Source of the DNA: Candidatus Limnocylindrales bacterium
GTDB taxonomy: Bacteria > Moduliflexota > Moduliflexia > Moduliflexales > JAUQPW01
Direction: 5' to 3'
NCBI GenBank assembly: GCA_035559535.1
Contig: DATMBG010000051.1
Location: 248,001-312,000 of the forward strand
DNA: 64,000 nt
Positions 1 through 64,000 of the stretch are shown here, piece after piece. The notes under the pieces are model-generated. The model had not been told where the DNA came from, searched no databases, and saw nothing but the letters and a program-made list of their open reading frames with translations. Position 1 is the first letter of the stretch, and each line of letters starts with the position of its first letter. The position numbers were made by a program, and so were the translations under genes.

Positions 1-11
1 CGGCGGAACCT

Positions 12-365
12 ATGTCCATGATTCGAACAACTTTAGCCCAAAAGCGCGAAGAAAGTAAGGATAAACAAACCGTCTTGGGCCCGGCATTGGAAACCCAGAA
101 TCAGAAGGATCAGGAACTTCAAACCTTGGATTCCGGACCGGGTTGCCCTTTTTCGCAAATAGTGTCCGATGCCTTTGCCCATAATACCTCTTCATCTGGT
201 AAAGAGCCTGTTTGGACCGCAGAAGCTGAGAAACGGCTAGAACGGATTCCAGGCTTTGTAAGGCCTATGGTAAAAAAGGGTGTTGAGATGTACGCCAGGG
301 AACGGGGCTATAGCGAAATAAATGAAGCCGTTATGGATGAAGCTAGAGGAAGATTCGGCATGTGA
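12..365 (+). CDS. small PCP_red-domain protein (possibly 5'-truncated)
   Basis: The C-terminal half (about residues 68-115, from VWTAEAEKRLERIP to the end) matches the PCP_red domain, the small helical domain known from the C-terminus of the light-independent protochlorophyllide reductase B subunit and from fusions to radical SAM enzymes. The N-terminal half is polar and low in recognisable structure, with one CPF motif near residue 45. A very similar PCP_red domain ends the radical SAM protein at 983-2308, so the two are probably functional partners. The frame stays open to the window edge, so the ATG at 12 may be internal to a longer gene. The next gene starts 8 bases after the stop. The precise function is unknown. 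Confidence 0.7.
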   Translation: MSMIRTTLAQKREESKDKQTVLGPALETQNQKDQELQTLDSGPGCPFSQIVSDAFAHNTSSSGKEPVWTAEAEKRLERIPGFVRPMVKKGVEMYARERGYSEINEAVMDEARGRFGM

Positions 366-373
366 GATAAGTT

Positions 374-880
374 ATGAGCTATCTGGCTATTTTCATTCTC
401 TGGTTACATGTTTTAGCAGTTATTACCTGGATTGGGGGAATGATTTTCACGCTGGTAACCCTTGTCCCTAATCTGAAAACGCCTTTGTCCATTGAACAAC
501 TACGGCTTTTTCAGAATGCCCAGACCCGATTTCACTTCCTTGCGGCAAGGGCCGCCGAAATTATTGTGCTGACCGGTATTTTCAATGTGCTGATTCGTGG
601 ATATTATTCTCAATTTCAATATTCCCCGGCTTATATGTGGATACTTACCTTAAAAATCATCCTCCTCGGAGTGATGATTGCGATCCGGGTGATAAGTTCC
701 CGTACGGCGGTTTCGAAGATCAGTGATTTTCTTTTGACCCTCCCACCTGCTAAACAGTTCACCGACCAAATACCCGATTCTATTATGCAATTACAACGAA
801 AGTCCCAATATTTCTTGATGATTAATACGGTGCTTGGGATGGTCGTTCTGTTTCTGGCTCTCATGCTCAGGAATTTTTGA
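374..880 (+). CDS. CopD-like four-helix membrane protein
   Basis: This is a 168-residue integral membrane protein with about four hydrophobic helices (near 5-27, 58-75, 85-105 and 145-165). The first helix carries the WLHVLAVITWIGGMIF pattern with a conserved His, typical of CopD/HemJ-like haem- or copper-associated membrane proteins. A second conserved region is RFHFLAARAAEIIVLTGI. It lies 8 bases after the PCP_red protein and is followed 100 bases later by the radical SAM gene, so it is probably co-transcribed. The neighbours hint at a redox or tetrapyrrole role, but that is inference. Copper transport is the alternative from family names. Confidence 0.7.
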   Translation: MSYLAIFILWLHVLAVITWIGGMIFTLVTLVPNLKTPLSIEQLRLFQNAQTRFHFLAARAAEIIVLTGIFNVLIRGYYSQFQYSPAYMWILTLKIILLGVMIAIRVISSRTAVSKISDFLLTLPPAKQFTDQIPDSIMQLQRKSQYFLMINTVLGMVVLFLALMLRNF

Positions 881-982
881 GGTGGGAAGATGTCCTGTTG
901 AATACCTCTACAGCCGGGGAGCCCAACTTAAAAAGTAACGGGAGGTCCTCATTTAATTCCTAAATTTAAAAATCGAAAAATT

Positions 983-2308
983 ATGGAGTATAGAGTTCAC
1001 ACCATCTCCTGGAACATTACCAAACGATGCAATATCCAGTGTGCCCATTGTTATCTGGATGCTGCCTACAGAACCGGGGAACGGATCGGGGAATTAAGTA
1101 CCGAAGAATGCTTCCGAATTATTGACCAGATTGAAGAGGTAAATCCCCATGCTTTATTGATTCTGACGGGAGGAGAACCTCTATTAAGAAAGGATATTTT
1201 TGAGATTGCCCGCTACGCTTCGCAGAAAAAATTTATGGTCGTTATCGGAACGAACGGGACCATTCTCAATGATAAACTGGTACAGAAAATGGTGGCGGCG
1301 GGAGTTAAAGGGGTCAGTATCAGTCTTCATTCGGTAAGACCGGAAGCCCATGACCACTTTACCCAGGTTCCTGGATCCTGGCAAAAAGCAGTCCGAGGGG
1401 CTCAAGTCCTCAAGAGGAATCAGGTGGAGTTTATTATCCAGACTTCTACCATGTCCTGGAATTACGATGAAATCCCCAGGATTGTGGATTTTGCCTATGA
1501 ACTGGGGGCCCGGTTTTTCAACCTTTACTTTCTTGTGTGTACCGGTCGAGGCCAGGGACTTAGTGGAAAGGATATTAGCGAAGCCCGGTATGAAGCCATG
1601 CTGGTGCAGGTATTTGAGATGCAAAAGAAGTATCAGGGTAAAATGCTTATCAGTGCCAAGTGTACCCCTCAATATAAACGGATTGTTTACGAAGCTGATC
1701 CCAACTCTCCTTACCTCAAGAGCTACTCAGGCGGCTGTCCGGCAGCTACCCACTATGCCCAGATTACTCCCACCGGGGAAGTAACCCCCTGTCCTTATAT
1801 GTCTATTCCCTTAGGAAATGTCAGAAAGAAATCCTTTGCCGAGATCTGGCATACCTCACCCCTTCTTAATCAGCTTCGAGATCGAAAACTTCTCCAGGGA
1901 AGGTGTGGAAGTTGCGAATTTAAGGTGGTTTGTAGTGGATGTCGGGCCAGGGCTTTTGCAGAGACGGGTAACTACCTTGCCGAAGATCCCTCCTGTCAGT
2001 ATGAGCCTGGTAAGTATAATTTTGTGGAGATTAAATTGGAGGAGACACTCACCCTCGGTCTGGAAGCAGACTTTCAATTAACCTGGACGGATGAAGCTAA
2101 AAAACGACTGGAAATGATTCCTTCTTTTGCCCGTGGAATGGTTATAAAAGGCGTGGAAGGTTATGCTCGAAGTAAGGGTTATTCGGTGATTACTCCCGAG
2201 TTGATGAAAGAAGTCCGGGAGAAGGCCATGCAGAATATGGGAGGTATGTTTTCTTTATTTAAGAAGAATGAAAACAATCTCCTACAGATTCAAGATCTAA
2301 AGAATTAA
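983..2308 (+). CDS. radical SAM/SPASM protein with C-terminal PCP_red domain
   Basis: This is a radical SAM enzyme of 441 residues. The [4Fe-4S]-SAM motif is C16-x3-C20-x2-C23 (RCNIQCAHCY), and the SAM-binding GGEPL lies at 63-67. A SPASM region with auxiliary-cluster cysteines follows at C252, C270, C308, C311, C317, C320 and C338. Residues about 367-420 form a PCP_red domain like that of the first gene in this operon. The fold and the SWN-T-RCN start resemble the AhbC/AhbD/NirJ group of haem-modifying radical SAM enzymes, but nothing here fixes the substrate. A tetrapyrrole or peptide-modification role is possible. The membrane-protein gene downstream starts 11 bases after the stop. Confidence 0.85.
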   Translation: MEYRVHTISWNITKRCNIQCAHCYLDAAYRTGERIGELSTEECFRIIDQIEEVNPHALLILTGGEPLLRKDIFEIARYASQKKFMVVIGTNGTILNDKLVQKMVAAGVKGVSISLHSVRPEAHDHFTQVPGSWQKAVRGAQVLKRNQVEFIIQTSTMSWNYDEIPRIVDFAYELGARFFNLYFLVCTGRGQGLSGKDISEARYEAMLVQVFEMQKKYQGKMLISAKCTPQYKRIVYEADPNSPYLKSYSGGCPAATHYAQITPTGEVTPCPYMSIPLGNVRKKSFAEIWHTSPLLNQLRDRKLLQGRCGSCEFKVVCSGCRARAFAETGNYLAEDPSCQYEPGKYNFVEIKLEETLTLGLEADFQLTWTDEAKKRLEMIPSFARGMVIKGVEGYARSKGYSVITPELMKEVREKAMQNMGGMFSLFKKNENNLLQIQDLKN

Positions 2309-2319
2309 TTTCGAGATCC

Positions 2320-2721
2320 ATGACCACCCCATCCAAAAAGTTTCATCAGGCGGCTCTTGTTTACCTGATAGGAGCCATCCTGGTCGTTTTTTTGACTATT
2401 TTCTTGGGCGGTACGCCCGAGCGAAAAAGCGGTGAACTTCGCTCCCTCATCCCCGCAGCTATTATTTTACCCATTTTAGCCGGGCTCGTTTATAAGGAAT
2501 TTCGTATCCTGACCAAAATTTTAGCCGTACTGGCCGGAATTCGAACCCTGGTATTTTTACTGAACTTTTTGGGCTTCCAGATTGGATACGATTTTCATGC
2601 TCATACCGTTAAATTCAGCTCAGAGAATCTCTTTACGTTTAACTATCTCTATCTTGTTACAGGACTTTTAACGGGCTTTATCTGTTACATGCTGGCGCGA
2701 GCAGCCTGGGATCTTTCGTAG
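2320..2721 (+). CDS. four-helix membrane protein of unknown function
   Basis: This 133-residue protein is almost entirely hydrophobic, with about four membrane helices (near 11-30, 43-58, 62-83 and 108-128). I recognise no family. It begins 11 bases after the radical SAM gene and is the last gene of that operon. Its TAG stop is the start of a GTAGGGGC-type palindrome (2718-2745), so the present C-terminus (AWDLS) may have been set by insertion of that palindrome. Confidence 0.6.
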   Translation: MTTPSKKFHQAALVYLIGAILVVFLTIFLGGTPERKSGELRSLIPAAIILPILAGLVYKEFRILTKILAVLAGIRTLVFLLNFLGFQIGYDFHAHTVKFSSENLFTFNYLYLVTGLLTGFICYMLARAAWDLS

Positions 2722-2745
2722 GGGCGGAGGGCCCTCTGCCCGTAC
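2718..2745. repeat. GTAGGGGC-type palindrome, copy 1
   Basis: Near-perfect palindrome: a GTAGGGGCGGAGGG arm and a CCCTCTGCCCGTAC arm. It resembles the copy at 11299-11324 and a degenerate one at 23450-23476. The TAG within its first bases is the stop codon of the preceding gene. It could act as a terminator stem, but there is no strong T-run after it. Confidence 0.7.
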
Positions 2746-2752
2746 AAAACTA

Positions 2753-2797
2753 AGTACTGAGTGCCGAGTAACTACTTATCACTCGGTACTCAGCACT
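2753..2797. repeat. inverted tandem-word hairpin (word like GAGTACTGAGT)
   Basis: The left arm 2753-2769 and the reverse complement of the right arm (about 2780-2796) agree at about 15 of 17 positions, with a loop near ACTTAT. It fills the gap between the rightward membrane-protein gene and the 3' end of leftward metX. A short palindrome with related words is at 37226-37240. Confidence 0.75.
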
Positions 2798-2800
2798 GTC

Positions 2801-4000
2801 TTACGTTAAAAGCCCTTCACTGGGAGCTATTTCATACTCTCTTAATCCCTCGATATCTTGTTCTTCTTCTCCGGTAACCCTGGCCAAAAACCGCCGAATC
2901 AGAGGACCAAATTTATGGTACTCCAGGAGGAACGCATCATGACCGTAAAGTGAGTTAATGTTGTAGTATTCCACATAGGAGCCATTGGCCCGCAGGGCAC
3001 GTACAAGCTCCTCAGAACGGTAGGGCGGAAAAAGCCAGTCTCCGGCAAAGGAGATAACCAGAGATTTACAGGTAATCCGCTTAAAGGATTCCTCCAGGCT
3101 ACTGTATCCTTCTGAGGCATCGTATAAGTCCATAGCCCGCAATAAATAGAGGTAGCAGTTGGCATCGAATCTTTGAACGAACTTTTCACCCTGGTATTCC
3201 AAATATCTTTCCACATCGAAAGGGCTGGTCAGGTCATGTTTCATCTTTTCAGGGTTTAGATGCCGTCGGCCAAATTTTTCCCACATGGAGTGGTCACTGA
3301 GATAAGTGATATGACCGATCATTCTGGCGATAGCCAATCCTTTCTTGGGCGCTTGTTTTCCGTAATAATCTCCATGGTTCCAGTTTGGATCTGCCATGAT
3401 GGCCTCCTGGGCAACCTTATGAAAGGCGATACCCTGAGGGGTGACACAATAGCCAGTAGCAATGGGAATAATAGAACGGACCATATGGGAATAGCGGAGT
3501 CCCCATTCCAGAACCTTCATCCCGGCCGAAGATCCCCCTGCTACTGCCACTAAACTCTTCACTCCCAGGTAATCGATCAACTTCTTTTGAACCTCTACCA
3601 TGTCTCCCATGGTAATAATAGGAAAGGACATTCCATAGGGTTTTCCGGTTTTTGGGTTAATGGAAGCCGGACCTGTGGTACCTCTACAACCTCCCAGATT
3701 ATTGCAGCAGATAACAAAGTACTTACTGGTATCGAAGGGTTTTCCAGGTCCGATAATGGGATCCCACCAGCCGGGATATTTATCCTCTTCTGAATATCTT
3801 CCAGCAGCATGGGCATCTCCGGTCAGGGAGTGAATCACCAGGATGGCATTATCTCGGGTAGCGTTTAGAGTCCCATAAGTTTCATAGGCTACCGTGATAG
3901 GACTCAATTCTGCACGGTTCTCTAAAACGAACGTTTCTGGCGGTTGGACAAGGGTACAGGTCTGGGTTTTTACAATTCCGACAGAACCTTGATCGGTCAT
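2801..4000 (-). CDS. metX: homoserine O-acetyltransferase
   Basis: An alpha/beta-hydrolase-fold acyltransferase that makes O-acetylhomoserine from homoserine and acetyl-CoA, the substrate of the downstream-acting MetY. Visible hallmarks are the opening TVAYETYGTLN, the HSLTGDAHAAGR oxyanion region, CCNNLGGCRGTTGP, the nucleophile elbow AGGSSAGMKVLEW (the family more often has GGSMGG), the acid in FAGDWLFPP and the catalytic His in YGHDAFLLEY. I use the ATG at 4000: an in-frame ATG at 4033 would add about 11 residues translated from the hairpin at 4007-4093. No Shine-Dalgarno is visible at either start. It lies in an operon with metY. Confidence 0.92.
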   Translation of the reverse strand: MTDQGSVGIVKTQTCTLVQPPETFVLENRAELSPITVAYETYGTLNATRDNAILVIHSLTGDAHAAGRYSEEDKYPGWWDPIIGPGKPFDTSKYFVICCNNLGGCRGTTGPASINPKTGKPYGMSFPIITMGDMVEVQKKLIDYLGVKSLVAVAGGSSAGMKVLEWGLRYSHMVRSIIPIATGYCVTPQGIAFHKVAQEAIMADPNWNHGDYYGKQAPKKGLAIARMIGHITYLSDHSMWEKFGRRHLNPEKMKHDLTSPFDVERYLEYQGEKFVQRFDANCYLYLLRAMDLYDASEGYSSLEESFKRITCKSLVISFAGDWLFPPYRSEELVRALRANGSYVEYYNINSLYGHDAFLLEYHKFGPLIRRFLARVTGEEEQDIEGLREYEIAPSEGLLT

Positions 4001-4006
4001 TTTTTT

Positions 4007-4093
4007 GTCCGTTGTTCGTTGTCCGTTGTCCATTGTTTGTTCGAGAAGATAATAAATTTCTCAACAAAGGACAACCGACAACGGACAGCAGAC
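4007..4093. repeat. inverted tandem-word hairpin (word GTCCGTT)
   Basis: The left arm (4007-4048) contains repeated GTCCGTTGT/GTTCGTTGT words. The right arm (4058-4093) carries the complementary ACAACCGACAACGGACA words, with an AT-rich loop. It fills the whole gap between metY and metX and runs into the apparent 5' end of metX. The same word family occurs at 50660-50756 and 63272-63314. Confidence 0.85.
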
Positions 4094-4099
4094 GAAAAA

Positions 4100-5392
4100 C
4101 TACTTTTTCTGTGATTTTTCTAAGGCCTGTTCAATGTCCCAGATAATATCTTCCACATCTTCCAGTCCGATGGACAGGCGGATCATATCTGGAGTAACAC
4201 CACTTGCCAGACGTTCCTCCTCACTCAAGCGACGATGGGTAGTACTGGCAGGATGGATAACCAGACTTTTCGCATCTCCGACATTGGCCAAATGGGAGAG
4301 TAACTCCACACTTTCAATAAATTTAATTCCAGCTTCAACCCCACCCTTAATTCCAAAGGTCATAATGGAACCGGCTCCACGAGGTAAGTACTTCTGAGCC
4401 AGTTTGTAATAAGGGCTATCCGGCAGGCCCGGATAATTAACCCAGGTTACCAGGGGATGTTCACTCAAATACTTGGCCACGGCCAGCCCATTCTGACAAT
4501 GCTGCTTCATTCGAAGGGAAAGGGTTTCAAGTCCCTGGAGCATCAAGAAGGCATTAAAAGGACTCATACAGGCCCCAAAATCTCGCATCATCTCCGCCCG
4601 GACCTTCATAATGTACGCAAAATTTCCGAAAGTTTCGTAGAACTTCATGTTATGGTAACCCGGTGAAGGTTCTACTAACTCCGGAAAGGTTCCGTTATCC
4701 CACGGAAAATTCCCGGAGTCTACAATGACACCCCCGATGGAAGTTCCATGTCCTCCAATAAATTTAGTAGCCGAGTGAACTACAATATCGGCTCCGAACT
4801 CAAAAGGTCGACAAAGGTAAGGGGTGGCAAAGGTGTTATCCACCATAAAAAGAAGGCCAGCTTCGTGGGCGATTTTAGCCACAGCCTCCAAATCCAACAC
4901 ATCGATTTTAGGATTTCCCATGATTTCGCCGTAGAGGAGCTTGGTCTTACGGGTCAGAGCTTTCCTGAAATTCTCAGGATCATCCGGGTTTACAAAAGTT
5001 GTTTTAATACCGAATCGCTTGAAAGCAATGGCAAACTGATTACGAGTTCCCCCATACAGATTGGTGGAGGATACAATTTCATCTCCTTCCTTAAGGAGAG
5101 ATAAAATGGCCGTAGCCTGGGCGGCCTGACCTGAAGCGGTTGCCAGAGCACCGACTCCCCCTTCCAGGGCAGCCATCCTCTCTTCAAATACCGCCACCGT
5201 TGGATTCATAATGCGGGAATAAATACTCCCAAACCGGTTGAGTTCAAACAGATCGGCTGCATGCTGAGTATTCTCAAAGACAAAAGAAGTCGTTTGATAA
5301 ATGGGAACAGCCCTGGCTCCCGTATTGCTGTCCGGTCTTTGTCCGGCATGGATCATGAGCGTATTAAATCCAAATCTTCTATCTTGTGCCAT
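4100..5392 (-). CDS. metY: O-acetylhomoserine sulfhydrylase (homocysteine synthase)
   Basis: A 430-residue Cys/Met-metabolism PLP enzyme that converts O-acetylhomoserine and sulfide to homocysteine. The opening is [29 protein letters not shown]. The catalytic PLP lysine lies in [18 protein letters not shown], and the C-terminal region has [18 protein letters not shown] followed by [16 protein letters not shown]. These features and the length are typical of MetY rather than cystathionine gamma-synthase. metX lies about 100 bases downstream, separated only by a hairpin. Together they form the direct-sulfhydrylation route to methionine. Confidence 0.93.
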
Positions 5393-5409
5393 GTAAACTC
5401 CCTTAGAAA

Positions 5410-5514
5410 GTGGGAGAGTATGGAGGTATGGGAGTATAGAAGTAAATTCTCCCGCTCCTCACCCCTCCCCACTTCCATACTCCCACACTCCCCTACTCCC
5501 ATACCTCCATACTC
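5410..5514. repeat. inverted tandem-word hairpin (word TGGGAGTA)
   Basis: The G-rich arm (5410-5445) repeats GTGGGAGAGTATGGAGG-like words. The C-rich arm (5466-5514) repeats CCATACTCCCAC-like words and abuts the stop codon of the CoA-binding gene at 5515. Relatives of the same word family occur at 21892-21960, 30294-30472, 37653-37831 and 42967-43018. Confidence 0.85.
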
Positions 5515-6009
5515 TTAAATCTTTCTAGACGTAATAACCCCCGTATTAAGTCCTACCAAATTAAGGCCCTGGAAAAACCGGCAATGTTCTATTTTCACAC
5601 AACGATCCATTACAACTTCTAAGCCAGCCTCCCTGGCACGTTTAGCCGCTTCTTCGTTGATAATTCCCAGTTGCATCCAGATGACTTTCGCTCCAATAGC
5701 AATGGCTTCTTCCACAATAGGGGGTACGTCCTCTGGCTTTCGAAAGATATCCACAATCTCTACAGGTTCCGGAATATCTTTAAGGGACTTATAGCAGCGA
5801 AGACCTAAAATTTCCTCATAATTGGGATTTACAGGGAATATTTTATACCCCTGGCTTTTCATATGAATAGCCGCCCGGTAGCTCGGACGAGAAGGTTCTG
5901 GAGAAAGCCCAACCATGGCGATATTTTTATACTTAAGTAAAATATCTCGGGTTGATAGAGAGAAATTACCGGTTTCGATTCCTGCAAATTTTCCCATGTA
6001 TTTGTTCAT
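5515..6009 (-). CDS. CoA-binding (YccU-like) protein
   Basis: A 164-residue single-domain CoA-binding Rossmann protein. The N-terminal nucleotide-binding stretch is NIAMVGLSPEPSRPSYRAAIHMKSQGYKIFPVNPNYEEILG, followed by EPVEIVDIFRKPEDVP and VIWMQLGIINEEAAKRAREAGLEVVMDRCVKIEH, all typical of the YccU/succinyl-CoA-ligase-like CoA_binding_2 family. The cellular role of the family is unclear. It lies upstream of metY on the same strand and could share its transcript, but a long hairpin separates them. I see no riboswitch upstream. Confidence 0.85.
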   Translation of the reverse strand: MNKYMGKFAGIETGNFSLSTRDILLKYKNIAMVGLSPEPSRPSYRAAIHMKSQGYKIFPVNPNYEEILGLRCYKSLKDIPEPVEIVDIFRKPEDVPPIVEEAIAIGAKVIWMQLGIINEEAAKRAREAGLEVVMDRCVKIEHCRFFQGLNLVGLNTGVITSRKI

Positions 6010-6166
6010 GGCTGATTTTTTATGATAAATAGGAGTTCATCATCTTAATAAATCATAAAAACCAGCTTAAATCGGTTACTGATAAAGTCTAGTTACCGGA
6101 TAACCTCCTGTCAAACAAAATCTGATCTACAGCGTTGCTCTCTTAATTCAAAGATTCCTTCTATTA

Positions 6167-6374
6167 CTTCGTAAAGTTAGATTTGAATAGCTCTTCTACC
6201 CTCCCCCCAACTCCCTCTCCCGAGGCTTCGGAAGAGGGGGCGCTTGGGGAGTTGTGGAGATTTGCTGGCTCCCCTCTCCGCCCCCACCCCTTCCCTCCCC
6301 GGCCACGGGGAGGGTGAGGGAGGGGGAGAGGGACCGGGGGTGAAGGAGAATCACACAGAATTAACTTTCCAAGG
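6167..6374. repeat. MITE-like element, copy A
   Basis: About 208 bp that aligns end to end by eye with copy B (33756-33954). It begins CTTCGTAAAGTTAGATTT and ends AGAATTAACTTTCCAAGG, which are imperfect inverted ends. The inside is a long CCCTC/GAGGG-rich stem. No reading frame of note lies inside. It occupies most of the 498-base gap 6010-6507. The rest of that gap is AT-rich on the left and holds a short CCTGT-GGAA-ACAGG hairpin near 6419-6432 on the right. Confidence 0.7.
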
Positions 6375-6507
6375 TACTACCTTTGTACCGGATCTTTGAT
6401 TGTAAAGTATCTTCCGTTCCTGTGGAAACAGGTTATTTCATTTTTTGCTTCAGAACGCTACCCTGTTCCCGGAGAAGGACCCGGTGACCCGTTCGGTTAG
6501 GACTTTT

Positions 6508-7224
6508 TTAAATCTCCTGATCCTTGGGTAGAATCATAATTTGTGGTATTCTCACATGATCGGGCTGTTCCAATATAAACCGTACACACCGGGCTACCTC
6601 TTCAGGTTGCAAGGGTCTCGGTATATTCAAGGAATCTTTTGGATGAACTTTATAATCCCGATGAAGTTCGGTCAGGATAAGTCCCGGTTGAATACAACTG
6701 ATCTTTACATTGGTACGTGCCAACTCCACCCGTAGCGCTTCTGATAAAGCTTCTAAAGCAAACTTAGTTCCGGCATAGGCCCCTGCCATGGGACGTATCT
6801 TGGTTCCCAGTACACTGGAGGTATTTATCAAGTGTCCGTGGTTTTGAGAAAGAAAATATTTAACCGCTACATACGCGACCCTGTAAGCGGCCTCCACATT
6901 GACCCGTACCATTTGACAAACCTTATCTATATTGATTTCAGGGATGGAACCGACTTCAATCATTCCGGCGTTATTCAACACAATATCACACCGCCCAAAG
7001 GTTTTTAAAGCCTTATCCAGCAACCTTTGAGGTAAATCGACCTCGGTAATCTCTCCGGCTATAAAAACAGTCTCTTTAAGTTCCGAGGAAAGTTTTTCCA
7101 GCCGATCGGCTCTACGAGCGGTAAGAACTAACTTCACTCCTGCTTCATGAAGGTTTCGGGCTACTGCCGCTCCAACTCCACTGCTGGCCCCGGTGATGAT
7201 GGCCACTTTATCTTTCAAATTCAT
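6508..7224 (-). CDS. short-chain dehydrogenase/reductase
   Basis: A classical SDR of about 238 residues. It has the cofactor motif TGASSGVGAA near the N-terminus, NNAGMIEVG, the catalytic Ser in INTSSVLGTKI and the YAGTKFAL catalytic Tyr/Lys pair. The end (SCIQPGLILTELHRDY) is typical. The substrate cannot be predicted. The start at 7224 (MNLKDKVAIITGA) is preceded by AAGAGGAA, a good ribosome-binding site. An in-frame extension to 7386 would be read through GC-rich repeat-like DNA and is unlikely. Confidence 0.88.
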   Translation of the reverse strand: MNLKDKVAIITGASSGVGAAVARNLHEAGVKLVLTARRADRLEKLSSELKETVFIAGEITEVDLPQRLLDKALKTFGRCDIVLNNAGMIEVGSIPEINIDKVCQMVRVNVEAAYRVAYVAVKYFLSQNHGHLINTSSVLGTKIRPMAGAYAGTKFALEALSEALRVELARTNVKISCIQPGLILTELHRDYKVHPKDSLNIPRPLQPEEVARCVRFILEQPDHVRIPQIMILPKDQEI

Positions 7225-7625
7225 ATCAGAATATTCCTCTTTAAGCCGAACCCCTCCTATCCCCATAGCATCAGGATAAAAAGGTAGCCCCGCGGCGGGG
7301 CGACCTGTGGATAGCCCCCGGCGTGAGCCAGGGGAAACAGGATAACAGGATCCTTTAAGCCACAACGGGGCGACCTGTTTAATCACCAGGGAGCTTGAAA
7401 AAATTCTGAATTTCTGAACCCCCCGACCTTTCGTCGGGAGCTACCAACCGTTCGCCTCTGATGGGGCTTTTCGACTTATGCTGGTGTGTATACCTCCTAT
7501 CCCCCTTTGAGAAGGGCCAGGAGAGTCCGGCTTCTCTCCCAAATCAACTCCACCTCTAAACTATCCCAGCCTGCTTTTGTTTCTAAAATAGTTTAAGCAA
7601 GGATGAGATGTCAAGCAGAATAGTA
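7225..7625. other. gene-free stretch with short repeats
   Basis: No gene is supported here. It contains a direct repeat GGGGCGACCTGT at 7297-7308 and 7367-7378, and a CCCGAC-CTTTC-GTCGGG hairpin at 7422-7438. A degenerate CCCCTTTGAGAAGGG element lies near 7501-7516. The stretch 7420-7480 looks like the remnant of something older, but I could not match it to a gene or a known structured RNA. Confidence 0.4.
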
Positions 7626-7654
7626 TTGACGCCGAAGTAGATCCCGGGTATGCT
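7626..7654 (+). promoter_or_regulatory. sigma70-like promoter for the GlcD/GlcF-like operon
   Basis: TTGACG at 7626-7631 and TATGCT at 7649-7654 are separated by exactly 17 bases. The start codon at 7720 is about 60 bases downstream, with an AAAGGA ribosome-binding site. Confidence 0.5.
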
Positions 7655-7719
7655 TTTAATGATTTGTAAAGCAAATAAAACGACTCCAGAATTTTCTTTA
7701 GAAAGGATAACAAAATTCT

Positions 7720-9132
7720 ATGGCAGGTACTTCCATTGAAGAGCGGTTATATGAGCAATTGATAGGAATTCTAGGGAAGACCAATGTTTCAGACAACGAT
7801 CTGGAACGGTTTGTATATTCTGGAAGCGCGGGGGTTTCTATGCCGCCTCGGCGGGTCATAGGGGAATATGGACCTGGAAGTCCTCCAGCTTTCATAGTTT
7901 GGCCGGAAACCACAAGGCAGGTGGTAGAATTGGTTCGTCTGGCCAATAAGGAAAAGATCCCTCTGGTCCCTATGGGAGGAAGTGTTGGTTTACGAGGGGG
8001 AAGTCTTCCCTTGAGCTCAAACGCCATTGTGGTGGATATTAAAAAGATGCATAAAATTCTGGATATCCATCCCGATGCCATGACCATAACCGTCCAGGCC
8101 GGAATTGTTCGACCCGAAATGGATGAGGTGCTGGCAGCTAAAGGTTTTTGGTTTCCCCATGATCCTCCCTCCCATCCTGTTTCCGCCATCGGTGGATTTA
8201 TATCGACGGCTGCAGCCGGCTGGTGGCTCCCCAAGTATGGATACATGGGGGATCTTCTCCTGGCCTTGGAGGTAGTACTCCCTACCGGACAGATTCTGAG
8301 AACCAAACCCGTGATGAAACATTCGGTAGGACCCAATTTAAACTGGCTCTTTGTTGGGGCTGCAGGTACTTTAGGGATTATTACCGAAGCCACCTTGAAG
8401 ATTTATCCCTTACCTGAAGCCCGCTATACCCGGGTTTATACCTTTGATTCCTTTCATAAAGCCTACCGGGCTGCCTATGAGATTAACAAACGGGATTTGA
8501 ATCCCTATGTAATGCGGGTTGGAGATGATGGGCATAGTAAGGTTTATTTAGGCCGTGCCCTTCAAACTCCTGAGCTGACAGGTTTTACGTTGGTAGTAGG
8601 GTTTGATGGAATGAAGGAAATGGTTGAGCTTCAGGATCGATTGGCTCGAGAAATCGCACTTCGCTATGGAGGTAGAGATTGGGGCCTGGAGTTGGGACAG
8701 CGTTTCTGGGATACACGGCTCAGCTACTGGAAACAAAGAAAATCCACCGAATACTCCACCGATGTCATTACCACAGCAGCTACCTTTGATAAGATAGAGA
8801 GTTTATATACGGCCGTTCGTTCCCTTTATGATCGATTAGGAGTTCACTTTTCTATCCATATCCCCCATTTCACTCCCAAGGGAGCCTCCCTTTACTGTAT
8901 CTTTAAACAACCTGTGAGTCCCGAAGGATTAGAGTTAAATCGACGGGTTTGGGAGGAGGGAATTCCCCTTGTTCTTCAACATGGAGGGACCCTGGAACAT
9001 CATCATGAAATCGGTTATTATCTGTCTCGATACGTTTCATCGGAGTTAGGGACCGGATTAGAAGTTTTACGCGCTATTAAAAAGGCCCTGGACCCGAATA
9101 ACATCTTAAACCCTGGAAAACTGGCACTATAA
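7720..9132 (+). CDS. FAD-linked oxidase, GlcD/D-lactate dehydrogenase type
   Basis: A 470-residue flavoprotein of the FAD_binding_4 / FAD-oxidase C family. The FAD-binding PP-loop region runs from ETTRQVVELVRLANKEKIPLVPMGG, with HPDAMTITVQAG, GGFISTAAAGWW and VGAAGTLGIITEATLKIYP. The substrate domain carries a His-rich LEHHHEIGYY, and the end ALDPNNILNPGKL is diagnostic of the family. It probably oxidises a 2-hydroxyacid such as D-lactate or glycolate. It pairs with the Fe-S protein starting at 9202. The start has a good AAAGGA site. Confidence 0.88.
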   Translation: MAGTSIEERLYEQLIGILGKTNVSDNDLERFVYSGSAGVSMPPRRVIGEYGPGSPPAFIVWPETTRQVVELVRLANKEKIPLVPMGGSVGLRGGSLPLSSNAIVVDIKKMHKILDIHPDAMTITVQAGIVRPEMDEVLAAKGFWFPHDPPSHPVSAIGGFISTAAAGWWLPKYGYMGDLLLALEVVLPTGQILRTKPVMKHSVGPNLNWLFVGAAGTLGIITEATLKIYPLPEARYTRVYTFDSFHKAYRAAYEINKRDLNPYVMRVGDDGHSKVYLGRALQTPELTGFTLVVGFDGMKEMVELQDRLAREIALRYGGRDWGLELGQRFWDTRLSYWKQRKSTEYSTDVITTAATFDKIESLYTAVRSLYDRLGVHFSIHIPHFTPKGASLYCIFKQPVSPEGLELNRRVWEEGIPLVLQHGGTLEHHHEIGYYLSRYVSSELGTGLEVLRAIKKALDPNNILNPGKLAL

Positions 9133-9201
9133 AAATCCTGTCCACGGAGGAACCCGAAGGACCTAAGTGAATAAACACTTCAGGGTTCTTCGTGGTCCTG
9201 G

Positions 9202-10365
9202 GTGGATCGATTAAACCACGTGTACCTGGAAATTCATACAGCGGATATTCTTTCCTGTAATATCTGTTCGTTTAAGTATTGCCGGGGAGCCTGTCCGGTT
9301 TATGATATGGTACGTTCAGAGGGTATAGCTCCTTCGGGTTTCAACCACTATGCTTTAGGCATATTGAAGGGAATGATCCCTTACACCCCTTCTGCTGCGG
9401 AACAGATTTACAAATGCATGACCTGCGGGGCCTGTCGAACCGACGGATGTGTAGTTCCGGGTTTTGGTGACCCTATCGATACCCCCCGAATTATTGAAGC
9501 CATGCGGGCCGAAATTGTAGAGCAGGGGATGGCTCCACAATCTGTCCGGGCACTGGCTCAACGAATACTGGAAACCGGTAATCCCTATGGAGAGCCCCCG
9601 GAGGCCCGGGGAGCCTGGTTACCGGTCTCCCTTCTATCTGAGAGGCAGGCCGATATTTTATATTTCATGGGTTGTGCAGCCGGATACGGATATCCGGCTC
9701 CCGCCCAGGCGGCCCTCCGCTTGTTAGAAAAGGCCAGAGTACCGGTTATACTTTTAGGAAACCGGGAACCCTGTTGCGGGCTGACTCTGTTCTCCATAGG
9801 TGAACGAAAGAAAGCCGCCGAGTTAGCACGCCGGAATGTAGAAACCTTGCAGGCTACAGGAGTTCAGGAAGTCATCTTTTCCGATGCAGGCTGCTATCGC
9901 GCTTTCAAGAAAGTCTACCCGGAGGAATTGAAGGTATCTGTTCCTTTTAAGGTTTACCATATTACAGAGTACCTGGAACGTCTGGTCCTGGAAGATCGTC
10001 TGACCTTTAAAAAGAAGCTAGAAAAAAAAGTAACCTATCATGACCCCTGTAACCTGGGTATCCAGTCAGGGGTTTATGAGGCTCCAAGAAATCTTCTCGG
10101 CAAGATTCCCGGGTTGAAATATATAGAGATGAAAAAGACGCGGGATAAAACGCGATCCGTAGGGGTAGGAGGAGGATTTGAATTCATTTTTCCTGAGATG
10201 GCCAAAGAGCTTGCTTTAAAGCGTATTGAGGAAGCCCAGGCTACAGAAGCTGAAATTCTTGTAAGCGCCTGTCCTGCTGTCGAAGCTCATCTCACCGCTA
10301 CTGCCTCGGGACAAACAGGACTTTTAATCCAGGATATAACCGAACTTTTGGTTGAAGCCCTGTAG
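9202..10365 (+). CDS. GlcF/HdrD-like Fe-S electron-transfer protein
   Basis: A 387-residue partner of the upstream flavoprotein that carries electrons towards the quinone pool. The first cluster motif is C19-x2-C22-x4-C27-x3-C31P. The second is C72-x2-C75-x2-C78-x4-C83, which lacks the usual final CP. Two cysteine-rich CCG-type domains follow. The first has FMGCAAGYG and EPCCG. In the second, HDPCNLG and SACPA remain, but the expected CCG reads SVGVGGG, so both cysteines of that motif are gone. Translation starts at GTG 9202. The 137-base gap downstream holds nothing clear. Confidence 0.85.
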   Translation: MDRLNHVYLEIHTADILSCNICSFKYCRGACPVYDMVRSEGIAPSGFNHYALGILKGMIPYTPSAAEQIYKCMTCGACRTDGCVVPGFGDPIDTPRIIEAMRAEIVEQGMAPQSVRALAQRILETGNPYGEPPEARGAWLPVSLLSERQADILYFMGCAAGYGYPAPAQAALRLLEKARVPVILLGNREPCCGLTLFSIGERKKAAELARRNVETLQATGVQEVIFSDAGCYRAFKKVYPEELKVSVPFKVYHITEYLERLVLEDRLTFKKKLEKKVTYHDPCNLGIQSGVYEAPRNLLGKIPGLKYIEMKKTRDKTRSVGVGGGFEFIFPEMAKELALKRIEEAQATEAEILVSACPAVEAHLTATASGQTGLLIQDITELLVEAL

Positions 10366-10502
10366 AAGGTAAACTTATGATCCAGGGATTTCAAAACCGA
10401 GGGATAGTATGGGATTATATTAAACCCAGGAGAGGGTAATTTGTCGTCTCTAAATAGTTCCTTTAAGGAAGAAGGAACCATTTATGAGAGCCCATTTTTT
10501 AT

Positions 10503-11045
10503 ATGTCATCTATTCAAAGGACCATTAACCGGACTGTCTTAGAATTGGTTCAAGGAGATATAACCGAATTGGCGACCGATGCCATTGTCAATGCGGCCAA
10601 TACCGCCCTGATTCTCGGGTCTGGAGTAGCCGGAGCTATAAGGAAGAAAGGTGGACCTCGTATCCAGGAGGAATGCAACCGAATTGGAGGTACCCATGTG
10701 GGAGGGGCCGTGATTACAACGGGAGGAAATCTTCCTGCCAGATATGTTATCCACGCGGTAGGTCCTCGATGGGGAGAAGGGAATGAGGACGATAAACTTC
10801 GGCAGGCTACTTTAAACAGCTTAAAGCTGGCCGATCAGCATCAACTCAAAAGCATAGCCTTTCCGGCCATCAGTACCGGAGTTTTTGGTTTTCCCATGGA
10901 CCGGTGTGCTCGAATTATGCTTACCACGACCCGGGAATATCTTCAAGGAGATACAGGATTAGAGAAAGTAGTATTTTGTCTCTGGGATACTCCTGCCTTT
11001 GAAACCTTTCGGTCGGTTTTAGAAGAGTTATCTTCTGACATTTGA
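10503..11045 (+). CDS. macro-domain ADP-ribose hydrolase
   Basis: A 180-residue stand-alone macro domain. The signature is GDITELATDAIVNAANTALILGSGVAGAIRKKGG, then ARYVIHAVGPRW and SIAFPAISTGVFGFP, all parts of the ADP-ribose pocket. Such proteins remove ADP-ribose or act on O-acetyl-ADP-ribose, and in bacteria some counteract ADP-ribosylating toxins. A paralogue lies at 47236-47769. Its 3' end overlaps a gene remnant (11041-11301), so it sits at the border of a degraded accessory patch. Confidence 0.9.
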   Translation: MSSIQRTINRTVLELVQGDITELATDAIVNAANTALILGSGVAGAIRKKGGPRIQEECNRIGGTHVGGAVITTGGNLPARYVIHAVGPRWGEGNEDDKLRQATLNSLKLADQHQLKSIAFPAISTGVFGFPMDRCARIMLTTTREYLQGDTGLEKVVFCLWDTPAFETFRSVLEELSSDI

Positions 11046-11301
11046 AGTAGGGAACAAAGTACGATGTCGTAACCAGGTATGGGAAGTTATTAAGATTAAA
11101 GATAATGGAGATGGTTCCTGGGAGGTAAGGCTCTATCCTGAAAATGAAGGGAAGCCCCAATCCTTCCTCTACCTCCCATACTTCCATCGAACCTGTCCGT
11201 TCTGCCATCGATTATCTCACAGATTGCTGAAAAAACCTTTTGATTATTTCCAGGAGCTGGGAACCATCATAGATTTGCTTTATCCGCTGCAGATGGAGTA
11301 G
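11041..11301 (+). pseudogene. 86-codon remnant, possibly the N-terminus of a large helicase-type protein
   Basis: An open frame with protein-like composition begins in the last codons of the macro-domain gene and has no ATG before its last codons. It reads FEVGNKVRCRNQVWEVIKI, then a DGSWEVRLYP stretch, and ends LLYPLQME. The small beta-rich opening (VG-KVR-R--VWEV--I) resembles N-termini of some SNF2-type helicases in defence systems, but I recall this only loosely. The frame is closed by the TAG that starts the palindrome at 11299-11324. Most likely it is a truncated gene. Confidence 0.4.
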
Positions 11302-11330
11302 GGGCGTACGGCCGTACGCCCCTACTTTTT
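11299..11330 (+). terminator. GTAGGGGC-type palindrome, copy 2, with T-run
   Basis: A perfect palindrome (TAGGGGCGTAC-GGCC-GTACGCCCCTA) is followed by CTTTTTT, so it can work as a rho-independent terminator on the plus strand. It shares its ends with the palindrome at 2718-2745 and, like it, provides the TAG stop of the frame it interrupts. Confidence 0.75.
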
Positions 11331-11362
11331 TATCGAAACGCCAGGCGAGAAGGTATCAGTAT

Positions 11363-11539
11363 ATGACCAAACCTTATGAAGACGAAATCGCTGCGAATCT
11401 TGATCGTGCTGAGGAGTCGATACAAGCAGCAAAAATATTGCTTGCAGCAAATCACTTTGATTTTGCAGCATCTCGTGCCTATTATAGGAGAGATTCTATT
11501 CAGTTTGATATTACTCGTCCTTATGCAAAAAACCTTTAA
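11363..11539 (+). pseudogene. truncated HEPN-domain protein
   Basis: A 58-codon frame reads MTKPYEDEIAANLDRAEESI, then AAKILLAANHFDFAASRAYY. This is the typical N-terminus of HEPN-domain proteins (the toxin-side partner of MNT nucleotidyltransferases), which normally continue with an AMFYAA-type helix to about 130 residues. Here the match stops after RAYY and is replaced by 17 unrelated residues before TAA. The breakpoint, near 11491, lies just outside the 3' end of the convergent patatin gene. No MNT gene is nearby. Confidence 0.7.
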
Positions 11540-12698
11540 AATCGCTGGCGGAGACCTGTTCCCGGGCTACGGCCTGACCAATCCGGCATAAAGCTTCGAT
11601 TTGATCCACACAATCTATTTCTGAAACCCGGTCCAGATCAATGTCCCTGGGTAAACCCAGCTCGTCAAAGCGTTTTCGTGTGAAGGAAACGGTATAACGA
11701 TGATACGTTAACATCCTGGTCGCGAAGGTAATAGCCCGCGCATCTATGGACCTTGTCGAGGGAAAGTTGGATTTGGGAGCATTGACTTGCAATTGCTCCA
11801 CGTCATTTGTGGTCGGCATATCGGCATCGTCCATTTCATAATCCATCCACCTCGGCTTAGGTGTATGGCTGATAAGCTTCATGAGTAAGTTCTGCTGTAC
11901 ATTGACATCGTCCATAAGAACTTTGACTATATAGTTGGCCCAGTGGACAAGGGTATAATTTTGCGCTTTGTCTCTGGCAATTTTATTCTGCTTAAATCCC
12001 GTACCTATCGAGATGAGTAAAATTTTATCTACCCCGGTATCCCACCCGGCACTATATCCCGGTATCGTCGCCTCAAGAAATAATTGAAAGGAAGGATTAT
12101 TGAACATACTGACTCCGCCGTCTATGAAGTCCAGTCTCCGTCCATCCGGTAAGGTAATCCGGTGGGGAGGGAAAAAGGTCGGTGCTGCAGAACTGGCTCT
12201 AACCAAATGCCAGAGCGGAATTCTGCTGTTCTCTTCAAAGAATTTGTTCCTGGGACTGTTAACAAAAAACCAGGGTGTACCGGTGTTTATATTTTTGGCA
12301 ACAATCATCAGCAGGGTCCGTAATTGGTCTGAACCTAAGGTGATATCTCCCAGAAGATATTGGAGTTGCCGTTCTAAAGGCTCTGGGTTGTATTTTGACC
12401 ATAACCGACCCCACAACCACCGCTTTTGAAAGACCCGAGGTCCTAATCGTATATAAAAATCCCGTAACTCCCTTGCCGACAAACCCATGGCAAGCCCTGC
12501 GGTCAGGATCGAACCTGTGCTTGTACCCCCTATGAAGTCAAAATAATCTGCCAGACACCGCCAGCGAGAGTCAGGTCGACAAAGAATATCCTCGATCTTA
12601 ATAAGAATCTCGATGGCAATTAAGCCGCGAATACCTCCTCCATCTATGGAAAGCAGACGCTTGGGACGTTTTAAGGCGAGCCTTTCACTTGGAGTCAT
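11511..12698 (-). CDS. patatin-like phospholipase
   Basis: A 395-residue patatin-family lipid acyl hydrolase. The oxyanion motif DGGGIRG lies at 19-25, the nucleophile Ser60 in GTSTG and the Asp193 of the Ser-Asp dyad in FIDGGV. The N-terminal catalytic domain is intact. The C-terminal third is polar and helical without a known domain. Patatin enzymes serve as lipid hydrolases and as phage-defence effectors (CapV in CBASS). No nucleotide cyclase gene is adjacent, so a CBASS role is not supported. The 3' end overlaps the HEPN remnant on the other strand by 29 bases. Confidence 0.9.
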   Translation of the reverse strand: MTPSERLALKRPKRLLSIDGGGIRGLIAIEILIKIEDILCRPDSRWRCLADYFDFIGGTSTGSILTAGLAMGLSARELRDFYIRLGPRVFQKRWLWGRLWSKYNPEPLERQLQYLLGDITLGSDQLRTLLMIVAKNINTGTPWFFVNSPRNKFFEENSRIPLWHLVRASSAAPTFFPPHRITLPDGRRLDFIDGGVSMFNNPSFQLFLEATIPGYSAGWDTGVDKILLISIGTGFKQNKIARDKAQNYTLVHWANYIVKVLMDDVNVQQNLLMKLISHTPKPRWMDYEMDDADMPTTNDVEQLQVNAPKSNFPSTRSIDARAITFATRMLTYHRYTVSFTRKRFDELGLPRDIDLDRVSEIDCVDQIEALCRIGQAVAREQVSASDFKGFLHKDE

Positions 12699-12741
12699 CT
12701 TTCAACACGAACCGTGAATCGCACATCCTGAACTCGTTATT

Positions 12742-15700
12742 TTAATTATTTAATTGAACCGAAACTATCTTTGAAACTCCAGGCTCTTCCATGGTAATTC
12801 CATACATAAGATGCGCAATTTCCATGGTTCTTTTGTTGTGGGTAATAATGATAAACTGGGTGGTGCGGGCCATATCTTGTAGGAGGTTTAAAAATCGTCC
12901 TACATTGGCATCATCCAGGGGAGCGTCTACTTCGTCCAGAATGCAAAAGGGACTGGGCTTGATAAGGAAAATGGAGAAAAGCAAGGCAATACTGATCAAC
13001 GCTTTTTCCCCTCCCGACATTAAGGAAATTTTCTGAAGCCGCTTACCGGAAGGTTGGGCGAGAATTTCAACCCCGGTCTCTAAAATGTTCCCGGGGTCCG
13101 TTAATCGAAGCTCGGCAGAACCCCCTTCAAAGAGTTTTTGAAAAACTCCCTTAAAACTTGCGTTGATCGTGTTAAAGGCTTCTATAAAACGAGCCTCTGT
13201 AGTGGCATCGATCTTCTGAATGGTGGCGTAAAGGGAGTTCATAGATTCTGTTAAATCGGCCTGCTGATTGGAAAGAAAATCATACCGCTCCTGAAGGGCC
13301 TGATACTCTTCAATGGCAGCCAGGTTCACATTCCCTAAGTTGGCCAGCTTCTCCTTTAAGGCTTCAATGCTTTCTTCGATTTCCTGATCGGAGAGCGGAG
13401 AAGCTGAAGTGCGGGAAGTTGTGGAGGTGAAAGAAGTTTCTTCCCTGACTTCAAACTCCTCCAGGGGTAATCCTAACTCCGAGGTGATCCGCTCTTTAAT
13501 ATGCTCAAGGGTAACGCGCAGTTCGGTATTTTTAATTTCTTCAGCCTTTAATTTTTCATGGATAACCCCATAACTTTCCTCACGCTCTTTTAAAATTCGC
13601 TCAGTATTTTCCAATTCCCTGGCGGCAGCAAAATGTTTTTCCTGATGAGCCTTTTCCTTTTTCTCAAGCTTTTCCCTGGAATCCAGGAGGCTCTCAAGGA
13701 CGTCCTGGGTTTCTTGAATGGCTATTTCATACTCCTCTCGTCGATTTCGGGCCGTGGTAATCCGCTCCTGAGTCTCCTGGATCTGTAAAGCCAGGGATTG
13801 ATTCCGTTCTGTAAGCCGCCTGATATCCTGGTCGAGACCGCGTAGTTTTTCCTTCAGAGCCGTATAATGAACTTTGCTATCGGTCAGCCCGGCTACCGCT
13901 TGATCCTGTTGTTCTCGACTCTGTTGAACTTTATTTTGTAGGTCAGCAATTCTCTCCTCCTTTTCGACCTTTTTTTCCTCCAGATTCTGTTTGATTCCAA
14001 GGGTTTTGGATAATTCCCCATCTATTCCCGTTATCTCCTGACTCAGTTGAGACTGCTCCAGGTCTATAAACTCTAAACGCTTTCTTAACTGCTCCAGGTC
14101 TCTTTCTAACTGGTTTACGGCATTTTCTTTATTGATCAAATTGATTTCCTGCTCGCGTCGCGTCTTCTCTAAATTTTTTAAAGCACCCTGGTAAAGCTCA
14201 AGCTTATTTTTAATTTCACCTTCTACCTGAAGAAGCCTTTGTAAACCCCGTTCATAGTTTTCGACCTGCTGTTTTAACCTATCCATTTCTCCCTTTTTGG
14301 CTAAAAAACCGGTCTCCAACCGCTGGCTCGCCCCCCCATAAAGGACTCCTTGAGAGTCCAAAACTTCTCCTCCCCGGGTGACACAAATCAAAAAGGGATA
14401 CTTTTGATGAACCCGAATCGCTTTTTCTAAGTTTTCTACAACAACTATCGAATCTAATAGAATCTGAATCGTTTCCTTAAATTCGGCTTTACAGGTGATG
14501 AAATCAAATGCCTTCCCGATGATATCAGGATCCTCATTAAGGATAGATGCAGGGACAGAAAGACCCGGGGATGCGGGGATAATCCCTTGATTCTTCGATT
14601 CCTGCCCCTCTGTATTCCAGGAGACGGTATCGCCATGCCTGAAAGGCATAAAATAGCCTCGCCCTGATTTCGTTTCTCGTAAAAACCCGATCGCTTCTAT
14701 TCCCTTCTGATAGGTCTCTACAATCAGAGTTTGAATTTTATCTCCAAGGATCGCTTCAATGGCGACTTCATAGCCCGGTTTGGCTTTAATTAAATCCAGG
14801 ACGGTAGATTGGATCCCCAATCTTTGGGAAAGATCGGGATTTAACAAAAGAGATCGGGTACCTTCTTTGAATCCGGCATAGGTTTTCTGAAGCTCTTTCA
14901 GCGATTCGTAACGAGAACGATTCAAACTGAGCCGATCCTTCAATAAGCTTATTTTTCTATCGAGTTCTTGAAGCGTTTTTTCGATACCCTGAATCTTTTC
15001 CTTTAAAACAGGTTCCGTTTTATCCAGTTCTCCCCTCTTCTCCTGAAGCTCCTGAACCACCCCCTTCAGGCTCTCCAATTCTGCTTCCTTTTCTTTCCTC
15101 TGGACTTCTATCGCCTCTCGTTCCTTCTTCAGCCTGATCAGGTTCAAAGAAACTCTCTCCTTATCTTTTTTCAGCCGAAGAATTAGATTATTTCCCCGGG
15201 TTAAGTCCATGAGGAGATTCATGAGCTGGCCTTTTTCTTTGTCCAGTTGAGCCTGCGCTTCCGAGAGCTGGAAGTTCAAGATCTTCACGCTTTCCTCCTG
15301 ACTCTCCAGATTCCGCTGATAATGGGTTATCTCTTGAGATAACTCTTCCCATTGGGTCTTTTGGGCCTGAATTTCCTCTTCTGTTTCTTCTTGCTCTTTT
15401 CGAAGCCGGGAAAGGATCTCATCTCCTTTTTCCAGGATAATTTTTTGATCCAGAAGCTGTTGTCGTAGCTGCTCTAATTTTGCTTCATGTAACTGGATGG
15501 TGCTGGATACACCCTGGAGTTGTTGTCGAATCGTATTCAAATTTTCTTCGGCTTTCTGGAGCTTCTCCCTTTTTTGAATGGCTTCTTCTTGAAGGGCGGA
15601 GATCTCGGTTTTTAGTTGGGCCACCTCTCCCTGTAAGGTTTGCAACAAAAGGGTACTCTGCTCCAATTTTTCTCCTAAAGCTCGATACCGGGAGCGATAA

Positions 15701-16386
15701 AGTCGGGTCTGAAGAGCCTTTATTTCGTTCAAATAACTCTGATAACGTTCTGCTTTTTTAACCTGTCTTTTAACCGACTCCAGTTGACGTTGGACTTCCA
15801 GGATGATATCTTGAACCCGGGTTAAATTGAGCCGGGTGGCTTCTAACTTCTCCAGGGTCGCTTTCTTGCGAGCTTTGTACTTGGTAATACCGGCAGCTTC
15901 TTCGATAAGGGCCCTTCGCTCTTCGGGCTTCGCATGGATAATGAGATCAATTTTTCCTTGCTCGGCGATGGAATAAGCCCGGGCTCCAATCCCGGTGTCC
16001 ATAAAAAGTTCTTGAATATCTCGTAAACGACACGGTTTTTTATTCAGAAAATACTCTCCCTCTCCGGAGCGAAACACACGACGGGTAATGAGGATCTCAC
16101 TGTACTCCAGGGGAAGAACTCCGGCAGGATCTACAAATCGAAGGGAAACCTCGGCCATCCCCAAGGGCTTCCGATTTTTGTTGCCATTGAAGATCACGTC
16201 TTCCATGGAATCGCCCCGCATATGCTTGGCACTCTGCTCCCCCAATGCCCATCGAACGGCATCAATCAGGTTGCTCTTCCCACAACCATTAGGACCTACA
16301 ATGACGGTTATGCCGGGTGGAAGGGTTAAATGAATCTTCTCTGGAAAAGATTTAAATCCAGATAGTATAATCTCTTCTAAGTACAT
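12742..16386 (-). CDS. smc: chromosome segregation ATPase SMC
   Basis: A 1214-residue SMC protein that compacts and segregates the chromosome. The Walker A GPNGCGKSNLIDAVRW lies at about residue 32. Long coiled coils follow, a hinge around residues 500-660 (LQKTYAGFKEGTRSLL to the GVLYGGAS region), a second coiled coil, the ABC signature LMSGGEKALISIALLF and Walker B PFCILDEVDAPLDD. Length and order are those of a bacterial SMC without truncation. It starts at ATG 16386, only weakly preceded by a ribosome site. The divergent argG lies 322 bases away. Confidence 0.97.
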   Translation of the reverse strand: MYLEEIILSGFKSFPEKIHLTLPPGITVIVGPNGCGKSNLIDAVRWALGEQSAKHMRGDSMEDVIFNGNKNRKPLGMAEVSLRFVDPAGVLPLEYSEILITRRVFRSGEGEYFLNKKPCRLRDIQELFMDTGIGARAYSIAEQGKIDLIIHAKPEERRALIEEAAGITKYKARKKATLEKLEATRLNLTRVQDIILEVQRQLESVKRQVKKAERYQSYLNEIKALQTRLYRSRYRALGEKLEQSTLLLQTLQGEVAQLKTEISALQEEAIQKREKLQKAEENLNTIRQQLQGVSSTIQLHEAKLEQLRQQLLDQKIILEKGDEILSRLRKEQEETEEEIQAQKTQWEELSQEITHYQRNLESQEESVKILNFQLSEAQAQLDKEKGQLMNLLMDLTRGNNLILRLKKDKERVSLNLIRLKKEREAIEVQRKEKEAELESLKGVVQELQEKRGELDKTEPVLKEKIQGIEKTLQELDRKISLLKDRLSLNRSRYESLKELQKTYAGFKEGTRSLLLNPDLSQRLGIQSTVLDLIKAKPGYEVAIEAILGDKIQTLIVETYQKGIEAIGFLRETKSGRGYFMPFRHGDTVSWNTEGQESKNQGIIPASPGLSVPASILNEDPDIIGKAFDFITCKAEFKETIQILLDSIVVVENLEKAIRVHQKYPFLICVTRGGEVLDSQGVLYGGASQRLETGFLAKKGEMDRLKQQVENYERGLQRLLQVEGEIKNKLELYQGALKNLEKTRREQEINLINKENAVNQLERDLEQLRKRLEFIDLEQSQLSQEITGIDGELSKTLGIKQNLEEKKVEKEERIADLQNKVQQSREQQDQAVAGLTDSKVHYTALKEKLRGLDQDIRRLTERNQSLALQIQETQERITTARNRREEYEIAIQETQDVLESLLDSREKLEKKEKAHQEKHFAAARELENTERILKEREESYGVIHEKLKAEEIKNTELRVTLEHIKERITSELGLPLEEFEVREETSFTSTTSRTSASPLSDQEIEESIEALKEKLANLGNVNLAAIEEYQALQERYDFLSNQQADLTESMNSLYATIQKIDATTEARFIEAFNTINASFKGVFQKLFEGGSAELRLTDPGNILETGVEILAQPSGKRLQKISLMSGGEKALISIALLFSIFLIKPSPFCILDEVDAPLDDANVGRFLNLLQDMARTTQFIIITHNKRTMEIAHLMYGITMEEPGVSKIVSVQLNN

Positions 16387-16708
16387 AACTTCATCTGAAA
16401 CGTCAGGAGGTTTTTAACTTTAGTTAGCCGCTAACTCTAGATATTTTTTGAAAACTAACTTTAGTTAATCAACCAAAAAAGTCAAGTTTTTTCTTGTCAA
16501 GAAGTTCTAAAAAACTTTATCTAACATACACAGTCGAATGTATTTGTAAAGGGAAAAAAATAGATCCAGAAACAAAAACTACAATTATCTTGACAAGTGA
16601 CAGGGATATAATAAAACGGAACTTGAGAAAGGGACAAAAAACAGACTTCTATTGAAAATTTTTTATTCACCAATTTTCAATTGAAAAGATCTGAGGATCC
16701 TAGATGGT
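16387..16708. promoter_or_regulatory. smc-argG divergent control region with repeated 12-mer
   Basis: AT-rich, gene-free. A perfect direct repeat TAACTTTAGTTA occurs at 16415-16426 and 16456-16467, each near-palindromic, with AGTTAG-CCG-CTAACT at 16422-16436 overlapping the first. Together they look like an operator for a dimeric regulator. A TATAAT lies at 16607-16612, but the nearest TTGACA (16590-16595) is only 11 bases upstream, too close for a standard sigma70 promoter. Confidence 0.45.
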
Positions 16709-17989
16709 ATGAAGGAAAAGGTTGTATTGGCTTACTCGGGTGGTTTAGACACATCGGTTTCCATCAAATGGCTTCAAGAAAAATATAATATGGACGTCAT
16801 TGCCCTGACCGTTGATGTAGGTCAAGGAGATGACCTGGATGCCATCAAAAAGAAAGCCATTCAGGTGGGGGCCATTAAATCTATCGTGGTAGACGCCCGG
16901 GAGTTATTTGTGAAATATTTCGTGTTCCCGGCCTTACAAGCCGGGGCTATCTATGAGGGGGAATATCCTTTAGCCACTGCCTTAGCCCGACCTCTTATTG
17001 CCAAGTTACTGGTTGATGTGGCCTGTTCCGAAGGGGCCACAGCGGTAGCCCATGGCTGTACAGGGAAAGGGAACGACCAGGTTCGATTTGATGTTTCGAT
17101 CCATACCCTGGCTCCCCAGCTTAAAATCATTGGTCCGGTTCGAGAATGGCGTATGACGCGGGACGAAGAGATTGAATATGCCAAAAAACATGGAATTCCG
17201 ATACCGGTTACTTTAGAGAGTCCTTACAGTGTAGATCAAAATCTTTGGGGGCGGAGTATTGAGGCAGGTGTTCTGGAAGATCCCTGGATAGAACCTCCCG
17301 AGGAGATTTATGAATGGACCGTTAATCCGGCCAGGGCTCCGGATACCCCTCAGTATCTGGAAATTGGGTTTGAGCAGGGAATTCCCACAAGTTTAGATGG
17401 GGTTCCCATGGATGGGATTACCCTCATTACCCGGCTCAATAAACTGGCGGGTCAACATGGAATTGGGCGGATAGATCATCTGGAAAATCGCCTGGTGGGT
17501 ATCAAGTCCCGGGAGATCTATGAAGCCCCGGCAGCCACCGTTCTTCATAAAGCCCATCAGGCCTTAGAGGATATGACCCTTTCTAAAGACGCGGCCCGAT
17601 TTAAAACCCTTGTTTCCAAGGAATATGCCGATCTAATTTATAACGGTCTTTGGTTTTCAGCCCTTCACCAAGATCTATTGGCTTTTGTTGCCAGCAACCA
17701 GCGTTATGTAACCGGTACCGTCCGGGTGAAGCTTTTTAAAGGCGTTTGTAGCGTAGTTGGGCGCAAGTCACCCTATTCCCTCTATAATCTGGCTCTGGCC
17801 ACCTACGATTCACGGGACACCTTTGACCATAGTGCGGCGCTGGGATTTATCAAGATTCATGGCTTGGCCCAGAAAACCCAGGCCCAGGTGCAACTCCTGG
17901 GGGAAACCGCTACAGTCAAAGAACTTCCTTCCATCACACCACCCACTCTAAATAAGGAACAGATGGAAATCATTGAAAATACACAATAA
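16709..17989 (+). CDS. argG: argininosuccinate synthase
   Basis: A 426-residue enzyme that joins citrulline and aspartate with ATP in arginine synthesis. It has the ATP-pyrophosphatase motif [12 protein letters not shown] at residues 7-18, [14 protein letters not shown], and [39 protein letters not shown], all characteristic of ArgG. It is full length. No other arginine gene is adjacent, and the downstream gap is a hairpin leading directly to the aldolase gene. Confidence 0.96.
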
Positions 17990-17993
17990 CCAG

Positions 17994-18059
17994 CCCAAAG
18001 TCCCAAGCCCAAAGCTTCTGATTCCCAGGACTCTGGACTTGGGGCTTTAGACTTAGGGA
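17994..18059. repeat. inverted tandem-word hairpin (word AAGTCTAAAG/CCAAGTCC)
   Basis: Arms built from CCCAAAGTCCCAAGCCC-like words and their complements fill the entire gap between argG and the next start codon at 18062. The final AGGG of the right arm sits 4 bases before the ATG and may double as a ribosome-binding site. The hairpin at 18851-18913 uses related words. Confidence 0.8.
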
Positions 18060-18061
18060 TA

Positions 18062-18841
18062 ATGATTCGAGAAAATTGGGTAAAGAAAGCAATACGTTCT
18101 GGGAAAAAAACCATTGGTGGATGGCTTCAGTTGGGCAGTCCTATGGCAGCGGAAATTATGGCCCATGCAGGATTTGATTGGCTTCTGGTAGATTGTGAAC
18201 ATAGCCCGGCGGATTTTCAAACTCTGATGTTGCAATATCAGGCCATGAGTGCAACGAATACGATTCCTCTCTGCCGGGCTCCCTGGAACGATTTAGTAGC
18301 CATCAAGAGAATTCTGGACGTAGGGGCCTATGGGGTCATGGTTCCCTGGGTCAATAATCAGGAACAGGCTGAAATGGCCGTGAAAGCCTGTAAATATCCT
18401 CCAGAGGGTCTACGAGGCGTAGCTACCAGCGTTCGTGCTGCAGGGTATACACGAAATGGTGCTGAATATCTCAAGCGGGCCAACGAAGAGATCATGGTCA
18501 TCGTCCAAATCGAAACTTCAACCGCCGTCCGTAACATCAAAGAAATCCTCTCGGTCAAAGGAATCGACGTGGTTTTCATCGGGCCTAATGATCTCTCCAC
18601 GGCTATGGGATATCCAGGAAATCGCGAACATCCGGAAGTTCAGGCGGCGATTGCTACCATTGAAAAGGCAGCAAAAGAAGCTGGAGTCGCTTTGGGGACT
18701 GTTTCCAGTAGCCTGGAACACGCTAAACAGCTCTGGGATAAGGGCTATCAATTCATCCATCTATCCGGAGATGTAACCCTTCTTGCAAAAGGATCTACCG
18801 AAGTGGTTAACAAATTTAGGAGTGAAGTCAAACAAGAATAA
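18062..18841 (+). CDS. HpcH/HpaI-family aldolase
   Basis: A 259-residue class II pyruvate-type aldolase. Catalytic and metal-binding stretches are GFDWLLVDCEHSP, GAYGVMVPWVNN, RGVATSVRAAGY, IVQIETSTAVRNI (metal Glu) and VVFIGPNDLSTAMGYPG (metal Asp). The family cleaves or forms 2-keto-3-deoxy sugar acids or 4-hydroxy-2-oxoacids. With the SDR downstream, which resembles gluconate-type dehydrogenases, a sugar-acid degradation pair is plausible. It is flanked on both sides by related hairpins. Confidence 0.88.
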   Translation: MIRENWVKKAIRSGKKTIGGWLQLGSPMAAEIMAHAGFDWLLVDCEHSPADFQTLMLQYQAMSATNTIPLCRAPWNDLVAIKRILDVGAYGVMVPWVNNQEQAEMAVKACKYPPEGLRGVATSVRAAGYTRNGAEYLKRANEEIMVIVQIETSTAVRNIKEILSVKGIDVVFIGPNDLSTAMGYPGNREHPEVQAAIATIEKAAKEAGVALGTVSSSLEHAKQLWDKGYQFIHLSGDVTLLAKGSTEVVNKFRSEVKQE

Positions 18842-18850
18842 ACAAGAATA

Positions 18851-18913
18851 ATCTAAAGTCTAAAGTCCAGAATCCAGAGCTCCAACGGCTCTGGACCTTG
18901 GATTTTAGATTTA
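18851..18913. repeat. inverted tandem-word hairpin (word CTAAAGTCCAGA)
   Basis: The left arm (about 18851-18880) and right arm (18888-18913) carry complementary AATCTAAAGTC / TTTAGATT words around a CAACG loop. The hairpin fills the gap between the aldolase and SDR genes, leaving only ATGAAAGAGG before the SDR start codon. Confidence 0.8.
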
Positions 18914-18922
18914 TGAAAGAGG

Positions 18923-19702
18923 ATGCAATTTCCGAGTTTCGACTTAAACGGTCGTGTTGCTCTGGTTACTGGTGGAGGTCGAGGGATAGGACGGGCGATT
19001 GCCCTGGCCCTGGCCCATGCAGGGGCCGATGTGGCTATTAGTGGACGGACTACCTCCCAACTTCAGGAGACTGCCGAAGATATCAGCAAATTGGGACGTA
19101 AATCCCTGGCCGTAACGGCAGATGTCTCAAAGCTACAGGATATCGAAAATATGGTCCATACCGTAGTCAGCGAGTTTGGGAGACTGGATATCCTGGTGAA
19201 CAATGCAGGAATTAATAAACGGGTTCCTTCTCTGGAAGTTACCGAGGAACTCTGGGATAGCATTGTCGATACCAACCTTAAGGGAACTTTCTTTTGCTGT
19301 CAGGCTGCCGGCAGAATCATGCTGAAACAGGGAAAAGGGAAAATTATTAATATCTGTTCCCTGACCAGCCAGATCGGTATGACGACCATAGCCCCTTATG
19401 GCGCCACCAAATCCGGAGTCTTGGGGCTTACCCGATCCCTGGCCGCTGAATGGGCCAGATACGGAATTAATGTAAACGCCATCGGTCCGGGCTATCATGA
19501 AACGGACTTGACCCGCCCCCTTTTGGAAAACAAAGCCTGGCTGGAAAAGCTGATGCCTCGAATTCCCATAGGACGAGTTGGAACCACCGAAGATCTCATG
19601 GGAGCCGCCGTCTTCCTTGCTTCAGATGCTTCTAATTATGTGAGTGGCGAAATTATCTATGTCGATGGCGGATTCTTATCCGGTTGGAACTGGAATTTAT
19701 AG
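18923..19702 (+). CDS. short-chain dehydrogenase, gluconate-5-dehydrogenase-like
   Basis: A 259-residue SDR. TGGGRGIGRAIA is the cofactor loop, NNAGINKRVPSLEV the structural motif, ICSLTSQIGMTTIAPYGATKSGV holds the catalytic Ser and YxxxK, and NVNAIGPGYHETDLT and YVSGEIIYVDGGFLSGW close the domain. The latter features fit the gluconate 5-dehydrogenase/2-deoxy-D-gluconate dehydrogenase branch. It follows the aldolase gene and probably shares its pathway. The 212-base gap to 19914 contains a GGTCGGTAACTTCC-rich stretch and a GGGGGGGAAAGGGGGG run but no gene. Confidence 0.87.
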   Translation: MQFPSFDLNGRVALVTGGGRGIGRAIALALAHAGADVAISGRTTSQLQETAEDISKLGRKSLAVTADVSKLQDIENMVHTVVSEFGRLDILVNNAGINKRVPSLEVTEELWDSIVDTNLKGTFFCCQAAGRIMLKQGKGKIINICSLTSQIGMTTIAPYGATKSGVLGLTRSLAAEWARYGINVNAIGPGYHETDLTRPLLENKAWLEKLMPRIPIGRVGTTEDLMGAAVFLASDASNYVSGEIIYVDGGFLSGWNWNL

Positions 19703-19914
19703 GCCCGGTGTGACAACCTTAATTGTTTTTCTGTAGGAAGGTCGGTAACTTCCAGGGACCCACAGGGCTAGACAGGTTATCCCTTGATAGCCTCCCAGGG
19801 AATCTCTGTGGGGGATTTAGGAGGTCTTGGAAAGGCCTCCAGAGAAAAAAACAGGTAAAGCTAAATGAACCGGGGGGGAAAGGGGGGTTCAGCAAATTAA
19901 TCTATTCTATCCTA

Positions 19915-20415
19915 TCACTTGCCGGATGGATAGGCACCCAGATAAGATTTAATAAACCGCTGAATGATTTCTTCGTTATACTCTTTCAATTTGGCCAGTT
20001 TTCCCCAGGCCGTTAAGGCAATGAGAGTATCCATCTTGGGATAAGGTGCGACAAATACCCCTTCATAGGCCTGGGCGATCTTCTCCAGTTTGGCTACCAG
20101 GTCGTCGCAATGGGTACAATTGTATTGAATAAAAATCCCTCCATGTTCCAACTCATGGACCTGGATCTCCTCAGGGACAGGGGTCTTTAAAATTTTCTGT
20201 CCCACGTGTATCTCCACGTGGGGTCCTGAGGTCGGAGGAATGGTATTATAGGGGGCATGGGCCTGACCCGGATGAATATGAACCGGTGGCATCACCGGAA
20301 CCGAAAATTCATCAGCCGGGGACTTCTCTTGTGCAAAAACCTGTAAACAAGGGAGGCTGAGCAAAAATAGACCAAACCCTATTCTATAAATCCTGTAAAG
20401 TAAATCCTTTCTCAT
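19915..20415 (-). CDS. exported DUF3105 protein
   Basis: A 166-residue protein with a signal peptide (about 1-28, cleavage near VFA-QE). The body carries the DUF3105 pattern: HIHPGQAHAPYNTIPPTSGPHVE, PEEIQVHELEHGGIFIQYNCTHCDDLV and a C-terminal TLIALTAWGKL. His-rich and CxxC residues suggest metal binding in the periplasm, but the family's role is not known. It is divergent from the encapsulin operon 262 bases away, so the two may share control. Confidence 0.8.
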   Translation of the reverse strand: MRKDLLYRIYRIGFGLFLLSLPCLQVFAQEKSPADEFSVPVMPPVHIHPGQAHAPYNTIPPTSGPHVEIHVGQKILKTPVPEEIQVHELEHGGIFIQYNCTHCDDLVAKLEKIAQAYEGVFVAPYPKMDTLIALTAWGKLAKLKEYNEEIIQRFIKSYLGAYPSGK

Positions 20416-20562
20416 AACCTAAGAACTCCTTCTTTAAATAAACTTTTGTCGGGCGAGAACTTAAATCTCCTGGTTCCTGATCCAACAGACCCCAGAGGGT
20501 TCCTTTGAAGCTACCTAATCTCCTGAAGATACCATACGTCAACCTACATAAAATTGTCAACT

Positions 20563-20644
20563 TTGAGATTTACTCTTGCCTGATTTGTATAAATAAAATA
20601 ACTTATGGTTTATCTGGAGGATGAGAGGTTATACCACACCATAA
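20563..20644 (+). promoter_or_regulatory. encapsulin operon promoter region with dyad
   Basis: TTGAGA at 20563-20568 and TATAAA at 20588-20593 are spaced 19 bases, slightly long for sigma70. Downstream, TTATGGT (20603-20609) and ACCATAA (20638-20644) form a perfect 7-bp dyad with a 28-base interior, between the promoter and the AAAGGAG ribosome site of the first gene. It could be an operator or a leader hairpin. Confidence 0.35.
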
Positions 20645-20677
20645 ACTAAAAAGTTTGAACGAAAAGGAGATCAGCCT

Positions 20678-21067
20678 ATGGGATCGGAAAGTTGGCATGA
20701 ACCCTATGAAAAAATCAGTGAGAAAACCTTAAATATGTCCAGAGCAATTAAATCTCTCATGGAAGAGTTGGAAGCCATTGATTGGTACCAACAGCGGGTC
20801 GATGTATGTACAGATGAAGAGCTAAGAAAAATTCTGGCTCATAACCGCGATGAAGAAATGGAACATGCTGCCATGGTCCTGGAGTGGATTCGACGAAATA
20901 ATCCGACTTTTGAAGGACATTTGCGGACCTATCTCTTCAGTGAAGGAGAAATTACTCAAATAGAAGCCATAGAAATGAAGAATAGTAAACCCGGACCATC
21001 TTCAGAGAACGTTCGAACTTCTATTCCTAAAACCGTCGGAAGCTTAAAGCAGAGAAAGGAGAGTTAA
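20678..21067 (+). CDS. encapsulated ferritin-like cargo protein (EncFtn)
   Basis: A 129-residue ferroxidase of the encapsulated-ferritin type. The core reads SLMEELEAIDWYQQRVD, with RDEEMEHAAMVLEWIRR. Glu30, Glu60 and His63 correspond to the ferroxidase ligands of characterised EncFtn proteins, and Trp36 is also conserved. The C-terminal tail (102-129) is flexible and carries TVGSLK at 119-124, matching the known LTVGSL-type peptide that docks cargo inside type 1 encapsulins. The encapsulin gene follows 5 bases after the stop. A strong AAAGGAG site lies upstream of the ATG. Confidence 0.93.
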   Translation: MGSESWHEPYEKISEKTLNMSRAIKSLMEELEAIDWYQQRVDVCTDEELRKILAHNRDEEMEHAAMVLEWIRRNNPTFEGHLRTYLFSEGEITQIEAIEMKNSKPGPSSENVRTSIPKTVGSLKQRKES

Positions 21068-21072
21068 TTGTT

Positions 21073-21882
21073 ATGAAATATCTCAATCGAGAAGCTGCCC
21101 CGATTAGCTCAAAGGTTTGGGAGGAAATTGATGAACTGGTTGTTTCCACGGCGAAAAGTTTATTGGTGGGGAGAAAATTGCTAGATGTGGAAGGCCCCCT
21201 CGGGCTCGGCTTTAAAGCCCTCGTTTCGAAAACAGAGCGGATAGCAGAAGCAGGACCCCCCCTGGCGGCTAAAATTCTCTGTAGTCCTACCCTTCCTATA
21301 CCCCAGATTTACAGTTCCTTTTCTTTAAGTATCAGCATGATCGAAGCCTATGAAACTTATCATCAACCTCTAGACCTGGATGCAGCATTTCAAGCCGCTA
21401 AAAACTGTATCCTTAAAGAGGATGAGCTGGTATTTTTCGGTTATGAAAGCCTCTCCATTACAGGTATTCTTAACACACCCGGTGTCCATAAGATCCCGTT
21501 GGGGGATTGGAGTCGAGTCGGTCAGGCCATCGAAGATGTGATCCAGGCGGCCAATCAACTGGATAAAGCAGGCTATCCGGGCCCCTATGCCCTGGCTCTG
21601 GCTTCACCTCTTTATAACAGCCTGTTTCGACTGTATAAAGACAGCGATGTTCTCCAAATCGAAAATCTACGTTCTCTGGTTACAGAAGGGATTTTTAAAA
21701 CCCCTGTGCTTCAAAACAAAGGAGTACTTTTAGATACGGTTAACGGTAACCAGATTATTCTGGGTCAGGATCTGATGACCTCGTTCTCCGGATTTGGAGA
21801 GGTTTTTTATGAATTTACTATCTCTGAAAGTCTGGTTCCAAATATTGGAACTCCAGAGGCCATTTGTATTATTTCTGCCTGA
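21073..21882 (+). CDS. type 1 encapsulin shell protein
   Basis: A 269-residue HK97-fold shell protein, the usual length for a family 1 encapsulin. The opening YLNREAAPISSKVWEEIDE, then RKLLDVEGPLGLG, and the closing FYEFTISESLVPNIGTPEAICII are diagnostic. With the ferritin-like cargo directly upstream it should form an iron-storing compartment. The two genes are co-transcribed. Confidence 0.95.
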   Translation: MKYLNREAAPISSKVWEEIDELVVSTAKSLLVGRKLLDVEGPLGLGFKALVSKTERIAEAGPPLAAKILCSPTLPIPQIYSSFSLSISMIEAYETYHQPLDLDAAFQAAKNCILKEDELVFFGYESLSITGILNTPGVHKIPLGDWSRVGQAIEDVIQAANQLDKAGYPGPYALALASPLYNSLFRLYKDSDVLQIENLRSLVTEGIFKTPVLQNKGVLLDTVNGNQIILGQDLMTSFSGFGEVFYEFTISESLVPNIGTPEAICIISA

Positions 21883-21891
21883 AGCAGGAAA

Positions 21892-21960
21892 GATGGGAAG
21901 GTGGGGGTATGGAAGTATGGGAGGGTAGAAGTAAGGGGGTATGGAAGTGAGGGAATGGGA
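21892..21960. repeat. single G-rich arm of the TGGGAGTA hairpin family
   Basis: GGTGGGGGTATGGAAGTATG-type words follow the encapsulin stop codon. No matching C-rich arm is present, so this is a one-armed copy of the family seen at 5410-5514. Confidence 0.65.
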
Positions 21961-21965
21961 GAAAG

Positions 21966-21996
21966 AAGAGGAGGACTCCTGAGTTCGTCCTCTTTT
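21966..21996. terminator. possible bidirectional terminator
   Basis: AAGAGGA (21966-21972) pairs with TCCTCTT (21988-21994), followed by TTCTC. It sits between the convergent encapsulin and peptidase genes. The inner stem is imperfect. Confidence 0.4.
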
Positions 21997-22003
21997 CTCA
22001 GGC

Positions 22004-23191
22004 TTAAATTCGAGCTCGTTTAACCTGTTGAGTCGGTACAAACTCCAGGTAAGCCCTTAGAAATTCTATCCAATTTGGGCAGGTTTCGGCAAAATCTAGC
22101 TTTTGGTAATAAGGAGTTAAGATTCTCTTATTTTCTGGGAAAAAGATTCCCACCCTTCGGGTATCGGAAGTATCCTTTGTTTTAGGCGTTTCAAAGACCA
22201 GGGTGTTTAGGCTGCTGAGAAGTCTTTCCGCCTCTTCTTTAAGATCATCTCGATTTTCTACCTTCAAAAGAGTTGCCAGATCATAAAGATCGACGTAGTT
22301 GGGATTGGAAAATACTTGAACTTCTCTCCGAACCTGGGAAAAGAATCCGTACATTTGAGACAGGTGGGTTTTAAGGATCAGAGCTAAACGATCCAATGAT
22401 CGGACCACCGGATCAAGATGACTTAGGTTCAATAAAGATAGCTCTTTTCCCGGAGATCCCTGCTGTTGCTTTACCCAGGCTCTTACCAAATCTTCAAGGG
22501 AGAGGTCTGGCTGCTTCGCCGGGATTTCGAATATTTCTCCCTGTACCCAGGGTTTTTTCCTTGCTTCCTCCCCTGAACCGATCACAACATGTACTGCTCC
22601 TTTGATCTCATTAACCCCTTCCAATAGATTTGGCAGACATCCATCCAGACCCAGGATTCCCAATCGGATTCCAGATTCCTGCAGGGCCTTTTTGAGTTCA
22701 AGGATGTCTAAGAAGTCCCGAAGGCTTGCCTGTCGATCCGTATAAACGGTTTCCATGAGCTCCTGTTGGGTCAGGATAGTCTTCGCTGTACTAAAAAAAA
22801 TAGCCCGAGCGACTGCTTCATAGGGAAAAGGAGTTCGGTACAAAGGTTTAGATTTGAACCCTTGAATATTCCAGGGATTTCCATGATTCCAGATTATCAA
22901 GATGTAATGGTCTGCGGCAGAGTACTCTTGACTCCATCTTAAAAAGTTACCCAGACTTTTCTCATCTCCTGGGGAATCTTCTTGAAGGGTTTGAATAAGA
23001 TGAATCTGTCCTTGTTGAATTCGATAGCGGCTTATCTCCTCCTCCTGTTGATGGGTTATTTCGATAAGAAGAGAAATATTTTTTTCGGTTTGAACTCTCC
23101 GGAGTTCTTCAAAAAGAGAGGGTAACCGATCTCCTTCCTTCAGGTGATTACACCCGGGGATATAAATCATGCAGGTTTGATGTATTGACAT
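22004..23191 (-). CDS. clostripain-like (C11) cysteine peptidase family protein
   Basis: A 395-residue protein of the caspase-like C11 family. The catalytic His is H103 in YILIIWNHGNPW, and the catalytic Cys is C185 in LGILGLDGCLPNLLEGVNEIKG, in the positions expected for a His/Cys dyad. HVVIGSGEE follows as in C11 members. The C-terminal half is helical, with NPNYVDLYDLATLLK typical of the family's second domain. No signal peptide is visible, so it is probably cytoplasmic. The substrate is unknown. Confidence 0.8.
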   Translation of the reverse strand: MSIHQTCMIYIPGCNHLKEGDRLPSLFEELRRVQTEKNISLLIEITHQQEEEISRYRIQQGQIHLIQTLQEDSPGDEKSLGNFLRWSQEYSAADHYILIIWNHGNPWNIQGFKSKPLYRTPFPYEAVARAIFFSTAKTILTQQELMETVYTDRQASLRDFLDILELKKALQESGIRLGILGLDGCLPNLLEGVNEIKGAVHVVIGSGEEARKKPWVQGEIFEIPAKQPDLSLEDLVRAWVKQQQGSPGKELSLLNLSHLDPVVRSLDRLALILKTHLSQMYGFFSQVRREVQVFSNPNYVDLYDLATLLKVENRDDLKEEAERLLSSLNTLVFETPKTKDTSDTRRVGIFFPENKRILTPYYQKLDFAETCPNWIEFLRAYLEFVPTQQVKRARI

Positions 23192-23619
23192 AATTTCGTT
23201 AGAATCTTTACCGCTTCTCGATTCGTTAAAAAATAATCTATTTAATTACTCCCTCAGCTATAAAGTTGAGCAATTTCTTACCTTGTCAAGACAATACTCT
23301 TTCAGGTACCTGTATTTATCTTGCGGGTGTGGTTTTTTCTATCTTCTGGTAAATCCCCCTTTTGAAAGGAAGCAGGGAGGACGCTGAGATATCCAAGAAA
23401 CAGCAAATATGATATTATACCCATTAGATAGGGAAACATGGCCTGAATTGTAGAGGCAGCCCTCTGTGGCTACCCTATTTAAGGGCGATTCCATCAGGAT
23501 TGTCCTCTCTGCCTATTATGCCTATTATGTGATCTCTTTAGGAAGAATTAGTATAATTTGTCTTCTCAAGGTAAGGGAAGTATTATTTTATCTTGGAAAG
23601 GATTAAAGAATAGAGAGCC
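23192..23619. other. gene-free stretch with degenerate repeats
   Basis: No gene is supported. It holds a degenerate GTAGGGGC-type palindrome at 23450-23476 (GTAGAGGCAGCC ... GGCTACCCTAT), a tandem duplication of CCTATTATG near 23512-23529 and a degenerate AATCCCCCTTTTGAAAGG element near 23347. Confidence 0.5.
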
Positions 23620-24081
23620 TTATACCCTTTTGAATCGTTGCTCTAAGGCTTGCCGTCGAAAATTGAAAATATCCCACAATTTAGGTCCTACCACCCAACG
23701 ATGGAGAAGTCGTCCAATCGGCCCCATATAAAGAGCATAATGAATAATATCCTGTATCTCGATACCGTCATCGGTTTCACGGAAAAGATGCTGATGATGC
23801 CAAAAGCGATAAGGTCCAAAACGTTGCTCATCTACGAAGAGATGGGGTTCGACCATATGAGTGATCTCTGTTACCCAGGATAAAGGGATGTTTAAAATTG
23901 GACTGATCTTATACATTATGATCAGCCCTACGTACATCTTTTCCGGTAGTTGTGAGGTAACCCTGAATCTTAACCAGGGCGGGGTGATTTGAGCTAGATT
24001 TCTGGGATCTAGGAAAAAAGTCCATGCCGTATCTATTCCAATGGGTAAGTACTGACGAAAATGCAAACGATAAAGCTTCAT
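23620..24081 (-). CDS. SRPBCC-superfamily protein
   Basis: About 153 residues with the START/Bet v 1-like helix-grip pattern: LPIGIDTAWTFFLDPRNLAQITPPWLRFRV near the N-terminus, SWVTEITHMVEPHLFVDEQRFGPYRFWHHQHLFRETDDGIEIQDIIHYAL, and a long C-terminal helix. It resembles the cell-division-inhibitor-like SRPBCC proteins related to YfcH. I prefer the ATG at 24081; a GTG at 24117 would add 12 residues. It follows the DUF523/DUF1722 gene by about 60 bases and is probably in the same operon. Confidence 0.8.
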   Translation of the reverse strand: MKLYRLHFRQYLPIGIDTAWTFFLDPRNLAQITPPWLRFRVTSQLPEKMYVGLIIMYKISPILNIPLSWVTEITHMVEPHLFVDEQRFGPYRFWHHQHLFRETDDGIEIQDIIHYALYMGPIGRLLHRWVVGPKLWDIFNFRRQALEQRFKRV

Positions 24082-24144
24082 AGAGAGCTTAAAAGTCCTT
24101 CTCACCTTAACGTACACAATATCTGTAACTTCCCATAAAACGAA

Positions 24145-25095
24145 TTATACATGATTCCGTAGCATAAGTTCGGCGGGATAAGGATTCAGATAGGTTTGTT
24201 CTAAGACCCATGGGATAGGATGGTGCCGGAGGTGATGACGAAGCAAGGTAATGGGGACAATCAGAGGAACCAAACCTTTTCGGTAATCTTCCAGGTAGGA
24301 TATCAATTCAGCTTTATCCTGGGAATCTAAAACTTTTTTTAGAAACCCCAGCAGGTGGTAGAGCACATCGACATGTTTTTTGGTTGTTACTTTAACTTTG
24401 AGGGCAGTCATAAACAGCTCTCCGTACTCCCGTAAAAGATCCTGCATGGGGATTTTTCCAGTCTGGGCTACCAGACGACCCAGTTTTTGGTAATACTCCC
24501 GGCTATGGGAAAGCAGGGTCAATTTATGTTGGGTATGAAAACGTATCAAATCTTTGGGTTCTGGGTTTATCCTGAGTAATTCAGTCCATCGATAATAAGA
24601 AAAAACCCGTTCGATGAAGTTTTCTCGCAAGCGCAGATCCTGCAAGCGGCCTTCTTCTTCAATGGGTAGTAGAGGAAATCGCCGAATCAGCGCCTCGGCA
24701 AAAAGTCCTCGCCCTTTTCTCTGAGGAGCTCCCTTTTCTCCGTAAACACGAACCCGCTCCATTCCACAGGAAGGAGAGTCCTTCTTCAGGATATATCCGT
24801 GGAGATTTAGTTGAGCGAGTTCTTCTAAACGCTTTTCAGCAAAGCAGGCCATGATTTCCGTCAAATCGGTTTTTGAGTGGGGTGCAATGAGATGGGGAGT
24901 AGATAAAGTGTCAACCAGTCGTAGACTTTCTCGGGGAGTACCCAATCCCATCTCGATCTCCGGACAAACCGGAATCCACTGGAAAAACTTTCCAAGCGTC
25001 TCGGTAATAAAAGGATCTTTCTTGTGACCGCCATCAAAACGAACTCTTGCTCCTAATAAACAACTGCTGATGCCTATACGAATAGCCGGTATCAT
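24145..25095 (-). CDS. DUF523-DUF1722 (YbgA-like) protein
   Basis: A two-domain protein. Residues about 1-155 are DUF523 (IGISSCLLGARVRFDGGHKKD, VCPEIEMGLGTPRESLRL, LKKDSPSCG), with conserved cysteines that suggest metal or cluster binding. Residues about 160-310 are DUF1722/YbgA (FIERVFSYYRW, LIRFHTQHKLTLLSHS). This fusion is often found next to photolyase genes, but none is in view. A GTG at 25107 is an alternative start. Confidence 0.85.
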   Translation of the reverse strand: MIPAIRIGISSCLLGARVRFDGGHKKDPFITETLGKFFQWIPVCPEIEMGLGTPRESLRLVDTLSTPHLIAPHSKTDLTEIMACFAEKRLEELAQLNLHGYILKKDSPSCGMERVRVYGEKGAPQRKGRGLFAEALIRRFPLLPIEEEGRLQDLRLRENFIERVFSYYRWTELLRINPEPKDLIRFHTQHKLTLLSHSREYYQKLGRLVAQTGKIPMQDLLREYGELFMTALKVKVTTKKHVDVLYHLLGFLKKVLDSQDKAELISYLEDYRKGLVPLIVPITLLRHHLRHHPIPWVLEQTYLNPYPAELMLRNHV

Positions 25096-25107
25096 ACTGC
25101 AAAACAC

Positions 25108-25498
25108 TCAGGGTGCTTTGGGTTGTCCCATGACCGGAAAGTAGAGAAACTTGAAACCCTTGTGGGAAATACTTTCCTTACTTTTCTTTAATGATCTGGA
25201 ATAAAGGGTTTTATCTCTACACACCCACAGACGATGAGAATTTCATATGGATAGATTGAACGTTTTTAGAAAAAAGAATTAATTTATTAATGTAGTTTTT
25301 ACTCTGACCATTAGAATAGCAGCATCCTATTGAGAAGTCAAGGTGTTTGGTTTTTGTAAAAATGGGTTTAATTTAGCCACAGAGCCTACCGAAGATCCGG
25401 GGATTAAAAGAGAAGTTCTTCCCAATGGAATCTTCGGGTTTAGGGCAGGCTGTGGGGTTTTAGGATGTAACCTATCGTGTTGATATTCTATGTAGCCT
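25108..25498. other. divergent intergenic region
   Basis: AT-rich DNA between the leftward DUF523/DUF1722 gene and the rightward L,D-transpeptidase gene. It must hold promoters for both, but I see no convincing -35/-10 pair, structured RNA or gene. Confidence 0.4.
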
Positions 25499-26431
25499 AT
25501 GGGAACAGGCAAAATAAAGAAGAGGTTCAAGCAATTTTTAACCTTAGGTTTTCTAATTTATCTTTTTTCTCCCCCTGTAGCTTATAGTAAACTTCAAGAC
25601 TTTCCGTATGGAAACTCTGGAAAAAATTTCAATCAGCAGGTGGTTATTAACATTCCGGCCTATCGGCTGGTTCTTTATACACCAGATGGGGGCGATTCCT
25701 GGCGAACCTTAACCATTCCTATTGGAGTTGGAAGGGGAACGGAATTTTCTAACCAGACTCCAACCGGGGAGGGATATCTTTACGCCAAGGCAACCGGGGT
25801 TGTGTTTCGGTATGGGGATCAAAATCCGGAAGACCTGGTTGGAAAGGTAATTGAGTACTCCTACACCTTTGATAAAAAAACCCTCAAACCCATCAAGATT
25901 CCCATGCCGAAGGATATGAAGTCGATATTCATGTCCATTCTCAGTGATGAAACCCAGGAAGTCTATGAGCAGTTTGTACTTCATCAGACAACTGATTGGT
26001 ATACTGTCGGAGCTCCCAGTTCTAATGGTTGTATTCGAATCGATACGGAAGACATGCAGATTTTATATGATTACCTGGCCCCTGAGATCAGATCTGGCAG
26101 ATTCCCTCGTGCTGTGCCTATTTCGATTCGTTATGAAATTGTTGAGTATAACGAGCCGCGGGAAGAGCTGGTCCTTCATGCGAACATTTACCATAAACCT
26201 TTGGATTATTTTGACGAGGTTTTAAAAATTTTGCAACAGCAACGTATTGATTTAAGGAGGATAGACTTCTCTCGGCTGAAATGGTACATTGACACTGCAG
26301 AAGCTCAATTTCAGTCAATCGAACAATACATTCGAAAAAAATTAAGTCGACCTCCTGCTAAACGGCTTCTCTTAGATAAAGAGAAAGAACAGCTCCATTA
26401 TTCTATTTTCCTGGAAGAAATCTTGAGATAA
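25499..26431 (+). CDS. L,D-transpeptidase family protein (YkuD)
   Basis: A 310-residue exported peptidoglycan cross-linking enzyme or relative. A signal peptide spans about 1-30 (KIKKRFKQFLTLGFLIYLFSPPVAYS). The YkuD domain begins with VVINIPAYRLVLY and includes IPIGVGRGTEFSNQTPTGEGYL. The catalytic motif is H162 with the SSNGCIRI segment, Cys178 being the nucleophile. A helical C-terminal extension (about 235-310) has no known domain. The emrA-like gene follows through a hairpin. Confidence 0.9.
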   Translation: MGTGKIKKRFKQFLTLGFLIYLFSPPVAYSKLQDFPYGNSGKNFNQQVVINIPAYRLVLYTPDGGDSWRTLTIPIGVGRGTEFSNQTPTGEGYLYAKATGVVFRYGDQNPEDLVGKVIEYSYTFDKKTLKPIKIPMPKDMKSIFMSILSDETQEVYEQFVLHQTTDWYTVGAPSSNGCIRIDTEDMQILYDYLAPEIRSGRFPRAVPISIRYEIVEYNEPREELVLHANIYHKPLDYFDEVLKILQQQRIDLRRIDFSRLKWYIDTAEAQFQSIEQYIRKKLSRPPAKRLLLDKEKEQLHYSIFLEEILR

Positions 26432-26433
26432 GA

Positions 26434-26520
26434 CCTAAAACCTAAAAGGTAAAAATTAAATTTTAAATTTGAGGTAGGTTTAGCTCTTTACGTTTTAGGT
26501 TTTAGGTTTTATGTTTTAGG
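26434..26520. repeat. inverted tandem-word hairpin (word CCTAAAA)
   Basis: The left arm has CCTAAAACCTAAAAGGTAAA, and the right arm carries several TTTTAGG words. It fills the gap up to the efflux adaptor gene. The last TTTTAGGAT lies directly before the ATG at 26523. Confidence 0.85.
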
Positions 26521-26522
26521 AT

Positions 26523-27851
26523 ATGAATGACGACGATACAATATCTGCTAACGATCCCGAAAAGAGTTATAAAATCGAAGAAAAAGAACCTCCCCGTACC
26601 TTACCCGGGCCTAATGGAAATTTAAACTATCCGATTTCGCAACCCCCCATCAAACGGAAGATTTCTTTTACGAAAAATATTAAACGCAGGGTCCTTTATG
26701 GGCTTATCCTCGTTTTACTCGTTATAGGGGTGGCTTATGGGGTTAAACTTTATCACTTTTACTTAAATCATGAAACCACCGATAACGCCCAGGTAGAAGG
26801 TCGGATTATCACCATCAGTCCCAGGACTGCCGGGGTTGTAGAGAAAGTTTTGGTAGATGTAAACCAGCGTGTAAAAGCAGATCAATTGCTTGTACAATTG
26901 AATACCAGGCCTTTAGCTATTGAAGTAGAACAAGCGAAGGCAGCCGTTGAGGTCATCAAAGCCAAGTTAGCGTCTGCGCGCCTGTCGGTGCCCCTCGAGC
27001 AAAATCGGACAGATGCAAAAATCACAGAGGCCAGAGCACAAGCAGAAGCCATGAGAAAAAGTCTTGCAACGGCTCAAGCGGAGTTAACCCGTATAGAGAA
27101 GGAAACCCTCGGGTATAAAGCTCAAATGGAAAAGGCGGAACTGGATCGAAGGCGGTTAGAGCAACTCCACGCGAAAGGAGTCATTCCTCAGCAACAGCTC
27201 GATGCAGCGATCTCAGACTACAATGTGGCTCGGTCTAATTATGAAGCCTCCCTGGCTTCTCAACGGGTCGCCGCGGCAAAGATTGAGTCTCTTAAAAACC
27301 AGATTAAACAGACCGAAGCCCAGATAGTCTTGGCTCAAACGGGTCATACCGAGACGGAAATGAAAGGTCAGGAAGCTAAATCTCTGGAGGCCGAGCTGGC
27401 CCAGGCCGAGGCGAATCTGGACGCAGCCCTGCTCAGACTCTCCTATACCGAAATTAGAGCCCCGGTAGATGGAATTATTGGGAAGAGATCGGTGGAAGTC
27501 GGAGAAAGGGTCAATGTAGGTCAGCCTTTAATGGCCCTTATTCCCGATGAGGTCTGGATTGTTGCAAATTTGAAGGAAACTCAACTGGAGTATGTCCGTG
27601 TCGGTCAACCGGTGGAATTTACAGTGGATGCCTATCCAGGAAAGGTATTTAAGGGAAAGGTAGAAAGTATCAGCCCTGCAACCGGTGCGAAATTTTCCCT
27701 TTTACCTCCCGATAATGCCACCGGTAACTTTACCAAGGTTGTTCAACGGGTCCCTGTGCGAATTACCATCGAGGGAGACCCTGAGTATCCCATCCGACCT
27801 GGGATGTCTGTGTTTGTAACCATTGATATCAGTAGTGCCCGTGCAAAGTAA
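26523..27851 (+). CDS. HlyD/EmrA-family membrane fusion protein
   Basis: A 442-residue periplasmic adaptor of a multidrug efflux pump. A single membrane anchor lies near residues 59-77 after a Pro-rich cytoplasmic tail. Then comes the biotinyl-lipoyl part (TTDNAQVEGRIITISPRTAGVVEKVLVDVNQRVKADQLLVQLNTR), a long helical hairpin rich in Glu/Gln/Ala (about 135-300) and the beta-barrel (SYTEIRAPVDGIIGKRSVEVGERV, VWIVANLKETQLEYVRVGQPV). It pairs with the 14-helix transporter gene directly downstream. Confidence 0.92.
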   Translation: MNDDDTISANDPEKSYKIEEKEPPRTLPGPNGNLNYPISQPPIKRKISFTKNIKRRVLYGLILVLLVIGVAYGVKLYHFYLNHETTDNAQVEGRIITISPRTAGVVEKVLVDVNQRVKADQLLVQLNTRPLAIEVEQAKAAVEVIKAKLASARLSVPLEQNRTDAKITEARAQAEAMRKSLATAQAELTRIEKETLGYKAQMEKAELDRRRLEQLHAKGVIPQQQLDAAISDYNVARSNYEASLASQRVAAAKIESLKNQIKQTEAQIVLAQTGHTETEMKGQEAKSLEAELAQAEANLDAALLRLSYTEIRAPVDGIIGKRSVEVGERVNVGQPLMALIPDEVWIVANLKETQLEYVRVGQPVEFTVDAYPGKVFKGKVESISPATGAKFSLLPPDNATGNFTKVVQRVPVRITIEGDPEYPIRPGMSVFVTIDISSARAK

Positions 27852-27852
27852 A

Positions 27853-27932
27853 CAGGCAAAAGGCGAAAGGGCAAATGAAATCTTTCTTTTACCTTTCGCC
27901 TTTTGCCTTTTGATTTTTACCTTTTGTCTTCT
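27853..27932. repeat. inverted tandem-word hairpin (word AGGCAAAAGGCGAAAGG)
   Basis: The left arm 27853-27880 and the right arm 27883-27932 carry complementary AAAGGCGAAAGG / CCTTTCGCCTTTTGCC words. It fills the gap between the two efflux genes, with its right arm reaching the start codon of the transporter. Confidence 0.85.
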
Positions 27933-29474
27933 GTGAAACCTCAGCACAAATGGATTATCATCTTGATAGCCGTTCTGGGAACCCTTCTCCAGGCTATCGA
28001 TGTGAGCATCGTAAACGTAGCATTACCCCATATGATGGGTAATCTGGGGGCGACGCTGGACGAAATCAACTGGGTGGTTACAGGTTATATTATCGCCAAT
28101 GTCATTGTTCTTCCTTTAACAGGCTGGTTTACGGCCTGGTTAGGACGAAAAAGATTTTTAGCATTATCTATCGGAATCTTTACCGTCGCCTCTTTTTTTT
28201 GTGGAATTGCCTGGAGCGTCGAAACCCTTGTTTTCTTTCGAATCATTCAGGGAATGGGAGGAGGGGCCCTTATCCCAAGCTCCCAATCCCTCCTCATGGA
28301 AACCTTTCCCCCTAAAGAACAGGGAGGGGCCATGGCGGCTTTTGGAGTAGGCACCATGGTCGGTCCCACGTTGGGACCGACCTTAGGAGGTTGGATTACC
28401 GATAATTATAATTGGCCCTGGATCTTTTATATCAACATCCCCGTCGGGGGCCTTGCCTTACTGCTGGCCTATTTCTTTCTACAAGATTCTACCCACTCTA
28501 AAAACCCAGCCCCCCAGGTAGACTACCTGGGGATCATCTTACTGGCTATAGGCGTTGGATGTATGCAGGTGATCCTGGAGCTTGGGGAACGGAAAGACTG
28601 GTTCGAATCCAATGGAATTAAAACACTCAGTCTTTTAACCGGGCTGGCTTTAATCAGCTTCGTCTGGTGGGAGCTCCGAATTGATCATCCTGCGGTCAAC
28701 TTGAAGGTTTTGACTAACCGTTCTCTTTGGGTCGGTACTGTGATCGCTACCTTTTTAGGAGTCGGACTCATGGGACCTACCTTTCTACTTCCAGTTTTTT
28801 TACAAACCCTGTTAAATTACACGGCCTGGCAGACCGGAAAGGCGATCCTCCTCAGTTCCATTTCTACCGCCATTGCTATGTTTATTTCGGGTAAACTGAT
28901 GACCAGAATTTCCCCTCAATACGTCATTGCTATGGGAATAGGTGCTTTTAGCCTGGGTCTCTACAAAATGTCCCAGTTTACGCTGGAAATTGGGACCTCC
29001 GATCTGGTCGTTCCTCAGATCCTACGAGGAATTGGAATCGGCTTTATGTTTGTTCCCCTGAGTATAGCAGCCCTCAGTACCCTGGAAAAAAAAGACATGG
29101 CCAGTGCCTCCGGCATTTACACCTTCATGCGCCAGACCGGTGGGAGTTTCGGTATCGCGATTCTCGTCACCTTTCTCAAACAAAGGGAAATTTTTCACCG
29201 ATCCATTCTGAGTGAATACCTCCATCCTCTAAATCCTTTAACCACCCAACGATTGCAAATACTGGAACAGGGACTTCTGGCCAAAGGCATTAATCCAGAA
29301 TCCTCGAGTAAGATCGCTTTGAACCTCTTAGATCATACCGTAACCCGACAGGCTTTACTTCTCTCCTTTCGAGACGCTTTTCTGCTCATCGCAGTTCTGA
29401 TCATAATCACCTTTCCTTTCCTTTTTCTCCTGCGACGAAAGAAAAGCTCCGTTCAGATTGTCCTGGGAGATTAA
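27933..29474 (+). CDS. EmrB/QacA-type (DHA2) MFS drug transporter
   Basis: About 513 residues with 14 predicted membrane helices. The DHA2 hallmarks are the motif AIDVSIVNVALPHMMGNLGATLDEINWVVTGY near the start, GWFTAWLGRKRFL, and RIIQGMGGGALIPSSQSLLMETFPPKEQGGAMA. It exports toxic compounds using the proton gradient, with the upstream adaptor. I use the GTG at 27933 (VKPQHKW). An upstream TTG at 27903 lies inside the hairpin arm and would add residues that are repeat-derived. No Shine-Dalgarno is visible. Confidence 0.92.
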   Translation: MKPQHKWIIILIAVLGTLLQAIDVSIVNVALPHMMGNLGATLDEINWVVTGYIIANVIVLPLTGWFTAWLGRKRFLALSIGIFTVASFFCGIAWSVETLVFFRIIQGMGGGALIPSSQSLLMETFPPKEQGGAMAAFGVGTMVGPTLGPTLGGWITDNYNWPWIFYINIPVGGLALLLAYFFLQDSTHSKNPAPQVDYLGIILLAIGVGCMQVILELGERKDWFESNGIKTLSLLTGLALISFVWWELRIDHPAVNLKVLTNRSLWVGTVIATFLGVGLMGPTFLLPVFLQTLLNYTAWQTGKAILLSSISTAIAMFISGKLMTRISPQYVIAMGIGAFSLGLYKMSQFTLEIGTSDLVVPQILRGIGIGFMFVPLSIAALSTLEKKDMASASGIYTFMRQTGGSFGIAILVTFLKQREIFHRSILSEYLHPLNPLTTQRLQILEQGLLAKGINPESSSKIALNLLDHTVTRQALLLSFRDAFLLIAVLIIITFPFLFLLRRKKSSVQIVLGD

Positions 29475-29487
29475 AAGTACCCTGTCT

Positions 29488-30054
29488 CTATAGCTGAGAA
29501 AGGATCTCCTCCCTTTTCTTCCGATATTCTTCGGGAGTAATGAGATTCTTCTGAAATAGCTCCCAGAGGGTTTGTAGCCGTTCCGGAATGCGACTTTTTT
29601 CCAATTCCTTTTCTTTTTCCAGAGTTTTTTCTTTCTGGGTCATCTTGAACATGCGCATCAGTTCCTCTTTTACCACCTCACGATTTTGCCTGAAATAATA
29701 ATCTGCTACCATCCCCATGGCCCAGGTTGTTCCATAAACTTTGGAAAGATTCGCAATGATCCCAATACCGGGTATAAACCGAACTAACTGACGCAGTACC
29801 ATACTTCCTCCAATGGAGGAGAGAATTTCAAAGATAACTTTCTTATCCAATGCGTAACCGTATACCTTTCCAATAGCTCGAACCATGGTTACTTGAATGG
29901 GTGTTTCTATAAAAGGAACCGGAGACATGGCTAATACAGAAGCAGCTAAAGCAGAAGCATGGATAATCTGCTCGATCACTTTATCCCGTTCCTCAGGGGT
30001 CGCATCATCAAAGTCGCCGGATATGAGTTTTTGAATAGTTTCTTCGTAATTCAT
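29488..30054 (-). CDS. YcjF/DUF697-like protein with SHOCT-like tail
   Basis: A 188-residue protein. The middle (about 32-130) is moderately hydrophobic and Gly/Pro-rich (SPVPFIETPIQVTMVRAIGKVYGYAL, SIGGSMVLRQLVRFIPGIGIIANLSKVYGTTWAMG), resembling the DUF697 membrane-associated domain. The C-terminus (LQTLWELFQKNLITPEEYRKKREEILSQL) is a SHOCT-type short helical module. The function is unknown. It lies 7 bases after the OB-fold-like gene on the same strand. Confidence 0.65.
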   Translation of the reverse strand: MNYEETIQKLISGDFDDATPEERDKVIEQIIHASALAASVLAMSPVPFIETPIQVTMVRAIGKVYGYALDKKVIFEILSSIGGSMVLRQLVRFIPGIGIIANLSKVYGTTWAMGMVADYYFRQNREVVKEELMRMFKMTQKEKTLEKEKELEKSRIPERLQTLWELFQKNLITPEEYRKKREEILSQL

Positions 30055-30061
30055 AAAATAC

Positions 30062-30487
30062 CTATTTTTCCTCCTGTTTAAAGGTATCTACTTCAAAGAT
30101 AGGCCCTATATTTCCAACACTCATTAAATCTTCTCGTATTTGCCCGGTTACAACAACCCGGGCACCATCTTGATAAAGACCGGGATCACCCCCGATCAGC
30201 TCGTAATGATCTCCGCTGTCGGTAATAAGTTCCCAGAATCGGGTTCCAAGTTGGTGAAACTTTAAAGTTCCTCGAAGAGTCAATTTAAGAAAGAAGTGGG
30301 GGGAGTGTAAGAGTATGGGAGTGGGGGAGTGGGAGAGTATGGGGTAATATTTCTTATCCTCCCATACTTCCATACCTTGAAAAGTCTTTTCATTTAGAAA
30401 GTAACTGGCAAGTATACTCCCCCACTCCCATACTCTTACACTCCCACACCTCCATACTCCCACACTTCTACGAGGGTTTTCCTGCAA
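30062..30487 (-). CDS. small OB-fold-like protein with repeat-derived N-terminus
   Basis: Only residues about 65-141 look like a real protein: LKLTLRGTLKFHQLGTRFWE, then YELIGGDPGLYQDGARVVVTGQI and SVGNIGPIFEVDTF, a small beta-barrel pattern. The first 64 residues are a translation of the hairpin at 30294-30472 (runs like VGVWRCGSVRVWEWGS), so the hairpin seems to have separated this domain from its own start or supplied a new one. A TTG near 30285 is another possible start. It overlaps the subtilase 3' end by 20 bases. Confidence 0.5.
   Translation of the reverse strand: MQENPRRSVGVWRCGSVRVWEWGSILASYFLNEKTFQGMEVWEDKKYYPILSHSPTPILLHSPHFFLKLTLRGTLKFHQLGTRFWELITDSGDHYELIGGDPGLYQDGARVVVTGQIREDLMSVGNIGPIFEVDTFKQEEK
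30294..30472. repeat. TGGGAGTA-family hairpin with unique 78-bp core, copy 1
   Basis: The G-rich arm (30294-30344) and C-rich arm (30416-30470) flank a core, 30341-30418, that runs from GGGGTAATATTTCTTAT to GGCAAGTATACT. The same core occurs at about 37699-37776 in the same orientation, with about 5 differences in 78 bases. The core is not low-complexity, so the two loci share ancestry. Confidence 0.85.
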
Positions 30488-32273
30488 GGTAAGCTAATCC
30501 AAATGAAAAAAAGGCATTCACTAAAAGCCAGGTTTTATCCAGCAGAAAATTTCCAGGAATATAAGCAACTGTTGCCGAAGTTAGAAGAGCATCTACCAAC
30601 AGATGACCGGTCAGACCCAGGGTAAAGCCCAGGGCAAAACGGTTGAGGGATTTTGTGCTTAACAAGGTTATGATCAAAAGAAGGGGGAACATCGCGCTAT
30701 GAAACAACGGGTTTAAATCTGAAATCCTCCCCAACACAGAATAATCTAGGTCTGGAAAAGCTCGGGTAAAGGGTGTTATACCCTTGCTTAATAGGCCAGG
30801 TAATGGAAAAAAATTCAGGAAAAAAAGTCCTGAGGAAGCCCACAGGAGCCCAAGCCAGAAAAGAAGTCGGGGAAGCTTTTTGGGCAGGTGAAATCCTCTA
30901 AGGAGTTTAAAATAGATCCAGGCTAATAAGATCGCCACCAGGAGATACTTTAATCTGACAGGTATGATCATCGTTTGCGGAACAAAGATATCCGGTCGGA
31001 GGGAAGAGACGGCAGCGGCTGCATTGAGGAGTCCGGCGCCGTATTTCTCATCCGGGTTTTCTCCTGGAACGACGTTTGAAAGAGACTCTCCCTGTTGGGT
31101 ATGCCGGGTCGCACTGGCCTTGAGTATTTTCTCTACTTCATCGGGATTTTTCACTCCCAGGGAGATGATCAGAGCCGCTGTACCCGCTACATGGGGTGCT
31201 GCCATGGAAGTTCCCTGGAAATATTCATAACCATCCCGGGTTGGATCCATGTATCCAATGGTATTTTGAAGGATTCCATAACTGATACCCTTACTGGTAT
31301 CTCCACCCGGCGCAGCCAGGTCGATCTCCGGACCGTAGCTGGAATAAGGGGCCAGGGTTCCATTCGGTCCCAGGGCAGAGACACCTATACAATGAGGATC
31401 GGAGGCCGGAAAGCTCACCCCTCTACGACCTGAATTCCCGGCTGCACAGACCAGGGTCACACCTTTATCATGGGCATAGGCCATGGCTTCTTGAATAGTT
31501 CTACTGGGGAAAAAGCCCCCTAAACTTAAATTGATAACCTGTGCCCCGTGATCTGCCGCATATTGGATAGCTTCAGCAATATCGGCTATATTCCCGAACC
31601 CAAACCGATTCAAAACTTTTAACGGCATGATGGTAGCTTCATAGGCTATTCCTGCCACCCCAATCCTATTATGGGTTGACTGGGCAATAGTTCCGGCTAC
31701 ATGGGTTCCATGACCGTTATCATCATTGGGATGGGTATCATCATCGATAAAGTCATAACCCTCTGTAAATTGAGTATTTGCCAGATCTTGGACCCGGTGG
31801 TAAACCCCTTTTCGGTCTTGATAATCTTCATAGGCAACTCCTGTATCGATAACAGCCACAATAACCCCTTTTCCATGGGTTTTGTCCCAAGCTTCCGGCA
31901 TCTGAATGAACTTCATGTTCCATTGTTTATCAAAAAGTGGATCATTGGGAATTTCAAAAGCCTGATAAAGATAATTGGGTTCTACATATTCAACAGTAGC
32001 CTCGGCAGCTAAAGCCTGTAGGAGTTTTTGAAGCTTATCAGAATCCATCCCTGCCTTTGAAAATCGGGTAAGGGCTTCCGGCTTTGAGAAAATGCTGTTA
32101 TAGGTTAATTGAATTCCATACTTATGGGCAATTTTCTCAATCTCTTCTTGGGGAAGATTGTCTTTAAAATTAACAATTACCTCCCCATCATCCTCCTGGG
32201 CAGCACTTTGTAGGGGGAAAAAAGATAGGAAACCGATTAGATAATAAACTATAAAATACCAACGATAAATCAT
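30468..32273 (-). CDS. subtilisin-family (S8) protease with C-terminal membrane domain
   Basis: A 601-residue exported protease. A signal peptide (about 1-25) is followed by an inhibitor-like propeptide (VIVNFKDNLPQEEIEKIAHKY to VEYVEPNYLYQ). The catalytic triad is Asp143 (VIDTG), His188 (NGHGTHVAG) and Ser356 (GTSMAAPHVAG). After about residue 425 the chain becomes a block of about five membrane helices, including FTLGLTGHLLVDALL, which resembles membrane-bound metal-dependent hydrolases of the YdjM type. This tethers the protease to the membrane and is an unusual architecture. Confidence 0.9.
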   Translation of the reverse strand: MIYRWYFIVYYLIGFLSFFPLQSAAQEDDGEVIVNFKDNLPQEEIEKIAHKYGIQLTYNSIFSKPEALTRFSKAGMDSDKLQKLLQALAAEATVEYVEPNYLYQAFEIPNDPLFDKQWNMKFIQMPEAWDKTHGKGVIVAVIDTGVAYEDYQDRKGVYHRVQDLANTQFTEGYDFIDDDTHPNDDNGHGTHVAGTIAQSTHNRIGVAGIAYEATIMPLKVLNRFGFGNIADIAEAIQYAADHGAQVINLSLGGFFPSRTIQEAMAYAHDKGVTLVCAAGNSGRRGVSFPASDPHCIGVSALGPNGTLAPYSSYGPEIDLAAPGGDTSKGISYGILQNTIGYMDPTRDGYEYFQGTSMAAPHVAGTAALIISLGVKNPDEVEKILKASATRHTQQGESLSNVVPGENPDEKYGAGLLNAAAAVSSLRPDIFVPQTMIIPVRLKYLLVAILLAWIYFKLLRGFHLPKKLPRLLFWLGLLWASSGLFFLNFFPLPGLLSKGITPFTRAFPDLDYSVLGRISDLNPLFHSAMFPLLLIITLLSTKSLNRFALGFTLGLTGHLLVDALLTSATVAYIPGNFLLDKTWLLVNAFFSFGLAYLAGKPS

Positions 32274-32378
32274 ATGTTTGTCTCCTGATTGGTAAAGACT
32301 TTAAAATATTATCCCAAAACAGGAGAGGTTTGTCAATCTTTTTTCACCTGCCTGCTTCCCTCTCTCCGGTTTCTGTTT

Positions 32379-33695
32379 TTAATCATAATACTCGAGTCCT
32401 AGATGGGTAATTAATTCCTCCCCCCGGATATAGCGTAAGGTATTTTTAAGCTTCATAAGCTGGATGAAAAGATCATGTTCAGGGTAAAGCTCAGGGGCAC
32501 ACATGGGACTTTTAAAGTAAAACGAGAGCCATTCCTGGATTCCACGCATATTGCATCTTTGAGCCAAATCCATGAAGAGAGCCAGATCCAGAACGATGGG
32601 GGCTGCCAGAATGCTATCTCTGCAGAGGAAGTTAATCTTAATTTGCATGGGATATCCCAGCCAACCAAAGATATCGATATTATCCCAACCTTCCTTGTTA
32701 TCCCCCCGGGGTGGATAGTAATGAATGTGGACCTGATGAATAACCTTCTCATAAAGTTCCGGATAGAGATCTGGCTGAAGGATGTAATTAAGGGCCGATA
32801 GCTTGCTTTCTTCCTTGGTTTTGAAAGAAGCCGGATCATCCAGGACTTCTCCGTCTCGATTTCCGAGAAGGTTAGTAGAAAACCAACCCTTTAGACCCAG
32901 AACTCTGGATTTTAAACCGGGGGCAAGGATGGTTTTCATAAGGGTTTGTCCGGTTTTAAAATCCTTCCCGGCTATGGGAACCCCATTCTGATTGGATAAC
33001 TCGATCAAAGCCGGTATATCAATCGTGAGGTTAGGAGCTCCATTGGCAAAGGGGACTCCTGAACAAAGTGCGGCATAGGCGTAAATCATGCTGGGGGCAA
33101 TTTTGGGATGATTTTCTTTTAATCCCGATTCAAAGTTCTGGAGACTCTGATGGACTTCATCGGGTTCTAAAAAAGACTCTGTACTGGCACACCAAATCAT
33201 AACCATCCGGGATAAATTCCACTCTTTTTTGAAACGCTGAATATCTTCCATAAGTTGATGGGCTAAATCCATCTTGTTCTGCCCTTTTTTGATATTATCA
33301 CCGGAAAGTCGTTTAACATAAGCCTGATCAAATACAGCGCGCCAGGGGACGATAGCTTCCAGTTCCTTCCGAACCTGATCCAGTAGACTTTTCTCAATAA
33401 CACCCGCTTTCAAAGCCGCCTGATAACCGTTATCTTGAAAGATATCCCAGGCTCCAAAAACCAGATCTTCCAGTTTAGCTAAAGGGACGAAATCTTTAAT
33501 CTTAGGAACCCGCTTATCGGTTCGCTTTCCCAGACGAATCGTTCCGAGCTGGGTGAGAGATCCAATGGGGTGGCCCAGACCTTTCTTAATAAGCTCAACA
33601 CCCGCTATCAAAGTGGTACTGACGGCCCCTAATCCCGGAAGTAAAATCCCCAATCGACCTTCCGCAGGTTTAATAGAAATGCCTTTTTCTATCAT
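32379..33695 (-). CDS. ino1: inositol-3-phosphate synthase family protein
   Basis: A 438-residue protein of the myo-inositol-1-phosphate synthase family, which converts glucose 6-phosphate to inositol 3-phosphate with NAD. It has the Rossmann start LGILLPGLGAVSTTLIAGVELI, the SGVPFANGAPNLTIDIPAL segment, GKDFKTGQTLMKTILAPGLKSR and GWFSTNLLGNRDGEVLDDPASFKTKEESK, all conserved in the family. Inositol could serve for phosphoinositides or solutes. A MITE-like element lies upstream of its 5' end. Confidence 0.92.
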   Translation of the reverse strand: MIEKGISIKPAEGRLGILLPGLGAVSTTLIAGVELIKKGLGHPIGSLTQLGTIRLGKRTDKRVPKIKDFVPLAKLEDLVFGAWDIFQDNGYQAALKAGVIEKSLLDQVRKELEAIVPWRAVFDQAYVKRLSGDNIKKGQNKMDLAHQLMEDIQRFKKEWNLSRMVMIWCASTESFLEPDEVHQSLQNFESGLKENHPKIAPSMIYAYAALCSGVPFANGAPNLTIDIPALIELSNQNGVPIAGKDFKTGQTLMKTILAPGLKSRVLGLKGWFSTNLLGNRDGEVLDDPASFKTKEESKLSALNYILQPDLYPELYEKVIHQVHIHYYPPRGDNKEGWDNIDIFGWLGYPMQIKINFLCRDSILAAPIVLDLALFMDLAQRCNMRGIQEWLSFYFKSPMCAPELYPEHDLFIQLMKLKNTLRYIRGEELITHLGLEYYD

Positions 33696-33755
33696 GAAAG
33701 TAGCATCAAGCTAGAGAAATACAAAGTATAGGGAAGGTGAGCTAAAGTGCTTAGT

Positions 33756-33954
33756 ACTTTGTAAAGTTAGATTTGAGTAACCGTTCTGCCCTCACCCCCA
33801 ACCCCTCCTCCCCCCCTCTTCCATCCCCCGTGGACGGGGGATGGAAGGAGGGTATTTGGGAAGTTGATCCGGAGATCCTCCAGCTTCCCTCTCCCACGTT
33901 GTGGGAGAGGGGTCAGGGGTGAGGGAAAGCGATGCAAAATTAGCTTTACAAAGT
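33756..33954. repeat. MITE-like element, copy B
   Basis: 199 bp with terminal inverted repeats: the first 20 bases (ACTTTGTAAAGTTAGATTTG) and the reverse complement of the last 20 agree at 17 positions. The interior is a stem of CCCTCACCCCCAACCCC words and GTCAGGGGTGAGGG words with GTGGACGGGGG and CACGTTGTGGGAG sub-hairpins. Copy A is at 6167-6374. It sits in the 508-base gap between ino1 and the SBP-CheA gene. Confidence 0.75.
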
Positions 33955-34122
33955 CCTAAAGAGCTAAAGTTAATTTTCTACTTTAGACACCTCCTTATAC
34001 CCTGTGTTCCCCTAGCTCGGATTAAAATTTAGATCTATAAAGGTATGGGAATATAGTTTTTTAAATACGACCCCTAATTTGAGGATGTCAATGGAAATAA
34101 GGAAGGAAGTACCACAAAAAAG

Positions 34123-34150
34123 TTGACTTTATCCAAAAGGTAGATATAAA
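34123..34150 (+). promoter_or_regulatory. sigma70-like promoter of the SBP-CheA gene
   Basis: TTGACT at 34123-34128 and TATAAA at 34145-34150 are spaced 16 bases. The GTG start at 34204 follows a strong GGGAGGA ribosome site. The promoter lies just beyond the MITE-like element. Confidence 0.5.
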
Positions 34151-34203
34151 GAATATAACTTTTAAAGGAACAAAAGTAAAACCCTCTCAGGGAGGATGGG
34201 GTT

Positions 34204-37200
34204 GTGAAGAGAATCAAGCTTTATGGTGTTAAAGATCCAAATATTTCAAGCCAGTTGATACTAGCTAAAGAAAAAGGGTTTTTTGATGAAGAAGGTCTGC
34301 AAGTGGAATATCGACTTCTTCCCTCCGGAACCATAATGCCGGATGAAGTGATTCAGGCCAAGGAGAAGCCTTTTGCTTTTACTCAGACTCCGGTTACCAC
34401 GCTCATTCTTCAGGATCGAGGCCTGGATGTTAAAATTGTGGCCCCTCTGGCAGATATTTCTGGAACTCAACAGGTTGTGATTCGGGAGGATTCTGGAATT
34501 GTAACTCCCAGAGATTTAGAGGGAAAGAAAATAGGAATGGCGCAAGGGGCCGCGGTTTATATTGCCCTTCAGAGTATGGCCCGGGAGTTTGGAGTAGATC
34601 TGACGCGGATTACCTTTGTAGACCTGCTTCCTGCTCAACAGTTAGAAGCACTACAACGGGGAGAAATCGACGGAATGGCGTGTTGGGAACCCTGGACCAG
34701 CCGGGCCCAGGCCATAGGAGGTAAATTTTATTTCTCCGGTTCCCGTTCGGCCATACCGGGCTATGAGGAAGAGATTAACTGGTTGGTAGACCAAAGTGTC
34801 CTCATGGTTTTGAACGAGAATCTTCAACAACATCCGGATACGGTTAAAGCTCTGATTCGGGCCTTTAAAAAAGCAACGGATTTCATTAATGAGAATCCAG
34901 AAGAAGCGGCCATGATTTTATCGGGACCCCTGTCTGCTGATAAAATCGAGCTGGATAAAATTCTGGCCCTCAATAAATACTCCATGAAGATGGATAACCT
35001 CTTTAAAATAGGGCTTCTCTCCTTTCGAGAGCTCCTATTTCAAAATGGGGTCATCTCCACCATGCCCGAGGAAAAGAGATTGTATACAACGGAATGGTTG
35101 GAGGCTGTAGAGCCTTCTCTGGTTCTCATAACCCGTGAAGGGGAGGTTGTGGAGGAAGAAGAAAATGAAGAGTTTTTGGAAATTTTCTTTGAGGAGGCCG
35201 GTGATATCCTGGAAGGTCTGGAGAAAGGAATCCTGGCCCTTGAGAAAGCCCCTGGAGATCGAAATATTCTAAGAAATGTTATAACGGCCTCCCACACGTT
35301 AAAAGGTAATTCAGGATTCCTCGGATTTGAAAAGATTAATTCCCTGAGCCGCCATATGGAAGAGACCCTTAAGGCCGTTCAGAAATCTGACGGAATTATT
35401 ACCCAGGGTTTGATTACCGTTCTCTTTAATTGCCTGGATACTCTTCGGAGATTGGTCAATGACTATAAAACAGATAAAACCAGCCCCCTGGATCTCACAC
35501 CGCTATTAACAAAAATTAATCAACTGGTATCGGAGTCCTTAACCGAAACAGCCGTTTCCCTGGTTCATCAGCAGGAAGAAGGTATTGAACTGATTGGATA
35601 TGAAGAAGTAAAACTTAAGGAAGCTCAAGAAAAAGGAAAAAGAGTATTCCGAATAGAGATAGAATTTGCACCCGATTGGTCTCTGCACTCTGCAGGTGCT
35701 TTTATGGTAACTCGCAAGCTCTCCCGATTGGGGGAGGTTATCAAGGTGGACCCCCCTTTAGGGAGTGGTGAACTAAAAAAAACAAATCACTTCCAACTCA
35801 TCCTGGCCAGTAGCGCACCTGAGGAGTTGATCCAACGTCGGGGAAAGGTAGCCGCAGTTGTTCAGACTATTCGTATATCTCCCTTTGCACTTCCCTCCTT
35901 ATCTGAAACCCACAGGGTAGAGGTCCTTTCACCGGGTTCAGAGCCTGTGACCTCCTATTCCGTAGACGAGGAGTTCGAAATCTCTTCCTATACTCCTGTT
36001 ACTTCTACACCGTCGGCTAAAAAAACCTTACGGGTAGACTATCAACTACTGGATGAAATTATGAACGTGGTTGGGGAACTGGTTATCGGAGGAGCCACCC
36101 TTTCCCAAGGTCTAAGTAAATTAAATGCCATTTTTCCTACCGGAGAAACAGCCCGTTTGATCGAGCAACTTATGAAGACCAATACGCTGGTTCGAAAAAA
36201 TTTGTTGAACCTACAAGAGAATATCATGAAGGTTCGTATGATGCCGATCGATGTGGTATTTAAACGTTTCCCTCGATTGGTCAGAGATCTGGCTCTAAAA
36301 AAAGGTAAAGAAGTGAAGCTGGAAATAACCGGAGAGCACACCGAACTGGATAAAGCCATCCTGGATCTGATCGGGGAGCCTTTAACGAAACTTCTTCGAA
36401 GTATTGTGGAATACGGAATTGAACCCCCCTCTCTACGAGCCCAACTGGGTAAACCGACCACAGGTAGAGTAAGTCTCAACTCTTACCATGCCGGTAATCA
36501 AATTATTATCGAAATTTCCGATGATGGCCGAGGAACCGACCTGGTTCGGGTGAAAAACCTGGCCGTCGAACATAAATTTTTTACCCCCGAGGAAGCTGAA
36601 AATCTCTCCATTTCGGACCTTTTTAATGTATTCTTTAATCGGGGATTGGTCATCCCTGAAAGCGAGGAAAACTCTTTTCTGTTCGGTCCAGGAATCCAGA
36701 GTGCTCGTAAGGTCATCGAAGAGCTTAATGGCACCCTAGAAGTCGAAAGCCAACTGAATAAGGGAACCCGATTTATCGTTAAACTCCCTTTAACTTTAGC
36801 CATTATTCAAGCCCTTCTTCTGGAAATCGGAAACCGGGTTTTTGCCATTCCCTTATCGCTGGTGGTAGAAGTCCTGAGAATTTCAACAAAAAACATCGAA
36901 ATCATAGGAAAACAGGAAGTTTTTCAACTCAGAGGTCAGGTCATTCACCTCCTGAGACCTTACGATATTCTGGGAGTTCCTCCACCTAAAATCCAGAATG
37001 AGAAATTATTTGTGGTGGTGGTACGGGTTGCACGGGATGAATTGGTGGGGATTGTCACAGACCAACCTTTAGAAAAAGAAGAACTGGTCATCAAATCCTT
37101 GGATACTAAAATTGTCAAAACAGATATTATTTCCAGTGCTTCCAAACTGGGAGACGGACGGGTGATTCTCATTTTGGATGTACCCGCCCTCATTAGCAAG

Positions 37201-37221
37201 ATGTATAACCGGGAGTACTAA
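34204..37221 (+). CDS. substrate-binding-domain/HPt/CheA-like fusion histidine kinase
   Basis: 1005 residues, no signal peptide. Residues 1-310 are an NMT1/SsuA-type substrate-binding fold (IKLYGVKDPNISSQLILAKEKGFFDEEGLQV, VTPRDLEGKKIGMAQGAA, DGMACWEPWTSRA), normally a periplasmic ABC-transporter part. Residues 320-445 are an HPt domain with phospho-acceptor His364 (SHTLKGNSGFLGF). CheA dimerisation (LLDEIMNVVGELVIG, 615-630), ATPase (680-862) and CheW-like regulatory domain (863-1000) follow. The G1 box DDGRG (773-777) is kept. The N-box reads LRSIVEYGIE at 731-740, where CheA usually has a RN-x-x-DHGIE pattern, so the Mg-binding Asn and His are Ser733 and Tyr737. The G2 box is altered to FGPG. 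The start is a GTG with GGGAGGA upstream. Kinase activity is uncertain. Confidence 0.9.
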   Translation: MKRIKLYGVKDPNISSQLILAKEKGFFDEEGLQVEYRLLPSGTIMPDEVIQAKEKPFAFTQTPVTTLILQDRGLDVKIVAPLADISGTQQVVIREDSGIVTPRDLEGKKIGMAQGAAVYIALQSMAREFGVDLTRITFVDLLPAQQLEALQRGEIDGMACWEPWTSRAQAIGGKFYFSGSRSAIPGYEEEINWLVDQSVLMVLNENLQQHPDTVKALIRAFKKATDFINENPEEAAMILSGPLSADKIELDKILALNKYSMKMDNLFKIGLLSFRELLFQNGVISTMPEEKRLYTTEWLEAVEPSLVLITREGEVVEEEENEEFLEIFFEEAGDILEGLEKGILALEKAPGDRNILRNVITASHTLKGNSGFLGFEKINSLSRHMEETLKAVQKSDGIITQGLITVLFNCLDTLRRLVNDYKTDKTSPLDLTPLLTKINQLVSESLTETAVSLVHQQEEGIELIGYEEVKLKEAQEKGKRVFRIEIEFAPDWSLHSAGAFMVTRKLSRLGEVIKVDPPLGSGELKKTNHFQLILASSAPEELIQRRGKVAAVVQTIRISPFALPSLSETHRVEVLSPGSEPVTSYSVDEEFEISSYTPVTSTPSAKKTLRVDYQLLDEIMNVVGELVIGGATLSQGLSKLNAIFPTGETARLIEQLMKTNTLVRKNLLNLQENIMKVRMMPIDVVFKRFPRLVRDLALKKGKEVKLEITGEHTELDKAILDLIGEPLTKLLRSIVEYGIEPPSLRAQLGKPTTGRVSLNSYHAGNQIIIEISDDGRGTDLVRVKNLAVEHKFFTPEEAENLSISDLFNVFFNRGLVIPESEENSFLFGPGIQSARKVIEELNGTLEVESQLNKGTRFIVKLPLTLAIIQALLLEIGNRVFAIPLSLVVEVLRISTKNIEIIGKQEVFQLRGQVIHLLRPYDILGVPPPKIQNEKLFVVVVRVARDELVGIVTDQPLEKEELVIKSLDTKIVKTDIISSASKLGDGRVILILDVPALISKMYNREY

Positions 37222-37225
37222 AACT

Positions 37226-37240
37226 GAGTACCCGGTACTC
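37226..37240. repeat. short GAGTACC-C-GGTACTC palindrome
   Basis: A 7-bp perfect stem with a one-base centre sits in the 24-base gap between the CheA-like and CheY-like genes. Its words match those of the hairpin at 2753-2797. Confidence 0.55.
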
Positions 37241-37245
37241 CAATT

Positions 37246-37647
37246 ATGGCCGAGATTCTCAAAAAAGATGGAAAAAAATTTCGATTTCTCTTGGTCGACG
37301 ATTCTCGATTTGCGCGTATAAGCTTAAGTAAGGTGGTCGAACAGGTGGGAGGGGAAGTCGTTGGGGAAGCTACGTCGGGTGAGGAAGCTCTCCGTCGTTT
37401 TGAAGAACTCAGACCCGACATCGTGACCATGGATATGTCCTTACCCGATACGGACGGAATTACCCTGGTCCGACGTTTTATGGGAATAAATCCCCAGACC
37501 CTTATTATTCTGATCAGTGGAATCTCCCATGAGGAGGTAATCGAAGAGGCTTTACGTGCAGGAGCCGAGCATTTTATTTCTAAACCCCTAAACCTAAATA
37601 AAGCCGTTGAGATCGTACGGTGGGTTTTGGAAGAATCAGACCGATAA
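37246..37647 (+). CDS. CheY-like single-domain response regulator
   Basis: A 133-residue receiver domain. Acidic pocket residues are Asp18/Asp19 (LLVDDS), the phospho-acceptor is Asp63 (TMDMSLPD), the switch position is Ser in LIILISGIS and the conserved Lys is in FISKPL. All key residues are intact. It starts 24 bases after the CheA-like gene and is the natural phosphate acceptor. No output domain is present, so it acts through protein binding. No Shine-Dalgarno is visible, so translational coupling is likely. Confidence 0.93.
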   Translation: MAEILKKDGKKFRFLLVDDSRFARISLSKVVEQVGGEVVGEATSGEEALRRFEELRPDIVTMDMSLPDTDGITLVRRFMGINPQTLIILISGISHEEVIEEALRAGAEHFISKPLNLNKAVEIVRWVLEESDR

Positions 37648-37652
37648 AAACA

Positions 37653-37831
37653 AGGGTGGGAGTGTGGGGATGTGGAAGTGTGGGGGTATGGGAGTATGGG
37701 GGTAATATTTCTTATACTCTTATACTTCCATACTTCGAAAAGTCTTTTCATTTAGAAAGTAACTGGCAAGTATACTTCTACACTCCCACACTCCCATACT
37801 TTCACACTCCCATACCCCCACACCTCCACCC
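37653..37831. repeat. TGGGAGTA-family hairpin with unique 78-bp core, copy 2
   Basis: The G-rich arm (37653-37700), core (about 37699-37776) and C-rich arm (37776-37831) are arranged as at 30294-30472. The core differs from copy 1 at about five positions. It lies between the convergent cheY-like and ilvE genes. Confidence 0.85.
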
Positions 37832-37838
37832 TATTTTT

Positions 37839-38753
37839 TTAAACGAATGTTAACCAGTTATACTTATCTTCGGTTTTGCCACTGGTAATAGCAAAAAATT
37901 TAGCCTGAATCCGTTCGGTGATAGGCCCACGGGTACCGCTTCCAATCTTGATTTTATCCACAGAACGGATAGGAGTAATTTCGGCCGCCGTGCCTGTAAA
38001 AAAGATTTCATCTGCGATATACAAGAACTCCCGAAGTAAGGGTTGTTCGCGAACTTCATAACCAAAATCTCGGGCTATGGTTATGGCACATTCTCGGGTA
38101 ATACCCGGTAGGATAGATTGAGCCGTCAAAGGGGTATAAATAATCCCGTTTTTAATGATAAACAAATTTTCACCACTTCCCTCGCTCAGGTAACCAAATA
38201 TATCCAGGCTGATTCCTTCTCGATAGCCATCTTCCAGGGCTTCCAAAACCATCAACTGGGAACTTAAATAATTTCCACCAGCTTTAGCCATAGAGGGAAT
38301 GGTTCCGGGAGCCACTCTTCTCCAGGAGGAGACACATACATCTACCCCGTTTTCAATGGCTTCTGACCCTAAATAGGCCCCCCATTCGATCACAGCAATG
38401 GCCACATTCACCGGACATGTCTTTGGATTCACGCCGATTTCCTTATATCCCCGAAAGGCCACCGGTCGAATATAACAGCTCTTTAAGCGGTTTACCCGGA
38501 TGGTCTCTAAAATGGCATCCCGTAACTCGGCTCTGGAATAAGGAATGTCCATGCGATAAATTTTGGCAGAATCATAAAGACGGGTCAAATGCTGATCTAA
38601 ACAGAAGACCGCCGGACCTTTAGCTGTATTATAACAACGAAGCCCTTCAAAGACACTGGAGCCATAATGTACCACATGGGATAATACATGGATTTTAGCG
38701 TCTTGCCAGGGAACAAACTTTCCGTCAAACCAAATTTTTTCAGATTCTTTCAT
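37839..38753 (-). CDS. ilvE: branched-chain amino acid aminotransferase
   Basis: About 304 residues, a fold-type IV PLP aminotransferase that makes or degrades Val, Leu and Ile. It has [75 protein letters not shown] (the catalytic Lys region), [18 protein letters not shown] and [17 protein letters not shown], the standard IlvE landmarks. I start it at ATG 38753 ([11 protein letters not shown]). An in-frame ATG at 38789 would add 12 residues from the hairpin at 38757-38936. Confidence 0.95.
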
Positions 38754-38756
38754 TGA

Positions 38757-38936
38757 ATATTCAGTGATGAATAATGAGTGATTAGTCATGAGTAAGGGGT
38801 AGAGAATTCAGAACTCAGAATTACCGCCTAATCGCTTTTGACCATGACTCATGGGATTAGAACAGATTTAGAACTCGAAATCACTTCTAACTCCTGGCTT
38901 CTGACTTCTAACCTCACTCATAGCTCATCACCCAGG
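38757..38936. repeat. nested inverted tandem-word hairpin (words GTGATGA, AGTCAGAA)
   Basis: The outer arms GTGATGAATAATGAGTGA and (reverse) TCACTCATAGCTCATCAC pair. Inner arms use ATTAGTCATGAGT / ACTCATGGGATTAG and GAATTCAGAACTCAG-type words. It fills the entire gap between the ilvE start and the stop codon of the zinc-ribbon/TPR gene. Confidence 0.8.
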
Positions 38937-38937
38937 C

Positions 38938-40098
38938 TTATTTTCTCGCCCATATTTTCCATATAGGTTTTTTTCTTTGTTTTCTAATCAGACCCAAATT
39001 TAACCGAACCTCTTCGTAGTCTGGTTTTAGTTGAAGCGCCTTCTCATAAACCTCTCTGGCTTGATCCCACATCTGCCGCTCCTCATAAATAAGACCCATC
39101 ATATAATAAATAGATGGATTATTTGGCTCTATTTGTAAAGCTTCTTTACATTTTGCAATGGCATCCCTTGGCCTTTGGCTGTCTAAAAGATCACAGGCTT
39201 CATCCAGCAAGGAACTTACTTTAGAGTTTATTGCCGGTTCAGGTTTTAAACGCTGCCTGGAGGACCCTACTTCCCTAGATTCCGGATTAAGAGATTCCGA
39301 AACCTCTGCTTTAATCTCTTCCCCAGGACCCTCAGAAGCCAGGGTTGAAACCTGCTCGGTTTCTGCTTTTGGTTCCTTTTGAATCATAGGAGAAGGAGAT
39401 ATAGAAGAAGAGGAAGGCACTTCTAAGATTTCTTTCTGAATAGGGGGGTTTTCTAAAGTCGGTCTGGATTGACTTTTTTTCCCCTTTAAAGCCAAAGCCA
39501 GGTAATTCTTTGCCTTTTCATCATAAGGAGTCAGGGTCAGAACCTTCTCTAAAATAGGAATAGCTGCTTCAAAATTTTTCTGTTGCAGATAGAGAACACT
39601 TAAATTTTTCTGGGATTGCAGGTCATCTGGATTAATCTCTACGGCCTTTTCAAGAGCTTTTAAAGCTTCCGACCACATCTTTTTTTGACCATAGATAACC
39701 CCCAGATTACGATATCCGTCCAGATGGCGAGGGTTTAATTCAACCACCCTCTGAAAACTTTTCAGGGCTTCATCAAACATCCTTTTTTTCAAAAAATCCA
39801 TTCCCTGCTGAGCGGCCTTATCTGCTTCCTGGACCGCCATCTCAGAAGCTACTTTTGCTAAAGGGGACTCCAAAGCTTCCTCTGATATGGGTGGAGAGGC
39901 AGATTCTTTTTTAACGGCCCTTTCTGAGAAAGATGTCGAAACTTCCTCCCATCCCGACGGAGGAGTGGAAGTAGAATCTTCTTTCTTAATAAAGAAAATA
40001 TTCTGACAGCGGGGACATTTAATATTAGCCCCCTGGGGAGGTATTTTGGCGGCATCTACATTCCCTTGGGCCCCACAATGGCTGCACTGAACTCTCAT
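38938..40098 (-). CDS. MJ0042-type zinc-ribbon and TPR protein
   Basis: A 386-residue protein. Residues 1-40 form a zinc ribbon with MRVQCSHCG and IKCPRCQNIFF, the MJ0042 type common in delta-proteobacterial and related lineages. After a Ser/Pro-rich linker come TPR repeats at about 95-205 (FDEALKSFQRVVELNPRHLDGYRNLG and two more), a Glu/Ser/Pro-rich spacer, and two C-terminal repeats (about 290-375). It is probably a scaffold protein; the partner is unknown. The start has a strong AGGAGG site. Confidence 0.85.
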   Translation of the reverse strand: MRVQCSHCGAQGNVDAAKIPPQGANIKCPRCQNIFFIKKEDSTSTPPSGWEEVSTSFSERAVKKESASPPISEEALESPLAKVASEMAVQEADKAAQQGMDFLKKRMFDEALKSFQRVVELNPRHLDGYRNLGVIYGQKKMWSEALKALEKAVEINPDDLQSQKNLSVLYLQQKNFEAAIPILEKVLTLTPYDEKAKNYLALALKGKKSQSRPTLENPPIQKEILEVPSSSSISPSPMIQKEPKAETEQVSTLASEGPGEEIKAEVSESLNPESREVGSSRQRLKPEPAINSKVSSLLDEACDLLDSQRPRDAIAKCKEALQIEPNNPSIYYMMGLIYEERQMWDQAREVYEKALQLKPDYEEVRLNLGLIRKQRKKPIWKIWARK

Positions 40099-40289
40099 GA
40101 TTTTCCTCCTTTGGGGAGGTTAAATCCAGGTACCTGGACCTCTCAATCTGTTTTTACCCGTTTACCCATGGAGATTCCTTTACCGTACCAGTTCTCTCAG
40201 AAGAAATTTGCCTGATCCTTATAAGGAATATATCGTTTACTATGGATTATAATACCCCAGGAGATTTGTCAAGTTTAAAAAGCAACCCA

Positions 40290-40404
40290 TTCAGGAGTCA
40301 GAATTCAAAACCAGGAGCCAGAAGCTAAAAGTCAGAAGGAAAAGAATTCTTAAGTTTGATTCCTGAATTCTGATTCCCGGATTTTGACTCCCGACTCCTG
40401 AGGA
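40290..40404. repeat. inverted tandem-word hairpin (words AGGAGTCAGAATTC)
   Basis: The left arm TTCAGGAGTCAGAATTC with CCAGGAGCCAGAAG words pairs with a right arm containing GATTCCTGAATTCTGATTCC and GACTCCCGACTCCTGA. It lies in the 431-base gap 40099-40529. The left part of that gap is otherwise featureless. Confidence 0.8.
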
Positions 40405-40465
40405 ATAAGAAGAGAAAAGTTATTGACTTTCCCTAAGGTAAGGTATAACGTTACACAAAGTTTTA

Positions 40466-40525
40466 AATCCCTGATTCAGAGTTCCAAACTGGAAAAATTT
40501 GGAATTTTGAAATCCGGGATTTTGC
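40466..40525. repeat. second inverted hairpin (words AAATCCCTGATT/GGAATTTTGAAATCC)
   Basis: An AAATCCCTGATTCAGAGTTCCAA arm pairs imperfectly with TTGGAATTTTGAAATCCGGGATTTT. It ends a few bases before the start codon of the metallo-hydrolase gene at 40530. Confidence 0.65.
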
Positions 40526-40529
40526 CTGC

Positions 40530-41177
40530 ATGATGCCATCCTCCTTATATCTCAAGCAAATAGAGTTGGGACCCATGGAAAATTTCGTTTATCTCATAGG
40601 GGATCCTGAAACCCGAGAAGCAGCTGTGGTAGATCCGGCCTGGGACGTAGATACAATTCTGAAAATTGCCCAACAGGATGAAATGAATATTACTAAAATC
40701 TTCATCACCCATCATCATCCAGATCATACTAACGGGATCGAAGAACTCTTAAACCATGTTCAGGCAAAAGTTTATATACAAAAAGCAGAAGCCGAGTTCA
40801 TGAAGCGAATCTGGTCGGATACCGTCAAAGTAGAAAGTGGAGACGTTATCCGGGTTGGGAACATCCCGGTCACCTTTCTTCACACCCCAGGGCATACCCC
40901 GGGTTCCCAATGTTTTCTTTTAGATAATAAACTCATTTCAGGAGATACTCTATTTATAGGATTTTGTGGACGTTGTGATCTGCCGGGTGGAAATCCTGAA
41001 CAGATGTATGATAGCCTGTACAACCGGTTAGGGAAACTGGATGGCCGAACCCTCCTCTACCCGGGACATAATTACGGAAAAACACCGGTTTCGACCTTGG
41101 AGGAGGAAAGAAAACAGAATCCTTATCTGCAATTCCAGTCTTTAGAAGACTTTGTGAAATTTAGAATGAGGAGATAA
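40530..41177 (+). CDS. metallo-beta-lactamase-fold hydrolase (glyoxalase II-like)
   Basis: A 215-residue MBL-fold protein. The metal motif is HHHPDH at 61-66 within IFITHHHPDHTNG. Further metal ligands are in FLHTPGHTPGS, LISGDTLFIGFCGRCDLPGG and LLYPGHNYG. It lacks the C-terminal substrate domain of classical GloB and so belongs to the short hydroxyacylglutathione-hydrolase-like group. A 2-base gap separates it from the thiolase gene, implying co-expression. Confidence 0.88.
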   Translation: MMPSSLYLKQIELGPMENFVYLIGDPETREAAVVDPAWDVDTILKIAQQDEMNITKIFITHHHPDHTNGIEELLNHVQAKVYIQKAEAEFMKRIWSDTVKVESGDVIRVGNIPVTFLHTPGHTPGSQCFLLDNKLISGDTLFIGFCGRCDLPGGNPEQMYDSLYNRLGKLDGRTLLYPGHNYGKTPVSTLEEERKQNPYLQFQSLEDFVKFRMRR

Positions 41178-41179
41178 AT

Positions 41180-42364
41180 ATGGGCATTGCAAATCAAGTA
41201 GCCATTATTGGAACCGGCCTGTGCAAGTTTGGAGAGAACTTCGAGATGGGGTATACCGATATGCTGGTAGAAGCCTGTCTTGAAGCTTTCCAGGACGCCG
41301 GAATTGAACCCAAACAGATTCAGGCAGCCTGGTTAGGGACTTACCTTCCTTTTTCTTGGGGATTTGAAGGAGTTGCTGGAACTGCGGTTGCCGAACCCCT
41401 TAACCTGTATCCCATCCCCGTTGTTCGAGTTTCCAACTATTGCTGTACAGGTATGGAAGCCGTACGAAATGCCGCCTTAGCCGTTGCAGCGGGTGAATAT
41501 GATTTGGTTCTGGCTGTAGGGGTCGAAAAGATGCGCGAAGTTCCACCCCGAGGAAGCCTGGTTGCCCAGCATGTAGAACGCGGACATCCCCTGTACGCCA
41601 AGGGGCGTACGGCACCTGGAATGTTTGCCCTGCTGGCCACCCGGTACTTGGAAGAGTATGGGATTGGAGAAGAGTATCTGGCTAAGGTGGCCGTAAAAAA
41701 TCACTATCACGGTAGCTTAAATCCCAAGGCCCATTTTCAAAAGGAGATTACCGAGGATATGGTACGAAAAGCCCCTCGGATAGCCGAGCCTTTGGGACTT
41801 CTGGATTGTTGTCCTACAACCGACGGAGCTGCCGCTGTTATTTTAACCCGTATTGATTTAGCTCCTCAATTTACCAGGGATTATGTGGTGATTCAGGGTG
41901 TTGGAACCGCCGTAACAGGCGGCTACTATACCGCCCAATTCGACCCTACCTTTTCTTTTACTGGCTTTCGATCGACCCGGGAAGCTGCGGCTATTGCTTA
42001 CAAACAGGCTGGCATCCAAAATCCGATGCGGGAAATCGATGTGGTTCAATGTCACGATTGTTTCACCATTACCGAAATCATCAATTATGAAGACCTGGGT
42101 TTCTGTGAAAAGGGTAAAGGCTGGCAGCTTATTCGAGACGGGGTTACCCGACTGGATGGGGAACTCCCGGTCAACACCGATGGTGGCTTAAAGGCTTGCG
42201 GTCACCCGGTAGGCGCTTCGGGAGTCCGTATGATTGCCCACATCTGCGACCAACTACGAGGTCGAGCCGGGAAAATGCAGGTGAAAAACGCCCGCCGAGG
42301 TCTGGCTCACACCTTGGGGGGACCTGGGTCTATCTCTACGGTATTCGTGCTAGGACGGGATTAA
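41180..42364 (+). CDS. thiolase-family acyltransferase (SCP-x type)
   Basis: A 394-residue thiolase. The active-site Cys lies in RVSNYCCTGMEAVRNAALAVAAGEYDLVLAVGVEKM. The C-terminal catalytic region has NTDGGLKACGHPVGASGVRMIAHICDQL. These match the SCP-x/non-specific lipid transfer thiolase branch used in beta-oxidation of branched or sterol-like acyl chains, though the branch also holds archaeal-type acetyl-CoA acetyltransferases. No CoA ligase or dehydrogenase gene is adjacent. Confidence 0.9.
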   Translation: MGIANQVAIIGTGLCKFGENFEMGYTDMLVEACLEAFQDAGIEPKQIQAAWLGTYLPFSWGFEGVAGTAVAEPLNLYPIPVVRVSNYCCTGMEAVRNAALAVAAGEYDLVLAVGVEKMREVPPRGSLVAQHVERGHPLYAKGRTAPGMFALLATRYLEEYGIGEEYLAKVAVKNHYHGSLNPKAHFQKEITEDMVRKAPRIAEPLGLLDCCPTTDGAAAVILTRIDLAPQFTRDYVVIQGVGTAVTGGYYTAQFDPTFSFTGFRSTREAAAIAYKQAGIQNPMREIDVVQCHDCFTITEIINYEDLGFCEKGKGWQLIRDGVTRLDGELPVNTDGGLKACGHPVGASGVRMIAHICDQLRGRAGKMQVKNARRGLAHTLGGPGSISTVFVLGRD

Positions 42365-42516
42365 GTCTCATCTTAAACCTCACCCTTTTCACACGGGTAA
42401 ATCCAGGGTTCAGTTCAGACCGGTCTATGGCAAAGTAAAACAGGTACCGGCTGTTAGAAACGATGAGGCTTACGTTTCCTTTTACCTTTCCCTGTTAAGA
42501 AAAGTTAAAGAGTCCA

Positions 42517-42963
42517 TCATTCTTGTTCGGGGAAAAAATTATCATCTAATATTTGTTCGAAAGAAAAGGGGCACTTTATTGGAAAGTGCCTCAGGTCAAT
42601 ACCTGTCTCATCTTCAGCTTTCAACTTAGCTTTTTGATAAGCTATCTCGATTCCCTGCTCAAGTTCCTGACGAAGGCTAGGACTTTCGTTCAGCAATTCC
42701 TGTATATCCAGGCGTTGAGTAATTATAGTATTTTTCCCACTTTTTGAACGTCTTACGGGTTGGAATTGCCACTTTAAAAGATAAACGAGTAAAAGGGTCA
42801 ACCGGTTCATTAACTCTTGCTTTTCACTTCTACCCATAGCCTCCAGTTCCTCTGCTACGTTTTCCGTATCAACTTCTGAAAATTTTCCTTGACGAATTAA
42901 TTCTGCATTTTTCATCAACCAGGCATAAAAGTCTTTCTCATAATCCTTAACAATTTTTTCCAT
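42517..42963 (-). CDS. DUF29 family protein
   Basis: A 148-residue protein with the DUF29 pattern: YEKDFYAWLMKNAELIRQGKFSEVDTENVAEELEAMGRSEKQELMNRLTLLLVYLLKWQFQP near the N-terminus, then LNESPSLRQELEQGIEIAYQKAKLKA. The family is abundant in cyanobacteria and repeat-rich genomes, and its function is unknown. A single C-rich hairpin arm sits directly upstream of its start codon. Confidence 0.9.
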   Translation of the reverse strand: MEKIVKDYEKDFYAWLMKNAELIRQGKFSEVDTENVAEELEAMGRSEKQELMNRLTLLLVYLLKWQFQPVRRSKSGKNTIITQRLDIQELLNESPSLRQELEQGIEIAYQKAKLKAEDETGIDLRHFPIKCPFSFEQILDDNFFPEQE

Positions 42964-42966
42964 AAC

Positions 42967-43018
42967 TCCCTCTCACACTCCCATACTCCCACACTCCCAT
43001 ACCCCTCACACTTTCATG
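42967..43018. repeat. single C-rich arm of the TGGGAGTA hairpin family
   Basis: Words of CACACTCCCATACTCCC type fill the gap between the DUF29 start and the 3' end of the TPR gene. No G-rich partner arm is present. Confidence 0.75.
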
Positions 43019-43032
43019 CTTTTCGTAGCCCT

Positions 43033-44667
43033 TCATTGAGAAGCCCTGGTCTGCTCCAGAAGTTGTACAATACTTACATCCCCGGGATCCAGAATGAGGG
43101 CGTTTTTCCATTCCTTGACAGCCTGCTCTAGATTCCCTAACTTGAAGTAGGCAATACCTATGTTTTTATGGATGGCCGGGTTGAAGGGGTTGATCTGGTT
43201 AGATTCCCAGTAATTTTGTATGGCCCGGGTATAATCCCCCTGAGCCAGATAAATATCTCCCAGGTTGGTATAGGTCGTGACATAGTTCGGATTACTGGCC
43301 ACGGCCTTTTCAAGTTGTTCTTTAGCCTTATACAGATCTCCAAGCTCCATATAGGCTAGAGCCAGCTTGTTGAGAATAAAAGGTGAGTTGGGAGCATTCC
43401 GTAACGCCCTTTGATATTCCAGAACTGCGGCCTGTCTCCGCCCGATTCTACGAAAATCATCTCCGCGTTTGACCTGCTCACGGGCCTGGAAAGATTGAAT
43501 TTCCTCGAATAACGCTTCCTCCTCGGGATTGGGACCTTTGAGTTTAAAATTCTCCCCTTCCAGCCCAGGGGTTTTCTTTAAATTTTTACCTTTGAGAAAT
43601 TCTTTCCACCCCTTTTCAAAATCTCCATAGCTCTTTCCCAGGGCTTCGCTTACGGCAACGGAAGCCGGAACACCTTTTTTGAGGATATTCATGATTTTGG
43701 GGAGGATTCCGGAGCCACCGGTCGTGGTAATATATTCCACCGCAGAAGCGACTTCCACAAAGGCCAATTGAACCTCTTCCTGACTATTCAATTTCACCAG
43801 AGAAGGCTCCATTTGTTGAAAGCCGATCAGGGTATTGGTATCCAAAGCCCTGGCCAGAAGATCTTCTGAAAAAGGAGTCAGATAATCCCCTCTAATATCT
43901 TTCCAGAGTTTTTCATGATACTTGGCGGTTCCCTCGTGTAGCCAGATGGGAGTGTTATTGTTGCTGGTCCGTACGATGACATAGTGGACATATTCATGGG
44001 TTAAGGTATCCATCCACCGATATCCCCGGAGTAAGGTCCAGGGGGATGCCATTACAATTTTGTTGAATTTAGTAATAGCAATAGCACCCGAGACTTCAAT
44101 GTCTCTTTTGGAAAGGCTGGAAGCTGCATTGAAACTATCTGCATCGGGATAAATTTCCACCAAAATTTTTTCCTCAGGAAAGTATTGAAATTCTTTCCCG
44201 ATCTTTTCATAGGCTTTTTCTAAAGTATCCAGGGCATAATCTACCAAAATCCGATCTATTTTAGGATCCAATCGTAGAATAAAATGGGCACTTTCGTATT
44301 GGGTAAAAGATCGGGTGAGTTCCTCTAGAGTTTTAACAAAACTCTGAAATCCCTGGATTTGTTGATCATGGGGGGTTTTTGTATTGACTTGCTCCAAGAT
44401 CTCTAAAGACTTTGCATAATTTCCTTGAAGGAAGTAAATTTTAGCCAGGAGCGCAAGAAGTTGAGGGTTTTGAGGATCTTTTTCAAGAGCCTGGGAAATC
44501 TGCTTGTAGGCAGGAGTTACATTCCAACTCCTTAAATTCTCCTCGGCAGTCTCAATCACTTTTGACCAATCCTCTGCCTGAAGGGAGCTGGATGAGAAAT
44601 TGATTAGGCACAGAGCAAAGCTCAATAAAATTATAAGGTGTATGCTAGGGGTATTCCATGATTTCAT
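43033..44667 (-). CDS. exported TPR protein with peptidase-MA-like metallopeptidase domain
   Basis: A 544-residue protein. A signal peptide spans about 1-31. N-terminal TPRs (to about 110) precede a gluzincin-like domain with the zinc motif THEYVHYVIVR (HExxH) and the third-ligand segment IWLHEGTAKYHE, about residues 220-255. Four or more TPRs follow (about 405-540). The motif is complete, so it may be a working envelope metallopeptidase. The start has an AAGGA site. Confidence 0.85.
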   Translation of the reverse strand: MKSWNTPSIHLIILLSFALCLINFSSSSLQAEDWSKVIETAEENLRSWNVTPAYKQISQALEKDPQNPQLLALLAKIYFLQGNYAKSLEILEQVNTKTPHDQQIQGFQSFVKTLEELTRSFTQYESAHFILRLDPKIDRILVDYALDTLEKAYEKIGKEFQYFPEEKILVEIYPDADSFNAASSLSKRDIEVSGAIAITKFNKIVMASPWTLLRGYRWMDTLTHEYVHYVIVRTSNNNTPIWLHEGTAKYHEKLWKDIRGDYLTPFSEDLLARALDTNTLIGFQQMEPSLVKLNSQEEVQLAFVEVASAVEYITTTGGSGILPKIMNILKKGVPASVAVSEALGKSYGDFEKGWKEFLKGKNLKKTPGLEGENFKLKGPNPEEEALFEEIQSFQAREQVKRGDDFRRIGRRQAAVLEYQRALRNAPNSPFILNKLALAYMELGDLYKAKEQLEKAVASNPNYVTTYTNLGDIYLAQGDYTRAIQNYWESNQINPFNPAIHKNIGIAYFKLGNLEQAVKEWKNALILDPGDVSIVQLLEQTRASQ

Positions 44668-44757
44668 GTATTAAAGTCCTTTCTTAGGTCAGATAGATAT
44701 TGTTTTTCTTAATAAAATGCCATATTCTCTCCAGACGGTCAACTTAAAAATTTGCCT

Positions 44758-45804
44758 ATGTATTTAACCGAATTCGATTTTGATCTTCCTCCAGAACTTA
44801 TTGCTCAATATCCGACCGAGTCTCGGGAACAGTCCCGTTTAATGGTGGTTAACCGAACTACGGGGGAAATCCGCCACACAAAATTCCATCATCTTTCTGA
44901 ATATTTAACTCCTCCAGACGTTTTGGTTCTCAATGACACCAAGGTCATCCCGGCCCGGCTTAAAGGTCGAAAACGTTCTACGGGAGGTAAAGTAGAAGTG
45001 CTGCTCCTGAGGCCTCTGGAAAGGGAGACTTCTGAAACTTATACCTGGGAAGCTCTCATCCGGGGCCATATTCGGATCGGAGAAATACTTGTCTTTGGAG
45101 ATCATCAACTTATAGGCGTTGTAAAAGAGAAGGATGCCACAGGTAAGGGTGTGGTAGAATTTCAGAATCCAGGAGATTTTAGAGCTTGCCTGGATAAGCT
45201 TGGAGAAATACCTCTTCCACCTTATATCAAAAGGCCCGAAGGGATCTCTGCTCTGGATCGGGAGCGTTATCAAACAGTTTATGCCAGGGAAGAGGGTTCT
45301 GTGGCGGCTCCTACGGCTGGTCTTCATTTTTCTGAGGGGTTGCTGAAAAAATTATTGGAAAAAGGCATAGAGATCGTCATGGTTACCCTCCATGTAGGAC
45401 CTGGAACTTTTCGACCTGTCCAAAACGAAGTTATCGAAGAACATAAAATCGATCCCGAATGGTATACCCTTTCCGAAGAAGCTGCCCATATTCTAACCCG
45501 GGCAAGGGAGGAAGGGCGACGTATTATAGCCGTTGGAACAACGACCACCCGTCTTCTGGAGTTTATTTATTTGAAACATGGAAGGCTGGTTCCGGGAAGT
45601 GGATGGGCAGACCTATTCATCTACCCGGGATTTAAATTCAATGTAATTCAGGCTCTCATAACGAATTTTCACTTGCCCCGATCTACCCTTTTAATGCTGG
45701 TCTATGCCTTTGGCGGACGAGAACTTATGCAAAGAGCTTATCAAGAAGCTATTCAGCATCGTTACCGATTTTATAGCTATGGGGACGCCATGTTGATTGT
45801 ATAA
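44758..45804 (+). CDS. queA: tRNA preQ1(34) S-adenosylmethionine ribosyltransferase-isomerase
   Basis: About 348 residues. QueA adds the ribosyl part of SAM to preQ1 in tRNA during queuosine synthesis. Typical segments are YLTEFDFDLPPELIAQYPTESREQSRLMVV, VLNDTKVIPARLKGRK, GSVAAPTAGLHFSEGLL, VTLHVGPGTFRPV and TNFHLPRSTLLMLVYAFGG. I use the ATG at 44758; a TTG two codons earlier is less likely. No other queuosine gene is adjacent. Confidence 0.95.
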   Translation: MYLTEFDFDLPPELIAQYPTESREQSRLMVVNRTTGEIRHTKFHHLSEYLTPPDVLVLNDTKVIPARLKGRKRSTGGKVEVLLLRPLERETSETYTWEALIRGHIRIGEILVFGDHQLIGVVKEKDATGKGVVEFQNPGDFRACLDKLGEIPLPPYIKRPEGISALDRERYQTVYAREEGSVAAPTAGLHFSEGLLKKLLEKGIEIVMVTLHVGPGTFRPVQNEVIEEHKIDPEWYTLSEEAAHILTRAREEGRRIIAVGTTTTRLLEFIYLKHGRLVPGSGWADLFIYPGFKFNVIQALITNFHLPRSTLLMLVYAFGGRELMQRAYQEAIQHRYRFYSYGDAMLIV

Positions 45805-45850
45805 ATCCCAAGTCCAAAGGGCGGACGTAAAAAAAGAAGAGTTCTGGCTT

Positions 45851-46375
45851 TTAATATTTAAATTCGTTTAATTCCTTTTCGACCCGGTCCAGGTACTTAG
45901 TTTCTTCGGTGGAAGAGGAGGGATGAACAGGTAGGCTAGTGGAACTTTTCTTTCGTCTTACCCAGATGAGACTGATCAGAGCTATAACTCCTATTCCATT
46001 TAGAAGGATGAGATAAGGCAAATACCAGAGGGTTAAGAAAAAGCCTTTCTTGGGTGGTGCGGCAAGGATATTTTCTCCATAAACGTCTACAAAATATTGA
46101 ATAATCTGTTCTTTCGTTTCACCCTGGGCAATTTTTTGACGGATTAATTCTCGTAGCTGACCTCCTTCTCCGGAAGGACAGTCGATGAGCAATTGGCCCG
46201 GACAGGCAGGGCTCATAATTTCACGGGCGACCTCCTCCATGGTTAAAGCCCGAACGGGTTGGGCAGGAAAGAAAATCTGGAAGAGAAGAAACCCGGATAC
46301 CAGAAGGCTATAGGTTAAAAAATCCTTTTTTCCCCAAAAGGGATCCCTGAGGACTCGTAAAACAGATAAACTCAT
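45851..46375 (-). CDS. ccmH: CcmH-like cytochrome c maturation protein
   Basis: About 174 residues, with an N-terminal membrane helix (signal anchor), a short periplasmic helical domain and a C-terminal membrane helix. The domain reads EEVAREIMSPACPGQLLIDC, then GQLRELIRQKIAQGETKEQIIQYFVDVYGENILAAPP. The two cysteines are 10 apart instead of the classical LRCxxC, a variant I recall from other non-proteobacterial lineages. It would reduce apocytochrome haem-binding cysteines. The ATG at 46375 overlaps the SNase stop as ATGA; an ATG at 46381 is the alternative. Confidence 0.8.
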   Translation of the reverse strand: MSLSVLRVLRDPFWGKKDFLTYSLLVSGFLLFQIFFPAQPVRALTMEEVAREIMSPACPGQLLIDCPSGEGGQLRELIRQKIAQGETKEQIIQYFVDVYGENILAAPPKKGFFLTLWYLPYLILLNGIGVIALISLIWVRRKKSSTSLPVHPSSSTEETKYLDRVEKELNEFKY

Positions 46376-47187
46376 GGGCATTCTCTAGCTTTTCTCCATC
46401 CGGCTATACGGGCTTCCCTTTCTGTCGAAAACCATCGCTCGCCGGACAGCGTATCAACGATAGTTTCTCCATACCTTAAACAGGAAGGGATAAAATATCG
46501 TTTCTCTCCAGATTGGGTAATGTCCCCCTTAATGGTCCGCTCCAGACCCCTTGAATTATAACAGGCTCCCCACAATCCCCTTTTATTTAATTTAGCTTCC
46601 CTCTCGGCTTCTTGCAAGAGTCTGGCATATTTCGGAAGATAACTTTTAGGATCATAGTATCTTCCATATCCTTGCCTGAGTAAATACTCATTAACAAATA
46701 TCCAATGTCTTCCTCTTTTTACAAAGACATAGCGGAGGAGTCGTCCGTATTTATCGTGGTCTTCCCGGTCTGATTCCAGAAAGACTTTTTGACCCTGGAC
46801 CCATTCTGCATTTTTTGTTTCGGCCTCAAAGCTATAACATTCCCACATCGGTTGCCAGTCTTTTCCATTAAACCGGTATATTTCCGGAGTATCCACTCCG
46901 ATATACCGAATTGTTTCCCCCCGATCGGTTTCTACTGTATCCCCATCTTTTACCTTTACAATGGTTGCGAATTCTCGACGAAAATTCCAGGGAACCGGGT
47001 TGGGTCTGAGAGTAACCTTCTCCGGCTCCGGAGGAGGATCTGGAAAGATATTTCCACTTCTCAGCTCTACGACCTCTTTGAATAGGATTTCGGCCTTGGG
47101 TTTTAGAAAATACCAGGATCTTAGAAGTAAAGCAAGGAGGAGAAAAACAGCGATATATCTGTTAAAATATTTTTTTAGAATTGACAA
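46372..47187 (-). CDS. membrane-anchored thermonuclease-like (SNase) protein
   Basis: 271 residues. An N-terminal membrane anchor (about 12-28) precedes an SNase domain (about 70-215) with TIVKVKDGDTVETDRGETIRYIGVDTPE, DKYGRLLRYVFV and LLQEAEREAKLNKRGLWGAC. The catalytic Arg (GRLLRY) and Asp/Glu (DKYG) region is kept. The C-terminus (EKRYFIPSCLRYGETIVDTLSGERWFSTEREARIAGWRKARECP) is a small Cys-containing module seen after many SNase domains. The coupling to CcmH through ATGA is unusual. Confidence 0.87.
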   Translation of the reverse strand: MSILKKYFNRYIAVFLLLALLLRSWYFLKPKAEILFKEVVELRSGNIFPDPPPEPEKVTLRPNPVPWNFRREFATIVKVKDGDTVETDRGETIRYIGVDTPEIYRFNGKDWQPMWECYSFEAETKNAEWVQGQKVFLESDREDHDKYGRLLRYVFVKRGRHWIFVNEYLLRQGYGRYYDPKSYLPKYARLLQEAEREAKLNKRGLWGACYNSRGLERTIKGDITQSGEKRYFIPSCLRYGETIVDTLSGERWFSTEREARIAGWRKARECP

Positions 47188-47235
47188 CGATTCTTAAACT
47201 AATCCTTAGCCAGTACCCCCTACGCCAGCAGGAAA

Positions 47236-47769
47236 TTAAAGATTCGCTTTTATTTCATCCAGAACTTTGCTGAAGCTCATATAGCTTCCTTTATCAAAGA
47301 GAGCTATGATCACCTTTTCAAGGGAGGTATCTCCTTTAAGGTGATCGCAAATAACTCCCAGCATGATGCGGGCGCATTCTTCTACTGGAAAACCTGCAAC
47401 TCCGGTTCCTATAGCCGGAAAAGCAATACTTTTCAGATTCCTTTCTTCGGCCCTAAGAAGACTATTTTTTGTACATTTAGCAAGGCTATCCCTACTGGGT
47501 TTGGCACCCTGTTCTGCGCCCACTGCATGAATAACATAAATAGAAGGAAGATTTCCCGCTGTGGTGACAATAGCCTCTCCCACCGGAGCCGGTCCTTGGG
47601 CGATAGCCTCTTCTTCGATAATTCGACCCCCTTTGGTCTTGATGGCACTGGCAACCCCGGATCCCATCCAAAGTTTATCATTAGCCGCGCTTACAATGGC
47701 ATCGACTTCCAATTCGGTTAAATCACCTTGAATAACAGAAAGGGTTGTATTACGGATCGTCAAACTCAT
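47236..47769 (-). CDS. macro-domain ADP-ribose hydrolase, second copy
   Basis: A 177-residue stand-alone macro domain and paralogue of 10503-11045. GDLTELEVDAIVSAANDKLWMGSGVASAIKTKGG is the ADP-ribose loop, followed by IYVIHAVGAEQG and SIAFPAIGTGVAGFP. Both copies have GSGVAxAI where MacroD proteins have GGGVDGAI, so they come from the same sub-branch. It is upstream of the SNase gene on the same strand, 49 bases away. Confidence 0.9.
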   Translation of the reverse strand: MSLTIRNTTLSVIQGDLTELEVDAIVSAANDKLWMGSGVASAIKTKGGRIIEEEAIAQGPAPVGEAIVTTAGNLPSIYVIHAVGAEQGAKPSRDSLAKCTKNSLLRAEERNLKSIAFPAIGTGVAGFPVEECARIMLGVICDHLKGDTSLEKVIIALFDKGSYMSFSKVLDEIKANL

Positions 47770-47887
47770 TATCTAGGTCTTTTAAAATTATTATAGGACG
47801 GAGAATGGCGAGCGCTCCAGAGAAAATAAAAGTAACGCTCCACATCCCACGCCTTGATTGGTTTTATTATGTTCTCTTATATCCGTG

Positions 47888-48379
47888 TTAAAATCCTAAT
47901 TTAGATAAAAGTTTATTCAGAATTCTGGCTCCTTTCAAACGATTAAGTTGAGCTACTTCCTGTTCTTTAAAGTTTTCTTTAACCTTAAAAATTAACGGAA
48001 GTATTTTGAGTTTAGCTTCCTCTAGAGATTCCTTGTAGTCATTGAGAACCCGACTGATGGCGGATAATTGAGTTTGACCCGCCCAGATTCCTTTACAGGT
48101 TTTACAATGATGTAACTGAATTCCCGAAGAGTAGGCATAGATAAACCTTGTTAAATTAATCTGGCATTGGGGGCACAAGAGAAATTCACTCGCTTGGTTG
48201 CCAGTTCCCGGTTCAGGAGATATATGTGGGTCACCAAGTCCATCGAATCCGAGATTTTTAACCTGTCCAAATCGAGATTCTGGAAACCAGAAAGCTTTAC
48301 AGGGAGAGCACTTATAAAGCAAAATATCCTGATAAAAGTACTCTTCTAAAGAAAGATGACACCTAGGACAAAGATACAC
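47888..48379 (-). CDS. double zinc-ribbon (zf-TFIIB-like) protein
   Basis: A 163-residue protein with two zinc-ribbon half-repeats: MYLCPRC with YKCSPCKAFWFP, and LLCPQCQINL with HHCKTCKGIWAG. Each is the zf-TFIIB (PF13453-type) motif, in which four cysteines bind zinc. The C-terminal helix (about 105-163) is basic. It may bind nucleic acid or a protein. Translation starts at a GTG at 48379. Confidence 0.8.
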   Translation of the reverse strand: MYLCPRCHLSLEEYFYQDILLYKCSPCKAFWFPESRFGQVKNLGFDGLGDPHISPEPGTGNQASEFLLCPQCQINLTRFIYAYSSGIQLHHCKTCKGIWAGQTQLSAISRVLNDYKESLEEAKLKILPLIFKVKENFKEQEVAQLNRLKGARILNKLLSKLGF

Positions 48380-48550
48380 CCGTTAGTCTTTTATGGATCC
48401 TACATAAATCCTACGGATTTAACCCTACATCCGCCTGTTGTGTAGGCCCCATTTTATAACCTGAGAACAGCCGTTTACCCGAAGATAATCCATACGAAAA
48501 TACGATGAGCACCAACATATCCCAAAGGGAATTTTTTGTCAAGTGTTGTA

Positions 48551-48595
48551 TAAAAACAAAGAAAGGGATAATCCTCTACCCGATTATCCCTTTTC
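48551..48595 (-). terminator. rho-independent terminator of the superoxide dismutase gene
   Basis: On the minus strand, AAAGGGATAAT / ATTATCCCTTT form a perfect 11-bp stem (48562-48572 with 48583-48593), followed by CTTTGTTTTTATA. It lies 64 bases after the stop codon. Confidence 0.8.
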
Positions 48596-48658
48596 CACCC
48601 ATAAGCGATCTTTTAAAAAGCTCAATTCCTTCGATCTGATATAACGGAATGGGTTTCC

Positions 48659-49261
48659 TTATAAAGTTATTTGGGGGGCTTTACTAAACCTTCTTACTAC
48701 GGCTCCCCAGTCGATGGCCCTGAAAAATGCCTCAATATAATCTGCACGCTTCAATCCATAATCAATCATAAAAGCATGTTCAAAGACATCCATAATAAGA
48801 AGGGGAATACCACCTCCAAGATGTCCCACATCATGTTCATTAATCCAGGTATTGAAAAGCCGATTGGCAATGGGATCAAGATAAAGAACGGCCCATCCAA
48901 TGCCGCGCATGGTACCGGTGGCTTTAAAATCACTTTCCCAATTTTCATAGGAGCCATATTCTTGGGTCAATTTCTGAGAAAAGGGTGAACCTTTATCTAG
49001 AGGGTTTCCACCCTTTGCCATATTACCGAAATAATATTCGTGCAGACGCATGCCGTTAAATTCCCATCCAAATCTACGTTTTAATTCGGCATATTCCGGC
49101 GTTCCGGCTTTTCCTTCTTTATGTAACTGGGTCAGAGTACTCAGCAATTTGTTGGTATTGGTGACATAACCCTGGTAAAGGGTAAAGTGATTTTTTAAGA
49201 GCTGATCGCTAAAACCTGGAGTACCTAATAAATGATCAAAGTTTTTTGCTTCGTAAGTCAT
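48659..49261 (-). CDS. iron/manganese superoxide dismutase
   Basis: 200 residues. Metal ligands are His25 (KNHFTLYQGYV), His74 (MRLHEYYF), Asp158 and His162 (IMDVFEHAFMIDYG). The usual WEHAY reads FEHAF here. Iron or manganese cannot be told from the sequence. It disproportionates superoxide in the cytoplasm. The start has a strong GAGGAGG site, and a clear terminator follows. Confidence 0.95.
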   Translation of the reverse strand: MTYEAKNFDHLLGTPGFSDQLLKNHFTLYQGYVTNTNKLLSTLTQLHKEGKAGTPEYAELKRRFGWEFNGMRLHEYYFGNMAKGGNPLDKGSPFSQKLTQEYGSYENWESDFKATGTMRGIGWAVLYLDPIANRLFNTWINEHDVGHLGGGIPLLIMDVFEHAFMIDYGLKRADYIEAFFRAIDWGAVVRRFSKAPQITL

Positions 49262-49584
49262 TTTAACCTCCTCGCACTCATTTGTCTTCTAAAAGATCCT
49301 AATAAAGGGTGAAATCAAACCCCTTAGGCGCCAAACGCCAGGTGAAATAATACCCTTAGGACCCACTCCTCCCCCCGGAGAGAGGATTCAACCGCATTCT
49401 TCTCTCCCCTGTGAAGCAGGGGGCGGGAATGGTACACCCCGGGTTTAGCAGTTTAGCGCTTTTGGGTGTGATACGTCTCCTCTCTAGCCATAGGTAAGAC
49501 CTATAGATATCTCATCCTATCATTTGGACTAGAGATTTACCTATTTATCTTGTGTACCTTAAGCTGACCTTTGTCAAGCCAGAA
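49262..49584. other. gene-free stretch upstream of superoxide dismutase
   Basis: Contains GGCGCCAAACGCC near 49329 and a CCCCTG-TGAAG-CAGGGG hairpin near 49407-49423. The latter is flanked by CTCTC/GAGAG words that recall the interior of the MITE-like elements, but the terminal repeats are missing. A promoter is not obvious. Confidence 0.4.
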
Positions 49585-50652
49585 TTATCGTTTCAAGGTA
49601 ACCCTCTCGCCAACTTCGATCATTTTGATACTTTCTGTAACCAACGCCGTTGCCGTGTTTTCCTGTACGCTAAGGATTACAAGACGTCCTAAAGCCCTTT
49701 TGGGATAGCCTTCACCTATTTTCCTATAAATGATAAACTGATCTCCCGGTTGAACGCCCTGCAAGGCTCCTACATCTAAATAAACTATATCATTGGCTGC
49801 AATTCCGATTCGAGCTTCCTTTTCGGTTAATATGAAGGCCTGAAGTTCTCCATCTACCACCAAGCAGCAAGTTTTTGAATCGCCTACTGGAGGTTTTGCA
49901 TAGGGAATAGATAACTCTGAAGCAGGAACCAGCTCATCCCCCTGCTGCATGTAATCATAGGTTTTAATAATTTCTGCACACGAGATATTCTCCTCCAGAC
50001 AATCTATTTTAACGCGTCCCAAAACCTTAATAAGGGTTCCTATAAATTGAGAGGTTATGGGATGAAATACCTCCCTTTCTATGCGATAGGCCACCAAGAT
50101 ATCTCCAGGCTTTACCTGCTGAGCTCTACCTCTATTTACATAAATCAAATCTCCAAATGTCAAACCCAATTTACCCTCTTCAGAATTGATAATGGTAGCC
50201 ACCTTTTTTAATTTAAGCTCAGCAGCCCGTTCCGGCACTAAAAAACCGGCTGATTCAATCTCATCTACAGAAGATACGATCAAGGGAGGTGGTCGAAAAG
50301 GGGGTACTTCAATGGGTTTCTCGATGGGAAGTCCATACCAGGGTTTTGCCAGTCTGTCAAATCCTCTTTCCTCTCCAACCTTCTTGCTCCAGGCCCCCGA
50401 ATACCCTAAGGTATCTCCCGGATAGATACGATGGGGATTTTTTATAGCCGGATTCTCTTTTTGGAGTTTTCTCCAGTCTTCCGGGCTCTCCAAATATCTT
50501 CCAGCTATGCCTCGAAGCGTATCTCCGTATTTAACTACGTAATCTTCTTCAGATAAATCCTTCTGAGATTTTGGTTGTGCCTTCACAGAAACATTAAAAA
50601 AACCTATACCGATGCTTACTGCCAGGATGAACAGTTTCAATAAGGAATTCAT
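49585..50652 (-). CDS. exported LysM-domain protein
   Basis: A 355-residue protein. A signal peptide spans about 1-25 (LLKLFILAVSIGIGFFNVSVKA). The LysM domain at about 37-85 (YVVKYGDTLRGIAGRYLESPEDWRKLQKENPAIKNPHRIYPGDTL) binds peptidoglycan. The remainder (about 135-355) is beta-rich, with repeated GD-x-hydrophobic-Y segments (LTFGDLIYVNRGRAQQVKPGDILVAYRIE, GIAANDIVYLDVGALQGVQPGDQFIIYRKI). It is an outer-envelope protein of unknown role. It is adjacent to a YbgF-like gene, which fits an envelope operon. Confidence 0.85.
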   Translation of the reverse strand: MNSLLKLFILAVSIGIGFFNVSVKAQPKSQKDLSEEDYVVKYGDTLRGIAGRYLESPEDWRKLQKENPAIKNPHRIYPGDTLGYSGAWSKKVGEERGFDRLAKPWYGLPIEKPIEVPPFRPPPLIVSSVDEIESAGFLVPERAAELKLKKVATIINSEEGKLGLTFGDLIYVNRGRAQQVKPGDILVAYRIEREVFHPITSQFIGTLIKVLGRVKIDCLEENISCAEIIKTYDYMQQGDELVPASELSIPYAKPPVGDSKTCCLVVDGELQAFILTEKEARIGIAANDIVYLDVGALQGVQPGDQFIIYRKIGEGYPKRALGRLVILSVQENTATALVTESIKMIEVGERVTLKR

Positions 50653-50659
50653 AGTTTTT

Positions 50660-50756
50660 TTGTCTGTTATCCGTTGTTTCAGATCTAGCCGTTTTACAAT
50701 TCCCTTGAAAAGAAGATCATCAAGCAGGCTATTCTAAACAACGGGTAACAGACAAC
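50660..50756. repeat. inverted hairpin (word GTCTGTTATCCGTTGTT)
   Basis: The left arm 50660-50679 and the reverse complement of 50737-50756 agree at 19 of 20 positions, with a 57-base interior. The word is related to the GTCCGTT hairpin at 4007-4093. It ends next to the LysM gene start, which has no Shine-Dalgarno. Confidence 0.8.
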
Positions 50757-50778
50757 CCACGATAAACCAGGGGACCCT

Positions 50779-51666
50779 CTACAGCCGACTAATTTCACTT
50801 AACTTCTTATTGGCTTTAGTGCGAATCCTATCGATACGTCCGTAGCGTCGGATTACCTCATTGAGTGTAGCTCGAGCTTTATCATACTGTCTCAACTCTG
50901 CGTAAGCATAGCCCAACTTCAGATAAGCATCTGGAACTTTATTTCCATTGGGGTAGCGATCCAGAACCTGCTGGAAGGATTGAATAGCCCGGTAATAGTC
51001 TTTTTGTGCATAGTAAGCTTCACCGGCCCAGTAATACGCATTATCTGCAAGATCACTGGTAGGATACCCATAGGCCAGTTGTTCAAATTTTATGGCTGCC
51101 TGAGTATAGTCTCCTCGGTTAAAATACCCCATGGCTTCACTATAAAGTTGCTGAGGAGACAGTCCATAAGGTTCCGGTGGAGGAGCATTGAAGGGGGTAT
51201 TCGGTGAATAATAATCCCAGGGTTGACCGGGAAGAGGGGGAACCTCGTAATCCCGGTTATAGGGATCATTTAAGCCGGGGTAATAAGGTCCGTATGGGCC
51301 GGATCCCGGTTCTTGAGGATAAGGTGGATAGGCATAGGGATAGGCATAACCCATTGAAGGACCGTAATCGGGAGGTCCACCTGGAATCTGCCGGATGTCC
51401 ATAGGAGGTCGGTTCGGTCTAAAATCTAAGGGAGGCTGATCTGGTTGAGGGTAATTTTGGGGGTAACCGGGAGGTGGCTCTGTGGGGGGATAAGCCGGAT
51501 AAATGGGAGGATTACCGGGAACAGGAATTGCCACCGGGTTTTGACTTCCTACCGGAGTTTTCTCCTGGCTGGTAATTCGGCCGTAGACCGATTTAGAAAT
51601 CATTAAACTGCTACTTAGGATCATCACCAAAGCAATTAAAGCCAGCTTTGAAATAAAGGATTTCAC
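50779..51666 (-). CDS. YbgF/CpoB-like exported TPR protein
   Basis: About 295 residues. A signal peptide is followed by a long Pro/Tyr/Gly-rich segment (about 35-175, PPTEPPPGYPQNY-type) and three C-terminal TPRs (LYSEAMGYFNRGDYTQAAIKFEQLAYGYPTSDLADNAYYWAGEAYYAQKDYYRAIQSFQQV and two more). The TPR part matches Tol-Pal YbgF/CpoB; the Pro-rich part replaces the usual coiled coil. I prefer the GTG at 51666 because AGGAGAGG lies 5 bases upstream; ATG 51690 is the alternative. Confidence 0.8.
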   Translation of the reverse strand: MKSFISKLALIALVMILSSSLMISKSVYGRITSQEKTPVGSQNPVAIPVPGNPPIYPAYPPTEPPPGYPQNYPQPDQPPLDFRPNRPPMDIRQIPGGPPDYGPSMGYAYPYAYPPYPQEPGSGPYGPYYPGLNDPYNRDYEVPPLPGQPWDYYSPNTPFNAPPPEPYGLSPQQLYSEAMGYFNRGDYTQAAIKFEQLAYGYPTSDLADNAYYWAGEAYYAQKDYYRAIQSFQQVLDRYPNGNKVPDAYLKLGYAYAELRQYDKARATLNEVIRRYGRIDRIRTKANKKLSEISRL

Positions 51667-51840
51667 AGCTACCTCTCCTCTCGTTCCCATCTTTCACCCT
51701 GGGGAGGCAGGGTTCAGGGGATTGGCAGGACATTCAAGTTTATTCGAAGACCAGGCTTCCAAAATACGATAGGTATAACTGTGTGATATTTCCCTGGATC
51801 GTGTCAAGGAAAAAATTACGGATTTTTAAGGAGTTAGATT

Positions 51841-53067
51841 TTAGACTCCAAAAAGCCCTTTATGAAAGCCCCCTTCAAAGGTCCAGGAACTCCGGATGAT
51901 TTCCGCTAACCTTTGCACGCCTTCCTCAATTTCTTCAGGTTTGGGACTTACAAAATTCAATCGAAGGGTATTGTGACCATCCCCCCGGGGAAAGAAGGTT
52001 CGACCTGGAACAAAAGCGACCTTTTTTTCTTCCATGGCAACTTTTAACAGGTCCTCAGCATGCAGGGAATCCGGAAGTGTTAAAAGGAGAAACATACCGC
52101 CTTCCGGGTGAGTCCAACTGACTTCCCGGGGAAAGTAGTGTTCCAGGCATTGCAGGAGGATATCCCGCTTTTTCTTGTAAGCTTTACAGAGCCGCTGAAT
52201 CTGGGGTTCCAACTGGCCATTGATACAATAACGATATACCACCCGCTGCCAGAAAGTATTAGTATGTAAATCGGTAATCTGCTTTACCTGGGCTATTCGG
52301 TCCATGAGTTCCTTTTCCGCTGCAATCCACCCCACGCGAATTCCCGGAGCAATGGTTTTTGAGAAAGTTCCCGTTGAGATAACTACGTGTCCCCCTTTAA
52401 AGGCTCTCAGGGAAGGTAAAGAATCTCCCTCATAGCGTAAATCTCCATAGGCATTATCCTCCAGAATAGGAACGTTATAGCGCTCGGCCAGAGCAACCAG
52501 CTTTTCCCGTCGGTTTAAGGAAAGAGTTATTCCCGTCGGATTCTGAAAGTTAGGAAGGGTATAAATCATTTTCGGGGTCTGGGTTTTTAGAAGTTCTTCC
52601 ACCTGATCCACTATCATACCTTCCCCATCCATAGAAACTGGGAGATACTCGGCTTGATAGCTATCAAAAATCTGGAGTCCTGCAAGGTAGGAGGGGTTTT
52701 CGATGATAATTTTATCGCCAGGGTCTAGGAGAATTCGGGCGGCTAAATCCAGACCCTGCTGAGAGCCATGGGTAATGAGCACATTATCGGCGGAAGTCCT
52801 CTCACCCTGTCGGGTTAACCTCTCGGCAATAAAGCTCCTTAAAGCGGGGTACCCCTCCGCTGCACTGTACTGTAAAGCTATTTTGCCTTCCTCTTGAAAA
52901 ACCTCATTACATAATTTCTGTAATTCTTCCAGGGGAAAGAGTTCGGCATCCGGCAACCCACTGGCAAAATTAATAAACTGAGACTGTGTCACTACCTTTA
53001 AGATTTCCATAATAGCTGAAGGCGCAACCCGTTCCATTCGCTTTGAATATTTTTCGGTCCATTTCAT
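51841..53067 (-). CDS. PLP-dependent aminotransferase (2-aminoadipate/LysN-like)
   Basis: A 408-residue fold-type I aminotransferase. Segments are INFASGLPDAELFPLEELQ, LQYSAAEGYPALRSFIAERL, ITHGSQQGLDLAARILLDPGDKIIIENPSYL, YTLPNFQNPTG, EDNAYGDLRYEG and the PLP Lys in STGTFSKTIAPGIRVGWIA. The length and motifs fit the LysN/aromatic aminotransferase branch that lacks a GntR domain. The substrate is probably a large amino acid such as aminoadipate, leucine or an aromatic. Confidence 0.9.
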   Translation of the reverse strand: MKWTEKYSKRMERVAPSAIMEILKVVTQSQFINFASGLPDAELFPLEELQKLCNEVFQEEGKIALQYSAAEGYPALRSFIAERLTRQGERTSADNVLITHGSQQGLDLAARILLDPGDKIIIENPSYLAGLQIFDSYQAEYLPVSMDGEGMIVDQVEELLKTQTPKMIYTLPNFQNPTGITLSLNRREKLVALAERYNVPILEDNAYGDLRYEGDSLPSLRAFKGGHVVISTGTFSKTIAPGIRVGWIAAEKELMDRIAQVKQITDLHTNTFWQRVVYRYCINGQLEPQIQRLCKAYKKKRDILLQCLEHYFPREVSWTHPEGGMFLLLTLPDSLHAEDLLKVAMEEKKVAFVPGRTFFPRGDGHNTLRLNFVSPKPEEIEEGVQRLAEIIRSSWTFEGGFHKGLFGV

Positions 53068-53275
53068 AAATCGTAAACTTCCTCTCCTTTCTATTTCGAA
53101 TACCTATATGAAGGCTATTCGGCTATCTTATCTTCAAAACACCCTTTTGAATGTCTTTATAGCTAAGGGTGAGAAGTATTTTGTCCCGGTATATGTTTAT
53201 CACTATGATAGAATCCGGTGGGTTTGTCAAATTAAAAAAGGAAACTACTTCCAGGTAATCTAACTAAGGAAATCC

Positions 53276-53304
53276 TTGACATATTTTTTCAAGATAGTTA
53301 TCCT
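53276..53304 (+). promoter_or_regulatory. upstream promoter P1 of the NYN gene
   Basis: TTGACA at 53276-53281 and TATCCT at 53299-53304 are separated by exactly 17 bases. The rest of the 374-base gap 53068-53441 contains no gene. Confidence 0.55.
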
Positions 53305-53324
53305 ACTATAAGCGAATTTGCTCT

Positions 53325-53353
53325 TTGACAGTATGAAAGGTAAAATTTAATAG
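53325..53353 (+). promoter_or_regulatory. downstream promoter P2 of the NYN gene
   Basis: TTGACA at 53325-53330 and TAATAG at 53348-53353 are also separated by exactly 17 bases, 49 bases after P1. The start codon at 53442 is preceded by AAGGAGT, giving an untranslated leader of roughly 80 bases. Confidence 0.5.
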
Positions 53354-53441
53354 CTCCTGGTTAACTAAGCCGGTAAGGTCCTTAAGGGGAGAGTTAATAG
53401 AAACCGTGTATTTGATTTAAAATTAATAAGGAGTATGTAAA

Positions 53442-54023
53442 ATGGATCGAGTGGGTATATTTGTAGATGTCCAAAATATTTGGAAAACTTTTGGAAAAAT
53501 AAAATATGATGTTTTATTAGCGCATGCCCAAAAAAATCGAAAATTAGTCAGAGCTTCGGCCTTTATGAGCTATGATCCGGAGGATGAAGGTCAGCACAAT
53601 TTTATGAGAGCCCTGAGCCATCTGGGATACCGGGTGGTCAGCAAACCTATTCGTCGCCTACCCGATGGAAGTATCAAAGGTAATATCGATTTGGAATTCG
53701 CTATTGACGCGCTTACCTTAGGCAAATATTTAGATGTAGCCGTTCTGGTTACCGGAGATGGGGATTTTGTTAAACTGGTTGAAGCCTTGGGCCATATGGG
53801 TACCCGGGTTGAAGTCATCGGACCTGATGCTAATACGGCCATCGAGTTGATTTATGCTGCCGATCATTACACCAATTTAAGCCATCTCGAAGGGATCGTA
53901 GAAAGTCCAGAGCCCGGTGGGGATCGAAACTTTAACCATTATAGTGAAAAGCTGGCCAAGAAGCAGAACGAGTATACTAATCGTTTTGAAGGGAGAGTCT
54001 CTTATAGGCCAGGTTCAACGTAG
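53442..54023 (+). CDS. NYN-domain (LabA/DUF88) putative RNase
   Basis: A 193-residue PIN-like nuclease of the NYN family. Acidic metal-binding positions are in GIFVDVQNIW, KGNIDLEFAIDALTL and VLVTGDGDFVKLVEALG, and the end of the domain is EVIGPDANTAIELIYAADHYTNLS. These are the LabA/DUF88 signatures. The family is thought to process RNA. The C-terminal 40 residues are polar and unstructured. It has a strong AAGGAGT ribosome site and tandem promoters. Confidence 0.88.
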   Translation: MDRVGIFVDVQNIWKTFGKIKYDVLLAHAQKNRKLVRASAFMSYDPEDEGQHNFMRALSHLGYRVVSKPIRRLPDGSIKGNIDLEFAIDALTLGKYLDVAVLVTGDGDFVKLVEALGHMGTRVEVIGPDANTAIELIYAADHYTNLSHLEGIVESPEPGGDRNFNHYSEKLAKKQNEYTNRFEGRVSYRPGST

Positions 54024-54034
54024 GATCTTAATCT

Positions 54035-54104
54035 GTGAAACGTAACGCGTAAAACGGAGGGCTTTCTATCTGATGGCTTTCGTTTTACGTATTACGTAAT
54101 AAGT
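54035..54104. repeat. inverted tandem-word hairpin (word GTAAAACG/ACGTAACGCG)
   Basis: A GTGAAACGTAACGCGTAAAACGG arm pairs with CGTTTTACGTATTACGTAAT. It occupies the gap between the NYN and antiporter genes. Confidence 0.75.
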
Positions 54105-54121
54105 AGCTTAAACGTCCTCGT

Positions 54122-55219
54122 TTGAGTATTAGCAAATTTAAGCTCAATATTGACAATGCGCTGACACTTCTTCTGATTTTTGTACCTGTCAGTTTTTTCC
54201 TTGAGTTCACCCATGCCCGTCCTCCTTTTATATTCATCTCTTCTGCCTTGTCTATTCTTCCTTTAGCCGGACTTATGGGTAAGGCTACCGAGCATCTGGC
54301 AAGTAGAACCAGTGCGGGTATAAGTGGTTTGTTGAACGCTACGTTTGGTAATGCAGCCGAGCTAATTATCGCTTTAATGGGAATTCGAGCGGGACTCTTT
54401 AACATGGTTAAAGCGTCTATTACCGGGTCCATTGTAGGAAATATCCTTTTCGTCTTGGGACTTGCTATTTTTTTGGGTGGATTAAAACGGGAAAAACAGA
54501 ACTTCAATAGCTTGGCAGCCAGTGTAGGGTCTACCATGTTAACCTTATCGGTTATATCTCTGCTGATTCCGGCCGTCTTTACCCAAACTGCCCACTTTCA
54601 GAATCCCTCTCAAAAATTTATTCTCAGCGAAGAACTCAGCCTGGCCATTTCGATAATCCTTATCCTGGTTTACCTGTGTGGACTTATTTTTTCCCTTAAA
54701 ACTCACAAGCATCTGGTTCGTGAGACCGACTCAGAAACCCGGGATGAAACAGAATCCCACTGGGGGGTAAAAAAATCCCTTCTCATCCTTTTCATATCCA
54801 CCGTTACCATTGCCTTTATCAGTGAGTTCCTGGTTACTTCCCTTTCACCTACGGCACAGGTCCTGGGACTTACCGAACTCTTTATGGGAATTATTGTAAT
54901 TGCTATCATTGGTAATGCAGCAGAACACAGTACTGCCGTCCTGGTGGCGATTAAAAATAAAATGGATTTAAGCATGAATATTGCAGTTGGCTCAAGTATC
55001 CAAATCGCTTTGTTTGTCGCTCCGGTTTTGGTCATCACGAGTTATTTAATGGGTACTCCCATGGATCTGGAATTTACCTTACTAGAAGTGGTTGCAGTAG
55101 CCATCTCTGTAGCGGTTGTAAGCCTTATCTCCCTGGATGGGGAATCCAACTGGTTGGAAGGGATTCAATTGCTGGCAGTTTATGCCATTCTCGCTATTGT
55201 ATTTTTCCTCGCACCCTAA
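54122..55219 (+). CDS. cax: calcium/proton antiporter (CAX family)
   Basis: A 365-residue, about 11-helix cation exchanger. The two alpha-repeats are visible in [45 protein letters not shown] and [49 protein letters not shown], carrying the GNAAE motif twice. It exports Ca2+ in exchange for H+. The start appears to be TTG 54122 because no ATG or GTG lies upstream in frame before the conserved region. A Shine-Dalgarno is not evident. Confidence 0.92.
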
Positions 55220-55222
55220 AAG

Positions 55223-55297
55223 ACAGTGAGCAGTAGGCAGTAAGCAGTGAGCAATGAAAAATCAAACAGCTCACTACCTACTGCCTGCTCCCCACTG
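55223..55297. repeat. inverted tandem-word hairpin (word GCAGTGAGCAGTAG)
   Basis: The left arm with CAGTGAGCAGTAGGCAGTAA words pairs with a right arm of CTCACTACCTACTGCCTGCT words. It fills the whole antiporter-galU gap. The closing CTGAGG lies just before the galU ATG and may serve as its ribosome site. Confidence 0.85.
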
Positions 55298-55302
55298 AGG
55301 TT

Positions 55303-56190
55303 ATGAAAATTCGTAAAGCGGTTTTTCCGGCAGCAGGTTTGGGTACCCGGTTTCTTCCGGCTACCAAAGCACAACCTAAAGAAATGCTCCCGGTAGTGGA
55401 TAAACCCACCATTCAATATGTAGTTGAAGAAGCCGTCGAAGCGGGTATTGAAGATATTGTTATTATTACAGGCCGAGGTAAACGAGCCATTGAAGACCAT
55501 TTTGATATTTCCTTTGAGCTGGAATATAATTTACATAATAAAGGAAAGATAGAGGAATTGAATGAGATCCGTCATATCTCTGAAATGCTCACCGTGTGTT
55601 ATGTACGGCAAAAACAACCCCTCGGACTGGGGCACGCCATCCTAACGGCAAAGGATATCATAGGCGAAGAACCTTTTGCCGTCTTGCTCGGAGATGATAT
55701 TATTTACTCTAAATCCCCTTGTATTAAGCAATTGATAGAGGTACATAATCGGTATAATTGTTCTGTGGTGGCCGTCAGACGAGTTGATAAGAAAGAAGTT
55801 CAGAGTTATGGAATTATCGATGCTAAAGAAATAGAGCCTCGAATTTATCGGGTCCTGGATATGATAGAAAAACCGGTTCCTGAAGAGGCCCCCTCGAATC
55901 TTGCTATTATGGGGCGGTATATTTTAACCCCTGAAATTTTTGATGTGCTGGCTGAGGTTAAACCCGATCAACGGGGTGAAATTCAACTGACCGATGGGTT
56001 GAAAGCCTTACTTTCAAAACAGGTGATCTATGGATATGAATTTGAAGGGATCCGCTATGATATCGGAAATAAATTGGGTTTTTTAACGGCAACCGTTGAA
56101 TTTGCGCTTCGGAGGGCTGATTTAGGGGATGATTTTAGAAAATATTTGCAGAGCCTGGACTTAAATAAAAGCTGGATTGAATCCGTTTAA
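55303..56190 (+). CDS. galU: UTP-glucose-1-phosphate uridylyltransferase
   Basis: A 295-residue GalU that makes UDP-glucose for surface polysaccharides. Signature segments are FPAAGLGTRFLPATKAQPKEMLPVVDKPTIQYVVEEAVEAGI, RQKQPLGLGHAILTAKD, FAVLLGDDIIYS, AIMGRYILTPEIFDVL, GEIQLTDGLKALL and FEGIRYDIGNKLGFL. It is full length. GAGG sits immediately 5' of the ATG at the end of a hairpin arm. Confidence 0.96.
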   Translation: MKIRKAVFPAAGLGTRFLPATKAQPKEMLPVVDKPTIQYVVEEAVEAGIEDIVIITGRGKRAIEDHFDISFELEYNLHNKGKIEELNEIRHISEMLTVCYVRQKQPLGLGHAILTAKDIIGEEPFAVLLGDDIIYSKSPCIKQLIEVHNRYNCSVVAVRRVDKKEVQSYGIIDAKEIEPRIYRVLDMIEKPVPEEAPSNLAIMGRYILTPEIFDVLAEVKPDQRGEIQLTDGLKALLSKQVIYGYEFEGIRYDIGNKLGFLTATVEFALRRADLGDDFRKYLQSLDLNKSWIESV

Positions 56191-56193
56191 TAC

Positions 56194-56270
56194 AGGACGC
56201 GGAGATATGGAGACCCGGGGACTTGGGGGACACGGGGAAAAGTTTCCGCGTCTCCATATCTCCGCGTCCT
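56194..56270. repeat. inverted repeat with perfect 21-bp arms (word GGAGATATGGAGAC)
   Basis: 56194-56214 and 56250-56270 are perfectly complementary over 21 bases, around a loop of GGGGACTTGGGGGACACGGGG-like words. It fills the galU-miaA gap. Confidence 0.9.
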
Positions 56271-56286
56271 AAAACTCCTCATCCCC

Positions 56287-57255
56287 GTGTTTCTCATCGT
56301 TTTAGTAGGACCTACCGGAGTAGGTAAAACTGAAGTTGCTCTAGAACTGGCCCAACGGCTGAAGACAGAAATTATAAGTGCAGATTCCAGACAGGTTTAT
56401 AAATACATGGATGTCGGTACGGCTAAACCTACCCGAAGCCAACAGGAGCTGGTTCGGCATTATCTGATCGATCTGATAGAACCAGATCAGATTTATTCTG
56501 CCGCAGATTATGCCCGGGATGCCGGGCAGGTGATACAGCAATTCCATACCCGTGGACAAATCCCCCTGTTGGTGGGTGGAACCGGCCTATATATTCGTGC
56601 GGTTACGGAAGGAATTTTTGAAGGGCCGGGGGCGGACCCAGATTTTCGTCAGGAAATGGAACGGTTGGCCGGTCTTTATGGAAGTGATTATTTACACTGC
56701 AAACTCCAAAGGATAGATCCCGAGACGGCCTTACGCCTCCATGCCCATGACCTGGTTCGAATTATTCGGGCATTGGAGGTTTATCATCTCACCGGTAAAC
56801 CCCTTTCCTATCATCATAAACAGAGTTCGTGGGGACACCTCCGCTATCCGACTTGCTTTCTGGGTCTGACCCGACCCCGGGAAGAGCTCTACCACCGAAT
56901 CAACCGTCGGGTAGAAGCTATGATCGCACAAGGTTTTGTTGAGGAAGTTAAGACGCTCTTAGAAAAAGGTTATCAGCCAAGCCTGCATGCGATGCAATCG
57001 CTGGGCTATAAACAGATGACTGAATTCATCTTAAAAGGAGGGAGTTTGGATAAAACCGTTCTAGACATTCAAAAAGAAACCCGTCACTATGCGAAACGAC
57101 AACTTACCTGGTTTCGACAAAACCCCCGAATTACTTGGCTCCATCTTTTAGAATCCCAAGCCCCTTCAGAGGTTATACAGCAGTGTCTCAGGCTTATAAA
57201 GGCTTTCTACTCCAAAGTCAAGCCTAAAGACTTTAAAAACTCAATATCCAATTGA
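56287..57255 (+). CDS. miaA: tRNA dimethylallyltransferase
   Basis: A 322-residue enzyme that isopentenylates A37 of tRNAs reading U-starting codons. It has the P-loop LVGPTGVGKTEVALELAQRL, EIISADSRQVYKYMDVGTAKPT, YLIDLIEPDQIYSAADYARDA, LVGGTGLYIRAV and the C-terminal LGYKQMTEF and KRQLTWFRQNP. It starts with a GTG at 56287 and has no obvious ribosome site after the hairpin. Its 3' end overlaps the convergent small gene by 49 bases. Confidence 0.96.
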   Translation: MFLIVLVGPTGVGKTEVALELAQRLKTEIISADSRQVYKYMDVGTAKPTRSQQELVRHYLIDLIEPDQIYSAADYARDAGQVIQQFHTRGQIPLLVGGTGLYIRAVTEGIFEGPGADPDFRQEMERLAGLYGSDYLHCKLQRIDPETALRLHAHDLVRIIRALEVYHLTGKPLSYHHKQSSWGHLRYPTCFLGLTRPREELYHRINRRVEAMIAQGFVEEVKTLLEKGYQPSLHAMQSLGYKQMTEFILKGGSLDKTVLDIQKETRHYAKRQLTWFRQNPRITWLHLLESQAPSEVIQQCLRLIKAFYSKVKPKDFKNSISN

Positions 57256-57539
57256 TTAAGCTCGAAGGAAACTGGTTGATCCGATGGCTCAAATCCTTCC
57301 TCCCTTTGACTGGTGTCTACCACCTCCTCTGCAGGTAAAGTTTCTTCTTCTTCGGACTTATCTTGCAGGTCATCTCTTTTATGAAGGAGGATCCCCGAGA
57401 AGACCGATAAAACAATCTCATAACCTTCCTGCCCGGCTAACTCCAAAGCATTTGAAAGCTCCTGAGAGTCTCTCAAGCTATTTTGGATAGCTTCCGTAAT
57501 CATCTGTATAATCTTATTTCTGATTTCCTCGTCTTCCAT
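57207..57539 (-). CDS. small acidic protein of unknown function
   Basis: About 110 residues from the ATG at 57539. The N-terminal half (MEDEEIRNKIIQMITEAIQN, then SLRDSQELSNALELAGQEGYEIVLSVFSGILL) is predicted helical. The C-terminal half is acidic (SEEEETLPAEEVVDTSQREE) and ends VSFELNQLDIEFLKSLGLTLE. I recognise no family. A GTG at 57605 would add 22 residues. It overlaps the end of miaA on the opposite strand. Confidence 0.6.
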   Translation of the reverse strand: MEDEEIRNKIIQMITEAIQNSLRDSQELSNALELAGQEGYEIVLSVFSGILLHKRDDLQDKSEEEETLPAEEVVDTSQREEGFEPSDQPVSFELNQLDIEFLKSLGLTLE

Positions 57540-57650
57540 GAGATCACATGCGCGTATGTGCTTGAATGTCAGCCGATGGAAAGGATCCTTAACGCTTCTG
57601 TACACTCATGCACGCGGCATCTCATCCTCCGATTCAATAAATATTGGTTT

Positions 57651-57733
57651 TTATTCACCAAGTTAGTTATAAGAAATCACTTTATCATATTTTAAGTAAA
57701 AAGGTTATGTTAAATAGGCTTCTTGGTGAATAA
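57651..57733. repeat. 12-bp inverted repeat TTATTCACCAAG in AT-rich gap
   Basis: TTATTCACCAAG (57651-57662) and its exact complement CTTGGTGAATAA (57722-57733) bracket 59 AT-rich bases. A related TTATCACCAGG lies at about 57793. The remaining gap up to 57914 holds no gene. Confidence 0.55.
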
Positions 57734-57914
57734 ACCTCTCTTAGAAAGATATCTTTTCAATTCAAAAAGATCAAGTAAAAAATCAGGATTCTTATCACCA
57801 GGTAAGTCTTTAAACTTAGATTTGCAAAATAGATACCAAAACAAGTAAAAAATTGAGAATCTTTGTAGAGTTTAAGAAGAGATATCCTCCAGGAGGCAGA
57901 AGAATTTTCCATTT

Positions 57915-60113
57915 TTAAGGTTTCGTGCTTCCATAAATCCTTCGATAAACATTCCAGTTCCTTAAGACCAGTTTGACATAATTTCGAGTCTCGCGAAAAG
58001 GGATATTTTCTACTATTTCATCGGAATCCAGGCGTTCAAAATCCTTCCACCATCTTTCTATAGCCCCGGGTCCTGCATTATAACCGGCCACAGCCTTAAA
58101 AAGGTTTCCGTTAAATCGATTCAGCAGATAGGCTAAGTACCAGGTTCCAAAGGCAATATTGGTCTCCGGCTCGTATAAAAGGTCCGGGTGGAATCCTCTA
58201 AAATTGACCTGTTCTGCAATATACTTCCCGGTGGGAGGAATAATTTGCATAAGGCCCATCGCGTTGGAAGGAGAAAGGGATTTAACATTGTATCCGCTTT
58301 CCTGTCTGATTAGACCTGCTACCAGGAAAGGATCTAACCGATACTTTTCTGAATATTTCTGAATTTCTTTCTCGTATGCTAAAGGATATTTTAACTTCTC
58401 CAACCTATACGGAAAGTTTTGGATCTGGAGTTGTTTGAGATCCTCTTTAATTTGCATAACCAATTTGATACAAGCTAGGTAGTCTTTGACTTCACAATAG
58501 GCCCGACCCATGAGATATTTAAAAAGTAAATCTTCTTGGGAAGGGGTTTGGGGTTTGAATCCTTCCAGGAGATACTGAATTTCCCTGGATGCATAAGGCG
58601 TTAAGTAAACCTGACTTAGCTCGAGGGCTTTGGGAAGATGACTCCACGTCCGATTATAAGTAGTTTCCTCTATTCTACCCTTCAGGGTATTCAAAAAGGT
58701 CTGCCATTTATTTGTTGTGAAAAGATCCAAAGCTTCCCCCTCATAGGCATCTGGCCGTTGATTTTCTTTCTTCGTTTCCGGCTGTTGATTCTCCGGATCT
58801 GCCTTTAACTTTTTTAACCTCATCTCGGCCAGAACTGCATAATAAGATTCTTCATGATGATCTATGAGCTCCCGATAGTTTACCAGGGCCTCCTCTATTT
58901 TGTTCTGTTTTTCCGCAGATCGCCCTTTCCAGTAAAGGGCCTCGTCTTTGTAATCCCGAAAAGTTTGAATAATCGTTGAGAATAGACTGTCTGCTCTGGA
59001 ATATTGACCAAGCTGGTAGTAATCCCATCCAGCACGCCAGAGGGCATCTTCTGCCAGTGAGCTATCGGGATATTGCTCTCGTATTCTGGTATACCAGGTT
59101 GCAGCCTCTAGAAGTTTCCCTTGCTTTTCGCTGAGCTGACCCAGCAGGTAAAGGGCTTTATCTGCCCACATACTTTTGGAATATCCGGTAAGGATCCTCA
59201 AAAGGGCTTCTTTATGACTGTGTAAATTCCCCATTTCATAAAGCGCTCGGGCAATAACATTTTCATCCTTAGAATCCCTTATCAGATTATTTAAGAGGTT
59301 AATACTCTCCACTTTCTTTCCGGCTTTGTTATAAGCCTCTGCTAATTCAAAGGAAGCCTCTATACGAAAGGGACTCTGGGGGTATTGGGCTAGAAGGATA
59401 CGGTATAAATCGATGGCTTTTTGATAAACTTTGGCTGTAAAGGCAGCCCTGGCACCGTCATAAAGCATCTGCTCGGTCAAAAGAGGTGGAGACAGTCCCT
59501 TCTCCTTAAGAATTCCATTCATCCTTCTTTCTGCCTCCCAGGTATCCTCATGATTAGGATAATAAAGAATGAGTTGTTGATAAGCTTCAACGGCTTCTTT
59601 CCAGCTCTGTAGCCCTTCTAAGGATTGTCCCAGCTTGTAGTAAAGTTCTGCCTTATTTACCACAGAGGGAACCTTCACCAGTTCCCCAAGTAATTGGGCA
59701 GCTTCCCCATATCTTTGCTTGCGGAGCAAAATCTCAGCCTCTGCTTGCCGAACCTCATAAAGCAGAGGAAATTCTGGGTATACTTTATCGAGGTATTGAT
59801 AAATCGAGAGGGCTTCTTCATATTTCTCCAGGCGGTTAAGGGTTTGAGCCAGGTAAAACAAAACATACTCTTCAAGTTCTTTATATTGGCCTTTCAAAGT
59901 TTCAAAACTTTTCCAGGCTTTTTCATATTCCCCTCGATCAAAATAAGAGACGCCCTGGATAAAAAGGGTTCTATTTTTATCCAGGGAACTTAAAGAATTC
60001 AGGGATGGTTCAACATTCTGCTGAAAGGGAGAAAGGGTTTTGGGTGTCAGTAAAACCACAAAAACCATGGTAACCGTAACCACAAAAAAAAGAATTTCCA
60101 GGGATTGTCTCAT
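57915..60113 (-). CDS. slt: soluble lytic murein transglycosylase with TPR repeats
   Basis: 732 residues. The N-terminal helix (about 5-25) is a signal anchor. The superhelical TPR region spans about 40-450, with many pairs such as YFDRGEYEKAWKSFETL and YYQLGQYSRADSLFSTII. The C-terminal SLT domain has the catalytic Glu in VAGLIRQESGYNVKSLSPSNAMGLMQIIPPTGKYIA, then NIAFGTWYLAYLLNRFNGNLFKAVAGYNAGPGAIERW. It cleaves peptidoglycan glycan strands in the envelope. The length is close to the family norm. Confidence 0.93.
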   Translation of the reverse strand: MRQSLEILFFVVTVTMVFVVLLTPKTLSPFQQNVEPSLNSLSSLDKNRTLFIQGVSYFDRGEYEKAWKSFETLKGQYKELEEYVLFYLAQTLNRLEKYEEALSIYQYLDKVYPEFPLLYEVRQAEAEILLRKQRYGEAAQLLGELVKVPSVVNKAELYYKLGQSLEGLQSWKEAVEAYQQLILYYPNHEDTWEAERRMNGILKEKGLSPPLLTEQMLYDGARAAFTAKVYQKAIDLYRILLAQYPQSPFRIEASFELAEAYNKAGKKVESINLLNNLIRDSKDENVIARALYEMGNLHSHKEALLRILTGYSKSMWADKALYLLGQLSEKQGKLLEAATWYTRIREQYPDSSLAEDALWRAGWDYYQLGQYSRADSLFSTIIQTFRDYKDEALYWKGRSAEKQNKIEEALVNYRELIDHHEESYYAVLAEMRLKKLKADPENQQPETKKENQRPDAYEGEALDLFTTNKWQTFLNTLKGRIEETTYNRTWSHLPKALELSQVYLTPYASREIQYLLEGFKPQTPSQEDLLFKYLMGRAYCEVKDYLACIKLVMQIKEDLKQLQIQNFPYRLEKLKYPLAYEKEIQKYSEKYRLDPFLVAGLIRQESGYNVKSLSPSNAMGLMQIIPPTGKYIAEQVNFRGFHPDLLYEPETNIAFGTWYLAYLLNRFNGNLFKAVAGYNAGPGAIERWWKDFERLDSDEIVENIPFRETRNYVKLVLRNWNVYRRIYGSTKP

Positions 60114-60347
60114 AAAATTGTGGGGAACCTCGTACTTTATTACTTCAATTTGGTTGGATAGAAAAGATCCACCTGGGGGTGGAATCCAACGAGAACTCGC
60201 CTTGTCGGAATTAAAGTAACAAAGTACTGGAAGGTTCTGAGGATCTTATCTTTTACTCTACCCCTGTATAATACTTAAATAGAAATATCCTATAACCGGC
60301 AGGGCGACCACCCAGCCCTTAAACTCTATAAATACAAAGAATATGAA

Positions 60348-61646
60348 TCATCCTTGAAGGTTTATTTTAATGGTTATGATAGCCCCTAGTGTGATGAGTA
60401 AGCTAGCCATGGCATAATTGGGAAAAAATCCCAGCCATTGAGTTAAATAACCACTCACAAGGGTGCCAAAGATCTTAGAAAATCCGATAACCGTATTATA
60501 AACGCCCAAAGCTTCTCCTTCCAATCCTTTTTTAGATAAGGAAGCCACAATGGTAGATCCAGACACCACGATCAGGGCCCAAAAAAATCCAGAAAGGGCA
60601 TCCACCAGGATAATCAGGGGGATCTTCAGAAATCCCAATTCCACGAAGCCGAGGAGACCATAGAATAAAAAGATGGCGGACCGACAGGTTGTTCCGATAA
60701 TCTGCAGTTTTCCACGTTTCGCTTGTTTGACCCATACCCCTGCATAGGCGTAAAAGAATGAAGAGGAGCTCGTTCGGACGATATTAATGATATAAACCCA
60801 ATACTCCGGAATGCCGATTCGATCCCGGAGGTAAAGGGGAAACACGGTGTAGGACATTAAAACCCCTGAGAAGATGAGGAAGGTGGCTAAAAAATACCAC
60901 TTTAAGGGACGGCTGAGAGTCTCTCCAAGATTTCCCAACTGGCCGGGATTTAGAAAAAAAACGAGTCTTCGGGGGAGGTACATGACCTTTTCGATAACTT
61001 CAAAGCCAGGGTAACGGCCTACGACCTTGACATACTCCATCCGATCCTCTCGGGATTTAGGTTCTGGAATCCAGATCCTGGCTAAGTAGGCTGCAAGCAA
61101 AGAGAGAATCCCCATGAGAACAAAAGCCAGGCGCATACTTATAGCTTTGGCAAAGGTATGGCTAAGGAGGGGAATGAGAATAACCCCCAGGACCAATCCC
61201 CCCACCCAACCCCATCCACCCACTTTATTAAAGATGCCAAAGGATTCGCTCCAGTCCTCCCTTCGGGAGGTTTCCATCACCAGGATTGCCGAAACGGGAG
61301 CCAGTGCTGCAGAGGACAGACCAAAGAAAAAAGAAAGAACACCGAATTGAAAGGTATTTTGAGCCAGGCTCATGAGAAGGAAGGAAACTCCAGAACCTGC
61401 AAATCCCAGAACAATGAGAACCTTTCGTTTATGAAGTCTATCGGAAAGAGTTCCCCAGAGGATCGAAGCGGGAACAGCCGCAATAGAGGTTAAGGAGAGA
61501 ACGACCCCAACAGTCCCCAGTTCACCCTTTAAAATATCCTTGACAAAGAAAGGGATGAGCAATGAAGAAAGTCCTTCCGAGAGTTTATAAAATACGAAGG
61601 AATAATACCATCGAGTTTTAATCCTGCTTACTGCTGTTTTTAGCAC
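60348..61646 (-). CDS. MFS transporter
   Basis: 432 residues with about 12 membrane helices. A typical MFS motif A lies in helix 2-3 (WGTLSDRLHKRKVLIVLG), and a proline-rich GWGWVGGLVLGVIL is in helix 5. A basic loop joins the halves (EPKSREDRMEYVKVVGRYPGFEVIEKVMYLPRRL). The substrate cannot be told. It lies between the slt and HemL-like genes, each with its own gap, so it is probably a separate transcript. Confidence 0.88.
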   Translation of the reverse strand: MLKTAVSRIKTRWYYSFVFYKLSEGLSSLLIPFFVKDILKGELGTVGVVLSLTSIAAVPASILWGTLSDRLHKRKVLIVLGFAGSGVSFLLMSLAQNTFQFGVLSFFFGLSSAALAPVSAILVMETSRREDWSESFGIFNKVGGWGWVGGLVLGVILIPLLSHTFAKAISMRLAFVLMGILSLLAAYLARIWIPEPKSREDRMEYVKVVGRYPGFEVIEKVMYLPRRLVFFLNPGQLGNLGETLSRPLKWYFLATFLIFSGVLMSYTVFPLYLRDRIGIPEYWVYIINIVRTSSSSFFYAYAGVWVKQAKRGKLQIIGTTCRSAIFLFYGLLGFVELGFLKIPLIILVDALSGFFWALIVVSGSTIVASLSKKGLEGEALGVYNTVIGFSKIFGTLVSGYLTQWLGFFPNYAMASLLITLGAIITIKINLQG

Positions 61647-61861
61647 TTTTTCAACCTATGCCCTGGAGGATCAAATTAAACTTACCCTTGGGGGAAGAGT
61701 TTCTCGCAACGACACAAAGAATGCAAAGAAAAAATAAAATAAATTTAAAAATTTTTCTGAAGCTATCTTTTATCTTTTCGTGGGGGAATGGGATCTGGCC
61801 GGTAAGGGCAGCCCCCGGAGGACTGCCCTGGTGATTTGAGGGCCCTTCGGGAGAAAATATA

Positions 61862-63253
61862 TCAAATACTTCCTTCTTCCTGAAGGGCCCGGAGGGTTGC
61901 TTCAAAAGCCTTTACGGTAATTTCTACATCCTCCTCGGTATGGGCCGAAGAGGTCATCCCCCCTTCTCGCATGATGTCTACTCCATTAAGAATCATTCCC
62001 TGTCGGAGTTTATAGATGAGGTCTGGGTTTGCTTTACCCTTTAGAAGATGGTAATCCAGGTTATAAACTTTGAAGTTAGGATCGGAGGCCTGAGCCGGAT
62101 CAATTCCTATCAGGAAATGAAAATCTGAAAAATCTCCATAAACATACCAATCCACCCCCAGCTTTCGGATAACTTCATTCATTCCATCCCGAAGAGCTTT
62201 GGCAATGGCATTGGCCTTTTGGATATCTTCCCCGGATTCAAGGATTCTTAAAGTCGTCAGACCTGCGCTGGCCGAAAGGGGATTTGCATTGTAGGTTCCT
62301 GGATGGTACATCTTCTTATGGCGATTCCAGTGGGGATCATCTTTTCTGAACTCAAGGTATTCCATAATGTCCTTTCGCCCGGCAACGGCTCCGCCGGGAA
62401 GTCCACCTGCAACGATTTTGGCCATTGTGGTTAAGTCCGGTTTAATCTTATAAAATTCCTGGGCACCGCCAGGAGCAACCCGAAATCCTGTGATAACCTC
62501 GTCAAAGATTAAGATGACCCCATATTGGGCCGTTAGTCGCCTCAACTCCGGCAGAAAGGCCGGATCGGTAGGAATCATTCCATAGGATCCACCGGTAGGT
62601 TCGATAATCACACAAGCGATATCCTGATGATGTTCCTTTAAGATTTTTTCCAAAGCTTTCGTATCATTGGGGGGACAGAGGATTACGCTTCCGATGACAT
62701 CATCCAAAAGTCCTGGAGAGATAGGGACTTCATAAGGGGGGTTAACTCCTATAGCTACATTATCATGCCAGCCATGAAAGTGGCCTTCGAACTTGACCAC
62801 CCGGGTCTTATTTGAAAAAGCCCTGGACAGTCGAATGGCCATGAGAGTTGCTTCGGTTCCAGAGCTGGTAAAGCGAACCCTCTCGGCAGAAGGGACCATT
62901 TTGATAATCTGAGCCCCCCATTCAACTTCCAGAGCATGGCAGGCCCCGTAGTGAGTTCCTTTCTCCAGTTGTTCCTGGACCGCCTTAAGAACCACCGGAT
63001 GACCATGTCCTAAAATAAGAGCTCCATGTCCAACCCAATAATCGACATATTCTCTATCGTCTTCATCCCACTTTCTGGACCCTTTAGCTCTTTTAACATA
63101 AATAGGAAAAGGCGTCATGTATCGCCCATCATGGGTTACCCCACTTGGAAAAATCTTCTGGGCTTGTTCATAAAGTGCTTTAGATTTAGGGAGTGCGGCT
63201 TGATAGGCATCCGTTAGACTTAGAGCAAGCTGAGAAACTGCCTGACTGGCCAT
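61862..63253 (-). CDS. HemL-like class III aminotransferase
   Basis: 463 residues, related to glutamate-1-semialdehyde aminotransferase. Segments are YEQAQKIFPSGVTHDGRYMTPFPIYVKRAKGSRKWDEDDREYVDYWVGHGALILGHGHPVV, VRFTSSGTEATLMAIRLSRAFSNKTRVVKFEGHFHGWHDNV, VIIEPTGGSYGMIPTDPAFLPELR and ILIFDEVITGFR. The PLP Lys is in TTMAKIVAGGLPGGAVAG. True HemL has a GKIIGGGLPVGAYGG-type loop, so this is a sister group, probably acting on another omega-amino acid. The start has a near-perfect AGGAGGTGA site. Confidence 0.88.
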   Translation of the reverse strand: MASQAVSQLALSLTDAYQAALPKSKALYEQAQKIFPSGVTHDGRYMTPFPIYVKRAKGSRKWDEDDREYVDYWVGHGALILGHGHPVVLKAVQEQLEKGTHYGACHALEVEWGAQIIKMVPSAERVRFTSSGTEATLMAIRLSRAFSNKTRVVKFEGHFHGWHDNVAIGVNPPYEVPISPGLLDDVIGSVILCPPNDTKALEKILKEHHQDIACVIIEPTGGSYGMIPTDPAFLPELRRLTAQYGVILIFDEVITGFRVAPGGAQEFYKIKPDLTTMAKIVAGGLPGGAVAGRKDIMEYLEFRKDDPHWNRHKKMYHPGTYNANPLSASAGLTTLRILESGEDIQKANAIAKALRDGMNEVIRKLGVDWYVYGDFSDFHFLIGIDPAQASDPNFKVYNLDYHLLKGKANPDLIYKLRQGMILNGVDIMREGGMTSSAHTEEDVEITVKAFEATLRALQEEGSI

Positions 63254-63271
63254 GGGTCACCTCCTACACGG

Positions 63272-63314
63272 TTTGTTGTCCGTAGTCAATTTAGGAAGAG
63301 CAACGGACAACGGA
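63272..63314. repeat. short inverted repeat (word GTTGTCCGT)
   Basis: TTTGTTGTCCGTAGT (63272-63286) pairs with CAACGGACAACGG (63301-63313). It uses the same word as 4007-4093. It lies between the HemL-like gene start and the stop of the creatininase gene. Confidence 0.7.
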
Positions 63315-64000
63315 TTAAAGTTGTTTATATTCTTCCAATAAATCTACGAGTCGATCAACCACAGCCGCTACAATTTTTTCTCCTGTATCCACCGAAGCAA
63401 CGGTCGGGTCTCCCATAATTCCCTTAGAAGTAGATTCTGCAAAATCAAAACCGATGGTTACAGACCCCGAATCCAAAAGATCCTTTATTCCATAAGAAAT
63501 ACCGAACCGTGATTTAGGGGTCCAGGTTTCTTTACTTATCTGGCTGGTATCTACCAGATTTGGACGTAAATAAAGCTGAAGGGAAGTTTCAAGCTCACAG
63601 GCATGTCCCATTCCACCCGGTTCACTTTTTCGGATGGCCCGGATCTCATCGGCTGCCAGGTCCCAATAGGAAGTTGCCAATATTTTAGTTCGATGGGTTC
63701 GCATAAAGTCATTGACTACTAAATTAATTAAGGCCCGATTTCCTCCGTGTCCATTTAAAATGAGGATTTTTTTAAATCCATGGTGATAAAGACTATCACA
63801 GATATCCTTGAGCAGATCCAGGAAGGTTTCCAGTCGAAGGGTAAGGGTACCTTGAAATCCCATATGATGAGGGGAATACCCAAACCAGACCGGTGGACAT
63901 ACCAGAACATCTCTCCTTTTGAGGGCGGCCCTCTTTGCAATTTCCAAAGAACTATGAATATCCGTATCAACCGGCAAATGGGGTCCGTGCTGCTCAATGG
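63315..64000 (-). CDS. creatininase-family amidohydrolase (5'-truncated by window end)
   Basis: At least 227 residues, of which the N-terminus lies beyond the window. The visible start of the frame reads IEQHGPHLPVDTDI, the creatininase metal-binding motif, followed by VCPPVWFGYSPHHMGFQGTLTL, ILILNGHGGNRALINLV and GGMGHACELETSLQLYL, all conserved metal or active-site segments. The family includes creatininase, mycofactocin MftE and sugar-lactam hydrolases. The HemL-like gene follows downstream on the same strand. Confidence 0.9.
   Translation of the reverse strand, partial: IEQHGPHLPVDTDIHSSLEIAKRAALKRRDVLVCPPVWFGYSPHHMGFQGTLTLRLETFLDLLKDICDSLYHHGFKKILILNGHGGNRALINLVVNDFMRTHRTKILATSYWDLAADEIRAIRKSEPGGMGHACELETSLQLYLRPNLVDTSQISKETWTPKSRFGISYGIKDLLDSGSVTIGFDFAESTSKGIMGDPTVASVDTGEKIVAAVVDRLVDLLEEYKQL

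Follow-up and report, generated by a model that had tools for sequence, protein, structure and literature searches.

A substrate-binding domain without an export signal is fused to a CheA scaffold with a degraded ATP site and is conserved beside its own CheY

A survey of 13,673 CheA sequences describes CheA as a protein without a sensor domain, and the extra domains named there are P2, a CheY-like receiver, and CheC/CheX (PMC10782961). In R. sphaeroides, CheA3 is phosphorylated by CheA4 (PMC3591291), and its P4 domain is given as nonfunctional in the same survey (PMC10782961). Among transport proteins, cyanobacterial NrtC carries a regulatory domain that is cytoplasmic and has a putative nitrate site (PMC6603209). 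The first-pass annotation of the DNA studied here proposed a fusion of a substrate-binding domain (SBP) to CheA and knew of no described example. In agreement with this, our literature searches, whose coverage took in few subscription papers, found no description of an SBP-CheA or SBP-CheY fusion.

The window, by which we mean the whole stretch of 64,000 nucleotides that was analyzed, is part of contig C51 of a 5.6-Mb draft genome. The SBP-CheA gene (positions 34204 to 37221, plus strand) encodes 1,005 amino acids from a GTG start codon, has no interruptions, and is preceded by a ribosome-binding-like GGAGG approximately 8 nt upstream of the GTG. The single 1,005-codon frame reported by the first-pass annotation was thereby confirmed, as were the NMT1/SsuA-type SBP, HPt, dimerization, ATPase, and CheW domains; a P2 domain had been overlooked. 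In the Pfam analysis, every match exceeded its curated cutoff. The SBP comprises residues 1 to 312 (34204 to 35139; PF09084, residues 17 to 235, 7.5e-30, 104.9 bits against a cutoff of 20.5). It is followed by a P1/HPt domain (35161 to 35463; PF01627, residues 323 to 415, 1.3e-10), which contains the phospho-acceptor His364 (codon at 35293), Lys367, and Glu386, and by a P2 CheY/CheB-docking domain (35635 to 35883; PF07194, residues 481 to 547, 1.7e-8). The remainder has the domain order of CheA: a P3 dimerization domain (36016 to 36234; PF02895, residues 607 to 677, 3.8e-13), a P4 ATPase-like domain (36235 to 36801; PF02518, residues 741 to 864, together with motif comparison), and a P5 CheW-like domain (36802 to 37203; PF01584, residues 869 to 998, 2.3e-22). 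The protein matched the NCBIfam CheA models at 4e-89, yet fell under their equivalog cutoffs. Among known structures, those of Thermotoga CheA matched P3 to P5 (1e-72), and those of SsuA, TauA, and THI5 gave weak matches to the SBP. Structure predictions made without an alignment for residues 1 to 316 and 313 to 1005 had pLDDT values of 32 to 34 and were left unused. The SBP scored 105.1 bits against TIGR01728 (SsuA_fam), under the cutoff of 163.5, and, judged by the TIGR01728 rule, it is not a member of the SsuA subfamily.

Further inspection of the N terminus revealed no export feature (signal peptide or lipobox). The reading frame is closed by a TAA 9 codons ahead of the GTG, and the N terminus is hydrophilic, with Kyte-Doolittle means over 19 residues of at most 0.2; together, these features make a signal peptide on SBP-CheA impossible. 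The peak hydrophobicity of the protein (2.0 on the Kyte-Doolittle scale, from residue 857) falls on LPLTLAIIQALLL, which is a core strand of P4/P5 and not a membrane segment. The earlier proposal that the SBP is cytoplasmic and joined to a CheA architecture, with neither signal peptide nor membrane segment, is therefore supported. No ABC permease or ATPase genes adjoin SBP-CheA.

A single-domain CheY-like response regulator (37246 to 37647, plus strand; PF00072, 3.5e-25) starts 24 bp after SBP-CheA, as the first-pass annotation had noted. Its phosphorylation site is intact (Asp63, the acidic pair at 18 and 19, Ser91, and Lys113). Other neighbors in the window, read from their sequences, include an inositol-phosphate synthase and a branched-chain aminotransferase, and no Rfam RNA element was matched around the SBP-CheA gene. 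Directly upstream of the gene is a MITE-like element (33751 to 33959) with 25-nt terminal inverted repeats (84%) around a second 19-nt inverted repeat; it has 60 matches genome-wide, nearly all of them partial. A subtilisin-like protease with a C-terminal multispanning membrane region, read from its translation, is encoded at 30468 to 32273 on the minus strand.

Full-length SBP-CheA orthologues were found in all four genomes of the order examined, at 52 to 95% identity. The orthologue in a sister species of the genus (L047, from a second assembly) is 95% identical, and those in two further genera (G002 and G003, the latter probably "Ca. Vecturithrix granuli") are 52 to 54% identical over their full length. 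The public contig JAUQPW010000089.1 of the sister species also bears SBP-CheA; the contig search matched the gene in the sister species only. CheY adjoins SBP-CheA in 4/4 genomes and is 65 to 95% identical to the CheY of the window. In G002 and G003 (L056 and L055), the pair is flanked by glgC (ADP-glucose pyrophosphorylase) on one side and a gene for a phosphoglucomutase-like sugar-phosphate mutase on the other, a context that possibly reflects a link to glycogen or a different ligand. Comparison of the two species within the genus gave SBP-CheA an overall dN/dS of 0.087, indicating purifying selection, with values of 0.03 for P3, 0.049 for P4, 0.03 for P5, and 0.11 for the SBP. The SBP is the most conserved domain in identity (69% to G003 and 65% to G002; the other domains are 37 to 62% identical to G003), as is expected when a binding function is retained. 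Searches outside the order for SBP-CheA or SBP-CheY fusions, spanning more than 800 genomes in overlapping samples, gave free SBPs only. These searches mostly scored five to six candidates per genome at strict thresholds and were confined to this SBP family and its relatives, and the absence of the fusion outside the order is provisional. Plasmid searches with the SBP returned only distant transport SBPs (<36% identity).

The N, G1, and G2 boxes serve Mg-ATP binding in the GHKL/CheA family, and the three boxes that CheA needs intact for Mg-ATP are not all intact in SBP-CheA. The N-box residues His, Asn, and His are each invariant in 42 of 42 ordinary CheAs (paralogues from these four genomes plus others across the domain), and none of the four SBP-CheAs has all three together. 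In the window N box, KLLRSIVEYGIE, they are replaced by K, S, and Y, with Ser733 in the place of Asn. The triplet is K, S, Y in G001; H, H, Q in G002; and Y, N, H in G003. The G2 box is altered in every orthologue (FLFGPGIQSA for SGRGVGMDVV in the window), and His364, Lys367, and Glu386 of P1 are retained in all four. The first-pass annotation had called the protein a CheA-like histidine kinase, but with the Asn/His set of the N box and the glycine motif of the G2 box lost, self-sufficient kinase activity is doubtful. Since ATP-site residues that all ordinary CheAs examined retain are lost here, SBP-CheA is probably a ligand-gated relay and less likely a self-sufficient kinase.

In a tree of CheA proteins, the SBP-CheAs form a clade with a support of 100 on a long branch. 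The closest conventional group (support, 92) includes a CheA encoded on contig C7 of the same draft genome and its orthologues. We consider this conventional CheA, encoded elsewhere in the genome, a candidate partner kinase for SBP-CheA. The C7 locus (L125:8205-13070) encodes this CheA together with three response regulators and a CheW-like protein, and no MCP gene lies alongside. The genome has several other CheA-type loci and 12 MCP matches; G003 has 75 MCP matches, and over 60 methyl-accepting proteins have been described for "Ca. Vecturithrix granuli" (PMC4312070). The suggestion that input is built into SBP-CheA instead of coming from MCPs overstated the case. Few parts of the protein are as well conserved as P5/CheW, and MCPs and ordinary CheAs occur in all four genomes, so membership in a signaling array is still likely.

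These analyses indicate that an SBP without an export signal sits on a P1-P5 scaffold throughout the order as sampled, together with its own CheY, and that the phosphorylation sites are intact and the ATP site is degraded. The reading that we prefer, at about an even chance of being right, is that SBP-CheA would act as a cytosolic, ligand-gated, ATP-site-defective relay, with His364 phosphorylated by a partner CheA and the phosphate passed to CheY. The SBP would bind a small molecule already in the cytosol and then close, and closure would alter where P1 sits or how accessible it is, or else the state of the dimer or array. P5 would dock the protein into CheW-containing signaling assemblies, where a conventional CheA would phosphorylate His364 in trans, as CheA4 acts on CheA3 in R. 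sphaeroides, and the phosphate would then move from His364 to the adjacent CheY docked on P2. The output would probably be a type IV pilus, gliding motility, or another nonflagellar function, since FliM was found in 0/4 genomes, PilT was above the cutoff in 4/4, and gliding has been reported for filaments of KSB3 (Modulibacteria), the candidate phylum to which the window would belong if G003 is "Ca. Vecturithrix granuli."

The alternative that survives best is that SBP-CheA is a self-sufficient, ligand-gated CheA with a noncanonical ATP site, in which P4 would phosphorylate P1 and the SBP would replace or supplement MCP input. The whole P1-P5 layout and the low dN/dS of P4 speak for this. The protein may still bind ATP to a residual degree or in an altered way, because the G1 box DDGRG is retained in 4/4 SBP-CheAs and the N box of the G003 protein still has the Asn, the Asp, and one His. 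We nonetheless consider a self-sufficient kinase unlikely, given that the N-box Asn is lost in three of the four orthologues and the full His set and the G2 box in all four, while every ordinary CheA compared retains H/N/H. Less probable again is a phosphate sink or CheY-phosphatase-like regulator whose strength would be set by the ligand. P1 and P2 are intact and P4 is degenerate, as such a function would allow, and the nearest precedent in function, CheA3 of R. sphaeroides, acts as a phosphatase on CheY6 (PMC3591291). However, the same anatomy is explained by ordinary forward transfer from P1 to CheY.

In addition to its SBP-CheA, G003 encodes seven SBP-CheY (SBP-REC) proteins of ~460 to 480 amino acids, whose SBPs belong to the same family as that of SBP-CheA (43 to 58% identity). 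The phosphorylation site of their receivers is intact and a signal peptide is absent. The seven fusions indicate that the SBP is a recurrent input module, and in G003 the ligand state might be readable on the regulator side as well. One of them (L048:3663-10001) shares its operon with two CheR-like genes, a CheB-like gene, and a gene for a large HEAT-repeat protein. The receivers of the SBP-REC proteins are 32 to 46% identical to the CheY encoded next to SBP-CheA, and the fusions do not form one clade in the SBP tree; their origin through loss of the CheA part between the SBP and the adjacent CheY is possible. More broadly, a captured cytosolic SBP may have become a portable input domain specific to this lineage, carried by an ATP-site-dead CheA and, separately and repeatedly, by CheY-like receivers, through which an intracellular metabolite would gate phosphotransfer in the kinase as well as in the regulator without a receptor. 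We put forward this wider reading tentatively, at somewhat less than an even chance.

A profile built from the fused SBPs was used to find free relatives, which fell into two other groups. In the first (the class of G088; hydantoinase linked, L091 to L102), an ABC permease and an ATPase stood beside the SBP in 12 of 12 loci read fully, and a hydantoinase/dihydropyrimidinase-like gene was present in most. The closer group (L106 to L123), with 39 to 44% identity to the fused SBPs, is made up of lipoprotein SBPs encoded in regulator-ATPase-permease-SBP operons. Of the 12 best loci of this group, 10 have an allantoinase homologue no more than 1.5 kb away. At four representative loci, all four allantoinases were confirmed by TIGR03178 (530 to 560 bits against a cutoff of 357.85), and two of these loci also have an allantoate-deiminase-like gene. 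These SsuA-like SBPs, usually found beside an allantoinase, are candidate components of an allantoin or ureide ABC importer; the member tested fell under the SsuA_fam cutoff, and the group apparently has no NCBIfam family of its own. IQ-TREE analysis placed the 11 fused SBPs (CheA and REC) in one clade (support, 100/100), with the allantoinase-linked SBPs as its sister (98/93). The most economical interpretation is a single capture of an importer SBP, followed by loss of the export signal and conversion into an input module.

The fused SBPs are sister to the allantoinase-linked importer clade and lie outside it, so this relationship suggests a ligand rather than establishing one. From the gene neighborhoods of these relatives, we tentatively propose an allantoin-like cyclic ureide or hydantoin, a proposal more apt to prove wrong than right. 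It rests on 35 to 44% identity, and several probable cleft positions carry fixed differences between fused and importer SBPs. The genome of the window has two allantoinase matches above the cutoff, and G002 and G003 have none above it. A sulfonate or taurine ligand, as the name SsuA would imply, is not favored, the domain being below the SsuA cutoff and its nearest relatives lying beside allantoinase or hydantoinase genes.

The fixed differences from importer SBPs, together with the presence of one SBP family on both CheA and receivers, as a pairing module would be, could also mean that the SBP has lost ligand binding and acts as an oligomerization or targeting module common to SBP-CheA and SBP-CheY. 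This is improbable. The conserved stretches TQTP, ADISGTQQ, ACWEPW, and NWLVDQ overlap positions conserved in transport SBPs, and three of the four genomes have the CheA fusion only, with no second SBP partner at a threshold of 1e-30. An assembly chimera or pseudogene, for which we found no supporting point, can be dismissed for practical purposes: the fusion occurs in four genomes at 52 to 95% identity with a conserved downstream CheY, its overall dN/dS is that of a constrained gene, and this orthology contradicts a frame break between residues 300 and 330, which the first-pass annotation had named as refuting the fusion.

The allantoinase-linked SBPs have conserved motifs in common with the fused SBPs, but these and the hydantoinase-linked importer SBPs are exported, free, and encoded with a permease and an ATPase, whereas the SBP of the window is cytosolic and fused to a signaling protein. 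The SBP-CheY proteins of G003 resemble SBP-CheA in belonging to the same SBP clade and in missing a signal peptide; their output is a receiver domain alone, while that of the window protein is a CheA. Canonical CheA has the order P1, P2, P3, P4, P5 in common with SBP-CheA. Unlike canonical CheA, which has no sensor domain according to the survey (PMC10782961), SBP-CheA has an N-terminal SBP and degenerate N and G2 boxes. With an SBP welded onto this textbook histidine kinase, and related SBPs onto CheY, chemosensory pathways would be able to read internal metabolites, bypassing receptors, and SBP-CheA would offer a natural ligand-controlled split kinase for study. CheA3 of R. sphaeroides, like SBP-CheA, retains a phospho-acceptor P1 and a P5, its P4 being nonfunctional where that of SBP-CheA is motif degenerate; CheA3 has no sensor domain, whereas SBP-CheA has the SBP, and we do not claim common ancestry of the P4 defect. 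The C-terminal regulatory domain of NrtC, which we take to be NrtA-like, parallels the cytosolic SBP in being cytoplasmic and in having a putative substrate site, and a cytosolic SBP-like regulator is therefore not unprecedented per se. The NrtC domain, however, belongs to an ABC ATPase and works with PII to regulate transport, whereas SBP-CheA would lead to phosphotransfer and would represent a transport binding protein recruited wholesale as a cytosolic sensor.
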